Assembly: GCA_902168115.1 (NCBI GenBank)
Contig: CABHPB010000055.1
Span: 1-41,452 of the forward strand
DNA from: an uncultured Methylopila sp.
Lineage (GTDB): Bacteria > Pseudomonadota > Alphaproteobacteria > Rhizobiales > Methylopilaceae
Length of the DNA stretch: 41,452 nucleotides
Direction: 5' to 3'
Shown: positions 1 through 41,452 of the stretch, one piece after another
Layout of the letters: every line of letters starts with the position of its first letter
Position numbering within the stretch: the stretch's first letter is position 1
Position numbers and translations under genes: made by a program
Notes under the pieces: generated by a model
Told to the model about the DNA's origin: nothing
What the model saw: the letters and a program-made list of their open reading frames with translations, nothing else
Databases searched by the model: none

Positions 1-124
1 CGACAACATCGCGATGACGGTCGAGCTGATCGTGCCGATCGCGATGGAGGAGAAGCTGCGCTTCGCCATCCGCGAAGGCGGCAGGACCGTCGGCGCCGGC
101 GTCGTCGCAACCATCATCGAGTGA
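1..124 (+). CDS. tuf: Elongation factor Tu, C-terminal fragment
   Basis: Only the last 40 codons and the stop (122-124) lie in the window. The residues ([20 protein letters not shown], then a [10 protein letters not shown] segment) match the end of domain III of EF-Tu, the GTPase that delivers aminoacyl-tRNA to the ribosome. tuf directly upstream of rpsJ is the usual arrangement at the start of the S10 cluster in Alphaproteobacteria. The 5' part lies outside the window. Confidence 0.97.
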
Positions 125-149
125 TCGACACTTACCCGCATTCACCGCG

Positions 150-182
150 GCGGGGCGTCCCGGAAAACCGGCGCCGCCCCGC
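150..182 (+). promoter_or_regulatory. Hairpin in the tuf-rpsJ gap
   Basis: GCGGGGCG (150-157) pairs with CGCCCCGC (175-182), and inside it CCGG AAAA CCGG can form a second short stem. No T-run follows, so it is not a textbook intrinsic terminator. It could partly uncouple rpsJ from tuf or act as a leader structure; this is inference from position and pairing. Confidence 0.4.
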
Positions 183-202
183 TTCGTGGAGATGAGACGA
201 CC

Positions 203-511
203 ATGAACGGCCAGAACATCCGGATCCGCCTCAAGGCGTTCGACCACCGCATCCTCGACACCTCGACCCGCGAGATCGTGTCGACGGCGAAGCGGACGGG
301 CGCTCAGGTGCGCGGGCCCATCCCGTTGCCGACGCGTATCGAGAAGTTCACGGTGAACCGCTCGCCTCACGTCGACAAGAAGAGCCGCGAGCAGTTCGAG
401 ATTCGGACGCATAAGCGTCTTCTCGACATCGTCGACCCGACCCCGCAGACCGTGGACGCGCTGATGAAGCTCGACCTCGCCGCCGGCGTCGACGTCGAAA
501 TCAAGCTCTGA
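203..511 (+). CDS. rpsJ: 30S ribosomal protein S10
   Basis: 102 residues, the normal length for S10, which sits in the 30S head and also serves as NusE in transcription antitermination. The family pattern is clear: an N-terminal [14 protein letters not shown] segment, the loop [20 protein letters not shown] around residues 41-60, and the [12 protein letters not shown] segment before the end. A purine-rich GGAGATGAG lies upstream of the ATG. It is the first gene of the S10 block, 78 bases after tuf and 27 bases before rplC. Confidence 0.98.
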
Positions 512-538
512 TCGAATAGTTAGCGAAGGACGACGCAT

Positions 539-1288
539 ATGCGGTCCGGATTGATTGCACAGAAGCTGGGCATGACCCGCGTCTTCACCGACGCCGGCGA
601 GCATGTTCCGGTCACCGTGCTGAAGGTCGACCAGTGCCAGGTCGTGGGTCATCGCACGACCGACGCCAATGGTTATGTCGCTCTGCAGCTCGGCGCGGGC
701 TCCCGCAAGCCGAAGAACGTGTCGCGCGCCGAGCGCGGCGCCTTCGCCAAGGTCGAAGTCGAGCCGAAGCGCAAGCTCGTCGAGTTCCGCGTCTCCGACG
801 ACGCCGTGATCCCCGTGGGCGCCGAGCTCACCGCCGATCACTTCGTCGCCGGTCAGCGCGTCGACGTCACCGGCACCTCGACCGGCAAGGGCTTCGCCGG
901 CGCCATGAAGCGCTGGAACTTCGGCGGCCTGCGCGCGACCCACGGCGTTTCGATCTCGCATCGTTCGCATGGTTCGACCGGCGGCCGTCAGGATCCGGGC
1001 AAGGTCTTCAAGAACAAGAAGATGGCCGGTCACCTCGGCGACGAGCGCGTCACCACGCAGAACCTGCGCGTCGTCTCGACCGATCCCGAGCGCGGCCTGA
1101 TCCTCGTCGAGGGCGCCGTTCCGGGCGTCAAGGGCGGCTGGATCCTGGTCCGCGACGCGGTCAAGACCAAGCTCCCCGAGGGCATCCCGATGCCGGGCAA
1201 GTTCCGCGAGCGCGGCGCCTCTTCGGCTCCGGCCGTAACGCCCGCCGAGACGTCGGCGCCTGAAACGACTGCCGAGGAGACCGCGTGA
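539..1288 (+). CDS. rplC: 50S ribosomal protein L3
   Basis: 249 residues. L3 nucleates early 50S assembly and contacts the peptidyl-transferase region. It shows the family start [16 protein letters not shown], the [18 protein letters not shown] segment and the extended loop with [15 protein letters not shown] and [22 protein letters not shown] lies just before the ATG. Compared with E. coli L3 (209 residues) it carries a C-terminal tail of about 30 residues rich in Ala, Thr, Pro and Glu after PGKFRERG, a low-complexity extension of the kind common in this class. The stop overlaps the rplD start as TGATG. Confidence 0.97.
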
Positions 1289-1911
1289 TGGTCGAGATCG
1301 CGATCACCAAGGCCGACGGCAAAGCCGGCGACAAGATCACCCTGTCGGACGAGATCTTCGGCCTCGAGCCGCGGGTCGACATCCTGCACCGCATCGTGCG
1401 CTGGCAGCTCGCCAAGCGCCAGGCCGGCACGCACCTCACCAAGGGCCGCTCGGACATCGCCCGCACGGGCAAGAAGATGTACAAGCAGAAGGGCACGGGC
1501 CGCGCCCGTCACGCCCAGGCTTCCGCGCCGCAGTTCCGTGGCGGCGGCCGCGCTTTCGGTCCGGTCGTGCGCTCGCATGCGCATGATCTTCCGAAGAAGG
1601 TCCGCGCGCTCGGCCTGAAGCACGCCCTGTCGGCCAAGGCCAAGGACAGCCAGATCGTCGTGCTCGACGAGTTCAAGCTCGGCGAGGCCAAGACCAAGGC
1701 GTTCCTGGCGTCGATCGAGAAGCTCGGCTTCTCGAACGCGCTGGTCATCGACGGCGCCGAGATCGACGCCAACGTGAAGCTCGCGTCCCGCGCGATCCAC
1801 ACGGTCGACGTGCTGCCCGTCCAGGGCATCAACGTCTACGACATCCTCCGCCGCGACACCCTGGTCCTGACCAAGGCGGCCATCGATGCGCTGGAGGCGC
1901 GCTTCAAATGA
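1288..1911 (+). CDS. rplD: 50S ribosomal protein L4
   Basis: 207 residues starting at the ATG that overlaps the rplC stop (TGATG); a GTG one codon earlier would add one Met. GAGGAGA in the end of rplC is the likely ribosome binding site. L4 lines the exit tunnel through its extended loop, seen here as [20 protein letters not shown] with RGGGRAFGP following. In E. coli L4 also represses the S10 operon; whether it does so here is unknown and no matching leader was recognised. Confidence 0.97.
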
Positions 1912-2201
1912 CCGACCTTCGCCATTACGACGTCATCCGGTCGCCGATCATCACCGAGAAGGCGACCTACGCCTCCGAGCAGAACAAGGTCGTGTTCAAG
2001 GTCGCGGACACCGCGACCAAGCCGCAGATCAAGGCGGCGGTCGAGAAGCTCTTCGACGTCAAGGTCGTGAGCGTGAACACCCTCGTCCGCAAGGGCAAGA
2101 CCAAGCGCTTTCGCGGCCGTCTCGGCCAGCAGGGCGATAGCAAGCGCGCGATCGTGACGCTGGCCGAAGGCCACTCGATCGACGTGACCACGGGCCTCTG
2201 A
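1908..2201 (+). CDS. rplW: 50S ribosomal protein L23
   Basis: 97 residues. L23 sits at the tunnel exit and docks trigger factor and SRP. The family opening [20 protein letters not shown] and the loop [18 protein letters not shown] are present. The start overlaps the end of rplD by ATGA, so translation is probably coupled. rplB begins 16 bases after the stop. Confidence 0.97.
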
Positions 2202-2217
2202 GGGAGGCTGAAGGACC

Positions 2218-3054
2218 ATGGCGCTCAAGACATACAACCCCATCACGCCGAGCCTTCGCCAGCTCGTGATCGTGGACCGTTCGGCGCTCTACAAGGGCAA
2301 GCCGCTCAAGCAGCTGACCGAGGGCCTCTCGTCCTCCGGCGGCCGCAACAACTACGGCCGTGTCACCGTCCGCTTCCGCGGCGGCGGCCACAAGCGGACG
2401 TACCGCCTGATCGACTTCAAGCGGCGCAAGCTGAACGTGCCGGCGACGGTCGAGCGGATCGAGTACGATCCGAACCGCACCGCCTTCATCGCGCTCATCC
2501 GCTACGAGGACGGCGAGCTCGCCTACATCCTGGCGCCGCAGCGCCTGAACGTCGGCGACAGCGTCGTCTCGGGCGCCCTGGTGGACGTGAAGCCGGGCAA
2601 CGCGATGCCGCTCGGCGCCGCGCCGGTCGGCACGATCGTCCACAACGTCGAGATCAAGATCGGCCGCGGCGGCCAGATCGCGCGCTCGGCGGGCTCCTAC
2701 GCGCAGATCGTCGCCCGCGACCAGGGCTACGTGACGCTCCGTCTGTCCTCGGGCGAGCAGCGCCTGGTCCACGGCCAGTGCTTCGGCACGATCGGAGCCG
2801 TCTCGAATCCGGACCACGGCAACATCAGCCTCGGCAAGGCGGGCCGGTCCCGCTGGCTCGGCCGTCGCCCGCACAATCGCGGCGTGACCATGAACCCGGT
2901 CGACCATCCGCACGGCGGCGGCGAAGGCCGCACCTCGGGCGGCCGTCACCCGGTCACCCCGTGGGGCAAGCCTACCAAGGGCAAGCGCACGCGCTCGAAC
3001 AAGGCGACCGACAAGTTCATCGCCACGAGCCGGCACGCCCGGAAGAAGAAGTAA
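2218..3054 (+). CDS. rplB: 50S ribosomal protein L2
   Basis: 278 residues, close to the usual 273-280. L2 is needed for subunit joining and sits near the peptidyl-transferase centre. Recognised by [20 protein letters not shown], the central oligonucleotide-binding fold ([19 protein letters not shown]) and the conserved C-terminal segment with the invariant His ([20 protein letters not shown], about residues 223-242). GGGAGGCTGAAGGACC precedes the ATG and supplies the ribosome binding site. Confidence 0.98.
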
Positions 3055-3066
3055 GGGAGCCCGAGA

Positions 3067-3345
3067 ATGTCTCGTTCAGTCTGGAAGGGTCCCTTCGTCG
3101 ACGGGTACCTGCTCAAGAAGGCCGACGTGGCCCGTGGCTCGAGCCGGCCTGAGGTCATCAAGACCTGGAGCCGTCGTTCGACCATCCTGCCGCAGTTCGT
3201 GGGCCTCACCTTCGGGGTCTACAACGGCCAGAAGCACATCCCGGTCAACGTCTCGGAAGAGATGATCGGCCACAAGCTCGGCGAATTCGCTCCGACGCGG
3301 ACCTTCTACGGTCACGCGGCGGACAAGAAGTCCAAGAGGAAGTAA
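3067..3345 (+). CDS. rpsS: 30S ribosomal protein S19
   Basis: 92 residues, standard length. S19 binds the 30S head with S13 and contacts the A-site side of 23S rRNA bridges. The opening [16 protein letters not shown], the [19 protein letters not shown] core and the [16 protein letters not shown] end are diagnostic. An AAGGGAGCC ribosome binding site precedes the ATG. rplV starts five bases after the stop. Confidence 0.98.
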
Positions 3346-3349
3346 TCCG

Positions 3350-3739
3350 ATGGGCAAGCCAGCCGCCAAGCGCGCGCTTCCCGACAACGAGGCCAAGGCC
3401 GTGCTTCGCATGGTCAGGATCTCGCCGCAGAAGCTGAACCTCGTCGCGCAGTTGATCCGCGGCAAGAAGGTCGAGACGGCGCTCGCCGACCTGACCTTCT
3501 CGCGCAAGCGGATCGCTGGACAGGTGAAGAAGACGCTCGAGAGCGCCATCGCCAACGCCGAGAACAACCACGACCTCGACGTCGACGATCTGATCGTGTC
3601 GGAAGCCTTCGTCGGCAAGTCGATCGTGATGCGCCGGTTCTCGCCGCGCGCTCGCGGCCGCGTCGGCACGATCCAGAAGCCGTTCTCGCACCTCACCATC
3701 GTCGTCCGTCAGGTCGACCAGACCGCCGCGAAGGCCTGA
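3350..3739 (+). CDS. rplV: 50S ribosomal protein L22
   Basis: 129 residues. L22 spans the 50S from surface to exit tunnel through a beta-hairpin. The segments [20 protein letters not shown] (about 20-40), [12 protein letters not shown] and the hairpin tip [20 protein letters not shown] are typical. It is slightly longer than the 110 residues of the E. coli protein at both ends, as is common in Alphaproteobacteria. Changes in this hairpin are known to give macrolide resistance; nothing unusual is seen here. Confidence 0.97.
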
Positions 3740-3749
3740 GGAGAAGACC

Positions 3750-4451
3750 ATGGGCCACAAGGTCAACCCGATCGGGCTGCGGCTCGGCATCAACCGCACC
3801 TGGGACTCGCGCTGGTTCGCCCATAAGGGCGAGTACGGCAAGCTGCTCCAGGAGGACATCAAGATCCGCGACGCCCTGCTGAAGGATCTGAAGCAGGCGG
3901 CGGTCTCGAAGATCGTCATCGAGCGCCCGCACAAGAAGTGCCGCGTGTCGATCTACTCGGCCCGCCCGGGCATCGTGATCGGCAAGAAGGGCGCGGACAT
4001 CGAGAAGCTTCGCAAGAAGGTCGGCTCGATGACCTCGTCCGAGGTGCACATCAACATCGTCGAGGTCCGCAAGCCGGAGATCGACTCGACGCTGGTCGCG
4101 GAGTCGATCGCGCAGCAGCTCGAGCGCCGTGTCGCGTTCCGCCGCGCCATGAAGCGCGCCGTTCAGTCGGCCATGCGTCTCGGCGCCGAGGGCATCCGCA
4201 TCAACTGCGCCGGCCGTCTCGGCGGCGCCGAGATCGCGCGCACGGAGTGGTACCGCGAGGGCCGCGTTCCGCTGCATACGCTTCGCGCCGACGTTGACTA
4301 CGGCGTGGCCACGGCGAAGACGGCCATGGGCACCTGCGGCGTCAAGGTCTGGATCTTCAAGGGCGAGGTCATGGAGCACGACCCCATGGCCCAGGACAAG
4401 CGCCTGAACGAGGGCGACGGCGGTCGTCCGTCGCGCCGCGACCACGCGTGA
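3750..4451 (+). CDS. rpsC: 30S ribosomal protein S3
   Basis: 233 residues, the usual size. S3 forms part of the mRNA entry channel helicase. The start [20 protein letters not shown] is diagnostic, followed by the KH domain with [18 protein letters not shown] and the C-terminal domain with [20 protein letters not shown] and [19 protein letters not shown]. The GAGGAGAAGACC ribosome binding site is strong. The tail ends in a short basic stretch. Confidence 0.98.
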
Positions 4452-4474
4452 GCGGGGCCGCGAGGAGTTAAGCC

Positions 4475-4888
4475 ATGCTGCAACCGAAGAAGACCAAGTT
4501 CCGCAAGCAGTTCAAGGGCCGCATCAGCGGCGCTGCGAAGGGCGGGTTTAACCTGGACTTCGGCGCCTACGGCCTCAAGGCCATGGAGCCGGACCGGGTC
4601 ACCGCGCGCCAGATCGAGGCCGCGCGCCGCGCTATGACGCGCCACATGAAGCGCGCCGGCCGCGTCTGGATCCGCGTGTTCCCGGACGTGCCGGTGTCGA
4701 AGAAGCCGACCGAAGTCCGCATGGGCAAGGGCAAGGGCGCGAACGAGTACTGGGCGGCCAAGGTCAAGCCGGGCCGCATCATGTTCGAGATCGACGGCGT
4801 GCCGCTCGACATCGCCAAGGAGGCGCTGTCGCTCGCCGCGGCGAAGCTGCCGATCCGCACCCGTTTCGTCCAGCGCGTCGCTGAGTGA
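4475..4888 (+). CDS. rplP: 50S ribosomal protein L16
   Basis: 137 residues, standard. L16 organises the A-site region of the 50S. It begins [19 protein letters not shown] and has the conserved [19 protein letters not shown] segment (about residues 82-100) and the [17 protein letters not shown]-like part (here [18 protein letters not shown]). AGGAGTTAAGCC precedes the ATG. The stop is 11 bases upstream of the chosen rpmC start. Confidence 0.98.
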
Positions 4889-4899
4889 GGTTTGAGATC

Positions 4900-5109
4900 A
4901 TGACCAAGGCTCAGGATTTCCGCGCCATGACCGTCGACCAGCTCGACGACGAACTCGTCAAGCTGAAGAAGGAGCAGTTCAACCTGCGCTTTCAGAAGGC
5001 GACCGGTCAGCTGGACAACACCGCCCGCGTCAGGTCGGTGCGCCGCGACATCGCGCGCATCCGCACTGTCGCTTCCGCCAAGCGCACCGACGCGCAGGCC
5101 AAAGCCTGA
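4900..5109 (+). CDS. rpmC: 50S ribosomal protein L29
   Basis: 69 residues from the ATG at 4900. A GTG at 4885 in the same frame would overlap rplP and add five residues (ending in Glu-Ile) that do not match the family, whereas AGTGAGG (4884-4890) is well placed as ribosome binding site for 4900. L29 is a two-helix protein beside L23 at the tunnel exit; [20 protein letters not shown] and [14 protein letters not shown] are its two conserved helices. Confidence 0.95.
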
Positions 5110-5119
5110 GGAGGACAAC

Positions 5120-5392
5120 ATGCCGAAGAGAGTCCTGCTCGGAACCGTGATTTCCGACAAGAACGCCAAGACCGTCGTGGTCAAGGTCGAGCGCCGCTTC
5201 ACCCACCCGCTTCTCAAGAAGACGGTGCGGCGGACCAAGCACTACCACGCCCATGACGAGAACCAGGCCTTCAAGGTCGGCGATCTCGTGTGGATCGAGG
5301 AGAGCCGCCCGATCTCGCGGCTGAAGAGATGGGTCGTTCGGCCCGACGCGTCGGTCGATCCCGACGCCTCGGCTCCCGCTCCGACCGAGTGA
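5120..5392 (+). CDS. rpsQ: 30S ribosomal protein S17
   Basis: 90 residues. S17 is a primary 16S rRNA binder with an OB-like fold. It shows [20 protein letters not shown], then [20 protein letters not shown], and the [10 protein letters not shown] end of the fold, followed by about 17 extra acidic and Ala/Pro-rich residues. GAGGAC precedes the ATG. It is the last gene of the S10 block; a 79-base gap with hairpins separates it from rplN. Confidence 0.97.
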
Positions 5393-5471
5393 GCAACATC
5401 TGAAACGGCCCGCCGGGCGAGGTCCGCGTCTCGCGGATACCGGTCCGGGCGAAATAAGAAAGGCTTAGGCC
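5393..5471 (+). promoter_or_regulatory. S10/spc boundary gap with hairpins
   Basis: This gap is long for the cluster, where most spacings are under 25 bases. It holds the palindrome GCCCG C CGGGC (5408-5418) and a small stem CCGCG TCT CGCGG just after it. No T-run follows either. It lies where the S10 and spc transcription units meet in other bacteria, so an internal promoter or processing site is plausible, but none was firmly recognised. Confidence 0.35.
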
Positions 5472-5840
5472 ATGATTCAGATGCAGAGCAATCTTGACGT
5501 CGCCGACAACAGCGGCGCCAAGCGCGTGATGTGCATCAAGGTTCTCGGCGGCGCCGGCCGTCGTTACGCGTCCGTGGGCGACATCATCGTGGTGTCGGTC
5601 AAGGAGGCGATCCCGCGCGGCCGCGTGAAGAAGGGCGATGTCATGAAGGCGGTCGTCGTTCGCACGGCCAAGGACATCCGCCGCGTCGACGGCTCGGTCA
5701 TCCGCTTCGACCGCAACGCCGCCGTTCTGATCAACAATCAGAAGGAGCCGGTCGGCACGCGCATCTTCGGCCCGGTTCCGCGCGAGCTGCGCGCCAAGAA
5801 CCACATGAAGATCATCTCGCTCGCGCCGGAGGTGCTGTGA
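5472..5840 (+). CDS. rplN: 50S ribosomal protein L14
   Basis: 122 residues, exactly the usual length. L14 forms intersubunit bridges and is the docking site of the silencing factor Rsf[21 protein letters not shown] at the start, the [21 protein letters not shown] segment in the middle and the [14 protein letters not shown] end are diagnostic. It is the first gene of the spc block and its stop overlaps the rplX start as TGATG. Confidence 0.98.
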
Positions 5841-6166
5841 TGGCCGCGAAGATCCGCAAGGGCGACAAGGTCGTCGTGCTGGCCGGCCGCGACAAGGGCA
5901 AGACCGGCGAGGTGCTGAAGGTTCTCCCGAAGGAGACCCGCGCCGTCGTGCAGGGCGTCAACGTCGTGATGCGCCACCAGCGCCAGACCCAGTCCCAGGA
6001 AGGCGGCATCATCCGCAAGGAAGCCTCCATCCACCTTTCCAACATCGCGCTCGCCGATCCCAAGGACGGCAAGCCGACGCGCGTCTCCTTCAAGGTCGAA
6101 GGCCAGGGCGCGAACCAGACGAAGGTCCGCGTCGCGTCGCGGTCCGGGGAGCGCATCGATGGCTGA
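5840..6166 (+). CDS. rplX: 50S ribosomal protein L24
   Basis: 108 residues from the ATG that shares its first base with the rplN stop. L24 is one of the two assembly initiators of the 50S. The KOW motif is clear: [20 protein letters not shown] at residues 4-23, then [20 protein letters not shown]. The open frame extends upstream through rplN in a shadow frame, so the family start decides the choice. The end overlaps the start of rplE by eight bases. Confidence 0.97.
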
Positions 6167-6716
6167 GGCCGCTTACTCCGCCCGCCTGAAGAAGCACTAC
6201 GACGACGTGGTGCGCGGCAAGCTGATCGAAGAGTTCGGCTACCAGAACCCGATGGCCGTGCCGACGATCGACAAGGTCGTCATCAACATGGGCATCGGCG
6301 AGGCTGTCGCCGACTCCAAGAAGGCCACGACCGCCGCTGGCGAGCTCGCCAAGATCGCCGGCCAGAAGCCCGTGATCACCAAGGCGCGCACCTCGATCGC
6401 GACCTTCAAGCTCCGCGAGGGGCAGTCGGTCGGCGCCAAGGTGACGCTGCGCCGGGCGCGTATGTACGACTTCATCGACCGCCTGGTCACGATCGCGCTT
6501 CCGCGCGTCCGGGACTTCCGCGGCCTGAACCCGAAGAGCTTTGACGGCCGTGGCAACTTCGCCATGGGCATCAAGGAGCACATCGTTTTTCCCGAGATCG
6601 AGTACGACAAGATCGATCAGGTCTGGGGCATGGACATCATCGTCTGCACGACGGCGAAGTCCGACGACGAGGCCCGCGCATTGCTGCGCGCCTTCAACTT
6701 CCCCTTCAGGCAGTGA
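6159..6716 (+). CDS. rplE: 50S ribosomal protein L5
   Basis: 185 residues. L5 binds 5S rRNA in the central protuberance and contacts the P-site t[43 protein letters not shown] and the end [20 protein letters not shown] identify it. The start lies within the last codons of rplX (eight-base overlap), with a GGGGAGCGC stretch upstream as ribosome binding site. Confidence 0.98.
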
Positions 6717-6728
6717 CGGGAGGATCGC

Positions 6729-7034
6729 ATGGCTAAGAAGAGCGCGGTCGAGAAGAACGAACGTCGCCGCAAGATGGTGGCCCGGGACGCTGCGAAGCGG
6801 GCTGAGCTGAAGTCGATCGCGAAGAACCCGAACCTCGACCTCGAGGATCGCTTCGCCGCTCGCCTGAAGCTCGCCGAGCTGCCGCGCAACGGTTCGAAGG
6901 TGCGCATCCGCAACCGGTGTGAAGTCACCGGCCGCCCGCGCGCCTATTATCGCAAGCTCGGGCTTTCGCGTATCGCGATCCGTGACCTCGGCTCGAAGGG
7001 CCTGGTTCCGGGTCTGACGAAGTCGAGCTGGTAA
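6729..7034 (+). CDS. rpsN: 30S ribosomal protein S14
   Basis: 101 residues, the long form without zinc. Only one Cys is present in the core segment ([20 protein letters not shown], about 60-79), so the CXXC pairs of the short zinc form are missing. This C- type is normal in Proteobacteria. GGGAGGATCGC precedes the ATG. S14 helps assemble the 30S head near S3 and S10. Confidence 0.98.
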
Positions 7035-7045
7035 GGGAGGACGAG

Positions 7046-7441
7046 ATGGTGAACGATCCTCTCGGCGATATGCTGACTCGCATCCGCAACGCGCATATGC
7101 GGAACAAGACGTCGTGCTCGACGCCCGGTTCGAAGCTGCGCGCGCACGTCCTCGACGTGCTGCAGTCGGAAGGCTACATCCGCGGCTACACGCAGACCGA
7201 GCTGGCCAACGGCCGGACCGAGTTCGAAATCGAGCTGAAGTACTATGACGGCGCCCCCGTCATCCGCGAGCTTCAGCGCGTCTCGAAGCCGGGCCGCCGG
7301 GTCTACGCGTCGGTGAGCAACCTGCCGCGCGTGGCGAACGGCCTCGGTATCTCGATCCTGTCCACGCCGAAGGGCGTGATGGCGGATCACGACGCCCGCG
7401 ACAACAACGTGGGCGGGGAGATCCTCTGCCGCGTCTTCTGA
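7046..7441 (+). CDS. rpsH: 30S ribosomal protein S8
   Basis: 131 residues. S8 binds the central domain of 16S rRNA early and represses the spc operon in E. coli. The start [20 protein letters not shown], the [10 protein letters not shown]-like segment (here [16 protein letters not shown]) and the end [20 protein letters not shown] with GEILCRVF are diagnostic. GGGAGGACGAG is a strong ribosome binding site. Confidence 0.98.
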
Positions 7442-7482
7442 CGCTGGCGGAGGATTTTCCAAGCAGGATTAGGAGAGCGATC

Positions 7483-8016
7483 ATGTCGCGCATCGGCAAG
7501 AAGCCGGTCGACGTGCCGTCGGGCGTGACCGCGGCGGTCAACGGACAAGACGTCAAGGTCAAGGGACCGAAGGGCGAGCTGGCCTTCCGGGTCCACGACG
7601 ACGTCGTCGTGGAGTTCAAGGACGGCAAGGTCTCGGTGCAGCCGCGCAGCGAGACGAAGCAGGCCCGCGCCATGTGGGGCATGTCCCGCACCATGGTGTC
7701 GAACCTCGTCGAAGGCGTCACCAAGGGCTTCGAGAAGAAGCTCGAGATCAGCGGCGTCGGCTACCGCGCGTCCATCCAGGGCAAGAACCTGGTTCTGGCG
7801 CTCGGCTACAGCCACGACGTCGTCTATCCGATCCCGGACGGGATCCAGATCGCGACGGCCAAGCCGACCGAGATCACGATCACCGGCGTCGATCGCCAGC
7901 GCGTCGGGCAGGTTGCGGCCGAGATCCGCGACTTCCGCCGTCCCGAGCCTTACAAGGGCAAGGGCGTCAAGTACGCCGGCGAGTTCATCTTCCGCAAGGA
8001 AGGCAAGAAGAAGTAA
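7483..8016 (+). CDS. rplF: 50S ribosomal protein L6
   Basis: 177 residues, standard. L6 sits near the sarcin-ricin loop with two similar alpha/beta domains. [20 protein letters not shown] opens the protein, [20 protein letters not shown] marks the join between the domains and [20 protein letters not shown] the C-terminus. TTAGGAGAGCGATC precedes the ATG. rplR starts 12 bases downstream. Confidence 0.98.
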
Positions 8017-8028
8017 GGCGCTGAGACG

Positions 8029-8391
8029 ATGTCCAAGAACCTCGCCACTGCTGCGCGCCGCAAGGCGCGCGTCCGCCGGGCTCTGGCGGCCACGTCCAAC
8101 GGTCGTCCGCGCCTTAGCGTCCACCGCTCGTCGAAGCAGATCTATGCCCAGATCATCGACGACGCGAAGGGCGTGACGCTCGCGTCGGCCTCGACGCTCG
8201 ACAAGGATTTCCGCTCGGCCGGCAAGACCGGAGCGGACATCGCGGCGGCCGCCGCCGTCGGCAAGCTGGTCGCCGAGCGCGCCCAGGCCGCCGGCGTCAA
8301 GGACGTCGTGTTCGACCGCGGCGCCTACATTTATCACGGCCGGGTCAAGGCCCTGGCCGAGGCCGCCCGTGAGGGCGGGCTCAACTTCTGA
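8029..8391 (+). CDS. rplR: 50S ribosomal protein L18
   Basis: 120 residues. L18 anchors 5S rRNA together with L5 and L25. The basic N-terminus ([12 protein letters not shown]), [20 protein letters not shown] and the closing [20 protein letters not shown] with GGLNF are typical. The 29-base gap to the chosen rpsE start contains a GC-rich stretch and a GAAGAGGAC ribosome binding site. Confidence 0.98.
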
Positions 8392-8419
8392 CGCCCGCCC
8401 GAAGGGAAGAGGACAAACA

Positions 8420-8989
8420 ATGGCTCGTGAGCCCAGAGAGAACCGCCGCGATCGCGCTGACCGCGAGGACAGCGAGTTCGTCGACAAGCTGGTCCACATC
8501 AACCGCGTCGCCAAGGTGGTGAAGGGCGGCCGTCGCTTCGGCTTCGCCGCGCTCGTCGTCGTCGGCGACCAGAAGGGCCGCGTCGGCTTCGGCCACGGCA
8601 AGGCCCGCGAAGTGCCCGAGGCGATCCGCAAGGCGACCGAAGCGGCCAAGCGCGGCCTGATCCGCGTTCCGCTGCGCGAGGGCCGGACGCTGCATCACGA
8701 CGTCGACGGCCGTCACGGCGCCGGCAAGGTGGTGCTGCGCGCGGCTCCGGCCGGCACCGGCATCATCGCGGGCGGCCCGATGCGCGCCGTCTTCGAGACG
8801 CTCGGCGTTCATGACGTCGTCGCCAAGTCGCTCGGCTCGTCGAACCCCTACAACATGGTTCGCGCGACCTTCGCCGCCCTGAAGCACGAGGACTCGCCGC
8901 GTTCGGTCGCGGCTCGTCGCGGGCTCAAGGTTTCGACGCTGCAGTCCCGCCGCCGTGACGTCGACGCCGACGCGGTCGCCGAAGGCTGA
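8420..8989 (+). CDS. rpsE: 30S ribosomal protein S5
   Basis: 189 residues from the ATG at 8420, preceded by GAAGGGAAGAGGAC. An in-frame ATG at 8369 would overlap rplR by 23 bases and add 17 residues without family support. S5 guards decoding accuracy. The N-terminal dsRNA-binding-like domain ([20 protein letters not shown], then [20 protein letters not shown]) and the C-terminal part ([35 protein letters not shown]) are clear. Confidence 0.97.
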
Positions 8990-9013
8990 CCGGATTTTTG
9001 AAGGAGGCTGATC

Positions 9014-9457
9014 ATGGCCGACAAGGAAGACAAGAAGGCCGCAGCCGCCGAGGACACCAAGGCTGCGCCCAAGAAGGCCGCCGGGACCAAGGCCGCCGCC
9101 AAGAAGGCGCCGGCCAAGGCTGCGAAGGCTGAGGCCGAGGCGGCTCCGGCCGCCGGCCGCGCCAAGAAGGCGCCGCACAAGGGTCTGGTCCGCAAGGCCG
9201 CGAAGAAGTCCGCGCGCAAGGAGGCCGTGAAGGCCGGCGAGCGTCCGGCGCCGAAGAAGCGCGCCGCCAAGGCTCCGAAGGGCGACACCGTCACGGTCGT
9301 CCAGATCGGCTCCTCGACCCGTCGTCCGGGCGATCAGGCTGCGACCCTCGTCGGTCTCGGCCTCGGCCGGATCGGCAAGCGTCGCGAACTGACCGACACC
9401 CCTGCGGTGCGCGGGATGATCGCCAAGGTCGCGCATCTCGTGCGCGTCGAAGCCTGA
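9014..9457 (+). CDS. rpmD: 50S ribosomal protein L30 with long basic N-terminal extension
   Basis: 147 residues, where L30 is normally about 60. The L30 domain occupies residues 91-147 ([20 protein letters not shown] through the HLVRVEA end, with the [20 protein letters not shown] core). The first 90 residues are almost only Ala, Lys, Pro and Glu, with repeated KKA/AAKK units like the tails of histone H1-like proteins. AAGGAGGCTGATC precedes the ATG at 9014, the reading frame has no break, and no good start lies near residue 90, so the extension seems real. Its role is unknown; RNA binding is a guess from charge. Confidence 0.93.
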
Positions 9458-9474
9458 GTCCTGGAGACAGACCG

Positions 9475-9963
9475 ATGAAACTCAACGAGCTCCACGACAA
9501 TCCCGGCGCCACCAAGAAGCGGATGCGCGTCGGCCGCGGCATCGGCTCCGGCAAGGGCAAGACCGGCGGCCGCGGCGTCAAGGGTCAGAAGTCCCGCACC
9601 GGCGTCGCGATCAAGGGCTTCGAGGGCGGCCAGATGCCGCTCTACCGTCGCCTGCCTAAGCGCGGCTTCACCAACCTGTTCGCGACCGACCTCAACGAGG
9701 TCAATCTGGGTCGCCTGCAGCAGGCGGTCGACGCCAAGAAGCTCGACCCGAAGCAGCCGGTCACTGAGCAGGCCCTGATCGAGGCCGGCGTGCTGTCGAA
9801 GAAGCGCGACGGCGTGAAGGTCCTCGGCCGCGGCGAGCTCAAGACCAAGCTCGACCTCGAGGTCTACGCCGTGTCGAAGTCGGTCGCCGACGCGATCGAG
9901 AAGCTCGGCGGCAAGGTGACGCTGCTCGCGCCGGCCCCGAAGGCCGATGCGCAGCCTGCGTAA
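9475..9963 (+). CDS. rplO: 50S ribosomal protein L15
   Basis: 162 residues. L15 is a late 50S assembly protein. The start [20 protein letters not shown], the glycine-rich [20 protein letters not shown] segment and [17 protein letters not shown] are diagnostic. The C-terminal part ([19 protein letters not shown], then [10 protein letters not shown]) completes the fold. It is followed by a terminator-like hairpin before secY. Confidence 0.98.
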
Positions 9964-9984
9964 ACATACTATCTAGCGTCTGCG

Positions 9985-10030
9985 CGCCGCTCCCGGGGGC
10001 TGATCCCAAGCGCCCCGGGGGCGGCGTTTT
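9985..10030 (+). terminator. Terminator-like hairpin between rplO and secY
   Basis: CGCCGCTCCCGGGG (9985-9998) can pair with CCCCGGGGGCGGCG (10013-10026) as a 14-bp stem with one G-U pair, followed directly by TTTT and GATTT. The loop is about 14 bases. The arrangement fits an intrinsic terminator or attenuator. Since secY, adk and the alpha block follow on the same strand only 30 bases later, partial termination that lowers secY relative to the ribosomal genes is the likeliest role. Confidence 0.65.
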
Positions 10031-10059
10031 GATTTCGTCCGAACGGACAGAGGACTGAC

Positions 10060-11397
10060 ATGGCCTCCGCAGCCGAACAGCTCGCCGCGAACCTGAACTT
10101 CTCGGCCTTCTCCAAGGCCGACGAACTGAAGAAGCGCATCTGGTTCACGCTCGGCGCGCTGATCATCTACCGGCTCGGCACCTACATCCCGATGCCCGGC
10201 ATCAACCCCTCGGCGCTCGCGGAGGTGTTCCGCCAGCAGTCGACCGGCATCATCGGCCTGTTCAACATGTTCTCGGGCGGCGCCGTCGGCCGCATGGCGA
10301 TCTTCGCGCTCGCCATCATGCCCTACATCTCCGCCTCGATCATCGTGCAGCTGATGACCTCGGTCTCGCCGCACCTCGAGGCGCTGAAGAAAGAGGGCGA
10401 GCAGGGCCGCAAGGTCATCAACCAGTACACCCGCTACGGCACCGTGGCGCTGGCCGCCGTCCAAGCCTACGGCATCGCCGTCGGGCTCGAGGGCCAGGCC
10501 AACGTCGTGGTCGATCCGGGCTGGTTCTTCCGGATCTCGACGGTCATCACGCTGACCGGCGGCACGATGTTCCTGATGTGGCTGGGCGAGCAGATCACCC
10601 AGCGCGGCATCGGCAACGGCATCTCGCTGATCATCTTCGCCGGCATCGTGGCGGAGCTGCCGCAGGCGATCGCCGGAACGCTGGAGCTCAACCGGCAGGG
10701 CGCGCTGTCGACCGGCCTGATCTTCGCCGTCATCATCATGGCGGTCGCGGTCATCGCCTTCATCGTCTACATGGAGCGCGCCCAGCGCCGGCTGCTGATC
10801 CAGTATCCGAAGCGCCAGATCAGCCAGAACCGGATGACGGGCGGCGAATCCTCGCACCTTCCGCTGAAGCTGAACACCGCGGGCGTCATCCCGCCGATCT
10901 TCGCCTCATCGCTGCTGCTGCTGCCGACCACGATCGCGAACTTTTCCGCGACCGGCGCCGCCGGCGGCTGGCTCGGCATGATCACGACTTATCTCGCGCA
11001 CGGCCGGCCGCTCTACATGGTCCTGTACGTCGCGCTGATCCTGTTCTTCTCGTTCTTCTACACCGCCATCGTCTTCAATCCGACCGAGACCGCCGACAAC
11101 CTCAAGAAGTACGGCGGCTTCATTCCGGGCATCCGCCCGGGCGAGCGGACCGCGGAGTACATCGACTACGTCCTGACCCGAATCACGGTGGTCGGCGCGA
11201 TCTACATCGCCGTGGTGTGCGTGATTCCCGAGATCCTGATCTCGTGGGCGGCCGTGCCATTCTACTTTGGCGGGACTTCTTTGCTCATCGTGGTGTCTGT
11301 TACGATGGACACCGTGGCGCAGGTCCAGGGACACCTGTACGCCGCCCAGTATGAGGGTCTCATCAAGAAGGCCCGCCTCAGAGGGAAGCGCAGATGA
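10060..11397 (+). CDS. secY: Protein translocase subunit SecY
   Basis: 445 residues with ten predicted membrane helices, the channel subunit of the Sec translocon. Family segments include YRLGTYIPMPGINPSAL (helix 1 end), FALAIMPYISASIIVQLMTS (helix 2) and the cytoplasmic loop with YPKRQISQNRMTGGESSHLP and LKLNTAGVIPPIFASSLLLL. AGAGGACTGAC precedes the ATG. Its stop overlaps the adk start by ATGA. rpmJ, which follows secY in E. coli, is absent here, as is usual in Alphaproteobacteria. Confidence 0.98.
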   Translation: MASAAEQLAANLNFSAFSKADELKKRIWFTLGALIIYRLGTYIPMPGINPSALAEVFRQQSTGIIGLFNMFSGGAVGRMAIFALAIMPYISASIIVQLMTSVSPHLEALKKEGEQGRKVINQYTRYGTVALAAVQAYGIAVGLEGQANVVVDPGWFFRISTVITLTGGTMFLMWLGEQITQRGIGNGISLIIFAGIVAELPQAIAGTLELNRQGALSTGLIFAVIIMAVAVIAFIVYMERAQRRLLIQYPKRQISQNRMTGGESSHLPLKLNTAGVIPPIFASSLLLLPTTIANFSATGAAGGWLGMITTYLAHGRPLYMVLYVALILFFSFFYTAIVFNPTETADNLKKYGGFIPGIRPGERTAEYIDYVLTRITVVGAIYIAVVCVIPEILISWAAVPFYFGGTSLLIVVSVTMDTVAQVQGHLYAAQYEGLIKKARLRGKRR

Positions 11398-11993
11398 GAC
11401 TGATCCTGCTCGGGCCGCCCGGCGCCGGCAAAGGCACTCAGGCCGAGCGTCTGGTCCAGAAGCACGGCATCGTCCAGCTGTCGACAGGCGATATGCTCCG
11501 CGCGGCCGTCGCCGCCGGCACGCCGGTCGGCCTCGAGGCGAAGGACGTGATGGCGCGCGGCGAACTCTGCCCGGACAGCCTCGTCGTCTCGATCGTCGCG
11601 GATCGGATCGAGGAGCCGGACGCCCATAACGGCTTCATCCTCGACGGATTCCCGCGCACCGTGGCGCAGGCCGAAGCGCTCGATCGCATGCTGCACCAGA
11701 AGAAGCTCGACCTCGACGCGGTGATCGAGCTCGTCGTCGACGAGGGCGTGCTGCTCGAGCGGGTCGAGGGTCGCGCCCGCGACGCGGCCGCCGCCGGCAA
11801 GCCGCTGCGCCCCGACGACGCCCCGGAGACGGTCCGCAAGCGAATCGCCGACTTCAACAGGGTCACGAGCCAGTTGCGTCCATTCTACGAATCCAAGGGC
11901 CTGCATGCGAAGGTCGACGGCATGGCCGCGATCGACGAGGTCGCCCGGCAGATCGACGAGATTCTGTCGCAGGCAGAAACCGCGGCGGCCTGA
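11394..11993 (+). CDS. adk: Adenylate kinase, short-LID form
   Basis: 199 residues. Catalyses ATP + AMP to 2 ADP in the cytosol. The P-loop GPPGAGKGTQ lies at residues 7-16, the AMP site at QLSTGDMLRAAV, and FILDGFPRTVAQAEALD carries the catalytic Asp-Arg region. The LID is short (GRARDAAAAGKPLRPDDAPE), lacking the beta-hairpin and any Cys cluster of the long form; this is typical for rhizobial Adk. The start is coupled to secY by ATGA. Placement between secY and rpsM is standard in many bacteria. Confidence 0.97.
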   Translation: MRLILLGPPGAGKGTQAERLVQKHGIVQLSTGDMLRAAVAAGTPVGLEAKDVMARGELCPDSLVVSIVADRIEEPDAHNGFILDGFPRTVAQAEALDRMLHQKKLDLDAVIELVVDEGVLLERVEGRARDAAAAGKPLRPDDAPETVRKRIADFNRVTSQLRPFYESKGLHAKVDGMAAIDEVARQIDEILSQAETAAA

Positions 11994-12323
11994 TCCACCC
12001 AGGGTCATCGCCATGGTTGCGAGCTTGGGTCGTTCCGGCCTCGCTTGTCAGTTCCGCTACGAGAGTCCGCGGATCTAGACGGCCTCGTCTAACGGATGTC
12101 GGGACCGGTCCCGATCCGACGACGCTTCGAGGGCTTGACGTAACGCCGTTTAGGCGTTACGCGCACGACATCCCGAAAGCAGTCCGGTCGCGCGGTCGCC
12201 TGAGCGATGCGCCCCGTGCTGCTTTTCGGCGCTTTTCACTGAAAGGCGCGCAAGGGCCGGCCTCCACCGGACGCGCGCCTTCTTCCGCCGGCGCTTCGCC
12301 GGCCCACATGGAGGAGCTTGCCC
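11994..12323 (+). other. adk-rpsM gap, 330 bases, with three inverted repeats
   Basis: No convincing gene is seen here. The gap holds a perfect 9-bp inverted repeat CGTAACGCC/GGCGTTACG (12139-12161) that begins within a TTGACG resembling a -35 box (12135-12140), a GC-rich hairpin at 12245-12284 followed by TTCTT, and a perfect 7-bp stem GCCGGCG CTT CGCCGGC (12287-12303) just upstream of the rpsM ribosome binding site. The length and structure suggest that the alpha block has its own promoter and leader; the precise start is not visible by eye. Confidence 0.45.
12245..12284 (+). terminator. Possible terminator in the adk-rpsM gap
   Basis: GGCGCGC (12245-12251) pairs with GCGCGCC (12273-12279), with CCGG/CCGG able to pair inside, and TTCTT follows. 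The T-run is weak. It may terminate part of the secY-adk transcription ahead of rpsM or be a leader structure of the alpha block. Confidence 0.4.
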
Positions 12324-12692
12324 ATGGCCCGCATCGCCGGCGTCAACATTCCGACGAACAAGCGCGTCGTCATCGCGCTGCAGTACATCCACGGCATCGG
12401 CGCCAAGAAGGCTACCGAGATCTGCGAAAAGGTCTCGATCCCGGCGGAGCGTCGCGTCAACCAGCTGACCGACGCCGAAGTCATCCAGATCCGTGAGACC
12501 ATCGATCGCGACTACCTCGTCGAAGGCGACCTGCGCCGCGACATCGCGATGAACATCAAGCGCCTGATGGACCTCGGCTGCTACCGCGGCCTGCGCCATC
12601 GCCGCGGTCTGCCGGTGCGCGGCCAGCGCACCCACACCAACGCCCGCACCCGCAAGGGCAAGGCGAAGCCGATCGCCGGCAAGAAGAAGTGA
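12324..12692 (+). CDS. rpsM: 30S ribosomal protein S13
   Basis: 122 residues from the ATG at 12324; a TTG two codons earlier is in frame but GGAGGAG (12310-12316) fits the ATG. S13 lies in the 30S head and contacts the 50S and tRNAs. [20 protein letters not shown], the helix-hairpin-helix ([16 protein letters not shown]) and the basic end [20 protein letters not shown] are diagnostic. It opens the alpha block, downstream of a long structured gap. Confidence 0.97.
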
Positions 12693-12696
12693 CGCG

Positions 12697-12716
12697 AGGC
12701 GGCCTTCGGGCCGCCT
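12697..12716 (+). promoter_or_regulatory. UUCG-tetraloop hairpin after rpsM
   Basis: AGGCGGCC TTCG GGCCGCCT is a perfect 8-bp stem closed by a UUCG tetraloop, starting four bases after the rpsM stop. No T-run follows. Such a stable hairpin could protect the 3' end of the upstream message or slow polymerase; it is followed by palindromic repeats. Confidence 0.5.
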
Positions 12717-12719
12717 GAC

Positions 12720-12850
12720 CGTCATCCCGGACGGCCGCCAGGCCGATCCGGGATCGCCTTCGCAAGAGGGCGGCTTGAGAACGGTCCCGGATGGCGTTTG
12801 GCGCGTCGGGGACGACAAGAGTTTCGAAGGATCCCGGACCTGTCCGGGAG
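12720..12850 (+). repeat. Palindromic intergenic repeats between rpsM and rpsK
   Basis: Two palindromes built on the same core are seen: ATCCCGG ... CCGGGAT (about 12725-12753, with a GGCC-rich middle) and TCCCGGAC CT GTCCGGGA (12832-12849). A third partial copy GGTCCCGGATGGCG lies between them. The shared TCCCGGA core looks like the short palindromic elements scattered between genes in many Hyphomicrobiales genomes. Their presence inside a ribosomal operon gap of 213 bases is noteworthy. A genome-wide search would show whether this is a family. Confidence 0.55.
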
Positions 12851-12905
12851 ACGCATATTTCCCTAGCGCCTGGAACGACGGGCGCGCCCGAAGGATGAGA
12901 GCCAC

Positions 12906-13295
12906 ATGGCCAAGGAAGCCCAGCGCATTCGCCGTCGCGAGCGCAAGAACATCGCCTCCGGCGTCGCGCATGTGAACGCGACGTTCAACAACACGATGAT
13001 CACCATCACGGACGCCCAGGGCAACACCGTGTCGTGGTCCTCCGCAGGCGCGCAGGGCTTCAAGGGCTCGCGCAAGTCGACCCCTTACGCCGCCCAGGTC
13101 GCCGCCGAAGACGCCGCCAAGAAGGCCGCCGAGCATGGCATGCGCACCCTCGAGGTCGAGGTTCGCGGCCCGGGTTCGGGACGTGAGTCGGCGCTTCGCG
13201 CGCTCCAGGCTTCGGGCTTCATGGTCACCTCGATCCGCGACGTGACCCCGATCCCGCACAACGGTTGCCGGCCGCGCAAGCGGCGCCGCGTCTGA
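12906..13295 (+). CDS. rpsK: 30S ribosomal protein S11
   Basis: 129 residues, standard. S11 lies on the 30S platform beside the mRNA exit. The segments [60 protein letters not shown] and [18 protein letters not shown] identify it. The residues NG in the last segment are the known isoaspartate site of E. coli S11. AAGGATGAGAGCC precedes the ATG. Confidence 0.98.
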
Positions 13296-13309
13296 CGCGA
13301 CTTTTCAGC

Positions 13310-13344
13310 GATGCGTCCCGAGACGTCGGGGCGCATCTTCGTTT
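13310..13344 (+). terminator. Attenuator-like hairpin between rpsK and rpoA
   Basis: GATGCGTCCCGA (13310-13321) pairs with TCGGGGCGCATC (13326-13337) as a 12-bp stem with one G-U pair and a GACG loop, followed by TTCGTTT. It is a good hairpin with a moderate T-run. As rpoA and rplQ follow on the same strand, it probably attenuates instead of fully terminating. Confidence 0.5.
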
Positions 13345-13422
13345 CCCGCCTCGCTGCGACCGGTCGCGCGAGGCGACCCGCAAGGCGAGGGCGGCCGGCG
13401 GGCGACCGAAGGATGCACAGAA

Positions 13423-14439
13423 GTGATCCAGAAGAATTGGCAAGACCTTATTAAGCCGAACAAGCTCGAGGTTTCGGCCTCGGGCGACGGCAAGCGCACC
13501 GCGACCATGGTCGCGGCGCCGCTCGAGCGCGGCTTCGGCCTGACGCTCGGCAACGCGCTGCGCCGCATCCTGCTGTCCTCGCTCCAGGGCGCGGCCGTGA
13601 CCTCCGTCCACATCGACGGCGTGCTGCACGAGTTCTCGTCGATCCCGGGCGTCCGCGAGGACGTCACGGACATCGTCCTGAACATCAAGGACATCGCCAT
13701 CAAGATGCAGGGCGAGGGCCCGAAGCGGATGGTGCTGCGCAAGCAGGGCCCCGGCCAGGTGCTCGCGAGCGACATCCAGGTCGTCGGCGACGTCCAGGTG
13801 CTCAACCCCGACCTCGTGCTCTGCACCCTCGACGAGGGCGCCGAGATCCGCATGGAGTTCACCGTCGACACCGGCAAGGGCTACGTCTCCGCGGACCGCA
13901 ACCGTCCCGAGGACGCCCCGATCGGCCTGATCCCGGTCGACAGCCTCTATTCGCCGGTCAAGAAGGTCTCCTACCGCGTCGAGAGCACCCGTGAGGGCCA
14001 GGATCTCGACAAGGACAAGCTCACGCTGCAGATCGAGACCAACGGCTCGATCACGCCGGATGACGCCGTGGCCTACGCCGCCCGCATCCTGCAGGACCAG
14101 CTCGAGGTGTTCGTCAACTTCGAGGAGCCGAAGAAGGAAGCCGCTCCGTCCGCCATTCCCGAGCTCGCCTTCAACCCGGCGCTGCTCAAGAAGGTCGACG
14201 AGCTCGAGCTTTCGGTGCGTTCGGCGAACTGCCTGAAGAACGACAACATCGTCTACATCGGCGACCTCATCCAGAAGACCGAAGCCGAGATGCTCCGCAC
14301 CCCGAACTTCGGTCGCAAGTCGCTCAACGAGATCAAGGAAGTGCTGGCCCAGATGGGGCTGCATCTCGGGATGGAAGTCGGCGGCTGGCCGCCGGACAAC
14401 ATCGACGAGCTCGCGAAGCGCTTCGAAGAACATTACTGA
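13423..14439 (+). CDS. rpoA: DNA-directed RNA polymerase subunit alpha
   Basis: 338 residues starting at GTG, with AAGGA (13409-13413) upstream; [17 protein letters not shown] is the typical start in this class, so the GTG is well supported. The N-terminal domain ([20 protein letters not shown], about 30-49) drives assembly of RNA polymerase. The C-terminal domain ([20 protein letters not shown], then [20 protein letters not shown]) binds UP elements and activators. A 127-base gap with a hairpin precedes it. Confidence 0.98.
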
Positions 14440-14493
14440 GGTCGCGAGGACCTGACGCCCGAGCGGCGAGGGTCCTTCGAGGAGAATAGACAC

Positions 14494-14907
14494 ATGTCCA
14501 TGCACGCCCGCCGCGGCCGCCGCTTCAACCGCCTGCAGAGCCACCGTAAGGCGATGTTCGCCAACATGGTTCAGTCGCTCATCGAGCACGAGCAGATCGT
14601 CACCACCCTGCCGAAGGCGAAGGACCTGCGTCCGATCGTCGAGAAGCTGGTGACGCTCGCCCGTCGCGACGATCTCGCGGCCCGCCGTCTCGCGCTCTCC
14701 GAGCTCCGCCACCTGCCGACGGTGCGCAAGCTCTTCGCCGTGATCGGTCCGCGCTACAAGGAGCGTCCGGGCGGCTATCTGCGCATCATCAAGGCGGGCT
14801 TCCGCCATGGCGACAACGCCCCGGTCGCGGTGATCGAGTTCGTCGACCGCGACGTCGACGCCAAGGGCAAGGTCGACCGTGAGCGCGCCGAGGCCGAAGC
14901 GGCGTAA
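14494..14907 (+). CDS. rplQ: 50S ribosomal protein L17
   Basis: 137 residues. L17 is at the 50S tunnel exit side. [20 protein letters not shown], then [20 protein letters not shown], and the [20 protein letters not shown] segment are diagnostic; a short charged tail follows. GAGGAGAATAGACAC precedes the ATG. It closes the cluster and is followed 31 bases later by a strong terminator. Confidence 0.98.
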
Positions 14908-14938
14908 GCCTCTTCGAGCTTCAGCTCAGTAAATCTTG

Positions 14939-14968
14939 AAAAGCGGCCGGCGACGGCCGCTTTTTCGT
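14939..14968 (+). terminator. Intrinsic terminator of the ribosomal cluster
   Basis: AAAAGCGGCCG (14939-14949) and CGGCCGCTTTT (14954-14964) form a perfect 11-bp stem with a GCGA loop, running into TTTTTCGTTTT. This is the clearest Rho-independent terminator in the window and marks the end of the rplQ transcript. It may also serve the convergent small gene on the other strand because the stem has A-rich and T-rich flanks. Confidence 0.9.
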
Positions 14969-15008
14969 TTTGGGGGGAACGCGAAGTCGGGCGAAGCGCT
15001 TGGTCGCT

Positions 15009-15194
15009 TCAGCGCAGGGACCAGATCACCAGCGCGAGGCCGAGGGCGGCGAGGCCGGCGCCGTTCCAGCTCCATTTGATCTCGTTGATCATGAAGCTCT
15101 CCTGCGGCCAGGCGATCCAGCCGAGCCCCTGACCGATCCATAGGCCGCCCGTGGCGATGGCGATCAGGCCGATGATGAGGAGCAGGGATTTCAT
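15009..15194 (-). CDS. Small two-helix membrane protein
   Basis: 61 residues from the ATG at 15194 (minus strand), with GGAG seven bases upstream. Two hydrophobic segments are seen, residues about 3-25 (with GGLWIGQGLGWIAWP at its end) and 44-60, joined by a short loop with FMINEIKWSWNGAG. Proteins of this size and with the WIGQG...W.P...FM pattern occur widely in Hyphomicrobiales and have no known function, to my recollection. The longer frame up to 15302 would add 36 residues without hydrophobic or family character. Confidence 0.75.
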   Translation of the reverse strand: MKSLLLIIGLIAIATGGLWIGQGLGWIAWPQESFMINEIKWSWNGAGLAALGLALVIWSLR

Positions 15195-15292
15195 GCTTTG
15201 TCTCCGTCGCCGGCATGTCGGAAACTGTTCCGTCCGCGCCGCATCCGTCTTATCTGAGATCGCGCCAGCACGTCCGCAACGAGAGCTCTTGC

Positions 15293-16698
<1,406 letters not shown>

Positions 16699-16699
<1 letters not shown>

Positions 16700-18003
16700 T
16701 GACGAACCTGTTCGAGGCGGCGGGCATGCAACGGGACGCGCCGCGTCCGCTCGCGGATCGTCTGCGGCCGCAATCGCTCGACGAGGTGATCGGGCAGGAG
16801 CACCTGCTTGGCCGGGACGGCGCGCTCGGCCGGCTGGTCGAGGCCGGCTCGCTCGGCAGCCTGATCTTCTGGGGACCCCCCGGCACTGGCAAAACGACCG
16901 TCGGCCGCCTGCTCGCCGACGCCACGAACCTCGCATTCGAGCCGATCTCGGCGATCTTCACCGGCGTCGCGGACCTGAAGAAGGCGTTCGACACGGCGCG
17001 CGCCAGGCGCATGGCGGGCCGCGGCACGCTGCTGTTCGTCGACGAGATCCACCGCTTCAACAAGGCCCAGCAGGACAGCTTCCTGCCAGTCATGGAGGAC
17101 GGCACGGTCACGCTGGTCGGCGCGACGACGGAAAACCCCTCCTTCGCGCTGAACGCCGCGCTGCTGTCGCGCGCCCGCGTGCTGGTGTTCCGTTCGCTCG
17201 ACGAGGCGGCGATCGAGAAGCTGCTGGCGCGAGCGGAGGCGATCGAGGGCAGGGCGTTGCCGCTCGACCAGGAGGCGCGAGCATCGCTGATCCGCATGGC
17301 GGACGGCGACGGCCGGGCCGCGCTGACGCTTTCGGAAGAGATTTGGCGTGCGGCGCGGAAGGGCGAAGTCTTCGACGCTATGCGGGTGCAGGACGTCGTC
17401 CAGCGCCGCGCGCCGATCTACGACAAGTCGGCGGACGGCCACTACAATCTGATCTCGGCCCTGCACAAGTCGGTGCGCGGCTCGGACCCGGACGCCGCGC
17501 TCTACTGGTTCGCCCGCATGCTCGACGCCGGCGAGGATCCGCTGTTCCTGGCGCGGCGGCTGATCCGGATGGCGTCGGAGGACATCGGCCTCGCCGATCC
17601 GCAGGCGCTGACCGTCGCCATCGCCGCGCGCGACGCTTTCGAACAGCTCGGAACGCCCGAGGGCGAACTCGCTTTGGCCGAATGCGTCGTGCATCTCGCG
17701 ACCGCGCCGAAATCGAACGCCGTCTATGTGGCCTACAAGGCTGCGCGCGCGGCGGCGAAGGAGCACGGCTCTCTGCTCCCGCCGAAGCACATCCTCAACG
17801 CGCCGACAAAACTGATGAAGTCGGAAGGCTACGGCTCCGGCTACGCCTACGACCACGACGCGCCCGACGCGTTCTCCGGACAGGACTACTTCCCGGAGGC
17901 GATGGGGCGTCGTCAGTTTTACAATCCGCCGGATCGCGGCTTCGAGCGCGAGCTTCGCAAGCGGCTGGATTACTGGGCGAAGCTGCGGGCGGAGCGAAGC
18001 TGA
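16699..18003 (+). CDS. rarA: Replication-associated recombination protein RarA (MgsA)
   Basis: 434 residues. An AAA+ ATPase of the clamp-loader group that acts at stalled replication forks. Walker A GPPGTGKTT at 59-67, Walker B LLFVDEIHRFNKAQQDSFLP near 113-132, sensor GATTENPSFALN, and the C-terminal tetramerisation part (IRMASEDIGLADPQALTVAI, LPPKHILNAPTKLMKSEGYG with the YFP.. end) are typical. The ATG shares a base with the protease stop, and its own stop overlaps crcB in the same way, so the three genes are probably translated in a coupled way. Confidence 0.96.
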
Positions 18004-18380
18004 TGATCGCCGTCCTCCTCGTCGCGCTCGGCGGCGCTCTCGGCTCCGTCGCACGTTATGGCGTCAACGTCTGGACCATGCGCGCCATCGGCCCCGGCTT
18101 TCCCTGGGGCACGCTGACGGTCAACGTCGTCGGCGGCCTCGTCATGGGATTGCTCGCCGCGATCTTCGCGCTGAAGGCGCAGGCGCCTGCTGAGGCGAAG
18201 CTCTTTCTCATGACCGGCGTGCTCGGCGGCTTCACCACCTTCTCGGCGTTCTCGCTCGACGCAGTCGCGATCTGGGAACGCGGTGAGGCGGGACTTGCGG
18301 CGGCCTATGTGGCGGCCTCGGTCGTCCTGTCGATCGGCGCTTTGTTCGCAGGCCTCGCGCTCGGGCGCGCGCTGGGCTAA
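18003..18380 (+). CDS. crcB: Fluoride channel CrcB (Fluc)
   Basis: 125 residues, four predicted membrane helices. Dual-topology fluoride exporter of the inner membrane. GGALGSVARYGVN at the start, GTLTVNVVGGLVMG in helix 2 and GGFTTFSAFSLDAV in helix 3 (the Phe-box and Na+ site region) are conserved. The ATG overlaps the rarA stop (TGATG). No fluoride riboswitch was found upstream, as expected for a gene inside an operon. Confidence 0.95.
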   Translation: MIAVLLVALGGALGSVARYGVNVWTMRAIGPGFPWGTLTVNVVGGLVMGLLAAIFALKAQAPAEAKLFLMTGVLGGFTTFSAFSLDAVAIWERGEAGLAAAYVAASVVLSIGALFAGLALGRALG

Positions 18381-18422
18381 GCCGGGAGCGGCGCGGACCG
18401 ATCCGCGAGAGACAAGACCTTC

Positions 18423-19694
18423 ATGGCGCAGAGACCAACCCGCGGACCACGATCCGCCGCTGGCAAGGGCGGCCCAGGCCGGCCGTCGACCAAACGCCCT
18501 GTGGGGAAGCGTCCGGCTGCGCGGCCAGACGGCAAGCCGACGCGCGCCGCCAACCGCGGCGCGGCCGACGTGGCGTTCCGTACGTCGAAGCCGGCGCGGG
18601 CGGCCGAAGGCAAGCCGTCGGCAAGGCCCGCTGCTTCTTCCGAGAAGGCGCTGCCGGCGCTGCCGGGCAAGTCCGCGGGCGTCCAGATGATCCCGGTGCG
18701 CGAGGCGGAGGAGGGGCTGCGGCTCGACCGCTGGTTCAAGGAGCGGTTTCCTGCTCTCGCCTTCGGTCATCTCCAGAAGCTCTGCCGCACCGGCCAGATC
18801 CGGGTCGACGGCGCCCGCGCGAAGACCGCGACCCGGCTGTCCGCCGGGATGACTGTTCGCGTGCCGCCGCTCAAGGACGAGGGCGGCGAGGAGGGGGAGG
18901 GCGCGCCCAGGGCGCCGGCCGTCAGGCGCGCCTCGGCGGACGACCGGGACGCCAAGGATTTGCGGCAGATGACGATCCACGAGGACAAGGACGTCCTCGT
19001 GCTCAACAAGCCGTTCGGCCTGGCCGTGCAGGGCGGCTCCGGACAGACCCGCCATATCGACGGCATGCTCACCGCGCTGACAGACCGCAGCGGGCAGAAG
19101 CCGCGCCTCGTCCACCGCATCGACAAGGACACGGCGGGCGTGTTGGTCGTGGCCAAGACGCGGCTCGCCGCGTCCGAGCTCGCCCGCGCCTTCCGCTCGC
19201 GTTTCGCTCGGAAAGTTTACTGGGCGCTCGTGCCGGGCGTGCCGCGCGTGCGGCAGGGCCGCATCTCGACCTATCTCGCCAAGGGCGAGGGGGAGGGCGC
19301 GGAGGGCGAGCGCATGATGGTCGCCGAGCATGGCGACGACGGCGCGTCCCACGCGCTGACCTATTACGCCGTGGTCGAGCATGCGGCGCAGAAGCTGTCC
19401 TGGCTGTCGCTGAAGCCGGTGACGGGCCGCACTCACCAGCTGCGCGCGCACGCCGCGCATATCGGGCATCCGATCGTGGGCGACCCGAAATATTTCAACG
19501 TCGAGAACTGGGAGCTGCCCGGCGGCGTCCAGAACCGGCTGCACCTGCTGGCGCGCCGGCTTGTTCTTCCACTGCCGTCGGGAGAAGTGCTCGACGTCTC
19601 GGCGCCGCTGCCACCGCACATGCAGCAGAGCTGGAACCTGCTCGGCTTCGACGCCGAGCGCTACGACCCGATCGTCGAGGCGCCGGAAGCCTGA
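18423..19694 (+). CDS. RluA-family 23S rRNA pseudouridine synthase (RluC/RluD-like)
   Basis: 423 residues. It isomerises uridine to pseudouridine, probably in 23S rRNA. An S4-like RNA-binding domain spans about 97-150 (GLRLDRWFKERFP), and the catalytic domain carries HRIDKDTAG with Asp234 as nucleophile, plus GRTHQLRAHAAHIGHPIVGD. Two additions are odd: the first 85 residues are a disordered Lys/Arg/Pro/Ala-rich tail, and an acidic-basic linker (about 150-178) separates S4 from the catalytic part. It lies 42 bases after crcB with its own ribosome binding site region (GAGAGACAAGACC). Confidence 0.93.
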   Translation: MAQRPTRGPRSAAGKGGPGRPSTKRPVGKRPAARPDGKPTRAANRGAADVAFRTSKPARAAEGKPSARPAASSEKALPALPGKSAGVQMIPVREAEEGLRLDRWFKERFPALAFGHLQKLCRTGQIRVDGARAKTATRLSAGMTVRVPPLKDEGGEEGEGAPRAPAVRRASADDRDAKDLRQMTIHEDKDVLVLNKPFGLAVQGGSGQTRHIDGMLTALTDRSGQKPRLVHRIDKDTAGVLVVAKTRLAASELARAFRSRFARKVYWALVPGVPRVRQGRISTYLAKGEGEGAEGERMMVAEHGDDGASHALTYYAVVEHAAQKLSWLSLKPVTGRTHQLRAHAAHIGHPIVGDPKYFNVENWELPGGVQNRLHLLARRLVLPLPSGEVLDVSAPLPPHMQQSWNLLGFDAERYDPIVEAPEA

Positions 19695-19695
19695 C

Positions 19696-19725
19696 GCGGA
19701 CGCGAGGGAAGACCCTCGCGTCCGC
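19696..19725. terminator. Perfect 13-bp inverted repeat between convergent genes
   Basis: GCGGACGCGAGGG (19696-19708) and CCCTCGCGTCCGC (19713-19725) form a perfect stem with an AAGA loop, right after the pseudouridine synthase stop and 14 bases before the end of the convergent RTX gene. No T-run on either strand. The position fits a bidirectional terminator for both genes. Confidence 0.6.
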
Positions 19726-19739
19726 CATGCGCGGTTCAA

Positions 19740-20378
19740 CTACGTGTCGAACAGGAAGTCGCCCTTGCCGAGATCGGCGGCGTCGAAGCCGTCGAGCGTG
19801 ATCGAGGACGACCCGCCGCCGGTCCATGTGACAACCGCGTCGCCGGCGTCGTTGTTCTCGATCTTCACGTCGTCGAAGGTCAGCCCGTCGACGTCGAGCG
19901 CGATCTTGTCGCCGCGGGTGAAGTCCGTAACGAGGTCCGGCCCTTCCGCGTTGTGGAAGACAAAGCGGTCGTCGCCGCCCCCGCCGGTCAGCGTGTCGCC
20001 GGCTTCCCCTCCCGCAAGCGTGTCGATGCCCGAGCCGCCGAGCAGAAGGTCGGCGTTGCCGCCTCCCTGCAGGTCGTCCTTGCCGCCGCCGCCCTGCAGC
20101 GAGTCCTCGCCAAGGCCGCCGGTCATAACATCGGAGCCAGCCGCGCCCTGGACGAGGTCGTCGTCCGACCCGCCGTTGAGTTCGTCTTCACCGCCGCCAC
20201 CGACCAACGTGTCCTTGCCGCCGCCGCCGCTCGCAGTGTCGTCGCCGAGGCCGCCCTGGATGTAGTCGTTCGCGCCGTAGCCGAACATCCGGTCGTCGCC
20301 GTCCTTGCCGCCGATCTGGTCAGCCTTGTCGGTGCCCTTCAGGACGTCGTCGTCTTCCGTGCCCTTGCGAATGGCCAT
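19740..20378 (-). CDS. Free-standing RTX calcium-binding repeat protein
   Basis: 212 residues, without N-terminal signal peptide. From residue 7 to about 140 it is built of glycine/aspartate nonapeptides of the RTX (hemolysin-type calcium-binding) kind, GGxGxDxxx, at least nine turns, then a FVFHNAEGPDLVTDFTRGDK segment and a beta-rich end closing with DFLFDT. This C-terminus is typical of type I secretion substrates. GAGGAGATCGAC precedes the ATG. No catalytic domain and no ABC/MFP secretion genes are seen nearby, so export would need a transporter elsewhere. The 279 bases upstream are AT-rich around 20480-20610 and hold no gene. Confidence 0.88.
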   Translation of the reverse strand: MAIRKGTEDDDVLKGTDKADQIGGKDGDDRMFGYGANDYIQGGLGDDTASGGGGKDTLVGGGGEDELNGGSDDDLVQGAAGSDVMTGGLGEDSLQGGGGKDDLQGGGNADLLLGGSGIDTLAGGEAGDTLTGGGGDDRFVFHNAEGPDLVTDFTRGDKIALDVDGLTFDDVKIENNDAGDAVVTWTGGGSSSITLDGFDAADLGKGDFLFDT

Positions 20379-20657
20379 GTCGATCTCCTCAACGATGCCC
20401 CTCGTCGAAGCGACTTCCTCCGGAAGCGCTGTATAGAGCGTCGACCTCCGCGGAGAACCCTCCGCTACGGAAAATCGAGCCTAAAGACTAACTCTAAATA
20501 CCGCCGAAACCGGTGTTAGGGTGAGACGCAGCGCTTGCGCTCATCAAAATCTATATTGACCTCAGGCGCTTATTATACGAACGACGACCCTAAGTGATGT
20601 AACTCTATTGGCAGTGTCGCCTTTGGATCGTGGCTTCCGGTCTGAACTGGCCGTCGA
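20379..20657. other. Non-coding gap upstream of the RTX gene
   Basis: No gene is seen in these 279 bases. The middle (about 20480-20610) is clearly richer in A and T than the surroundings. A CTCTATACAG stretch near 20430 (read on the minus strand) could be a -10 box for the RTX gene, but no good -35 box was found at the right distance. A short inverted repeat AGCGC TT GCGCT lies near 20530. Confidence 0.3.
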
Positions 20658-21956
20658 TCAGAACGGCTCCGGGCACTCGAACACGTCCGCCAGCACGCCG
20701 CCGCTTCTGGAAAGCCGCTTTCGCGCAGGCGTGTCGTAGGCGACCACGAGCCTCCTCGCCTCTCCCGCCGCGAGGCTGAGCAGCGTCGCGCCCTCAGCGT
20801 GATCGTCGCCCTCGCCGAAGGGCAGGTCGAGGATGCGTTCGACGTCGGCGCGCGGCGCGACCGTCGAGGATTGCGCGCCGAGCGCTCCGCGCCAGCGATA
20901 GAGCCGGACCGGGCCGTCGAGATCCATGGTCGGGCCGGCGAGCAGGATGAGATCGACCCCGTCGACCAGCATCGAGCGGGTTCCAAGGCCGTCGAGGTCC
21001 AGGAAGTGGCGGCGGATCAGGTCGCCGTCCCCGAAACGCTTGAGCTTCAACCGGCCGTCCTTGCGCGCTTTGAACCGAAGCTCGAGCACCGTCGCCCAGC
21101 CGCGAAGCACGGGTCCGCGCAGCCCGAGGAACACTCGGTCGCCGACCACCGCCATGCCTTCGACGTCGAGTCCGTTGTCCTTGGACGGAATGCGCATGAA
21201 CGGCCCGAGATGGGCGTCACGGGCGAGGCGCTTCGACAGCGTGCTGCCGTCCTTCGACATCTTCACCGCGCCGGCGCGGCGCTTGCGCTTCTTTCCGTCG
21301 ATCGCCGGCGCCTTGCGGGCGAGTGTCGGAACGCCTGGATGATCGCTCGCGACGAGCGGAATACGGCCGAGCAGGAAGCGGTTCGCCTCGCGCTTCACCT
21401 GCGTGAGCGTCGCCAGCGCATCTTCGGGCGTGTCGTCGGGTTTGGGCTTCTTGCGCTTCAGGCTGTGCGAGCCGACGACCCACAGGAACCCGTCGGAGAT
21501 CGCCAACCCTTCCACGTCGGCCTCCTCGGCGGTCCCGTTCGGAAATGCGAAGAAATCGTGCAGGTCGAAGCGGACATGGCGCTCATAGCCCAGAACCCGT
21601 CCGGCCTCGTCGCGCCGCGCGGTGAGGCGTTCGAGCGAGGCGCCTTCGTCCGCGCCGATCCAGAGGCTCTCGCCGTCGCCGGTGGAAGCGATGGCGGAGA
21701 TGTCCTCGCGGATCATCTTGTCAGCGTCCGGGTCGACGTCGTGGAACATGAGCGGGATCTGGGCGACCCGCTTCGCCTTTCGGCGCGCCAAGACGGTCTT
21801 GGCGAGCCGCATGAAGTCCTCGTCGCTGACGCCGAGCCGAAAGGCCGCCTCCTTCGGATCGAGCCCGCCCTCGACCTCGCGCATCGCGGCTGCGACCCGT
21901 CGGGGCGTCGCGCTCGCGGCGAGATCGGGGAATGCGTCGTCGGCGCGGTCGGTCAT
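20658..21956 (-). CDS. DUF3616 domain protein
   Basis: 432 residues from the ATG at 21956; GAGG six bases upstream supports it, whereas the open frame reaches 39 residues further without a ribosome binding site. The residues FHDVDPDADKMIREDISAIA, the ADVEGLAISDGFLWVVGSHS segment and NGLDVEGMAVVGDRVFLGLR match the DUF3616 family as I remember it, a beta-propeller-like domain of unknown role. No signal peptide and no membrane helix are seen. An N-terminal part (1-65) looks helical with a possible DNA-binding-like ASPKEAAFRLGVSDEDF-type stretch (LDPKEAAFRLGVSDEDFMRL), which I would not press. Confidence 0.8.
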   Translation of the reverse strand: MTDRADDAFPDLAASATPRRVAAAMREVEGGLDPKEAAFRLGVSDEDFMRLAKTVLARRKAKRVAQIPLMFHDVDPDADKMIREDISAIASTGDGESLWIGADEGASLERLTARRDEAGRVLGYERHVRFDLHDFFAFPNGTAEEADVEGLAISDGFLWVVGSHSLKRKKPKPDDTPEDALATLTQVKREANRFLLGRIPLVASDHPGVPTLARKAPAIDGKKRKRRAGAVKMSKDGSTLSKRLARDAHLGPFMRIPSKDNGLDVEGMAVVGDRVFLGLRGPVLRGWATVLELRFKARKDGRLKLKRFGDGDLIRRHFLDLDGLGTRSMLVDGVDLILLAGPTMDLDGPVRLYRWRGALGAQSSTVAPRADVERILDLPFGEGDDHAEGATLLSLAAGEARRLVVAYDTPARKRLSRSGGVLADVFECPEPF

Positions 21957-22056
21957 GTCGATCCTCGGGTTCGTCGAGGTTCCACATAGAAGCGCCGCGC
22001 CCGCCGGCCATGCCCGACGCTTGTGCGCCGCCGCGCGCGACTGTACCTCTCGCCCG

Positions 22057-22746
22057 ATGAACGCTGCTCGCAAGACTTTGGTCGTGTTCGACGTCGACGG
22101 GACGCTGCTGGACAGCGCGCACGCGATCGTCGCCGCGATGACCGAGGCCTATGTCTCGCACGGCCTCGTCGCGCCGGGGCGGGCGGCGATCGTCGGCGTC
22201 GTCGGCCTGTCGGTGGGCGAGGCTGTCGCCGAACTCTCACGTGAGCAGCCGGACCATCCGCTCGATTCCATCGGGACGGCGTTCAAGACGAGCTTCAGCC
22301 GAGGCCTCGCCGAGGCGCCCCACCAGTCCGGCCTCTATGAAGGCGCAGCGGATGCGCTGGCCAACCTCGCCGCGCGCGGCGACGTGCTGCTGGGCCTTGC
22401 GACAGGCAACTCGCGACGTGGCGTCGAACGCTTCATCGGTCAGTTCGGCCTCGAGGGCGTCTTCGTGACGACCCAGTCGGCCGACGACGCGCCGTCCAAG
22501 CCGCACCCCGCGATGCTGCAACAGGCCGCCATTGAGGCGGACGTCGAGGCCTCGGACGTCGTGATGATCGGCGACACCAGCTTCGACATGGGAATGGCGC
22601 GCAACGCCGGAGCGCGGGCGATCGGGGTGTCCTGGGGCTATCACGAGCCGGACCGTCTTCTGGCGGCCGGGGCGGAGAGGGTGCTGGGCTCCTTCGCGGA
22701 GCTCCTGCAGGCGCTCGGCCTGCCGGATCCGGCGGAGGCGGCATGA
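22057..22746 (+). CDS. HAD-superfamily hydrolase (phosphoglycolate-phosphatase-like)
   Basis: 229 residues. Motif I VVFDVDGTLLDSA (Asp12 nucleophile, Asp14), motif II LATGNS (about 113-118), motif III Lys in SKPHP, motif IV MIGDTSFDMGMARNAGARAI. The cap is the alpha-helical kind inserted after motif I. Members are called phosphoglycolate phosphatases or pyrophosphatases; the substrate is not evident. The stop overlaps the ATP12 gene by ATGA, and the two are probably co-translated, a pairing often seen in Alphaproteobacteria. Divergent to the DUF3616 gene with 100 bases between. Confidence 0.9.
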   Translation: MNAARKTLVVFDVDGTLLDSAHAIVAAMTEAYVSHGLVAPGRAAIVGVVGLSVGEAVAELSREQPDHPLDSIGTAFKTSFSRGLAEAPHQSGLYEGAADALANLAARGDVLLGLATGNSRRGVERFIGQFGLEGVFVTTQSADDAPSKPHPAMLQQAAIEADVEASDVVMIGDTSFDMGMARNAGARAIGVSWGYHEPDRLLAAGAERVLGSFAELLQALGLPDPAEAA

Positions 22747-23486
22747 GCGACGCCCGGCCGAAGGGGCTCGGCGAGCGGCCGGCGCTTCCGAAGCGCTTCT
22801 ACAAGGCCGCCGAGGCGATCGAGACGCCCGAGGGCTTCGTCGTCGCGCTCGACGGACGTCACGCCCGCACGCCGGCGCGCGCGCCGCTCGCCCTGCCGAC
22901 GCGTCCTCTCGCCGAAGCCGTGGTCGAGGAATGGAGCGCGCAAGGCGAGACGATCGACCCACGGACGATGCCGCTCACCCGGCTCGCAAACGTCGCGATC
23001 GACGGCGTGCGGCTGGAGATGAAGGCTGTGGCGGCGGAAATCGTCAAATACGCCGGCAGCGATCTCCTGTGCTATCGCGCGGGACATCCGGAGCGGCTGG
23101 TCGAACGCCAGACCGCCTTGTGGGATCCGATCCTCGCCGCGGCCCGGGAAGACTTCGGCGCGCGGTTTCTTCTCGCCGAGGGCGTGATGTTCGTCGAGCA
23201 GCCCCCGGCGACGCTGGAGGCGGTGGCGCGCTTCGTCCCGGGCGACGACGCCTTCGTGCTGACGGGCGCGAACGTCGTGACCACGCTCACCGGCTCCGCG
23301 GTGATCGCCATCGGACTCGCGCGCGGATGGCTGACGCCGGACGCCGCGTGGGAGGCCGCCGACCTCGACGACGCCTGGAACGCAGAGCTGTGGGGCGAGG
23401 ACGGCGAGGCCGAGGCCCGCCGCGCCGCGCGGCGCACGGAGATGACGGCCGCGGCGACGATGATGTCGCTCGCGCGCGCCGGCTGA
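22743..23486 (+). CDS. ATP12-family F1-ATPase assembly chaperone
   Basis: 247 residues. In mitochondria ATP12 binds free F1 alpha subunits before assembly; alphaproteobacterial relatives are thought to act alike. Family segments are LPKRFYKAAEAIETPEGFVV (residues 15-34), LDGRHARTPARAPLALPTRP, EEWSAQGETIDPRTMPLTRL, YAGSDLLCYRAGHPERLVER and the WGEDGEAEARRAARRTEM end. No signal peptide. The ATG overlaps the HAD gene stop. Confidence 0.93.
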   Translation: MSDARPKGLGERPALPKRFYKAAEAIETPEGFVVALDGRHARTPARAPLALPTRPLAEAVVEEWSAQGETIDPRTMPLTRLANVAIDGVRLEMKAVAAEIVKYAGSDLLCYRAGHPERLVERQTALWDPILAAAREDFGARFLLAEGVMFVEQPPATLEAVARFVPGDDAFVLTGANVVTTLTGSAVIAIGLARGWLTPDAAWEAADLDDAWNAELWGEDGEAEARRAARRTEMTAAATMMSLARAG

Positions 23487-23596
23487 GATTCCGCGTCGAT
23501 CCGAAAAGATTCCGCACCGGCTACGTCTAATGCTGTGGCGGCGGGCGAACGCTGCTGGAAAACTGCTCGGCAGCCCTGAAGGAGCGGGGCCTGCAG

Positions 23597-23821
23597 ATGC
23601 ACATCCGGCTCGTGCTTCCCACTCTGACCGTCGTGGCGGCGTCCGCGACGGAAGCGCTCGACCTCATCGCGACGCTTCGCGAACCCGACGGGCTGAGGAT
23701 CGCTTACGAACCCAGCGGCGCGACGATGTCGCGCAGCGACCTCGAGAGCCTCGCCCGCACCGAGCGGCCGAACGCCGCCAAGGGCCCGCTCGGCGAGATC
23801 GGGCGGCTCGTTTCGGCCTAG
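23597..23821 (+). CDS. Small protein of unknown function
   Basis: 74 residues, not recognised. It starts MHIRLVLPTLTVVAASATEA and ends GEIGRLVSA; a purine-rich AAGGAGCGGGG lies 12-20 bases upstream of the ATG, somewhat far. The sequence has normal codon use for the region and sits 110 bases after the ATP12 gene on the same strand, converging with the kelch-repeat gene 22 bases away. It could be a real small gene or a chance frame. Confidence 0.45.
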   Translation: MHIRLVLPTLTVVAASATEALDLIATLREPDGLRIAYEPSGATMSRSDLESLARTERPNAAKGPLGEIGRLVSA

Positions 23822-23843
23822 GGCTGTCCTACCAGCCGCGCTG

Positions 23844-25274
23844 TCAGGGCACGACCGCGAGAGCGGGGAAGATCCGGGCGGCCGACATCGCGCCGACGGA
23901 TTTGAACGTCTCCTTGTCCGCGTTGAACATCTCCGCGGTCTTCAGCGGCGCGCCGCCGCCTCCGGACGTGCGCGACTTGGCGCCGATGCCGCCCACCAAG
24001 AGGACGTTCTTGCCGACGCGGATCGCGCCGTGGACCACCCGCGCATTGGCCATCGTCTGCGGGCATTTGTCGTTCTTCGCCTTGCCGCCGACGCAGTCCA
24101 GCTTGTTCGTCGCGGCGTCGTAGATTTCGGCGGAGTTGAGGATGCCGCCATAGACGCCCTGGAACTTCTTCTCGCCATAGAAGCCCTGGCCCCAGACGCC
24201 GCCCGCGAACAGGATGCGGCCGTCGCCGAGCGACGTGGCGGTCTGGAGCATCCGCTCCTCGTTGAGCTGCGGTACGCCGCTCGAGGTGAACATCGCCGTC
24301 GCCGGATCGAACAGCATGACGACGCTCGACGCGCTTTCGAGCGTCCGTTCGCCGCCGAAGCCGAAGCCGTTGAAGCCGCCGGCGATCAGCACCTTGCCGT
24401 CGCGCGCGCAGTCGCAGCCTTCAATCAGCACAGCGGAATGCCCGCCGAGCGCGATCTGCATGTTGTTCGACGCCGGTGAGCTCGAGCCCGTCGCTGGGTT
24501 GAACAGCTCGGCCGTCGGCGTCGGCACGCCGTAGTCGGTGGAGACGCCGCCCGTGAACAGCACCCGGCCGTCCGGCAGCAGCGTCGCGGTGTGGCCCGCG
24601 CGCGGCTGCAGCAGGTTGCCCGCGACCGAGTATTTCTTGGCGACCGGATCGAACGTCTCGATCGTCCGGATCGCCGCGCTGTCCGCGGCATACCCGCCGG
24701 CGATCAGCACCTTGCCGTTCGGCAGCGCGGTCTGGGTCGCGAGAAGCCGCGCCGTCGCCAGCTTGCCCGCGGTCGGCTTGCTGTTTTCCTTGTCGGGGTC
24801 GTAGGTCTCGCCGGTCGCCAAGGGCTTGCCCTTGAGGGTCGCCTTGTCCCGCTTGATGACGATTTCGCCGGAGCCGCCGCCGACCACCAGCACGTCGTCG
24901 GCGGTCGAGCCCTTGGTCAGGACGACGGCGGACGCGCCGACCCGGTTCGTCCCGAGCTTCCCGCTCTTCGCGAACTTCTCGCTCTTGACGTCGAAGAAAT
25001 CGACCGTGCCGGTCTTGGCGCTCTCGTACTTGCCGGCGAGGCCGCCGCCGAGAACCAGGATGTCGCCCTTGCCGGGATCAGCGAGCGGCAGTTCGACGTC
25101 GTCCTCGATGACTTCATCTTGCGCGAGGTCGACCGCCGGATCGCTCTTGTTGAGTTCGGCCTGGTATCGGTCGCGGACGTCGAGGCTCAGGCACTCCCAT
25201 CCGGAGAGTGTGATGGCCATCGCGACTGCGAGCGCGCACCTGTTCAGGACGCGTGATCTCTCGGAAGATGTCAT
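23844..25274 (-). CDS. Secreted kelch-repeat (beta-propeller) protein
   Basis: 476 residues. An N-terminal signal segment (NRCALAVAMAITLSG, about 11-25) precedes WECLSLD; the Cys could be lipidated but the preceding residues do not fit a lipobox well. At least seven kelch-like units follow, each ending in a GG pair after a hydrophobic strand: GDILVLGGG, DVLVVGGG, GKVLIAGGY, GRVLFTGGV, GKVLIAGGF, GRILFAGGV and NVLLVGGI. Seven units fit one propeller, as in galactose-oxidase-like proteins, but no copper-site residues were identified. Role unknown. A hairpin-rich gap lies upstream. Confidence 0.85.
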   Translation of the reverse strand: MTSSERSRVLNRCALAVAMAITLSGWECLSLDVRDRYQAELNKSDPAVDLAQDEVIEDDVELPLADPGKGDILVLGGGLAGKYESAKTGTVDFFDVKSEKFAKSGKLGTNRVGASAVVLTKGSTADDVLVVGGGSGEIVIKRDKATLKGKPLATGETYDPDKENSKPTAGKLATARLLATQTALPNGKVLIAGGYAADSAAIRTIETFDPVAKKYSVAGNLLQPRAGHTATLLPDGRVLFTGGVSTDYGVPTPTAELFNPATGSSSPASNNMQIALGGHSAVLIEGCDCARDGKVLIAGGFNGFGFGGERTLESASSVVMLFDPATAMFTSSGVPQLNEERMLQTATSLGDGRILFAGGVWGQGFYGEKKFQGVYGGILNSAEIYDAATNKLDCVGGKAKNDKCPQTMANARVVHGAIRVGKNVLLVGGIGAKSRTSGGGGAPLKTAEMFNADKETFKSVGAMSAARIFPALAVVP

Positions 25275-25401
25275 GCCGATCCCCGCCCACGACGACCGCG
25301 TTCAAACAGCGCTTCTCAAGTAGTTGGTTAACGAAAACTTTACTCGGGGGCCCTTCGCGCCGCCATACGTAAATATTCGTACATTCCCGCTTGAAGCGTT
25401 T

Positions 25402-25440
25402 GCATGCGCGCATGCGGCCGCCGAAAGTGGATCGGCGGCC
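25402..25440. terminator. Palindrome and hairpin downstream of the binding-protein gene
   Basis: GCATGCG/CGCATGC (25402-25415) is a perfect 14-bp palindrome, and GGCCGCCGA (25416-25424) pairs perfectly with TCGGCGGCC (25432-25440), overlapping the stop codon of the minus-strand gene at 25440. No T-run. The hairpin probably marks the 3' end of the symporter/binding-protein transcript. Confidence 0.5.
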
Positions 25441-26360
25441 TAGTCCTCCATTCCCATCGCCCGGAACACTTCCGAGAGCTGTGGCCCCATCGGCAGGTTG
25501 ATCTCCTCGCCGCTCGGCGTGCGGCGCTCGAACCAGCGATGGTAGGCCTCGAACAGGTCGCGGCTCTTCGCCATCGTCGAGAACGCCCGGCCGACGGCGC
25601 GCGCCATCTGCGGGTCATCCTTGCGGAACATCAGGCCGTAAGGGTCGTAGGAGAGGTAGCCGCCGACGACGATCAGGTCCTTCTCGGCGTGGTGACGCGC
25701 GATCAGTCCGTAGAGCAGAGCGTCGTCGGTCGCGAAGGCGTCGGCCTGGCCGTTCGCCGCCATCTGGTAACTTTGCTCGTGATCCGGCGCGGTGACGATG
25801 TTGATGCCGAGCCTGTTCTTGTCATTGAGGGCGCGCAGCGCGCTCTCGTTGGTCGTGCCGGCGGTCACGACGACCGTCTTGCCGGCGAAGTCCCGATAGG
25901 ACCGGTAGGGCGAGCCCGCCTTCACCATCAGCTTTGTCCCGGCCACGAACATGATCGGCGAGAAGGCGACCTGCTTCTCGCGCTCCTTGTTCGCGGTGGT
26001 CGAGCCGCACTCGATGTCGACCTTGCCGGCCACGAGGTCGGGGATGCGGGTCTCCGAGGTGACCTTCGTGAAGGCGACGTTGATCGCCGGGTCGTCGAGC
26101 TCCTTGCGGATCTCCTCGACGACGTGGAGGCAGAGGTCGATCGAGTAGCCGACTGGCCGCTGTCCGACGAGGTAGGAGAACGGGAACGAGGATTCGCGAT
26201 AGCCGAGCGTGACGACGCCGGCGTCATGAACCTTCTTCAGCGTGCCGGCGATGACGTTCGTGTCGCCCGGCTGCGTGGCCGGTTCCTGCGCCCGCGCCGC
26301 GCCCGCAGTGACGGCGAGCGCGAGGCAGGCTGCTAGCAGCGGTGAGGGGAGGCGGGCCAT
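25440..26360 (-). CDS. GltI-like periplasmic glutamate/aspartate-binding protein
   Basis: 306 residues from the ATG at 26360. A signal peptide (MARLPSPLLAACLALAVTAG, cut near ARAQ) is followed by a type II periplasmic binding fold: TLKKVHDAGVVTLGYRESSF, GYSIDLC, VDIECGSTTANKEREKQVAF (close to the matching stretch of E. coli GltI), KTVVVTAGTTNESALRALN and DAFATDDALLYGLIA. It is 14 bases after the symporter gene. In E. coli GltI feeds the GltJKL ABC transporter; no ABC permease or ATPase gene is present here. Confidence 0.9.
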   Translation of the reverse strand: MARLPSPLLAACLALAVTAGAARAQEPATQPGDTNVIAGTLKKVHDAGVVTLGYRESSFPFSYLVGQRPVGYSIDLCLHVVEEIRKELDDPAINVAFTKVTSETRIPDLVAGKVDIECGSTTANKEREKQVAFSPIMFVAGTKLMVKAGSPYRSYRDFAGKTVVVTAGTTNESALRALNDKNRLGINIVTAPDHEQSYQMAANGQADAFATDDALLYGLIARHHAEKDLIVVGGYLSYDPYGLMFRKDDPQMARAVGRAFSTMAKSRDLFEAYHRWFERRTPSGEEINLPMGPQLSEVFRAMGMED

Positions 26361-26374
26361 GGCTCCGCCCTCTC

Positions 26375-27658
26375 TCAGGCGGCGGCCGGGGCGGGCGAGC
26401 CGGCGGGCGCCGTCGAGGCGCTCTCCTGCTCGGTTTCGTGGAGCTCGCCTTCCCATTTCGCGACGGCGGCCGCTGCGATCGAGTTGCCGATCACGTTGGT
26501 CGCGCTGCGGCCCATGTCGAGGAACTGATCGATGCCCATGATGAGCAGCAGGCCGGCCTCGGGGATGTTGAAGGTCGACAGCGTCGCCGCGATCACCACC
26601 AGCGAGGCGCGCGGAACGCCCGCCATGCCTTTCGACGTGACCATCAGCAGCAGCAGCATGGTCAGCTGCTGGCCCATCGAGAGCTGGATGCCGTAGGCCT
26701 GCGCGATGAACAGCGTCGCGAAGGTGCAGTAGGCCATCGTGCCGTCGAGGTTGAAGGAATAGCCCATCGGCAGCACGAAGCTCGCGATGCGCTTGGACAC
26801 GCCGAACTTGCCGAGCTGGTCGAGGATCTTCGGGTAGGCCGCTTCGGAGCTCGCGGTCGAGAAGGCCAGCAGGAACGGCTCGCGCACCATCCCGATCAGC
26901 TTCTTCACGCGGCCGCCGAGCACGAGGAAGCCGGCGAGGGCGAGCAGGCACCACAGCAGGAAGAGCGTGGCGTAGAACTCGATGATGAAGGCGCCGTAGG
27001 TCCACAGCACCGCGAGGCCCTGCGTCGTGATCGTCGCCGCGACCGCCGCGAAAACCGCGATCGGCGCCGCCTTCATCACGTAGCCGGTGATGACCAGCAT
27101 CATATGGGCGACCTGGTCGGCGAACTCGGCGAGCAGCTTGCCTTTCTCGCCGAGCGAGGCGATCGCGAGGCCCGCGAAGATCGAGAACACCACGATCTGC
27201 AGGATCTCGTTGGTCGCCATCGCCTCCACGATCGAGGCCGGCACCAGATGGGGCACGAACTCCTTCAGCGTGAGGGAGGAGACCTTGAGGTTGGTCGACT
27301 GGCCGGCGTCCGGCAGCGGCAGGTTCATGTTCGCGCCGGGCTGCAGCAGGTTGACCATCAGCAGGCCGAGAAGCAGCGAGACGATCGAGGCCGTCAGGAA
27401 CCAGCCCATGGTCTTGAGGCCGATGCGCCCGACCGAGGCGGTGTCGCCCATATGCGCGATGCCGACGACGAGGGTGGAGAACACGAGCGGGGCGATCAGC
27501 ATCTTGATCAGCCGCAGGAACACCGTCGTGATCAGCGAGATGTAGCCGGCCACCGTGGCGGCGACCTTCGCGTCGGGAAACGCCATGTGGCAGGCCTGGC
27601 CCACCGCGATGCCGAGGATCATCGCGACGACGATGTAGATCGTGAACTTCCGGCTCAT
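26375..27658 (-). CDS. Dicarboxylate/amino acid:cation symporter (DAACS family)
   Basis: 427 residues from the ATG at 27658, with AAGGAG correctly spaced; an upstream in-frame start at 27688 adds ten polar residues. About eight helices plus two re-entrant hairpins. Family marks are FLRLIKMLIAPLVFSTLVVG (about 47-66), the serine-rich tip in AFSTASSEAAYPK, GYSFNLDGTMAY (NMDGT-motif variant with Leu) and DMGRSATNVIGNSIAAAAVA with Arg/Asp of the substrate site. Homologues GltP and DctA carry glutamate or C4-dicarboxylates with H+ or Na+. Arranged as the first gene of a two-gene unit. Confidence 0.92.
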   Translation of the reverse strand: MSRKFTIYIVVAMILGIAVGQACHMAFPDAKVAATVAGYISLITTVFLRLIKMLIAPLVFSTLVVGIAHMGDTASVGRIGLKTMGWFLTASIVSLLLGLLMVNLLQPGANMNLPLPDAGQSTNLKVSSLTLKEFVPHLVPASIVEAMATNEILQIVVFSIFAGLAIASLGEKGKLLAEFADQVAHMMLVITGYVMKAAPIAVFAAVAATITTQGLAVLWTYGAFIIEFYATLFLLWCLLALAGFLVLGGRVKKLIGMVREPFLLAFSTASSEAAYPKILDQLGKFGVSKRIASFVLPMGYSFNLDGTMAYCTFATLFIAQAYGIQLSMGQQLTMLLLLMVTSKGMAGVPRASLVVIAATLSTFNIPEAGLLLIMGIDQFLDMGRSATNVIGNSIAAAAVAKWEGELHETEQESASTAPAGSPAPAAA

Positions 27659-27905
27659 GGCCCGCTCCTTCACATCCGCCCGTTTCACGCATCCGTGAGC
27701 AAAGTTGAAGCCGCGGTAACGAATGTGTCAACTCGGTGACTGGAAGAAGGTCGAACCGGACGGACGCTCTGGAGGGTATGTCGGCACAGTTGCCGCCCGG
27801 GCACAGGCGAGGCGCGCATGCGGGAGCCTAGGTAGTTTTACGCATGCGACGGACGGGCGAATCCGTCGTGATCGCGCGCTGAACCCGTGGTCCGGAAATC
27901 TTTTC

Positions 27906-28556
27906 ATGCGCTCCAGCGTCCTGAAGTTTCTCTTCCTTGCGCCCTCGGCGCTTGCTCTCTCCGCCTGCAACGCCACCACAGGCATGCTCGCCGTCAACGA
28001 ACCCGCCCACATCAGCAGGGTTCAGGTGTCGCTTGCGCCCGGACTCACGAACTCGGCGCACTTCGCCGACAAGCTCCGTGCGCAGGCGACCCAGGATGCG
28101 GCGCGCTTTGGGCGGGCCGGCGCCGCAAAGGAGCTGCGCATCGCAGTCCAGCGGCACAGCTACAAGAACCCGGCTCTCTCGCTACTGATTGGAGACGCCA
28201 ATTACGCCGGGGCGCGCATCGCCGTGATCGACGTCGCCTCCGGCAAGGTCCAGGGCGAGGCCGAGGCGTCGGCGGTCGACAATCTTGCGATCAACGGCGT
28301 GATCGGCGCCGCGATGGCGGCGTCGCAGGACAAGCAGAAGGTCGACCAGACGCTCGCGGAGAGGCTGTCGCGCGACGCGCTGACCAAGGTCTACGGCTCG
28401 TCGGTCGCGTCCGCCGCGTATGAGCGACCGGCGGCGGCGCCCGAGCCGGAGAAGAAGCCGGAGGTCGCGCCCAAGGCGCCCGTTAAGCAGACGCCGGTGG
28501 CGTCGTCCAAGCCGAACCGTACCGCCATGGCGCAGTCGGCCGCCGTCGTGCGCTGA
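27906..28556 (+). CDS. Lipoprotein of unknown function
   Basis: 216 residues from the ATG at 27906. The N-terminus is a lipoprotein signal with lipobox LSAC, Cys21 being the acylation site. A central globular part (about 30-165) includes KELRIAVQRHSYKNPALSLL and GDANYAGARIAVIDVASGKV, followed by a Pro/Ala/Lys-rich tail (from about 172). The frame is open upstream to 27723 but only 27906 gives a signal peptide. The gene is divergent to the symporter across 247 bases that hold CGACGGA/TCCGTCG (around 27850-27870). I do not recognise the domain. Confidence 0.8.
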   Translation: MRSSVLKFLFLAPSALALSACNATTGMLAVNEPAHISRVQVSLAPGLTNSAHFADKLRAQATQDAARFGRAGAAKELRIAVQRHSYKNPALSLLIGDANYAGARIAVIDVASGKVQGEAEASAVDNLAINGVIGAAMAASQDKQKVDQTLAERLSRDALTKVYGSSVASAAYERPAAAPEPEKKPEVAPKAPVKQTPVASSKPNRTAMAQSAAVVR

Positions 28557-28662
28557 GCGGCCGGCGCCGCGGCGTCGGCCCTTCGTCGACGTTGCGGCGC
28601 CGCATGGCGCGCGTTAGGGCTCTCGGCTCTGTGACGTGTTCGAGCCGAGGGGCCAGCCCGCA

Positions 28663-30189
<1,527 letters not shown>

Positions 30190-30241
30190 GGACGGCGCTC
30201 CTGCGCCATCTTGCACTGCGGCATGAGGCGATGCCTTATCG

Positions 30242-30269
30242 GGAGATGGTCCTCCGTCGCGCCATCTCC
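30242..30269 (+). promoter_or_regulatory. Hairpin at the start of the first glycosyltransferase gene
   Basis: GGAGATGG (30242-30249) pairs perfectly with CCATCTCC (30262-30269) three bases before the ATG at 30273. The only purine-rich ribosome-binding-like stretch is inside this stem (GGGAGATGG), so the pairing could hide it. A second pair GGCAT/ATGCC lies just upstream. Translational control is possible; chance cannot be excluded. Confidence 0.35.
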
Positions 30270-30272
30270 TGA

Positions 30273-31550
30273 ATGCTCGTCCTGATCGCCGCCTTCGGGT
30301 CGCATGGCGACGTGCTGCCGCTCGTCGCGGTCGGCGCGGAGCTGAAGCGGCGCGGACATCGGGTCGTCGTCGGCGGCATGGAGCCCTTCGCCCGCATCGT
30401 CGAGCGGGCGGGGCTCGAATTCGACCAGCTCGGAACGGAAGCCGAGTATCGCGAGGCGCTCGGCCGCGCCGACCTCTGGCGCCCGATCCGCGGGTTCCGG
30501 CGCCTGTTCGACTTCGCCGAGCAGTCCATCCGGCCCGCCTTCGACTTCGTGGCGCGTCACCGCGACCGGAAGGCTGGCACGATCGTGCTGGCCTCGACGC
30601 TCGCGATCGGCGCCCGCCTCGCCCGCGACGCGCTCGGCGTGCCCGTCGTCACCGTGCATCTCTCGCCGATGCTGATCCAGAGCCGGTACGAGCCGCCAAA
30701 GCTGCCCTTCGTGCCGGACTGGCGCATCCGGCCGGAGTGGGAGTGGGAATTTCAGATGGGCGTCGACGAATGGTTCGTCGATCCGCTGATCACGCCAAAG
30801 CTGAACGCGCTCAGGGAAGAACTCGGACTGCCGCCGATCAAGCGGCTTCGGCACTGGTGGAACGCGCCGCGGCGCGTGCTGCTGATGTGGCCGGAATGGT
30901 TCGCGCCGCCGCAAGCGGACTGGCCCGGGCAGGCGATCTGCATCGGTTTCCCGAAGGTCGACGAACTCGGCGCGGAGAGCGAGGCGCTCGATCCGGACCT
31001 CGAGGCCTTCCTGTCCACGGGCGACCCGCCGGTGGCGGTCACCTTCGGCACTGCGATGCGCAGCGGCGCATCGCTCTACCGGGGCGCGATCCGCGCCGCG
31101 CTGAAGGCCGGCCGGCGCTGCCTCGTGCTGTCGCCGGTCGAGATCGAGCTGCCGCGCGGATCGGAGGGTCGCGTGTTCCGGGCTGGCTACGTTCCCTTCG
31201 GCGCCGTGCTGCCGCGCTGCGCGGCGTTGATCCACCACGGCGGGATCGGCACGACCTCGCAGGCGCTCGCCGCCGGGACGCCCCAGCTGGTCGTGCCGCT
31301 CGCCTTCGACCAGTTCGACAACGCCGCCCGCGTCGCCCGGCTCGGCTGCGGCCTGGTCGCCCGGCGTTTCGCGCTGAGCGCGGGACTCGCCGCGGGCAAA
31401 CTCGGGAGGCTGCTCGCCTCTGGGGAGATCGCATCGGCCTGCGCGCAGATCGCCGGACGCCGTGAGGACGACCCGATCCTGCGGGCCTGCGACATGATCG
31501 AAGCCGAGCAGCCGCGACGCGAGAAGCGACAGGTTAGCCAATCGAGCTGA
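30273..31550 (+). CDS. Family-1 (UGT-type) glycosyltransferase, first copy
   Basis: 425 residues. GT-B fold with an N-terminal acceptor domain starting LIAAFGSHGDVLPLVAVGAE and a C-terminal nucleotide-sugar domain with VAVTFGT (254-260) and the donor motif HHGGIGTTSQALAAGTPQLV at 321-340, then PLAFDQFDNA. This resembles UGT enzymes that glycosylate lipids, sterols or antibiotics, such as the rhamnosyltransferase RhlB group. No signal peptide. Together with the next gene it forms a tandem pair within the pcc region. Acceptor unknown. Confidence 0.9.
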   Translation: MLVLIAAFGSHGDVLPLVAVGAELKRRGHRVVVGGMEPFARIVERAGLEFDQLGTEAEYREALGRADLWRPIRGFRRLFDFAEQSIRPAFDFVARHRDRKAGTIVLASTLAIGARLARDALGVPVVTVHLSPMLIQSRYEPPKLPFVPDWRIRPEWEWEFQMGVDEWFVDPLITPKLNALREELGLPPIKRLRHWWNAPRRVLLMWPEWFAPPQADWPGQAICIGFPKVDELGAESEALDPDLEAFLSTGDPPVAVTFGTAMRSGASLYRGAIRAALKAGRRCLVLSPVEIELPRGSEGRVFRAGYVPFGAVLPRCAALIHHGGIGTTSQALAAGTPQLVVPLAFDQFDNAARVARLGCGLVARRFALSAGLAAGKLGRLLASGEIASACAQIAGRREDDPILRACDMIEAEQPRREKRQVSQSS

Positions 31551-31593
31551 AGAATCGACTTTCGTAGCGGCCCGGCACTTGCGTCGCACGCAA

Positions 31594-31622
31594 TTGACGT
31601 GGAAGGGTCGTCACGAAATCTT
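31594..31622 (+). promoter_or_regulatory. Weak promoter candidate before the second glycosyltransferase
   Basis: TTGACG (31594-31599) is followed after 17 bases by AATCTT (31617-31622). The -35 is good, the -10 poor. The 122-base gap between the two glycosyltransferase genes leaves room for an internal promoter. Confidence 0.25.
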
Positions 31623-31672
31623 CAATTCAGGACGTCGGCTGACGGTTAGCCCGCAACCGGCGAGCATGGTCG

Positions 31673-33001
31673 ATGCGTATTCTGGTCGTTTCGCTTGGCA
31701 CCTACGGCGACGTTTTGCCGTTCATCGGTCTTGCGGCCGAGATGCGTCGGCGCGGCCACGAGGTGACGCTCGGCAGCGCGGAGCGTTTCCGCGCGGCCAG
31801 CGAGCGGGCCGGCGTGCCGTTCCAGACCGTGATGTCGGACGCGCAGTATGGCGAGGTGTTCGAGCATCCCTCGTTCTGGCGCCCGATCGCCGGCGCGCTG
31901 CGTCTGTTCCGGGCGATGCCGTCTTTCCTTGCACCGGTCTATGACTTCATCGAGCGTGAAAACAAACCCGGCGATACGCTTGTCATCGCTTCACATCTTG
32001 CTCTTGGCGCGCGCGTCGCCGAGGACGCGCTGGCTGTCCCGACGGCTTCGGTCCACCTGACGCCGATCATGCTTGTCAGCCGGCATGTCGGCCCGCGTAC
32101 GCCGGTCGTCGGGGCGCCGCGCTGGCTGCCTGCGTCGCTTCAATGGAAGCTGCAGACCGGCGTCTACACCCATTTCATAGCGCCGCTGCTGCTGCCGGGT
32201 CTGAACGAGTTCCGGGCCTCGAAGGGCCTGCCGGCGCTGACGAAGATTCGCAAGTGGTGGCATCCGCGCCGCCGCATGCTGCTGATGTTTCCGGACTGGT
32301 TCGCCGCCGAGCAGCCGGACTGGCCCCGACAGGTCCGGCAGATCGACTTCCCCCGCGCCGACCTGTTCGGCGCCGAGCAGGCCGCGCTCGATCCCAAGCT
32401 CGATGCCTTCCTTGCTGCCGGCGAGCCGCCGGTCGCGATCACCTTCGGCTCCGCGCGGCAGAGCACCGACAAGCTCTATCGCGCCGCGATCGAGGCCTCG
32501 CGCCGGCTCGGGCGCCGCTGCCTCGTGCTCTCTCAGCAGGAGCTGCCGTCGTCCGCGACGGAGGACGATCGCGTGTTCTTCTCGCGATATGCCCCGCTGA
32601 GCGCGGTGCTGCCGCGCTGCGCGGCGCTCGTGCACCACGGCGGCGTCGGCACGGTCGCGCTCGCCTTCGCGGCCGGCACGCCGCAGCTCGTCGTGCCCTT
32701 CGCCTTCGACCAGTTCGACCACGCGGTGCGCGTCACGCGGCTCGGCTGCGGGACCTGGATGCGCCGTTCGGGCTTCTCCGCCGGGCGGGTCGCCCGCACG
32801 CTCGGCCGGCTGCTCGCGAGCGGGGAGGTCGCCGAAAGCTGCCGCCGCGTGGCCGACGTGTCGGCCCATGGCGAGGACGCGATCGTGCGGGCCTGCGACG
32901 AGCTCGAGGCCGGTTTCGCGCGCCGGCGCTCGGCGGGATCGCGCCGCGGGCTTGTCGAGCCGATCGACGTGGCTGCGGCGGCGATCCGCTCGCCCGCCTG
33001 A
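31673..33001 (+). CDS. Family-1 (UGT-type) glycosyltransferase, second copy
   Basis: 442 residues. It aligns end to end with the preceding gene with almost no gap over the first 330 residues: LVVSLGTYGDVLPFIGLAAE at the start, PDWFAAEQPDWPRQV in the middle (PEWFAPPQADWPGQA in the first copy) and the donor motif HHGGVGTVALAFAAGTPQLV at 321-340. The copies differ most in the 30-60 and 135-165 parts of the acceptor domain, so they may act in sequence on one acceptor. It lacks a strong ribosome binding site. The C-terminal tail is longer by about 17 residues. Confidence 0.9.
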   Translation: MRILVVSLGTYGDVLPFIGLAAEMRRRGHEVTLGSAERFRAASERAGVPFQTVMSDAQYGEVFEHPSFWRPIAGALRLFRAMPSFLAPVYDFIERENKPGDTLVIASHLALGARVAEDALAVPTASVHLTPIMLVSRHVGPRTPVVGAPRWLPASLQWKLQTGVYTHFIAPLLLPGLNEFRASKGLPALTKIRKWWHPRRRMLLMFPDWFAAEQPDWPRQVRQIDFPRADLFGAEQAALDPKLDAFLAAGEPPVAITFGSARQSTDKLYRAAIEASRRLGRRCLVLSQQELPSSATEDDRVFFSRYAPLSAVLPRCAALVHHGGVGTVALAFAAGTPQLVVPFAFDQFDHAVRVTRLGCGTWMRRSGFSAGRVARTLGRLLASGEVAESCRRVADVSAHGEDAIVRACDELEAGFARRRSAGSRRGLVEPIDVAAAAIRSPA

Positions 33002-33062
33002 GTTCAAGCCGCGGCGTTCGCGCGCTTGCCATTCCCGGCCGCGATGTGAAAGACAGCCCGCC

Positions 33063-34421
33063 ATGCCTCATCACGACGGCGAGACGGGCCACGAGTCGCC
33101 GCCCGATCAGGATCTCCGGATCGGCGACGACGACGATCTCGCCCCCCGATCCGTCCAGTCGGACGGCTCCGGGCAGGAGGTGAGGCGGCGTCACGTCCTC
33201 TACATCCCCGGCTACGACCCGCGCGACCCCGGCCTTTACAGGCGTTTCGCCGCGTTCGAGCTCCGGCGTTTCGCACGTCTCTGGGGGGCGAAGGTCGACG
33301 TCGACGACAAGCATGTCGACGACCCCGCGATCCCGAGCGTGCGCTGGACGGCGCGGGCCGTGGCGGGCGACGCCAAGGTCGAGGTCGTCTACGAGACCCT
33401 GCGCTGGGACGACATCGTCGCGCGCGATTTCTCGACTCCGCTGCCGCGCAAGTTCCTGGCCGGCTTCGTCACCCTGTTCGACGCGCTGTTCAGCGGCCTG
33501 CTCTTCCGCGTGGCCCGGGCCGCGCCCTGGTGCGCGATCGCATGGCTGTTCCCGGTCTCCGTCATCCTGTTCTGGACCCTGCTGGGCGTCGGGCTCGGTT
33601 ACGGTGTCTCGCGCTTCGCCGAAGCCTATGGGCAGGGCGTCCTCGGACTCCTCGCCTGGCTCGCGCTGTCGGTCGGCACGCCGCTCGCGGCGCTCGCCGT
33701 GATGCGAAAGCGCGGCAGCTTCATTGTCCACCTGATGGACGACGGCGCCGCGCAGCGCAGCTACGCCCGCCGGCTCGACCCGATGACCGAAGCGCGCATC
33801 GACGCCTTCGCCGATCGCATCCGGGCGATCAAGGCGCAAGCCGAGGTCCAGGAGCTGCTGATCGTCGGCCATTCGAGCGGCAGCTTCATGGGAATCGACG
33901 CGCTGGCGCGCGCGCTCGAGAAGGAACCGGAGCTCGGCAAGGTCAACCGGCCGGCGATCGCGCTGCTGACGGTCGGAGCGAGCGAGCTCCTCGTCGCCAT
34001 GCATCCCGCCGCCGGCTGGTTCCGCGAGCGGCTGAAGCGCGTCGCCATGGATCACGGCGTGTTCTGGGCCGAGGTCGTCGCGCCGTGGGACACGCTGAAC
34101 TTTCCGCATCGCAGCCCTGTCGAGGAGCTGAAGCTCGACGTGCCGGCCGATTGCCCGAACCCGACATTCCGGCGCGCGTTCCTGACCAAGATGCTGAAGG
34201 CGGAATCGATCGCCAAGCTCCGGCGCGAGCGCAACATCTTCCGCGCCCACTTCCAGTTCATCATGGCGAACGAGGTGCGGGGCCCGTTCGATTACTTCTC
34301 GCTCGTCTGCAGCCCGTGGCGGACGAAGACGCAGTTCCGGCGCACCGCCAAGGGCGCCTACATGTCCCCGCATCTCGGCGCGCCGGTCTATCCCGCCACC
34401 AAAGAGCCTGTGGCGGCCTGA
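33063..34421 (+). CDS. Membrane-anchored serine-hydrolase-like protein
   Basis: 452 residues from the ATG at 33063. After an acidic, disordered start comes RRRHVLYIPGYDPRDPGLYR (41-60), the first strand and oxyanion part of an alpha/beta hydrolase. Two hydrophobic segments (about 155-181 and 190-214) interrupt the fold and probably form a membrane hairpin. The nucleophile elbow GHSSGS lies at 269-274 with the Ser at 272. A catalytic His or Asp was not assigned with confidence. It ends with a conserved-looking FDYFSLVCSPWRTKTQFRRT stretch. Role is unknown; in this place, a lipid hydrolase or acyltransferase acting with the glycosyltransferases is possible. Confidence 0.72.
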   Translation: MPHHDGETGHESPPDQDLRIGDDDDLAPRSVQSDGSGQEVRRRHVLYIPGYDPRDPGLYRRFAAFELRRFARLWGAKVDVDDKHVDDPAIPSVRWTARAVAGDAKVEVVYETLRWDDIVARDFSTPLPRKFLAGFVTLFDALFSGLLFRVARAAPWCAIAWLFPVSVILFWTLLGVGLGYGVSRFAEAYGQGVLGLLAWLALSVGTPLAALAVMRKRGSFIVHLMDDGAAQRSYARRLDPMTEARIDAFADRIRAIKAQAEVQELLIVGHSSGSFMGIDALARALEKEPELGKVNRPAIALLTVGASELLVAMHPAAGWFRERLKRVAMDHGVFWAEVVAPWDTLNFPHRSPVEELKLDVPADCPNPTFRRAFLTKMLKAESIAKLRRERNIFRAHFQFIMANEVRGPFDYFSLVCSPWRTKTQFRRTAKGAYMSPHLGAPVYPATKEPVAA

Positions 34422-34540
34422 CGCGTCCGACAATCGAACAGGTGGCGCGCGTGTTTCGGCTCGCCTAAACAACGCTCTCGTCTTCGTGCGCGCCCGTGTT
34501 CTTCGTGGCGCGGCCGGCGTCTCCGGGAGTCCTCGTCTCG

Positions 34541-36562
34541 ATGTTCAAGAAGATCCTCATCGCCAATCGCGGCGAGATCGCCTGCCGCGTGATCAAGACG
34601 GCGCGGCGGATGGGCATCAAGACGGTGGCGGTCTATTCCGACGCCGACAAGGACGCCCTGCATGTCGAGATGGCCGACGAGGCGGTCCATATCGGCCCGC
34701 CGGCCGCATCCCAGTCCTACCTGATCATCGACAACATCATTAAGGCCTGCAGGGACACCGGCGCCGAGGCGGTGCATCCGGGCTACGGCTTCCTCTCCGA
34801 GAACGCGAAGTTCGCGGAGGCGCTGAAGAAGAACAAGATTGTCTTCATCGGCCCGAACCCCAAGGCGATCGAAGCCATGGGCGACAAGATCGAGTCGAAG
34901 AAGGCCGCGGCCAAGGCCAAGGTCTCGACCGTCCCCGGCAATCTCGGCGTCATCAAGGACGCCAAGGACGCTGTGAAGGTCGCGAACGAGATCGGCTATC
35001 CGGTGATGATCAAGGCCTCCGCCGGCGGCGGCGGCAAGGGCATGCGCATTGCGCACTCTGTCGACGACGTCGCTGAGGGCTTCCGCGCCTCCCAGTCGGA
35101 GGCCAAGTCGTCCTTCGGCGACGACCGCATCTTCATCGAGAAGTTCATCGTCAACCCGCGCCACGTCGAGATCCAGATCCTCGGCGACAAGCACGGGAAC
35201 GTCATCTATCTCGGTGAGCGCGAATGCTCGATCCAGCGGCGCAACCAGAAGGTCGTCGAGGAGGCGCCGTCGCCGCTGCTCGACGAGGCGACGCGCAAAG
35301 CGATGGGCGAACAGTCCGTCGCGCTCGCCAAGGCCGTGAACTACGACAGCGCCGGCACGGTCGAGTTCGTCGCGGGGCAGGACAAGTCGTTCTACTTCCT
35401 CGAGATGAACACGCGCCTGCAGGTCGAGCATCCGGTGACGGAGCTCGTCACAGGCATCGATCTCGTCGAGCAGATGATCCGCGTCGCCTATGGCGAGAAG
35501 CTGAAGATCAAGCAGTCGGACGTGAAGCTCACCGGCTGGGCGGTCGAGAGCCGCATCTACGCCGAGGACCCGTATCGCAACTTCCTGCCCTCGATCGGCC
35601 GCCTCACCGCCTACCGCCCGCCGGCCGAGACCGTCGCGGACGGGATCACGGTTCGCAACGACACCGGCGTCACGGAAGGCGGCGAGATCTCGCTGCATTA
35701 CGACCCGATGATCGCGAAGCTCGTGACCCATGGTCCGGACCGGCTGTCGGCGATCGAGGCGCAGGGCAGGGCGCTCGACGCCTTCGGCATCGACGGCATC
35801 CAGCACAACATCCCGTTCCTCACCGCGCTGATGGAGCATCCGCGCTGGCGCATGGGGAACCTCTCCACCGGCTTCATCGCCGAGGAGTTCCCGGACGGAT
35901 TCGCGCCGCGCAAGCCCGAGGGCGAGGTCGCGGCGACGCTCGTCGCCGTCGCGGCGCAGATCGACTGGCTGGTCATGGAGCGCCGCCGGCTGATCTCGAA
36001 CCAGCTGCGCAAAGGCGCCGCCACCAAGGAGCGGCTGCGCACGGTCCTGCTCGACGGCGAGCCGACCCGCGTCGAGACCTCGGCGGACGACGACGCCGTC
36101 ATCGTCCGCACGCTCGACGACAAGGGTGAGGAGATCCGCGTCCAGCGCGTCCAGACGGACTGGAAGCCGGGCGAGCCCGTCTGGCGCGGGACGATCGACG
36201 GCGTCGAGGTCGCCGCGCAGGTGCGCAAGCGGGGCAATGTCTACGGCCACGACATCGCCCATCGCGGCGTCGCGGTCTACGCCCGCGTCCACGGCGCGCG
36301 CATCGCCGAGCTCTACGCGCTGATGCCCGAGCGCGTGCTGCCCGACACCTCCAAGCAGCTGCTCTGCCCGATGCCGGGCCTCGTCGTCTCGATTGCGGTC
36401 GAGGAGGGCCAGGAGGTCAAGACCGGCGAGACGCTCGCGGTGGTCGAGGCGATGAAGATGGAGAACGTCCTCAGGGCCGAGCGCGACGGCAAGGTCGCCA
36501 AGATCAACGCCAAGGCCGGCGACAGCCTTGCCGTCGACGCGGTGATCCTCGAGTTCGAGTGA
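34541..36562 (+). CDS. pccA: Propionyl-CoA carboxylase alpha subunit
   Basis: 673 residues from the ATG at 34541; the frame is open to a GTG at 34496 but MFKKILIANRGEIACRVIKT is the family start. The biotin carboxylase domain (about 1-445) carries ASAGGGGKGMRI (ATP site), FIEKFIVNPRHVEIQILGDK, ERECSIQRRNQKVVEEAPSP and EMNTRLQVEHPVTE. A middle BT domain follows, and the C-terminal biotinyl domain has EAMKMEN with the biotinylated Lys. Works with PccB in propionyl-CoA breakdown. Confidence 0.95.
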   Translation: MFKKILIANRGEIACRVIKTARRMGIKTVAVYSDADKDALHVEMADEAVHIGPPAASQSYLIIDNIIKACRDTGAEAVHPGYGFLSENAKFAEALKKNKIVFIGPNPKAIEAMGDKIESKKAAAKAKVSTVPGNLGVIKDAKDAVKVANEIGYPVMIKASAGGGGKGMRIAHSVDDVAEGFRASQSEAKSSFGDDRIFIEKFIVNPRHVEIQILGDKHGNVIYLGERECSIQRRNQKVVEEAPSPLLDEATRKAMGEQSVALAKAVNYDSAGTVEFVAGQDKSFYFLEMNTRLQVEHPVTELVTGIDLVEQMIRVAYGEKLKIKQSDVKLTGWAVESRIYAEDPYRNFLPSIGRLTAYRPPAETVADGITVRNDTGVTEGGEISLHYDPMIAKLVTHGPDRLSAIEAQGRALDAFGIDGIQHNIPFLTALMEHPRWRMGNLSTGFIAEEFPDGFAPRKPEGEVAATLVAVAAQIDWLVMERRRLISNQLRKGAATKERLRTVLLDGEPTRVETSADDDAVIVRTLDDKGEEIRVQRVQTDWKPGEPVWRGTIDGVEVAAQVRKRGNVYGHDIAHRGVAVYARVHGARIAELYALMPERVLPDTSKQLLCPMPGLVVSIAVEEGQEVKTGETLAVVEAMKMENVLRAERDGKVAKINAKAGDSLAVDAVILEFE

Positions 36563-36600
36563 GGCTTGCCCGCCTGACCCCGCGGCCCATCTGACCGGCG

Positions 36601-36891
36601 ATGAGCGAAGCGATCGAACGCCTCACCATCTCCGGCCGCGTGCAGGGCGTGTTCTACCGCAAGTGGGCGCAGGCGACGGCGTCCGGCCTCGGCCTGCGCG
36701 GCTATATCCGGAACATGTCGGACGGTTCCGTCGAGGCGCTGCTGGCGGGGCCGCGGGAGCGTCTGGACGGGTTCGCGGAGGCCTGTCGCGCCGGCCCTCC
36801 GGATGCGCGGGTAGAGCGCGTCGAGCGCGCCCCCGCCGAAGCTGCGGAGCTTCCGGCGGGGCAGGGCGTCGAGATCGCCGACGACGGCTGA
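36601..36891 (+). CDS. acyP: Acylphosphatase
   Basis: 96 residues, normal size. Hydrolyses acyl phosphates. The catalytic pair is seen as Arg20 in SGRVQGVFYRKW and Asn38 in RGYIRNMSDGSVEALLAGP. No strong ribosome binding site (a GACCGGCG stretch precedes the ATG). It lies 38 bases after pccA on the same strand and may be cotranscribed. Confidence 0.93.
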   Translation: MSEAIERLTISGRVQGVFYRKWAQATASGLGLRGYIRNMSDGSVEALLAGPRERLDGFAEACRAGPPDARVERVERAPAEAAELPAGQGVEIADDG

Positions 36892-36941
36892 GGCCTAATC
36901 GCGGGTTTTCCATCCTCCCCGCGAGGGGTGAAGGAAGTGGC

Positions 36942-37640
36942 TCACCCTCGCGCGGTCGGCCCGAAAATCTCCTCGAACGTCTCGCGCATCGCCATGTCGA
37001 CCTCGGCCATGGAGACGACGCGGCCGAGGTCCGCCAGGCTCGTCACGCCGTGGTCGCGGACCCCGCAGGGGACGATGCCGGCGTAATGCGACAGATCCGG
37101 CTCGACGTTGAGGCTGACGCCGTGGAGCGTCACCCAGCGGCGCACGCGCACGCCGATCGCGGCGATCTTGTCCTCGGCGCCGGCGCCGCGGTCCGGCCGG
37201 CGCACCCAGACGCCGACCCGGTCCTCGCGGCGCTCGCCCGTCACGCCGAATCGGTCGAGCGAGGCGATCAGCCAGGCCTCCAGAGCGGCGACATAGGCGC
37301 GCAGGTCCGGCCGGCGGCGCCTCAGGTCGAGCATCAGATAGCCGATGCGCTGCCCGGGGCCGTGATAGGTGTACTGGCCGCCGCGCCCGCTCGCGAAGAC
37401 GGGCAGGGCGTTCGGCGCGACGAGATCGGACTCCTTCGCGCTGGTGCCTGCGGTGTAGAGCGGCGGGTGCTCGACAAGCCAGACAAGCTCGTCGGCCTTG
37501 CCCTCGGCAATCAAGGCCGCCTGACGCTCCATCTCGGCAACCGCATCCTCATACCCGACCGGCCGCTCGGCGATCCGCCATCGTACCGGCGGTGAGCCTG
37601 CAAGGGGCAGCATCTGGTTTTCGATTTCGGAACGTTGCAT
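36942..37640 (-). CDS. lipB: Octanoyl-[acyl carrier protein]:protein transferase LipB
   Basis: 232 residues from the ATG at 37640. Transfers octanoyl from ACP to lipoyl domains of the 2-oxoacid dehydrogenases, the first step of lipoate assembly. Signatures: [40 protein letters not shown] (residues 85-104), the catalytic Lys158 in DKIAAIG and Cys192 in [13 protein letters not shown]. The frame runs to 37709 and would then overlap the cyclase end; the ATG at 37640 leaves a 28-base gap. Start choice is moderately sure as no good ribosome binding site is visible. Confidence 0.94.
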
Positions 37641-37668
37641 GGCGCGCGAACTCTGGGAAGCGTTCGCT

Positions 37669-39129
37669 CTATCTGGAGACAACTGCCGCCGAGTGCAAGG
37701 GGCGGGCACTGGCGGGCTCGGCCATCGGGATCGTGAAGACCTTCATTTCATTGGCGATGCCGCGGAGGGCCACATTCTGTGCTTCCGGCTTCAGGCCGCG
37801 CTTGGCGAGAAGGCTCGATGCGCGTGCGTCATCGAGAACCTGCTCGGTCGCGAAGATCTCCTGCGAGTTGGCGAGGTGCTGGACGCGCGAGGCGATGTTG
37901 ACCGTCTGGCCGAAGTAGTCCTGCCTCTCGTTGAGACTGACGGCAATGCAAGGGCCTTCATGGATGCCGATCTTGAGCAACAGATCCTCGCCGCCCCTCT
38001 CGCTGTTGAGCTCGATCATGGCGTCGCGCATCCGTATGGCGGCGGAGACCGCCCGATCTGGCGACGGAAAGGTGGCCATCACGGCATCACCGATCGTCTT
38101 GACGACGGCACCGGCCTCGGCGCCAACAATGTCGTTCAGCACTGCAAAATGCGCCTTGACGAGGTCGAATGCGGCGAGATCACCGACCCGATCGTAAAGT
38201 TCGGTGGAGCCGCGCAGATCGGTGAAAAGAAAGGTAAGGCTGGTAATCTTGAGCCGCTGGTCGACGCCAATCGTTTCGGTACGGTAGAGGTCGCGGAAGG
38301 TCTGGTTGGAGAGCAGAGCCTTGGCTGTCAGAAAAGGCCGCCGCTGTCCCAACAGATGGTGTAGCGCGTCATTGGCGATGCAGACAGAGGGAAGGGTCCT
38401 CACGTCGAGCTGGTTTTCGACCTGAATGCGGATCGGCCCGGGCTGCAGTTTCATCTCCTGGCTCGGAGAGTGAGACCGATCATAGATGATCGAGAGGCTG
38501 CGTCGCTCCCGGGTCGGTTCACCGGTCACATCGATGAACTGAACGGCATGTGTCACGGGTTCGAAGACGATGATATATTCTGCAGGCAAGTGCAGGGAAA
38601 TGACGCCTTTTTCACCAGGCGGCAACTCCATCGCTTCGAGGATGAACTCGTCGACCGTTGCCTCGTAGTTCTCCTCGGGCAGGTCGATGCCGGAGCCCCA
38701 ATAGACCTGGCGGAAATATTCCTCTGGCGACAACCTGTCGGGATCATGCGCCTCGATCGCCCGAAGCCTCGGACTGACGGTGAAGGTGACCTCTACCATC
38801 TCGTCAAGATTGGGCTCGTAGCCCGCAGCGCAGAGCGAACACGTGTAGTTGGAACTCTGCACGGTTTTGAGCGTAGTGTTAACGCCGAGAACGCCGCCAC
38901 AGCCGGGACAAAGCACGTTCCATGACATCTCGAAGAGACCGAGGCGGGAGGCATGGAGAAACCCGGCAACTGCGTCTTCCGGATCCAGGCCATACGCGTC
39001 CGCAAAGGCGAGCGCATTGATACGGTTCAGCTTCCGGTCCGGCGCGTTGAGAACCAATCGCTCCATCGCATCGGCCACCGCAGGGCTGACCGACTGACGC
39101 AGAGCTTCGAAGGGCCGAGCTTCGTTCAT
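37669..39129 (-). CDS. Class III adenylate cyclase with N-terminal zinc ribbon (DUF5939-type)
   Basis: 486 residues. Probable ATP to cAMP cyclase. The C-terminal cyclase domain begins near 295: metal Asp304 in [12 protein letters not shown], metal Asp348 in [13 protein letters not shown], adenine-specifying Lys344 and Asp404 ([15 protein letters not shown]), transition-state Asn411 and Arg415. The N-terminal 280 residues look like the DUF5939 region and include a four-Cys ribbon, Cys74/Cys77 (LCPGCGG) and Cys97/Cys100 (YTCSLC). No membrane helix. It ends 28 bases upstream of lipB and uses more A/T-ending codons than lipB. Base composition points to acquisition with the DNA to its right. Confidence 0.9.
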
Positions 39130-39272
39130 GCCCGCATACTACACGGTCTCGCGCGGAATGCGGTAGAAATTTTGCTGAAATTGCCGCCGGCCAATGCACG
39201 GGTTCAAGTTGAGCTACCCGCGGGCAGAGGTGGCGTGACCGTCGCCCGAACGATCGCGCGACGGTCCAGCAA

Positions 39273-39374
39273 CTATTCCGGACGGTAGTGCATGCCGGGG
39301 CGGATGAACGCGCCAGCCTTCTTCGGCGCGATAGCGGTTACTGCAAGGTTCGGCTTCTTTACGGTCTTGGTCAT
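39273..39374 (-). CDS. 33-residue peptide gene upstream of the cyclase
   Basis: On the minus strand an ATG at 39374 opens a 33-codon frame ending in TAG, with AGAGGA eight bases before the start, one of the best ribosome binding sites in the region. The peptide starts MTKTVKKPNLAVTAIAPKKA and ends with IRPGMHYRPE. It has a basic N-terminal half and a Gly/Pro/His/Tyr-containing end without Cys, and no membrane segment. The cyclase gene starts 143 bases further on the same strand. I do not recognise it. It could be a signalling or modified peptide, a small regulatory partner, or an upstream leader peptide. Confidence 0.55.
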   Translation of the reverse strand: MTKTVKKPNLAVTAIAPKKAGAFIRPGMHYRPE

Positions 39375-39627
39375 CTGGATTGTCCTCTGAGCGCCAGGTG
39401 AGTCTTTGCGCAAGATAATTTCAGAAGAATTTGGGAAGGGAACAATCATTTTTTTGAGTTATCAAAGGTATTAAGTAGCTTATAACGCCAAAATCGCGTG
39501 ATATGCGTAATTAAAGAGCGTGATTTTAAATATAGTCGCGTGAATTTCGATGTATTCTATCAATTGATAAACACAGCAAGCTTATGTACTATGGAGAATG
39601 CTTAAATATTTGTGACGGAGTTATTCA
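39375..39627. promoter_or_regulatory. AT-rich divergent promoter region with direct repeats and a palindrome
   Basis: This 253-base gap lies between the minus-strand peptide gene and the plus-strand 72-residue gene. It is the most AT-rich stretch in the window. GCGTGA occurs three times in direct orientation (39496-39501, 39518-39523, 39538-39543), spaced 22 and 20 bases, with a GCGTAA at 39505-39510; the bases after each are A/T-rich. A perfect 12-bp palindrome TATCAATTGATA sits at 39558-39569. It very likely contains promoters for both genes and binding sites for a regulator. Exact -10 and -35 boxes are not certain. Confidence 0.6.
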
Positions 39628-39846
39628 ATGGGGCTTATACAATCGGCAGTAAAAATTGCTCAGGAACAGTCCGCAGATTTGAAGCCGCGTAAGCGCGAGC
39701 GCGTCGCGCGCATCAATCAAAGCCTGCAAGAGCTTCACAGGCTCGCGGACGATCGCGAACTGGTGATGTTACGGTTCTTGCTTTCGATGGCGTTGGAAGA
39801 GGTCGGTGCTGTGAGCGCCACACTCAAGGAGCGAGGTCGGAAGTAA
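39628..39846 (+). CDS. Small helical protein of unknown function (72 residues)
   Basis: 72 residues, start MGLIQSAVKIAQEQSADLKP, with CGGAG upstream. Highly charged and predicted helical in the second half (RINQSLQELHRLADDRELVM, then RFLLSMALEEVGAVSATLKE). The end overlaps the convergent regulator gene by 23 bases (39824-39846). It shares a loose pattern L.EL.RL...D.E..ML...L..A..E with the 57-residue protein at 40786. Function unknown. Confidence 0.65.
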   Translation: MGLIQSAVKIAQEQSADLKPRKRERVARINQSLQELHRLADDRELVMLRFLLSMALEEVGAVSATLKERGRK

Positions 39847-40627
39847 CCGTCGAGACCAGGTCCTGACGCTCGCGCTTGAGCACCATCCGGACAGTGGCAT
39901 CGATTATCGGATCGTCCTTGTGGTAGTTGCGCGACTGCCTGACGGCCCTTCGAAAGGTAGTGCCGGGTGCCGCGGGCCGCATGCACAGGGCGGAAAACGA
40001 AACGCCTGACTCCGTCGTGATCATGGCGTGCCCGCTGAGCGTGGGCTGTGAAAGCGACGTCCATCTCAATCGCATCATCGAGGGTTCGTAGGTACCCCGC
40101 TGATTGACACCCACAAGCATGATCCAGTTGAGCCTCTCCACAATCAGGCCCTTGTGATCGCCCACCCTGTGGAAGAAGAGCTCGTCCTTCGGCTCGCTTG
40201 CGCCGACGATGCGGCGAAATGTCAGTGCCTCGCCCTTCTTGGCGATGACAACCGGCGCGCAGACTATGCGATCGGGGTCCTTGGGAACCGAGATCCAGAG
40301 AAAGTAGAGGCCAGGCTTGATCGAGGCCATGCCCTCCGTCCAGAGCGGCCGCATGACGTCGGCACATTGCGCGTTGATCGTACCCTGCTCGCTGATCTTT
40401 CTCTCGCTGCGAGGGGCGCTTGCGTCGCCTGCGAACAACTCTTCCTCGGAAATGTTGAAATAGGCACAAATCTTTTCAATGCTCCGCCGGGAAGGCATCG
40501 CTTTGCCATGGAGATATTTCTCGAACTGGGTTCGATTCATACCCATCTCGCGACAAACCACCTCGATGTCTCCCCACTGCGGGCACATCCGTCTCAAATT
40601 TCTTGCGAGATTGGCGCTCAAAGACAT
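39824..40627 (-). CDS. XRE-family transcriptional regulator with unknown C-terminal domain
   Basis: 267 residues from the ATG at 40627 with TGAGG seven bases upstream. The N-terminal helix-turn-helix (residues about 5-65) includes DIEVVCREMGMNRTQFEKYL and SRRSIEKICAYFNISEEELF. The remaining 190 residues form an unrecognised beta-rich domain (GLYFLWISVPKDPDRIVCAP, TFRRIVGASEPKDELFFHRV) that could sense a ligand. It is not the peptidase-type domain of LexA-like repressors: no Ser-Lys pair was made out. Divergent from the 57-residue gene over 158 bases with repeated GTTGC sites. Confidence 0.85.
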   Translation of the reverse strand: MSLSANLARNLRRMCPQWGDIEVVCREMGMNRTQFEKYLHGKAMPSRRSIEKICAYFNISEEELFAGDASAPRSERKISEQGTINAQCADVMRPLWTEGMASIKPGLYFLWISVPKDPDRIVCAPVVIAKKGEALTFRRIVGASEPKDELFFHRVGDHKGLIVERLNWIMLVGVNQRGTYEPSMMRLRWTSLSQPTLSGHAMITTESGVSFSALCMRPAAPGTTFRRAVRQSRNYHKDDPIIDATVRMVLKRERQDLVSTVTSDLAP

Positions 40628-40684
40628 GCTGCTACCTCAAATGCATTCTGCTTTTCATCTAACCTGTTGGCGGCAAATCAACAA

Positions 40685-40772
40685 TTGCAACATGCAACGG
40701 TTGCCTGCGCTTATGTCCGGTAGCGCCGGTTTGACGGTAAGCTTTGGTTGCGTTACCGTTTGTTGTTGCAAC
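40685..40772. promoter_or_regulatory. Operator-like cluster of GTTGC/GCAAC sites
   Basis: In the gap between the divergent regulator and small gene, ATTGCAAC (40684-40691), the inverted repeat GCAAC G GTTGC (40694-40704), GGTTGCG (about 40745-40751) and the perfect palindrome GTTGCAAC (40765-40772) crowd together. Half sites recur at roughly 10-20 base spacing. Autoregulation by the XRE protein is the simplest reading. Confidence 0.45.
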
Positions 40773-40785
40773 GAGAGCTGTGCAG

Positions 40786-40959
40786 ATGGAGGAAGAGCTT
40801 CCAGCGATCGAAAAACTCGAGCGGATTCTGCTTGAGTTGAACCGGCTGCGAATACTCGTTGGCGATGCGGAGCGCCAAATGCTCTGCGATTGGCTCGAAA
40901 AGGCGATCGTCGAGACTGAGCTTCAGATCGTGAAAGTCAGGGAGAAGACGCTTCACTGA
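40786..40959 (+). CDS. Small helical protein of unknown function (57 residues)
   Basis: 57 residues from the ATG at 40786, starting MEEELPAIEKLERILLELNR. The frame is open to a TTG at 40744, but that stretch overlaps the operator-like repeats. A GAGAGCTGTGCAG stretch precedes the ATG. Mostly charged and helical (RLRILVGDAERQMLCDWLEK, then AIVETELQIVKVREKTLH), perhaps a distant relative of the 72-residue protein. Likely regulated by the divergent XRE gene. Function unknown. Confidence 0.6.
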   Translation: MEEELPAIEKLERILLELNRLRILVGDAERQMLCDWLEKAIVETELQIVKVREKTLH

Positions 40960-41296
40960 GCTTTGCGCGGCGATTGCTCCCGTCTAATTCGGATACAATC
41001 GCATTGCCTACAAGGCTTCATGCTGCGAAGGCACTCAGCATTTTTGGAGCGCTCTAATAAGTTGCTTATTTGAGCTAAAAGCAATTTTAACTTGTAGGAT
41101 TGCCAGAAAAAATCAATCCCCGCACGTTTCCGCCGGGGATTTGATTTCGAAGCCGGTCTTTTTGAGACGACTTGAATGGTGCGGTCGAGAAGATCCGCAA
41201 TATCACGCAAACCACTGTAAATCTCGACTTCAATGGCCCATGGTCTTGAATCTTCGGTCGTTTGGAAACAGTAGGTTAGCATGGCGGTGGTCCACG
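40960..41296. other. Non-coding stretch between the small gene and the recombinase
   Basis: 337 bases, AT-richer than the core. On the minus strand a frame of 134 codons (40953-41357) crosses it, but it lacks a good start, overlaps the recombinase end in another frame and contains a terminator; I do not call it a gene. An imperfect repeat AAGTTGCTT ... AAGCAATTTTAACTT lies around 41058-41094. No tRNA end or clear attachment core was recognised. Confidence 0.4.
41107..41147 (-). terminator. Intrinsic terminator downstream of the recombinase gene
   Basis: Read on the minus strand, AAATCAAATCCCCG (41147-41134) pairs with CGGGGATTGATTT (41122-41110) apart from one bulged A, with an 11-base loop, and then runs into TTTTTT. 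This is a good Rho-independent terminator, 150 bases after the recombinase stop on the same strand. Confidence 0.75.
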
Positions 41297-41452
41297 CTAT
41301 TTGCTCCAGCTCCCCGACGCATTCACTCGGTTCATGGCACCAAGCGCCAGGCGCCAACGTTCGACCCGCTTGGTATAGACCTCGCTCGTCTTCGCCTCAG
41401 AATGACCGAGGATGGCCATGATTTCGTACTGGCTGCAGCCCAACTCTGCGAG
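41297..41452 (-). CDS. Tyrosine recombinase (integrase), C-terminal fragment
   Basis: Only the last 51 codons are in the window; the gene continues beyond the right edge. The fragment has the catalytic end of phage-type integrases: Leu-Gly-His-Ser in MAILGHSEAKTSEVYTKRVE with the His of box II and, nine residues later, the nucleophile Tyr. It then closes with RWRLALGAMNRV and a short tail. Such recombinases integrate and excise mobile elements, which fits the base composition shift to its left. A terminator lies about 150 bases downstream. Confidence 0.88.
   Translation of the reverse strand, partial: LAELGCSQYEIMAILGHSEAKTSEVYTKRVERWRLALGAMNRVNASGSWSK

Follow-up and report, generated by a model that had tools for sequence, protein, structure and literature searches.

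Azole-type RiPPs with a SagB enzyme (streptolysin S, TOMM/LAP) use a YcaO cyclodehydratase. Another peptide-modification system, described in NCBIfam, comprises TIGR04510, TIGR04511 and, presumably, TIGR04509. In the passages of a 2025 preprint that deal with the Pseudomonas pfl/pos RiPPs, a nitroreductase domain makes Z-dehydrophenylalanine without YcaO, and nitroreductases not tied to YcaO in RiPP clusters are described as rare and functionally uncharacterised (PMC12636437). We report here a 33-codon gene whose product is, quite probably, an orphan member of an uncharacterised family of short precursor-type peptides and does not have the adjacent cyclase as its partner.

The window, as we call the entire stretch of 41,452 nucleotides that was analysed, contains on its minus strand a frame (39374..39273) encoding MTKTVKKPNLAVTAIAPKKAGAFIRPGMHYRPE and ending with a TAG stop. 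Translation, alignment and a profile match assign this frame to a precursor-type peptide gene with the C-terminus PGMHYRPE. The original prediction was accurate for the coordinates, for the stop, for the AGAGGA motif located 8 nt before the ATG (39383..39388, minus strand), and for the position of the frame on the same strand as the cyclase, 143 bases before the start of the latter at 39129. It had also called the ribosome binding site strong. The motif, which resembles such a site by consensus match only, is indeed present at good spacing, but it is not special. Because a comparable start site was found at 7 of the 273 ATG frames of 20 to 60 codons in the window, the ribosome-binding site by itself is weak evidence for a real peptide gene. 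An alternative ATG at 39449, which has no AGAGGA-type site, would extend the peptide to 58 residues. The peptide contains neither Cys nor Ser, is encoded by a single copy in its own genome, and had no match to Pfam, NCBIfam, PHROG or PADLOC models at the limits used.

The gene upstream of the peptide (39824..40627, minus strand) was assigned by domain search, homology and structure modeling to a regulator comprising an XRE helix-turn-helix (residues 1 to 69 approximately) and a β-barrel domain (98 to 220 approximately). The predicted structure (mean pLDDT of 82, pTM of 0.59) combines the XRE domain with an up-and-down β-barrel, the modeled shape of which would be suited to ligand binding. Matches to the regulator were present in 27 of 297 genomes from the order, the host being one of the 27, and were absent from 10 other genomes of the genus of the host.

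Relatives of the regulator were collected with a search model built from 24 sequences (40 had been requested initially), and the best 80 named loci of at least 581 relatives were analyzed. A SagB-type dehydrogenase was present in the fetched stretch of 30 of these 80 loci. In 29 of the 30, including 8 loci whose peptides were in the profile used for detection, a family peptide was located directly upstream of the dehydrogenase and on the same strand. The thirtieth locus, L086, harbored only a fragment of the dehydrogenase; its profile hit falls within this fragment and was left out of the count. Among the same best 80 of at least 581, the dehydrogenase loci originated from Mesorhizobium or grouped with it in 23 cases (including L068, titled 'Bacterium') and from other Hyphomicrobiales or alphaproteobacteria in 7 cases. 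The dehydrogenase also adjoined the peptide in 8 of 8 peptide-bearing loci that had been picked by the peptide. The usual gene order of the cassette is the XRE and β-barrel regulator, a peptide of 28 to 42 residues, and a stand-alone SagB-type FMN dehydrogenase. No description of this cassette was recognised in searches of the open-licence literature of PubMed Central.

The family peptides mostly lack Cys, matched no NCBIfam model, and share a C-terminus approximating G-[ML]-x-[YF]-[ND]-K-x. In 15 representatives, including the window and Roseateles peptides, the Gly was present in 13, the aromatic residue in 14, and the following N/D-K in 13. The aromatic residue was replaced by Leu beside a full-length dehydrogenase (L025/L054). 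For 21 distinct Mesorhizobium peptide genes, the pN/pS ratio was 0.24 in frame versus 1.38 and 2.53 when the frame was shifted, both shifted frames being interrupted by stops (L074 was left out of this comparison), and the last seven residues were invariant. These values show purifying selection on the Mesorhizobium copies.

Several features of the regulator loci were observed besides the peptide. In Mesorhizobium, the dehydrogenase is followed by a gene for a small helical protein (e.g. L051 3336-3647, L054 12433-12663), which was found in 23 of the 30 loci with a dehydrogenase versus 2 of the 50 without (best 80 of at least 581). The window contains between the peptide and the regulator a 72-codon frame for a small helical product (39628..39846, plus strand) that is weakly similar to this Mesorhizobium gene (pairwise E of 0.006 to 0.02). 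A second type of Mesorhizobium locus (L024, L047) has no dehydrogenase and harbors another small frame, upstream of the regulator and ending with KPVLVKRDRLSAIAAVACPISHPCG, for which the best NCBIfam match was a lasso-peptide model, below cut-off. In genome G029, a CHASE2 adenylate cyclase (L049 2675-4918) is located approximately 2 kb from a regulator-peptide-dehydrogenase cassette. The regulator of L048 (G136 C1 4751922-4752643) and the dehydrogenase of L064 (4328-5651) are each split over two frames, which may reflect decay or sequencing error.

The relationship of the window peptide to this family was assessed at several levels. Across the order (297 genomes, that of the host among them), the search gave four weak matches besides the window peptide itself (E of 0.013 to 0.07). 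One of them, a frame of 28 codons in G134 (MSKKTLNVAVKPAKSTAYVRPGMYYNKV), has a regulator on one side and a SagB-type dehydrogenase on the other; the G134 and window regulators are identical at 77 of 253 residues. The closest peptide is encoded by a 38-codon frame on a plasmid whose record names Roseateles sp. XES5, ends with ...KPNLSVAPVKTNPNFVTPGMMYRAE, and has 13 of 27 aligned positions in common with the window peptide, including the YR-x-E ending (PGMMYRAE versus PGMHYRPE in the window). Because the Roseateles peptide has the same ending, the presence of YR-x-E in the window in place of the usual N-K is a shared variant rather than damage. The Roseateles frame stops 40 nt before the dehydrogenase and is missing from the gene table of the plasmid, the one annotated record examined. 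The Roseateles regulator, which is 38.7% identical to that of the window over residues 1-266 of the latter, and the SagB/ThcOx dehydrogenase are on one strand, with no gene listed between them on that strand in this incomplete table. Overall, the window regulator is 30-39% identical to cassette regulators.

Profiles were built without the window peptide from 10 to 14 hand-picked representatives, with start codons that were also chosen by hand (uncertain for L023). With the 14-peptide profile, to which the Roseateles peptide had been added, the window peptide came top among 933 stop-to-stop frames (E of 1.3e-4); the E value was 0.11 for the runner-up and 2.4 for the best-scoring frame of the reversed set. 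The window peptide was also the first of the 933 frames with profiles of 13 (E of 0.0029) and 11 sequences (E of 0.01). When the G134 and Roseateles peptides were also left out, the resulting 10-sequence profile gave the window peptide an E value of 0.18, versus 0.17 for the best reversed control; for this reason, similarity to the distant family members alone is below significance. The case for homology draws on the two closest peptides and on their common placement, in which each follows the same regulator in the same orientation. Together, these comparisons suggest that the 33-residue peptide gene is very probably real and that its product is most likely a RiPP-type precursor. Of the three roles proposed in the original prediction, a modified peptide appears to be the best fit, since the homologues are located directly upstream of a SagB-type dehydrogenase. 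A secreted peptide was not supported: an ABC-transporter ATPase cluster was present within 6 kb in 3 of 8 peptide loci, at differing distances, and no exporter tied to the cassette was found.

Two of the three cassette features are present in the window, namely the XRE and β-barrel regulator upstream on the same strand, and a short peptide with a C-terminal G-x-x-[YF], the next residues being R-P (R-A in Roseateles). The third, a SagB-type dehydrogenase next to the peptide, is not. No such enzyme was detected in the window (best hit with an E of 0.75 over 14 residues) or in the 154-contig draft genome of the host, and the same query did match Mesorhizobium genes, used as a positive control. 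Because the dehydrogenase is absent, the window peptide is classified as homologous to the precursor family and not as part of a complete cassette. Loss of the dehydrogenase recurs in Mesorhizobium: among the loci that keep the small gene following it, L074 and L101 have no dehydrogenase and L086 has a fragment. The peptide may be a decaying remnant, i.e. a former precursor without present function, a reading to which we give slightly less than an even chance. The absence of the dehydrogenase here and the drifting peptide of L074, which ends with SQAMHDNKR after dehydrogenase loss, are in favor of decay. However, the frame, the start site, and the regulator of the window are all intact, and the C-terminal ending is common to the Roseateles peptide, which does have a dehydrogenase. 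The remnant and our preferred reading, an orphan member of the precursor family, are distinguished solely by whether the peptide is still active.

The orphan is located in a region of distinct composition, the GC content in 500-base windows being 0.63-0.76 up to 37,750 and 0.47-0.61 beyond it. Four of five sibling regions keep the leftward gene order up to lipB, and the fifth has lipB alone in common with the window. The cyclase, the regulator, the small frames, and the integrase fragment had no match in any of the five. The latter fragment, a possible integrase C-terminus cut by the contig end (41297..41452, minus strand), was detected with a PHROG integrase model (E of 0.002) and had no Pfam integrase match. 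The first part of lipB in the window (37480-37640) differs from that of a sibling, and a native-looking lipB start is present at the end of host contig C110 (L191). These observations are most simply explained by the insertion of an accessory block in the 5' part of lipB, bringing a diverged replacement start. Alternatively, they may reflect another copy of lipB or contamination, which the record puts at 3.7%. Near the possible integrase fragment, 17 bases (41177-41193) exactly match the host tRNA-Leu(gag) region of C110, and this match may be an attachment-site core or due to chance.

The same block harbors the cyclase that the original prediction had paired with the peptide, a DUF5939 class III nucleotidyl cyclase (37669..39129, minus strand), which domain search and locus comparison led us to place outside the system. 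According to this pairing, the peptide would be a ligand or regulator of the cyclase, which would have taken the place of the lost dehydrogenase downstream. The two genes are on the same strand and 143 bases apart, and neither the peptide-regulator pair nor the cyclase occurs in the other genomes searched within the genus (at E of 1e-60, 1 of 13 genomes at genus level has the cyclase, namely that of the host, as do 21 of 297 at the level of the order, counting the host). Another system, described in NCBIfam, also has a class III cyclase next to a SagB relative. In spite of these arguments, the peptide, the regulator, and the dehydrogenase were all absent within up to 1.5 kb of 27 of 27 other cyclase loci, so that the peptide and regulator adjoin the cyclase at 1 of 28 cyclase loci, that of the window. 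Conversely, any relative of the window cyclase was found in only 3 of 81 regulator loci, at approximately 30% identity, which we read as background. In the other genomes listed for both regulator and cyclase (G069, G114, G136, and G209), the two are either separated by at least 60 kb or carried by different contigs, and relatives of the cyclase also occur on rhizobial plasmids. In addition, a stable hairpin with a 9-bp GC-rich stem (39237..39266, minus strand) was predicted by folding a few bases after the peptide stop, the z-score of the 156-nt stretch between the two genes being -3.9. Pycsar defence, which pairs a PycC-type cyclase with an adjacent effector, was considered for the cyclase: PADLOC PycC models matched its catalytic domain (best E of 7.9e-15), the full-length match being DUF5939, and of the neighbors, the peptide and the regulator were scanned and had no PADLOC match. 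A partnership between the peptide and the cyclase is very unlikely, and the cyclase appears to share the accessory block with the peptide by chance. The additional claim that no peptide-cyclase pair had been described calls for caution, as one of the NCBIfam families, TIGR04510, is named 'putative peptide modification system cyclase', but the window cyclase, at 16.3 bits for a cut-off of 400, is outside that family.

That the frame is a chance one without a product is highly improbable. Both the frequency of comparable start sites among short ATG frames and the score of the 10-sequence profile, no better than that of the reversed control, are compatible with chance, but not the homology to peptides found in a conserved gene order. 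An attenuation mechanism, in which translation of a leader peptide would control the cyclase, is scarcely credible: the succession of a short frame that has a start site, a strong hairpin, and the cyclase would fit, but the hairpin has no U-run, the search between peptide and cyclase revealed no U-run terminator and no terminator-antiterminator pair, and the conserved part consists of the C-terminal amino acids of a family that precedes a different gene elsewhere.

For the precursor family to which we assign the orphan, we propose that the N-terminal half of the peptide would serve as a recognition leader and that the dehydrogenase would oxidise the C-terminal end. The most likely site would be the conserved Tyr/Phe of G-M-x-[YF], giving an α,β-dehydro residue (-2 Da). 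The barrel of the regulator would sense the modified product and control the cassette. In the window, loss of the dehydrogenase would leave the peptide unmodified or on its way out. Dehydro-aromatic chemistry, proposed by analogy, is a tentative assignment that we hold to be somewhat improbable; the conservation of the aromatic residue in all but one representative is in its favor, and the Leu variant beside a full-length enzyme is against it. It is doubtful, but conceivable, that the cassette represents a new class of minimal intracellular modified peptide, in which a stand-alone, YcaO-independent SagB-type flavoenzyme would desaturate the C-terminal Tyr/Phe of a precursor of approximately 30 residues, the product being read by the β-barrel regulator. 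We attach very little probability to the idea that the cyclase, in the place of the dehydrogenase, joins the peptide to cyclic-nucleotide signaling in the window. The partner of the window peptide to study is the upstream regulator, not the downstream cyclase. More generally, a recognised peptide-modification enzyme is immediately preceded by a short gene in approximately 30 named loci (best 80 of at least 581), and these peptides name a candidate substrate for the stand-alone SagB-type dehydrogenase, with a chemistry that is directly testable.

The cassette resembles the TIGR04509/04510/04511 system in the presence of a SagB relative near the gene, and four of four cassette dehydrogenases tested matched TIGR04511 at 142-160 bits, below the 240-bit cut-off. 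In contrast, TIGR04510 was not found in three cassette-bearing Mesorhizobium genomes or in the host genome (none at E of 1e-20). It was found in 5 of 12 genomes searched, and each time a SagB relative was encoded on the same strand no more than 1.2 kb away; these five genomes (L211-L215 with L199-L207) lie outside the order, and the peptide profile detected nothing convincing at the five loci. With the azole-type RiPPs, the cassette shares the dehydrogenase superfamily, since four of four dehydrogenases tested scored above the cut-off of TIGR03605 and Pfam nitroreductase was also matched. It differs from them by its peptides, which mostly lack Cys (and, in the window, Ser), and by the YcaO cyclodehydratase, none of which was found among 10 proteins neighboring other cassettes or in the Roseateles gene table. 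The Pseudomonas pfl/pos system, in the passages of the source that describe it, relies on an MNIO-nitroreductase fusion, an HEXXH enzyme, and transporters, whereas the cassette has a stand-alone enzyme (PMC12636437), and the Os17 precursor is reported in the corresponding section of its source to comprise 85 residues (PMC7726476), versus 28 to 42 for the cassette peptides. The likeness is in the reaction itself, as in these same passages the pfl/pos nitroreductase, with no YcaO involved, modifies a RiPP precursor towards the C-terminal end, which is what we propose for the cassette (PMC12636437).
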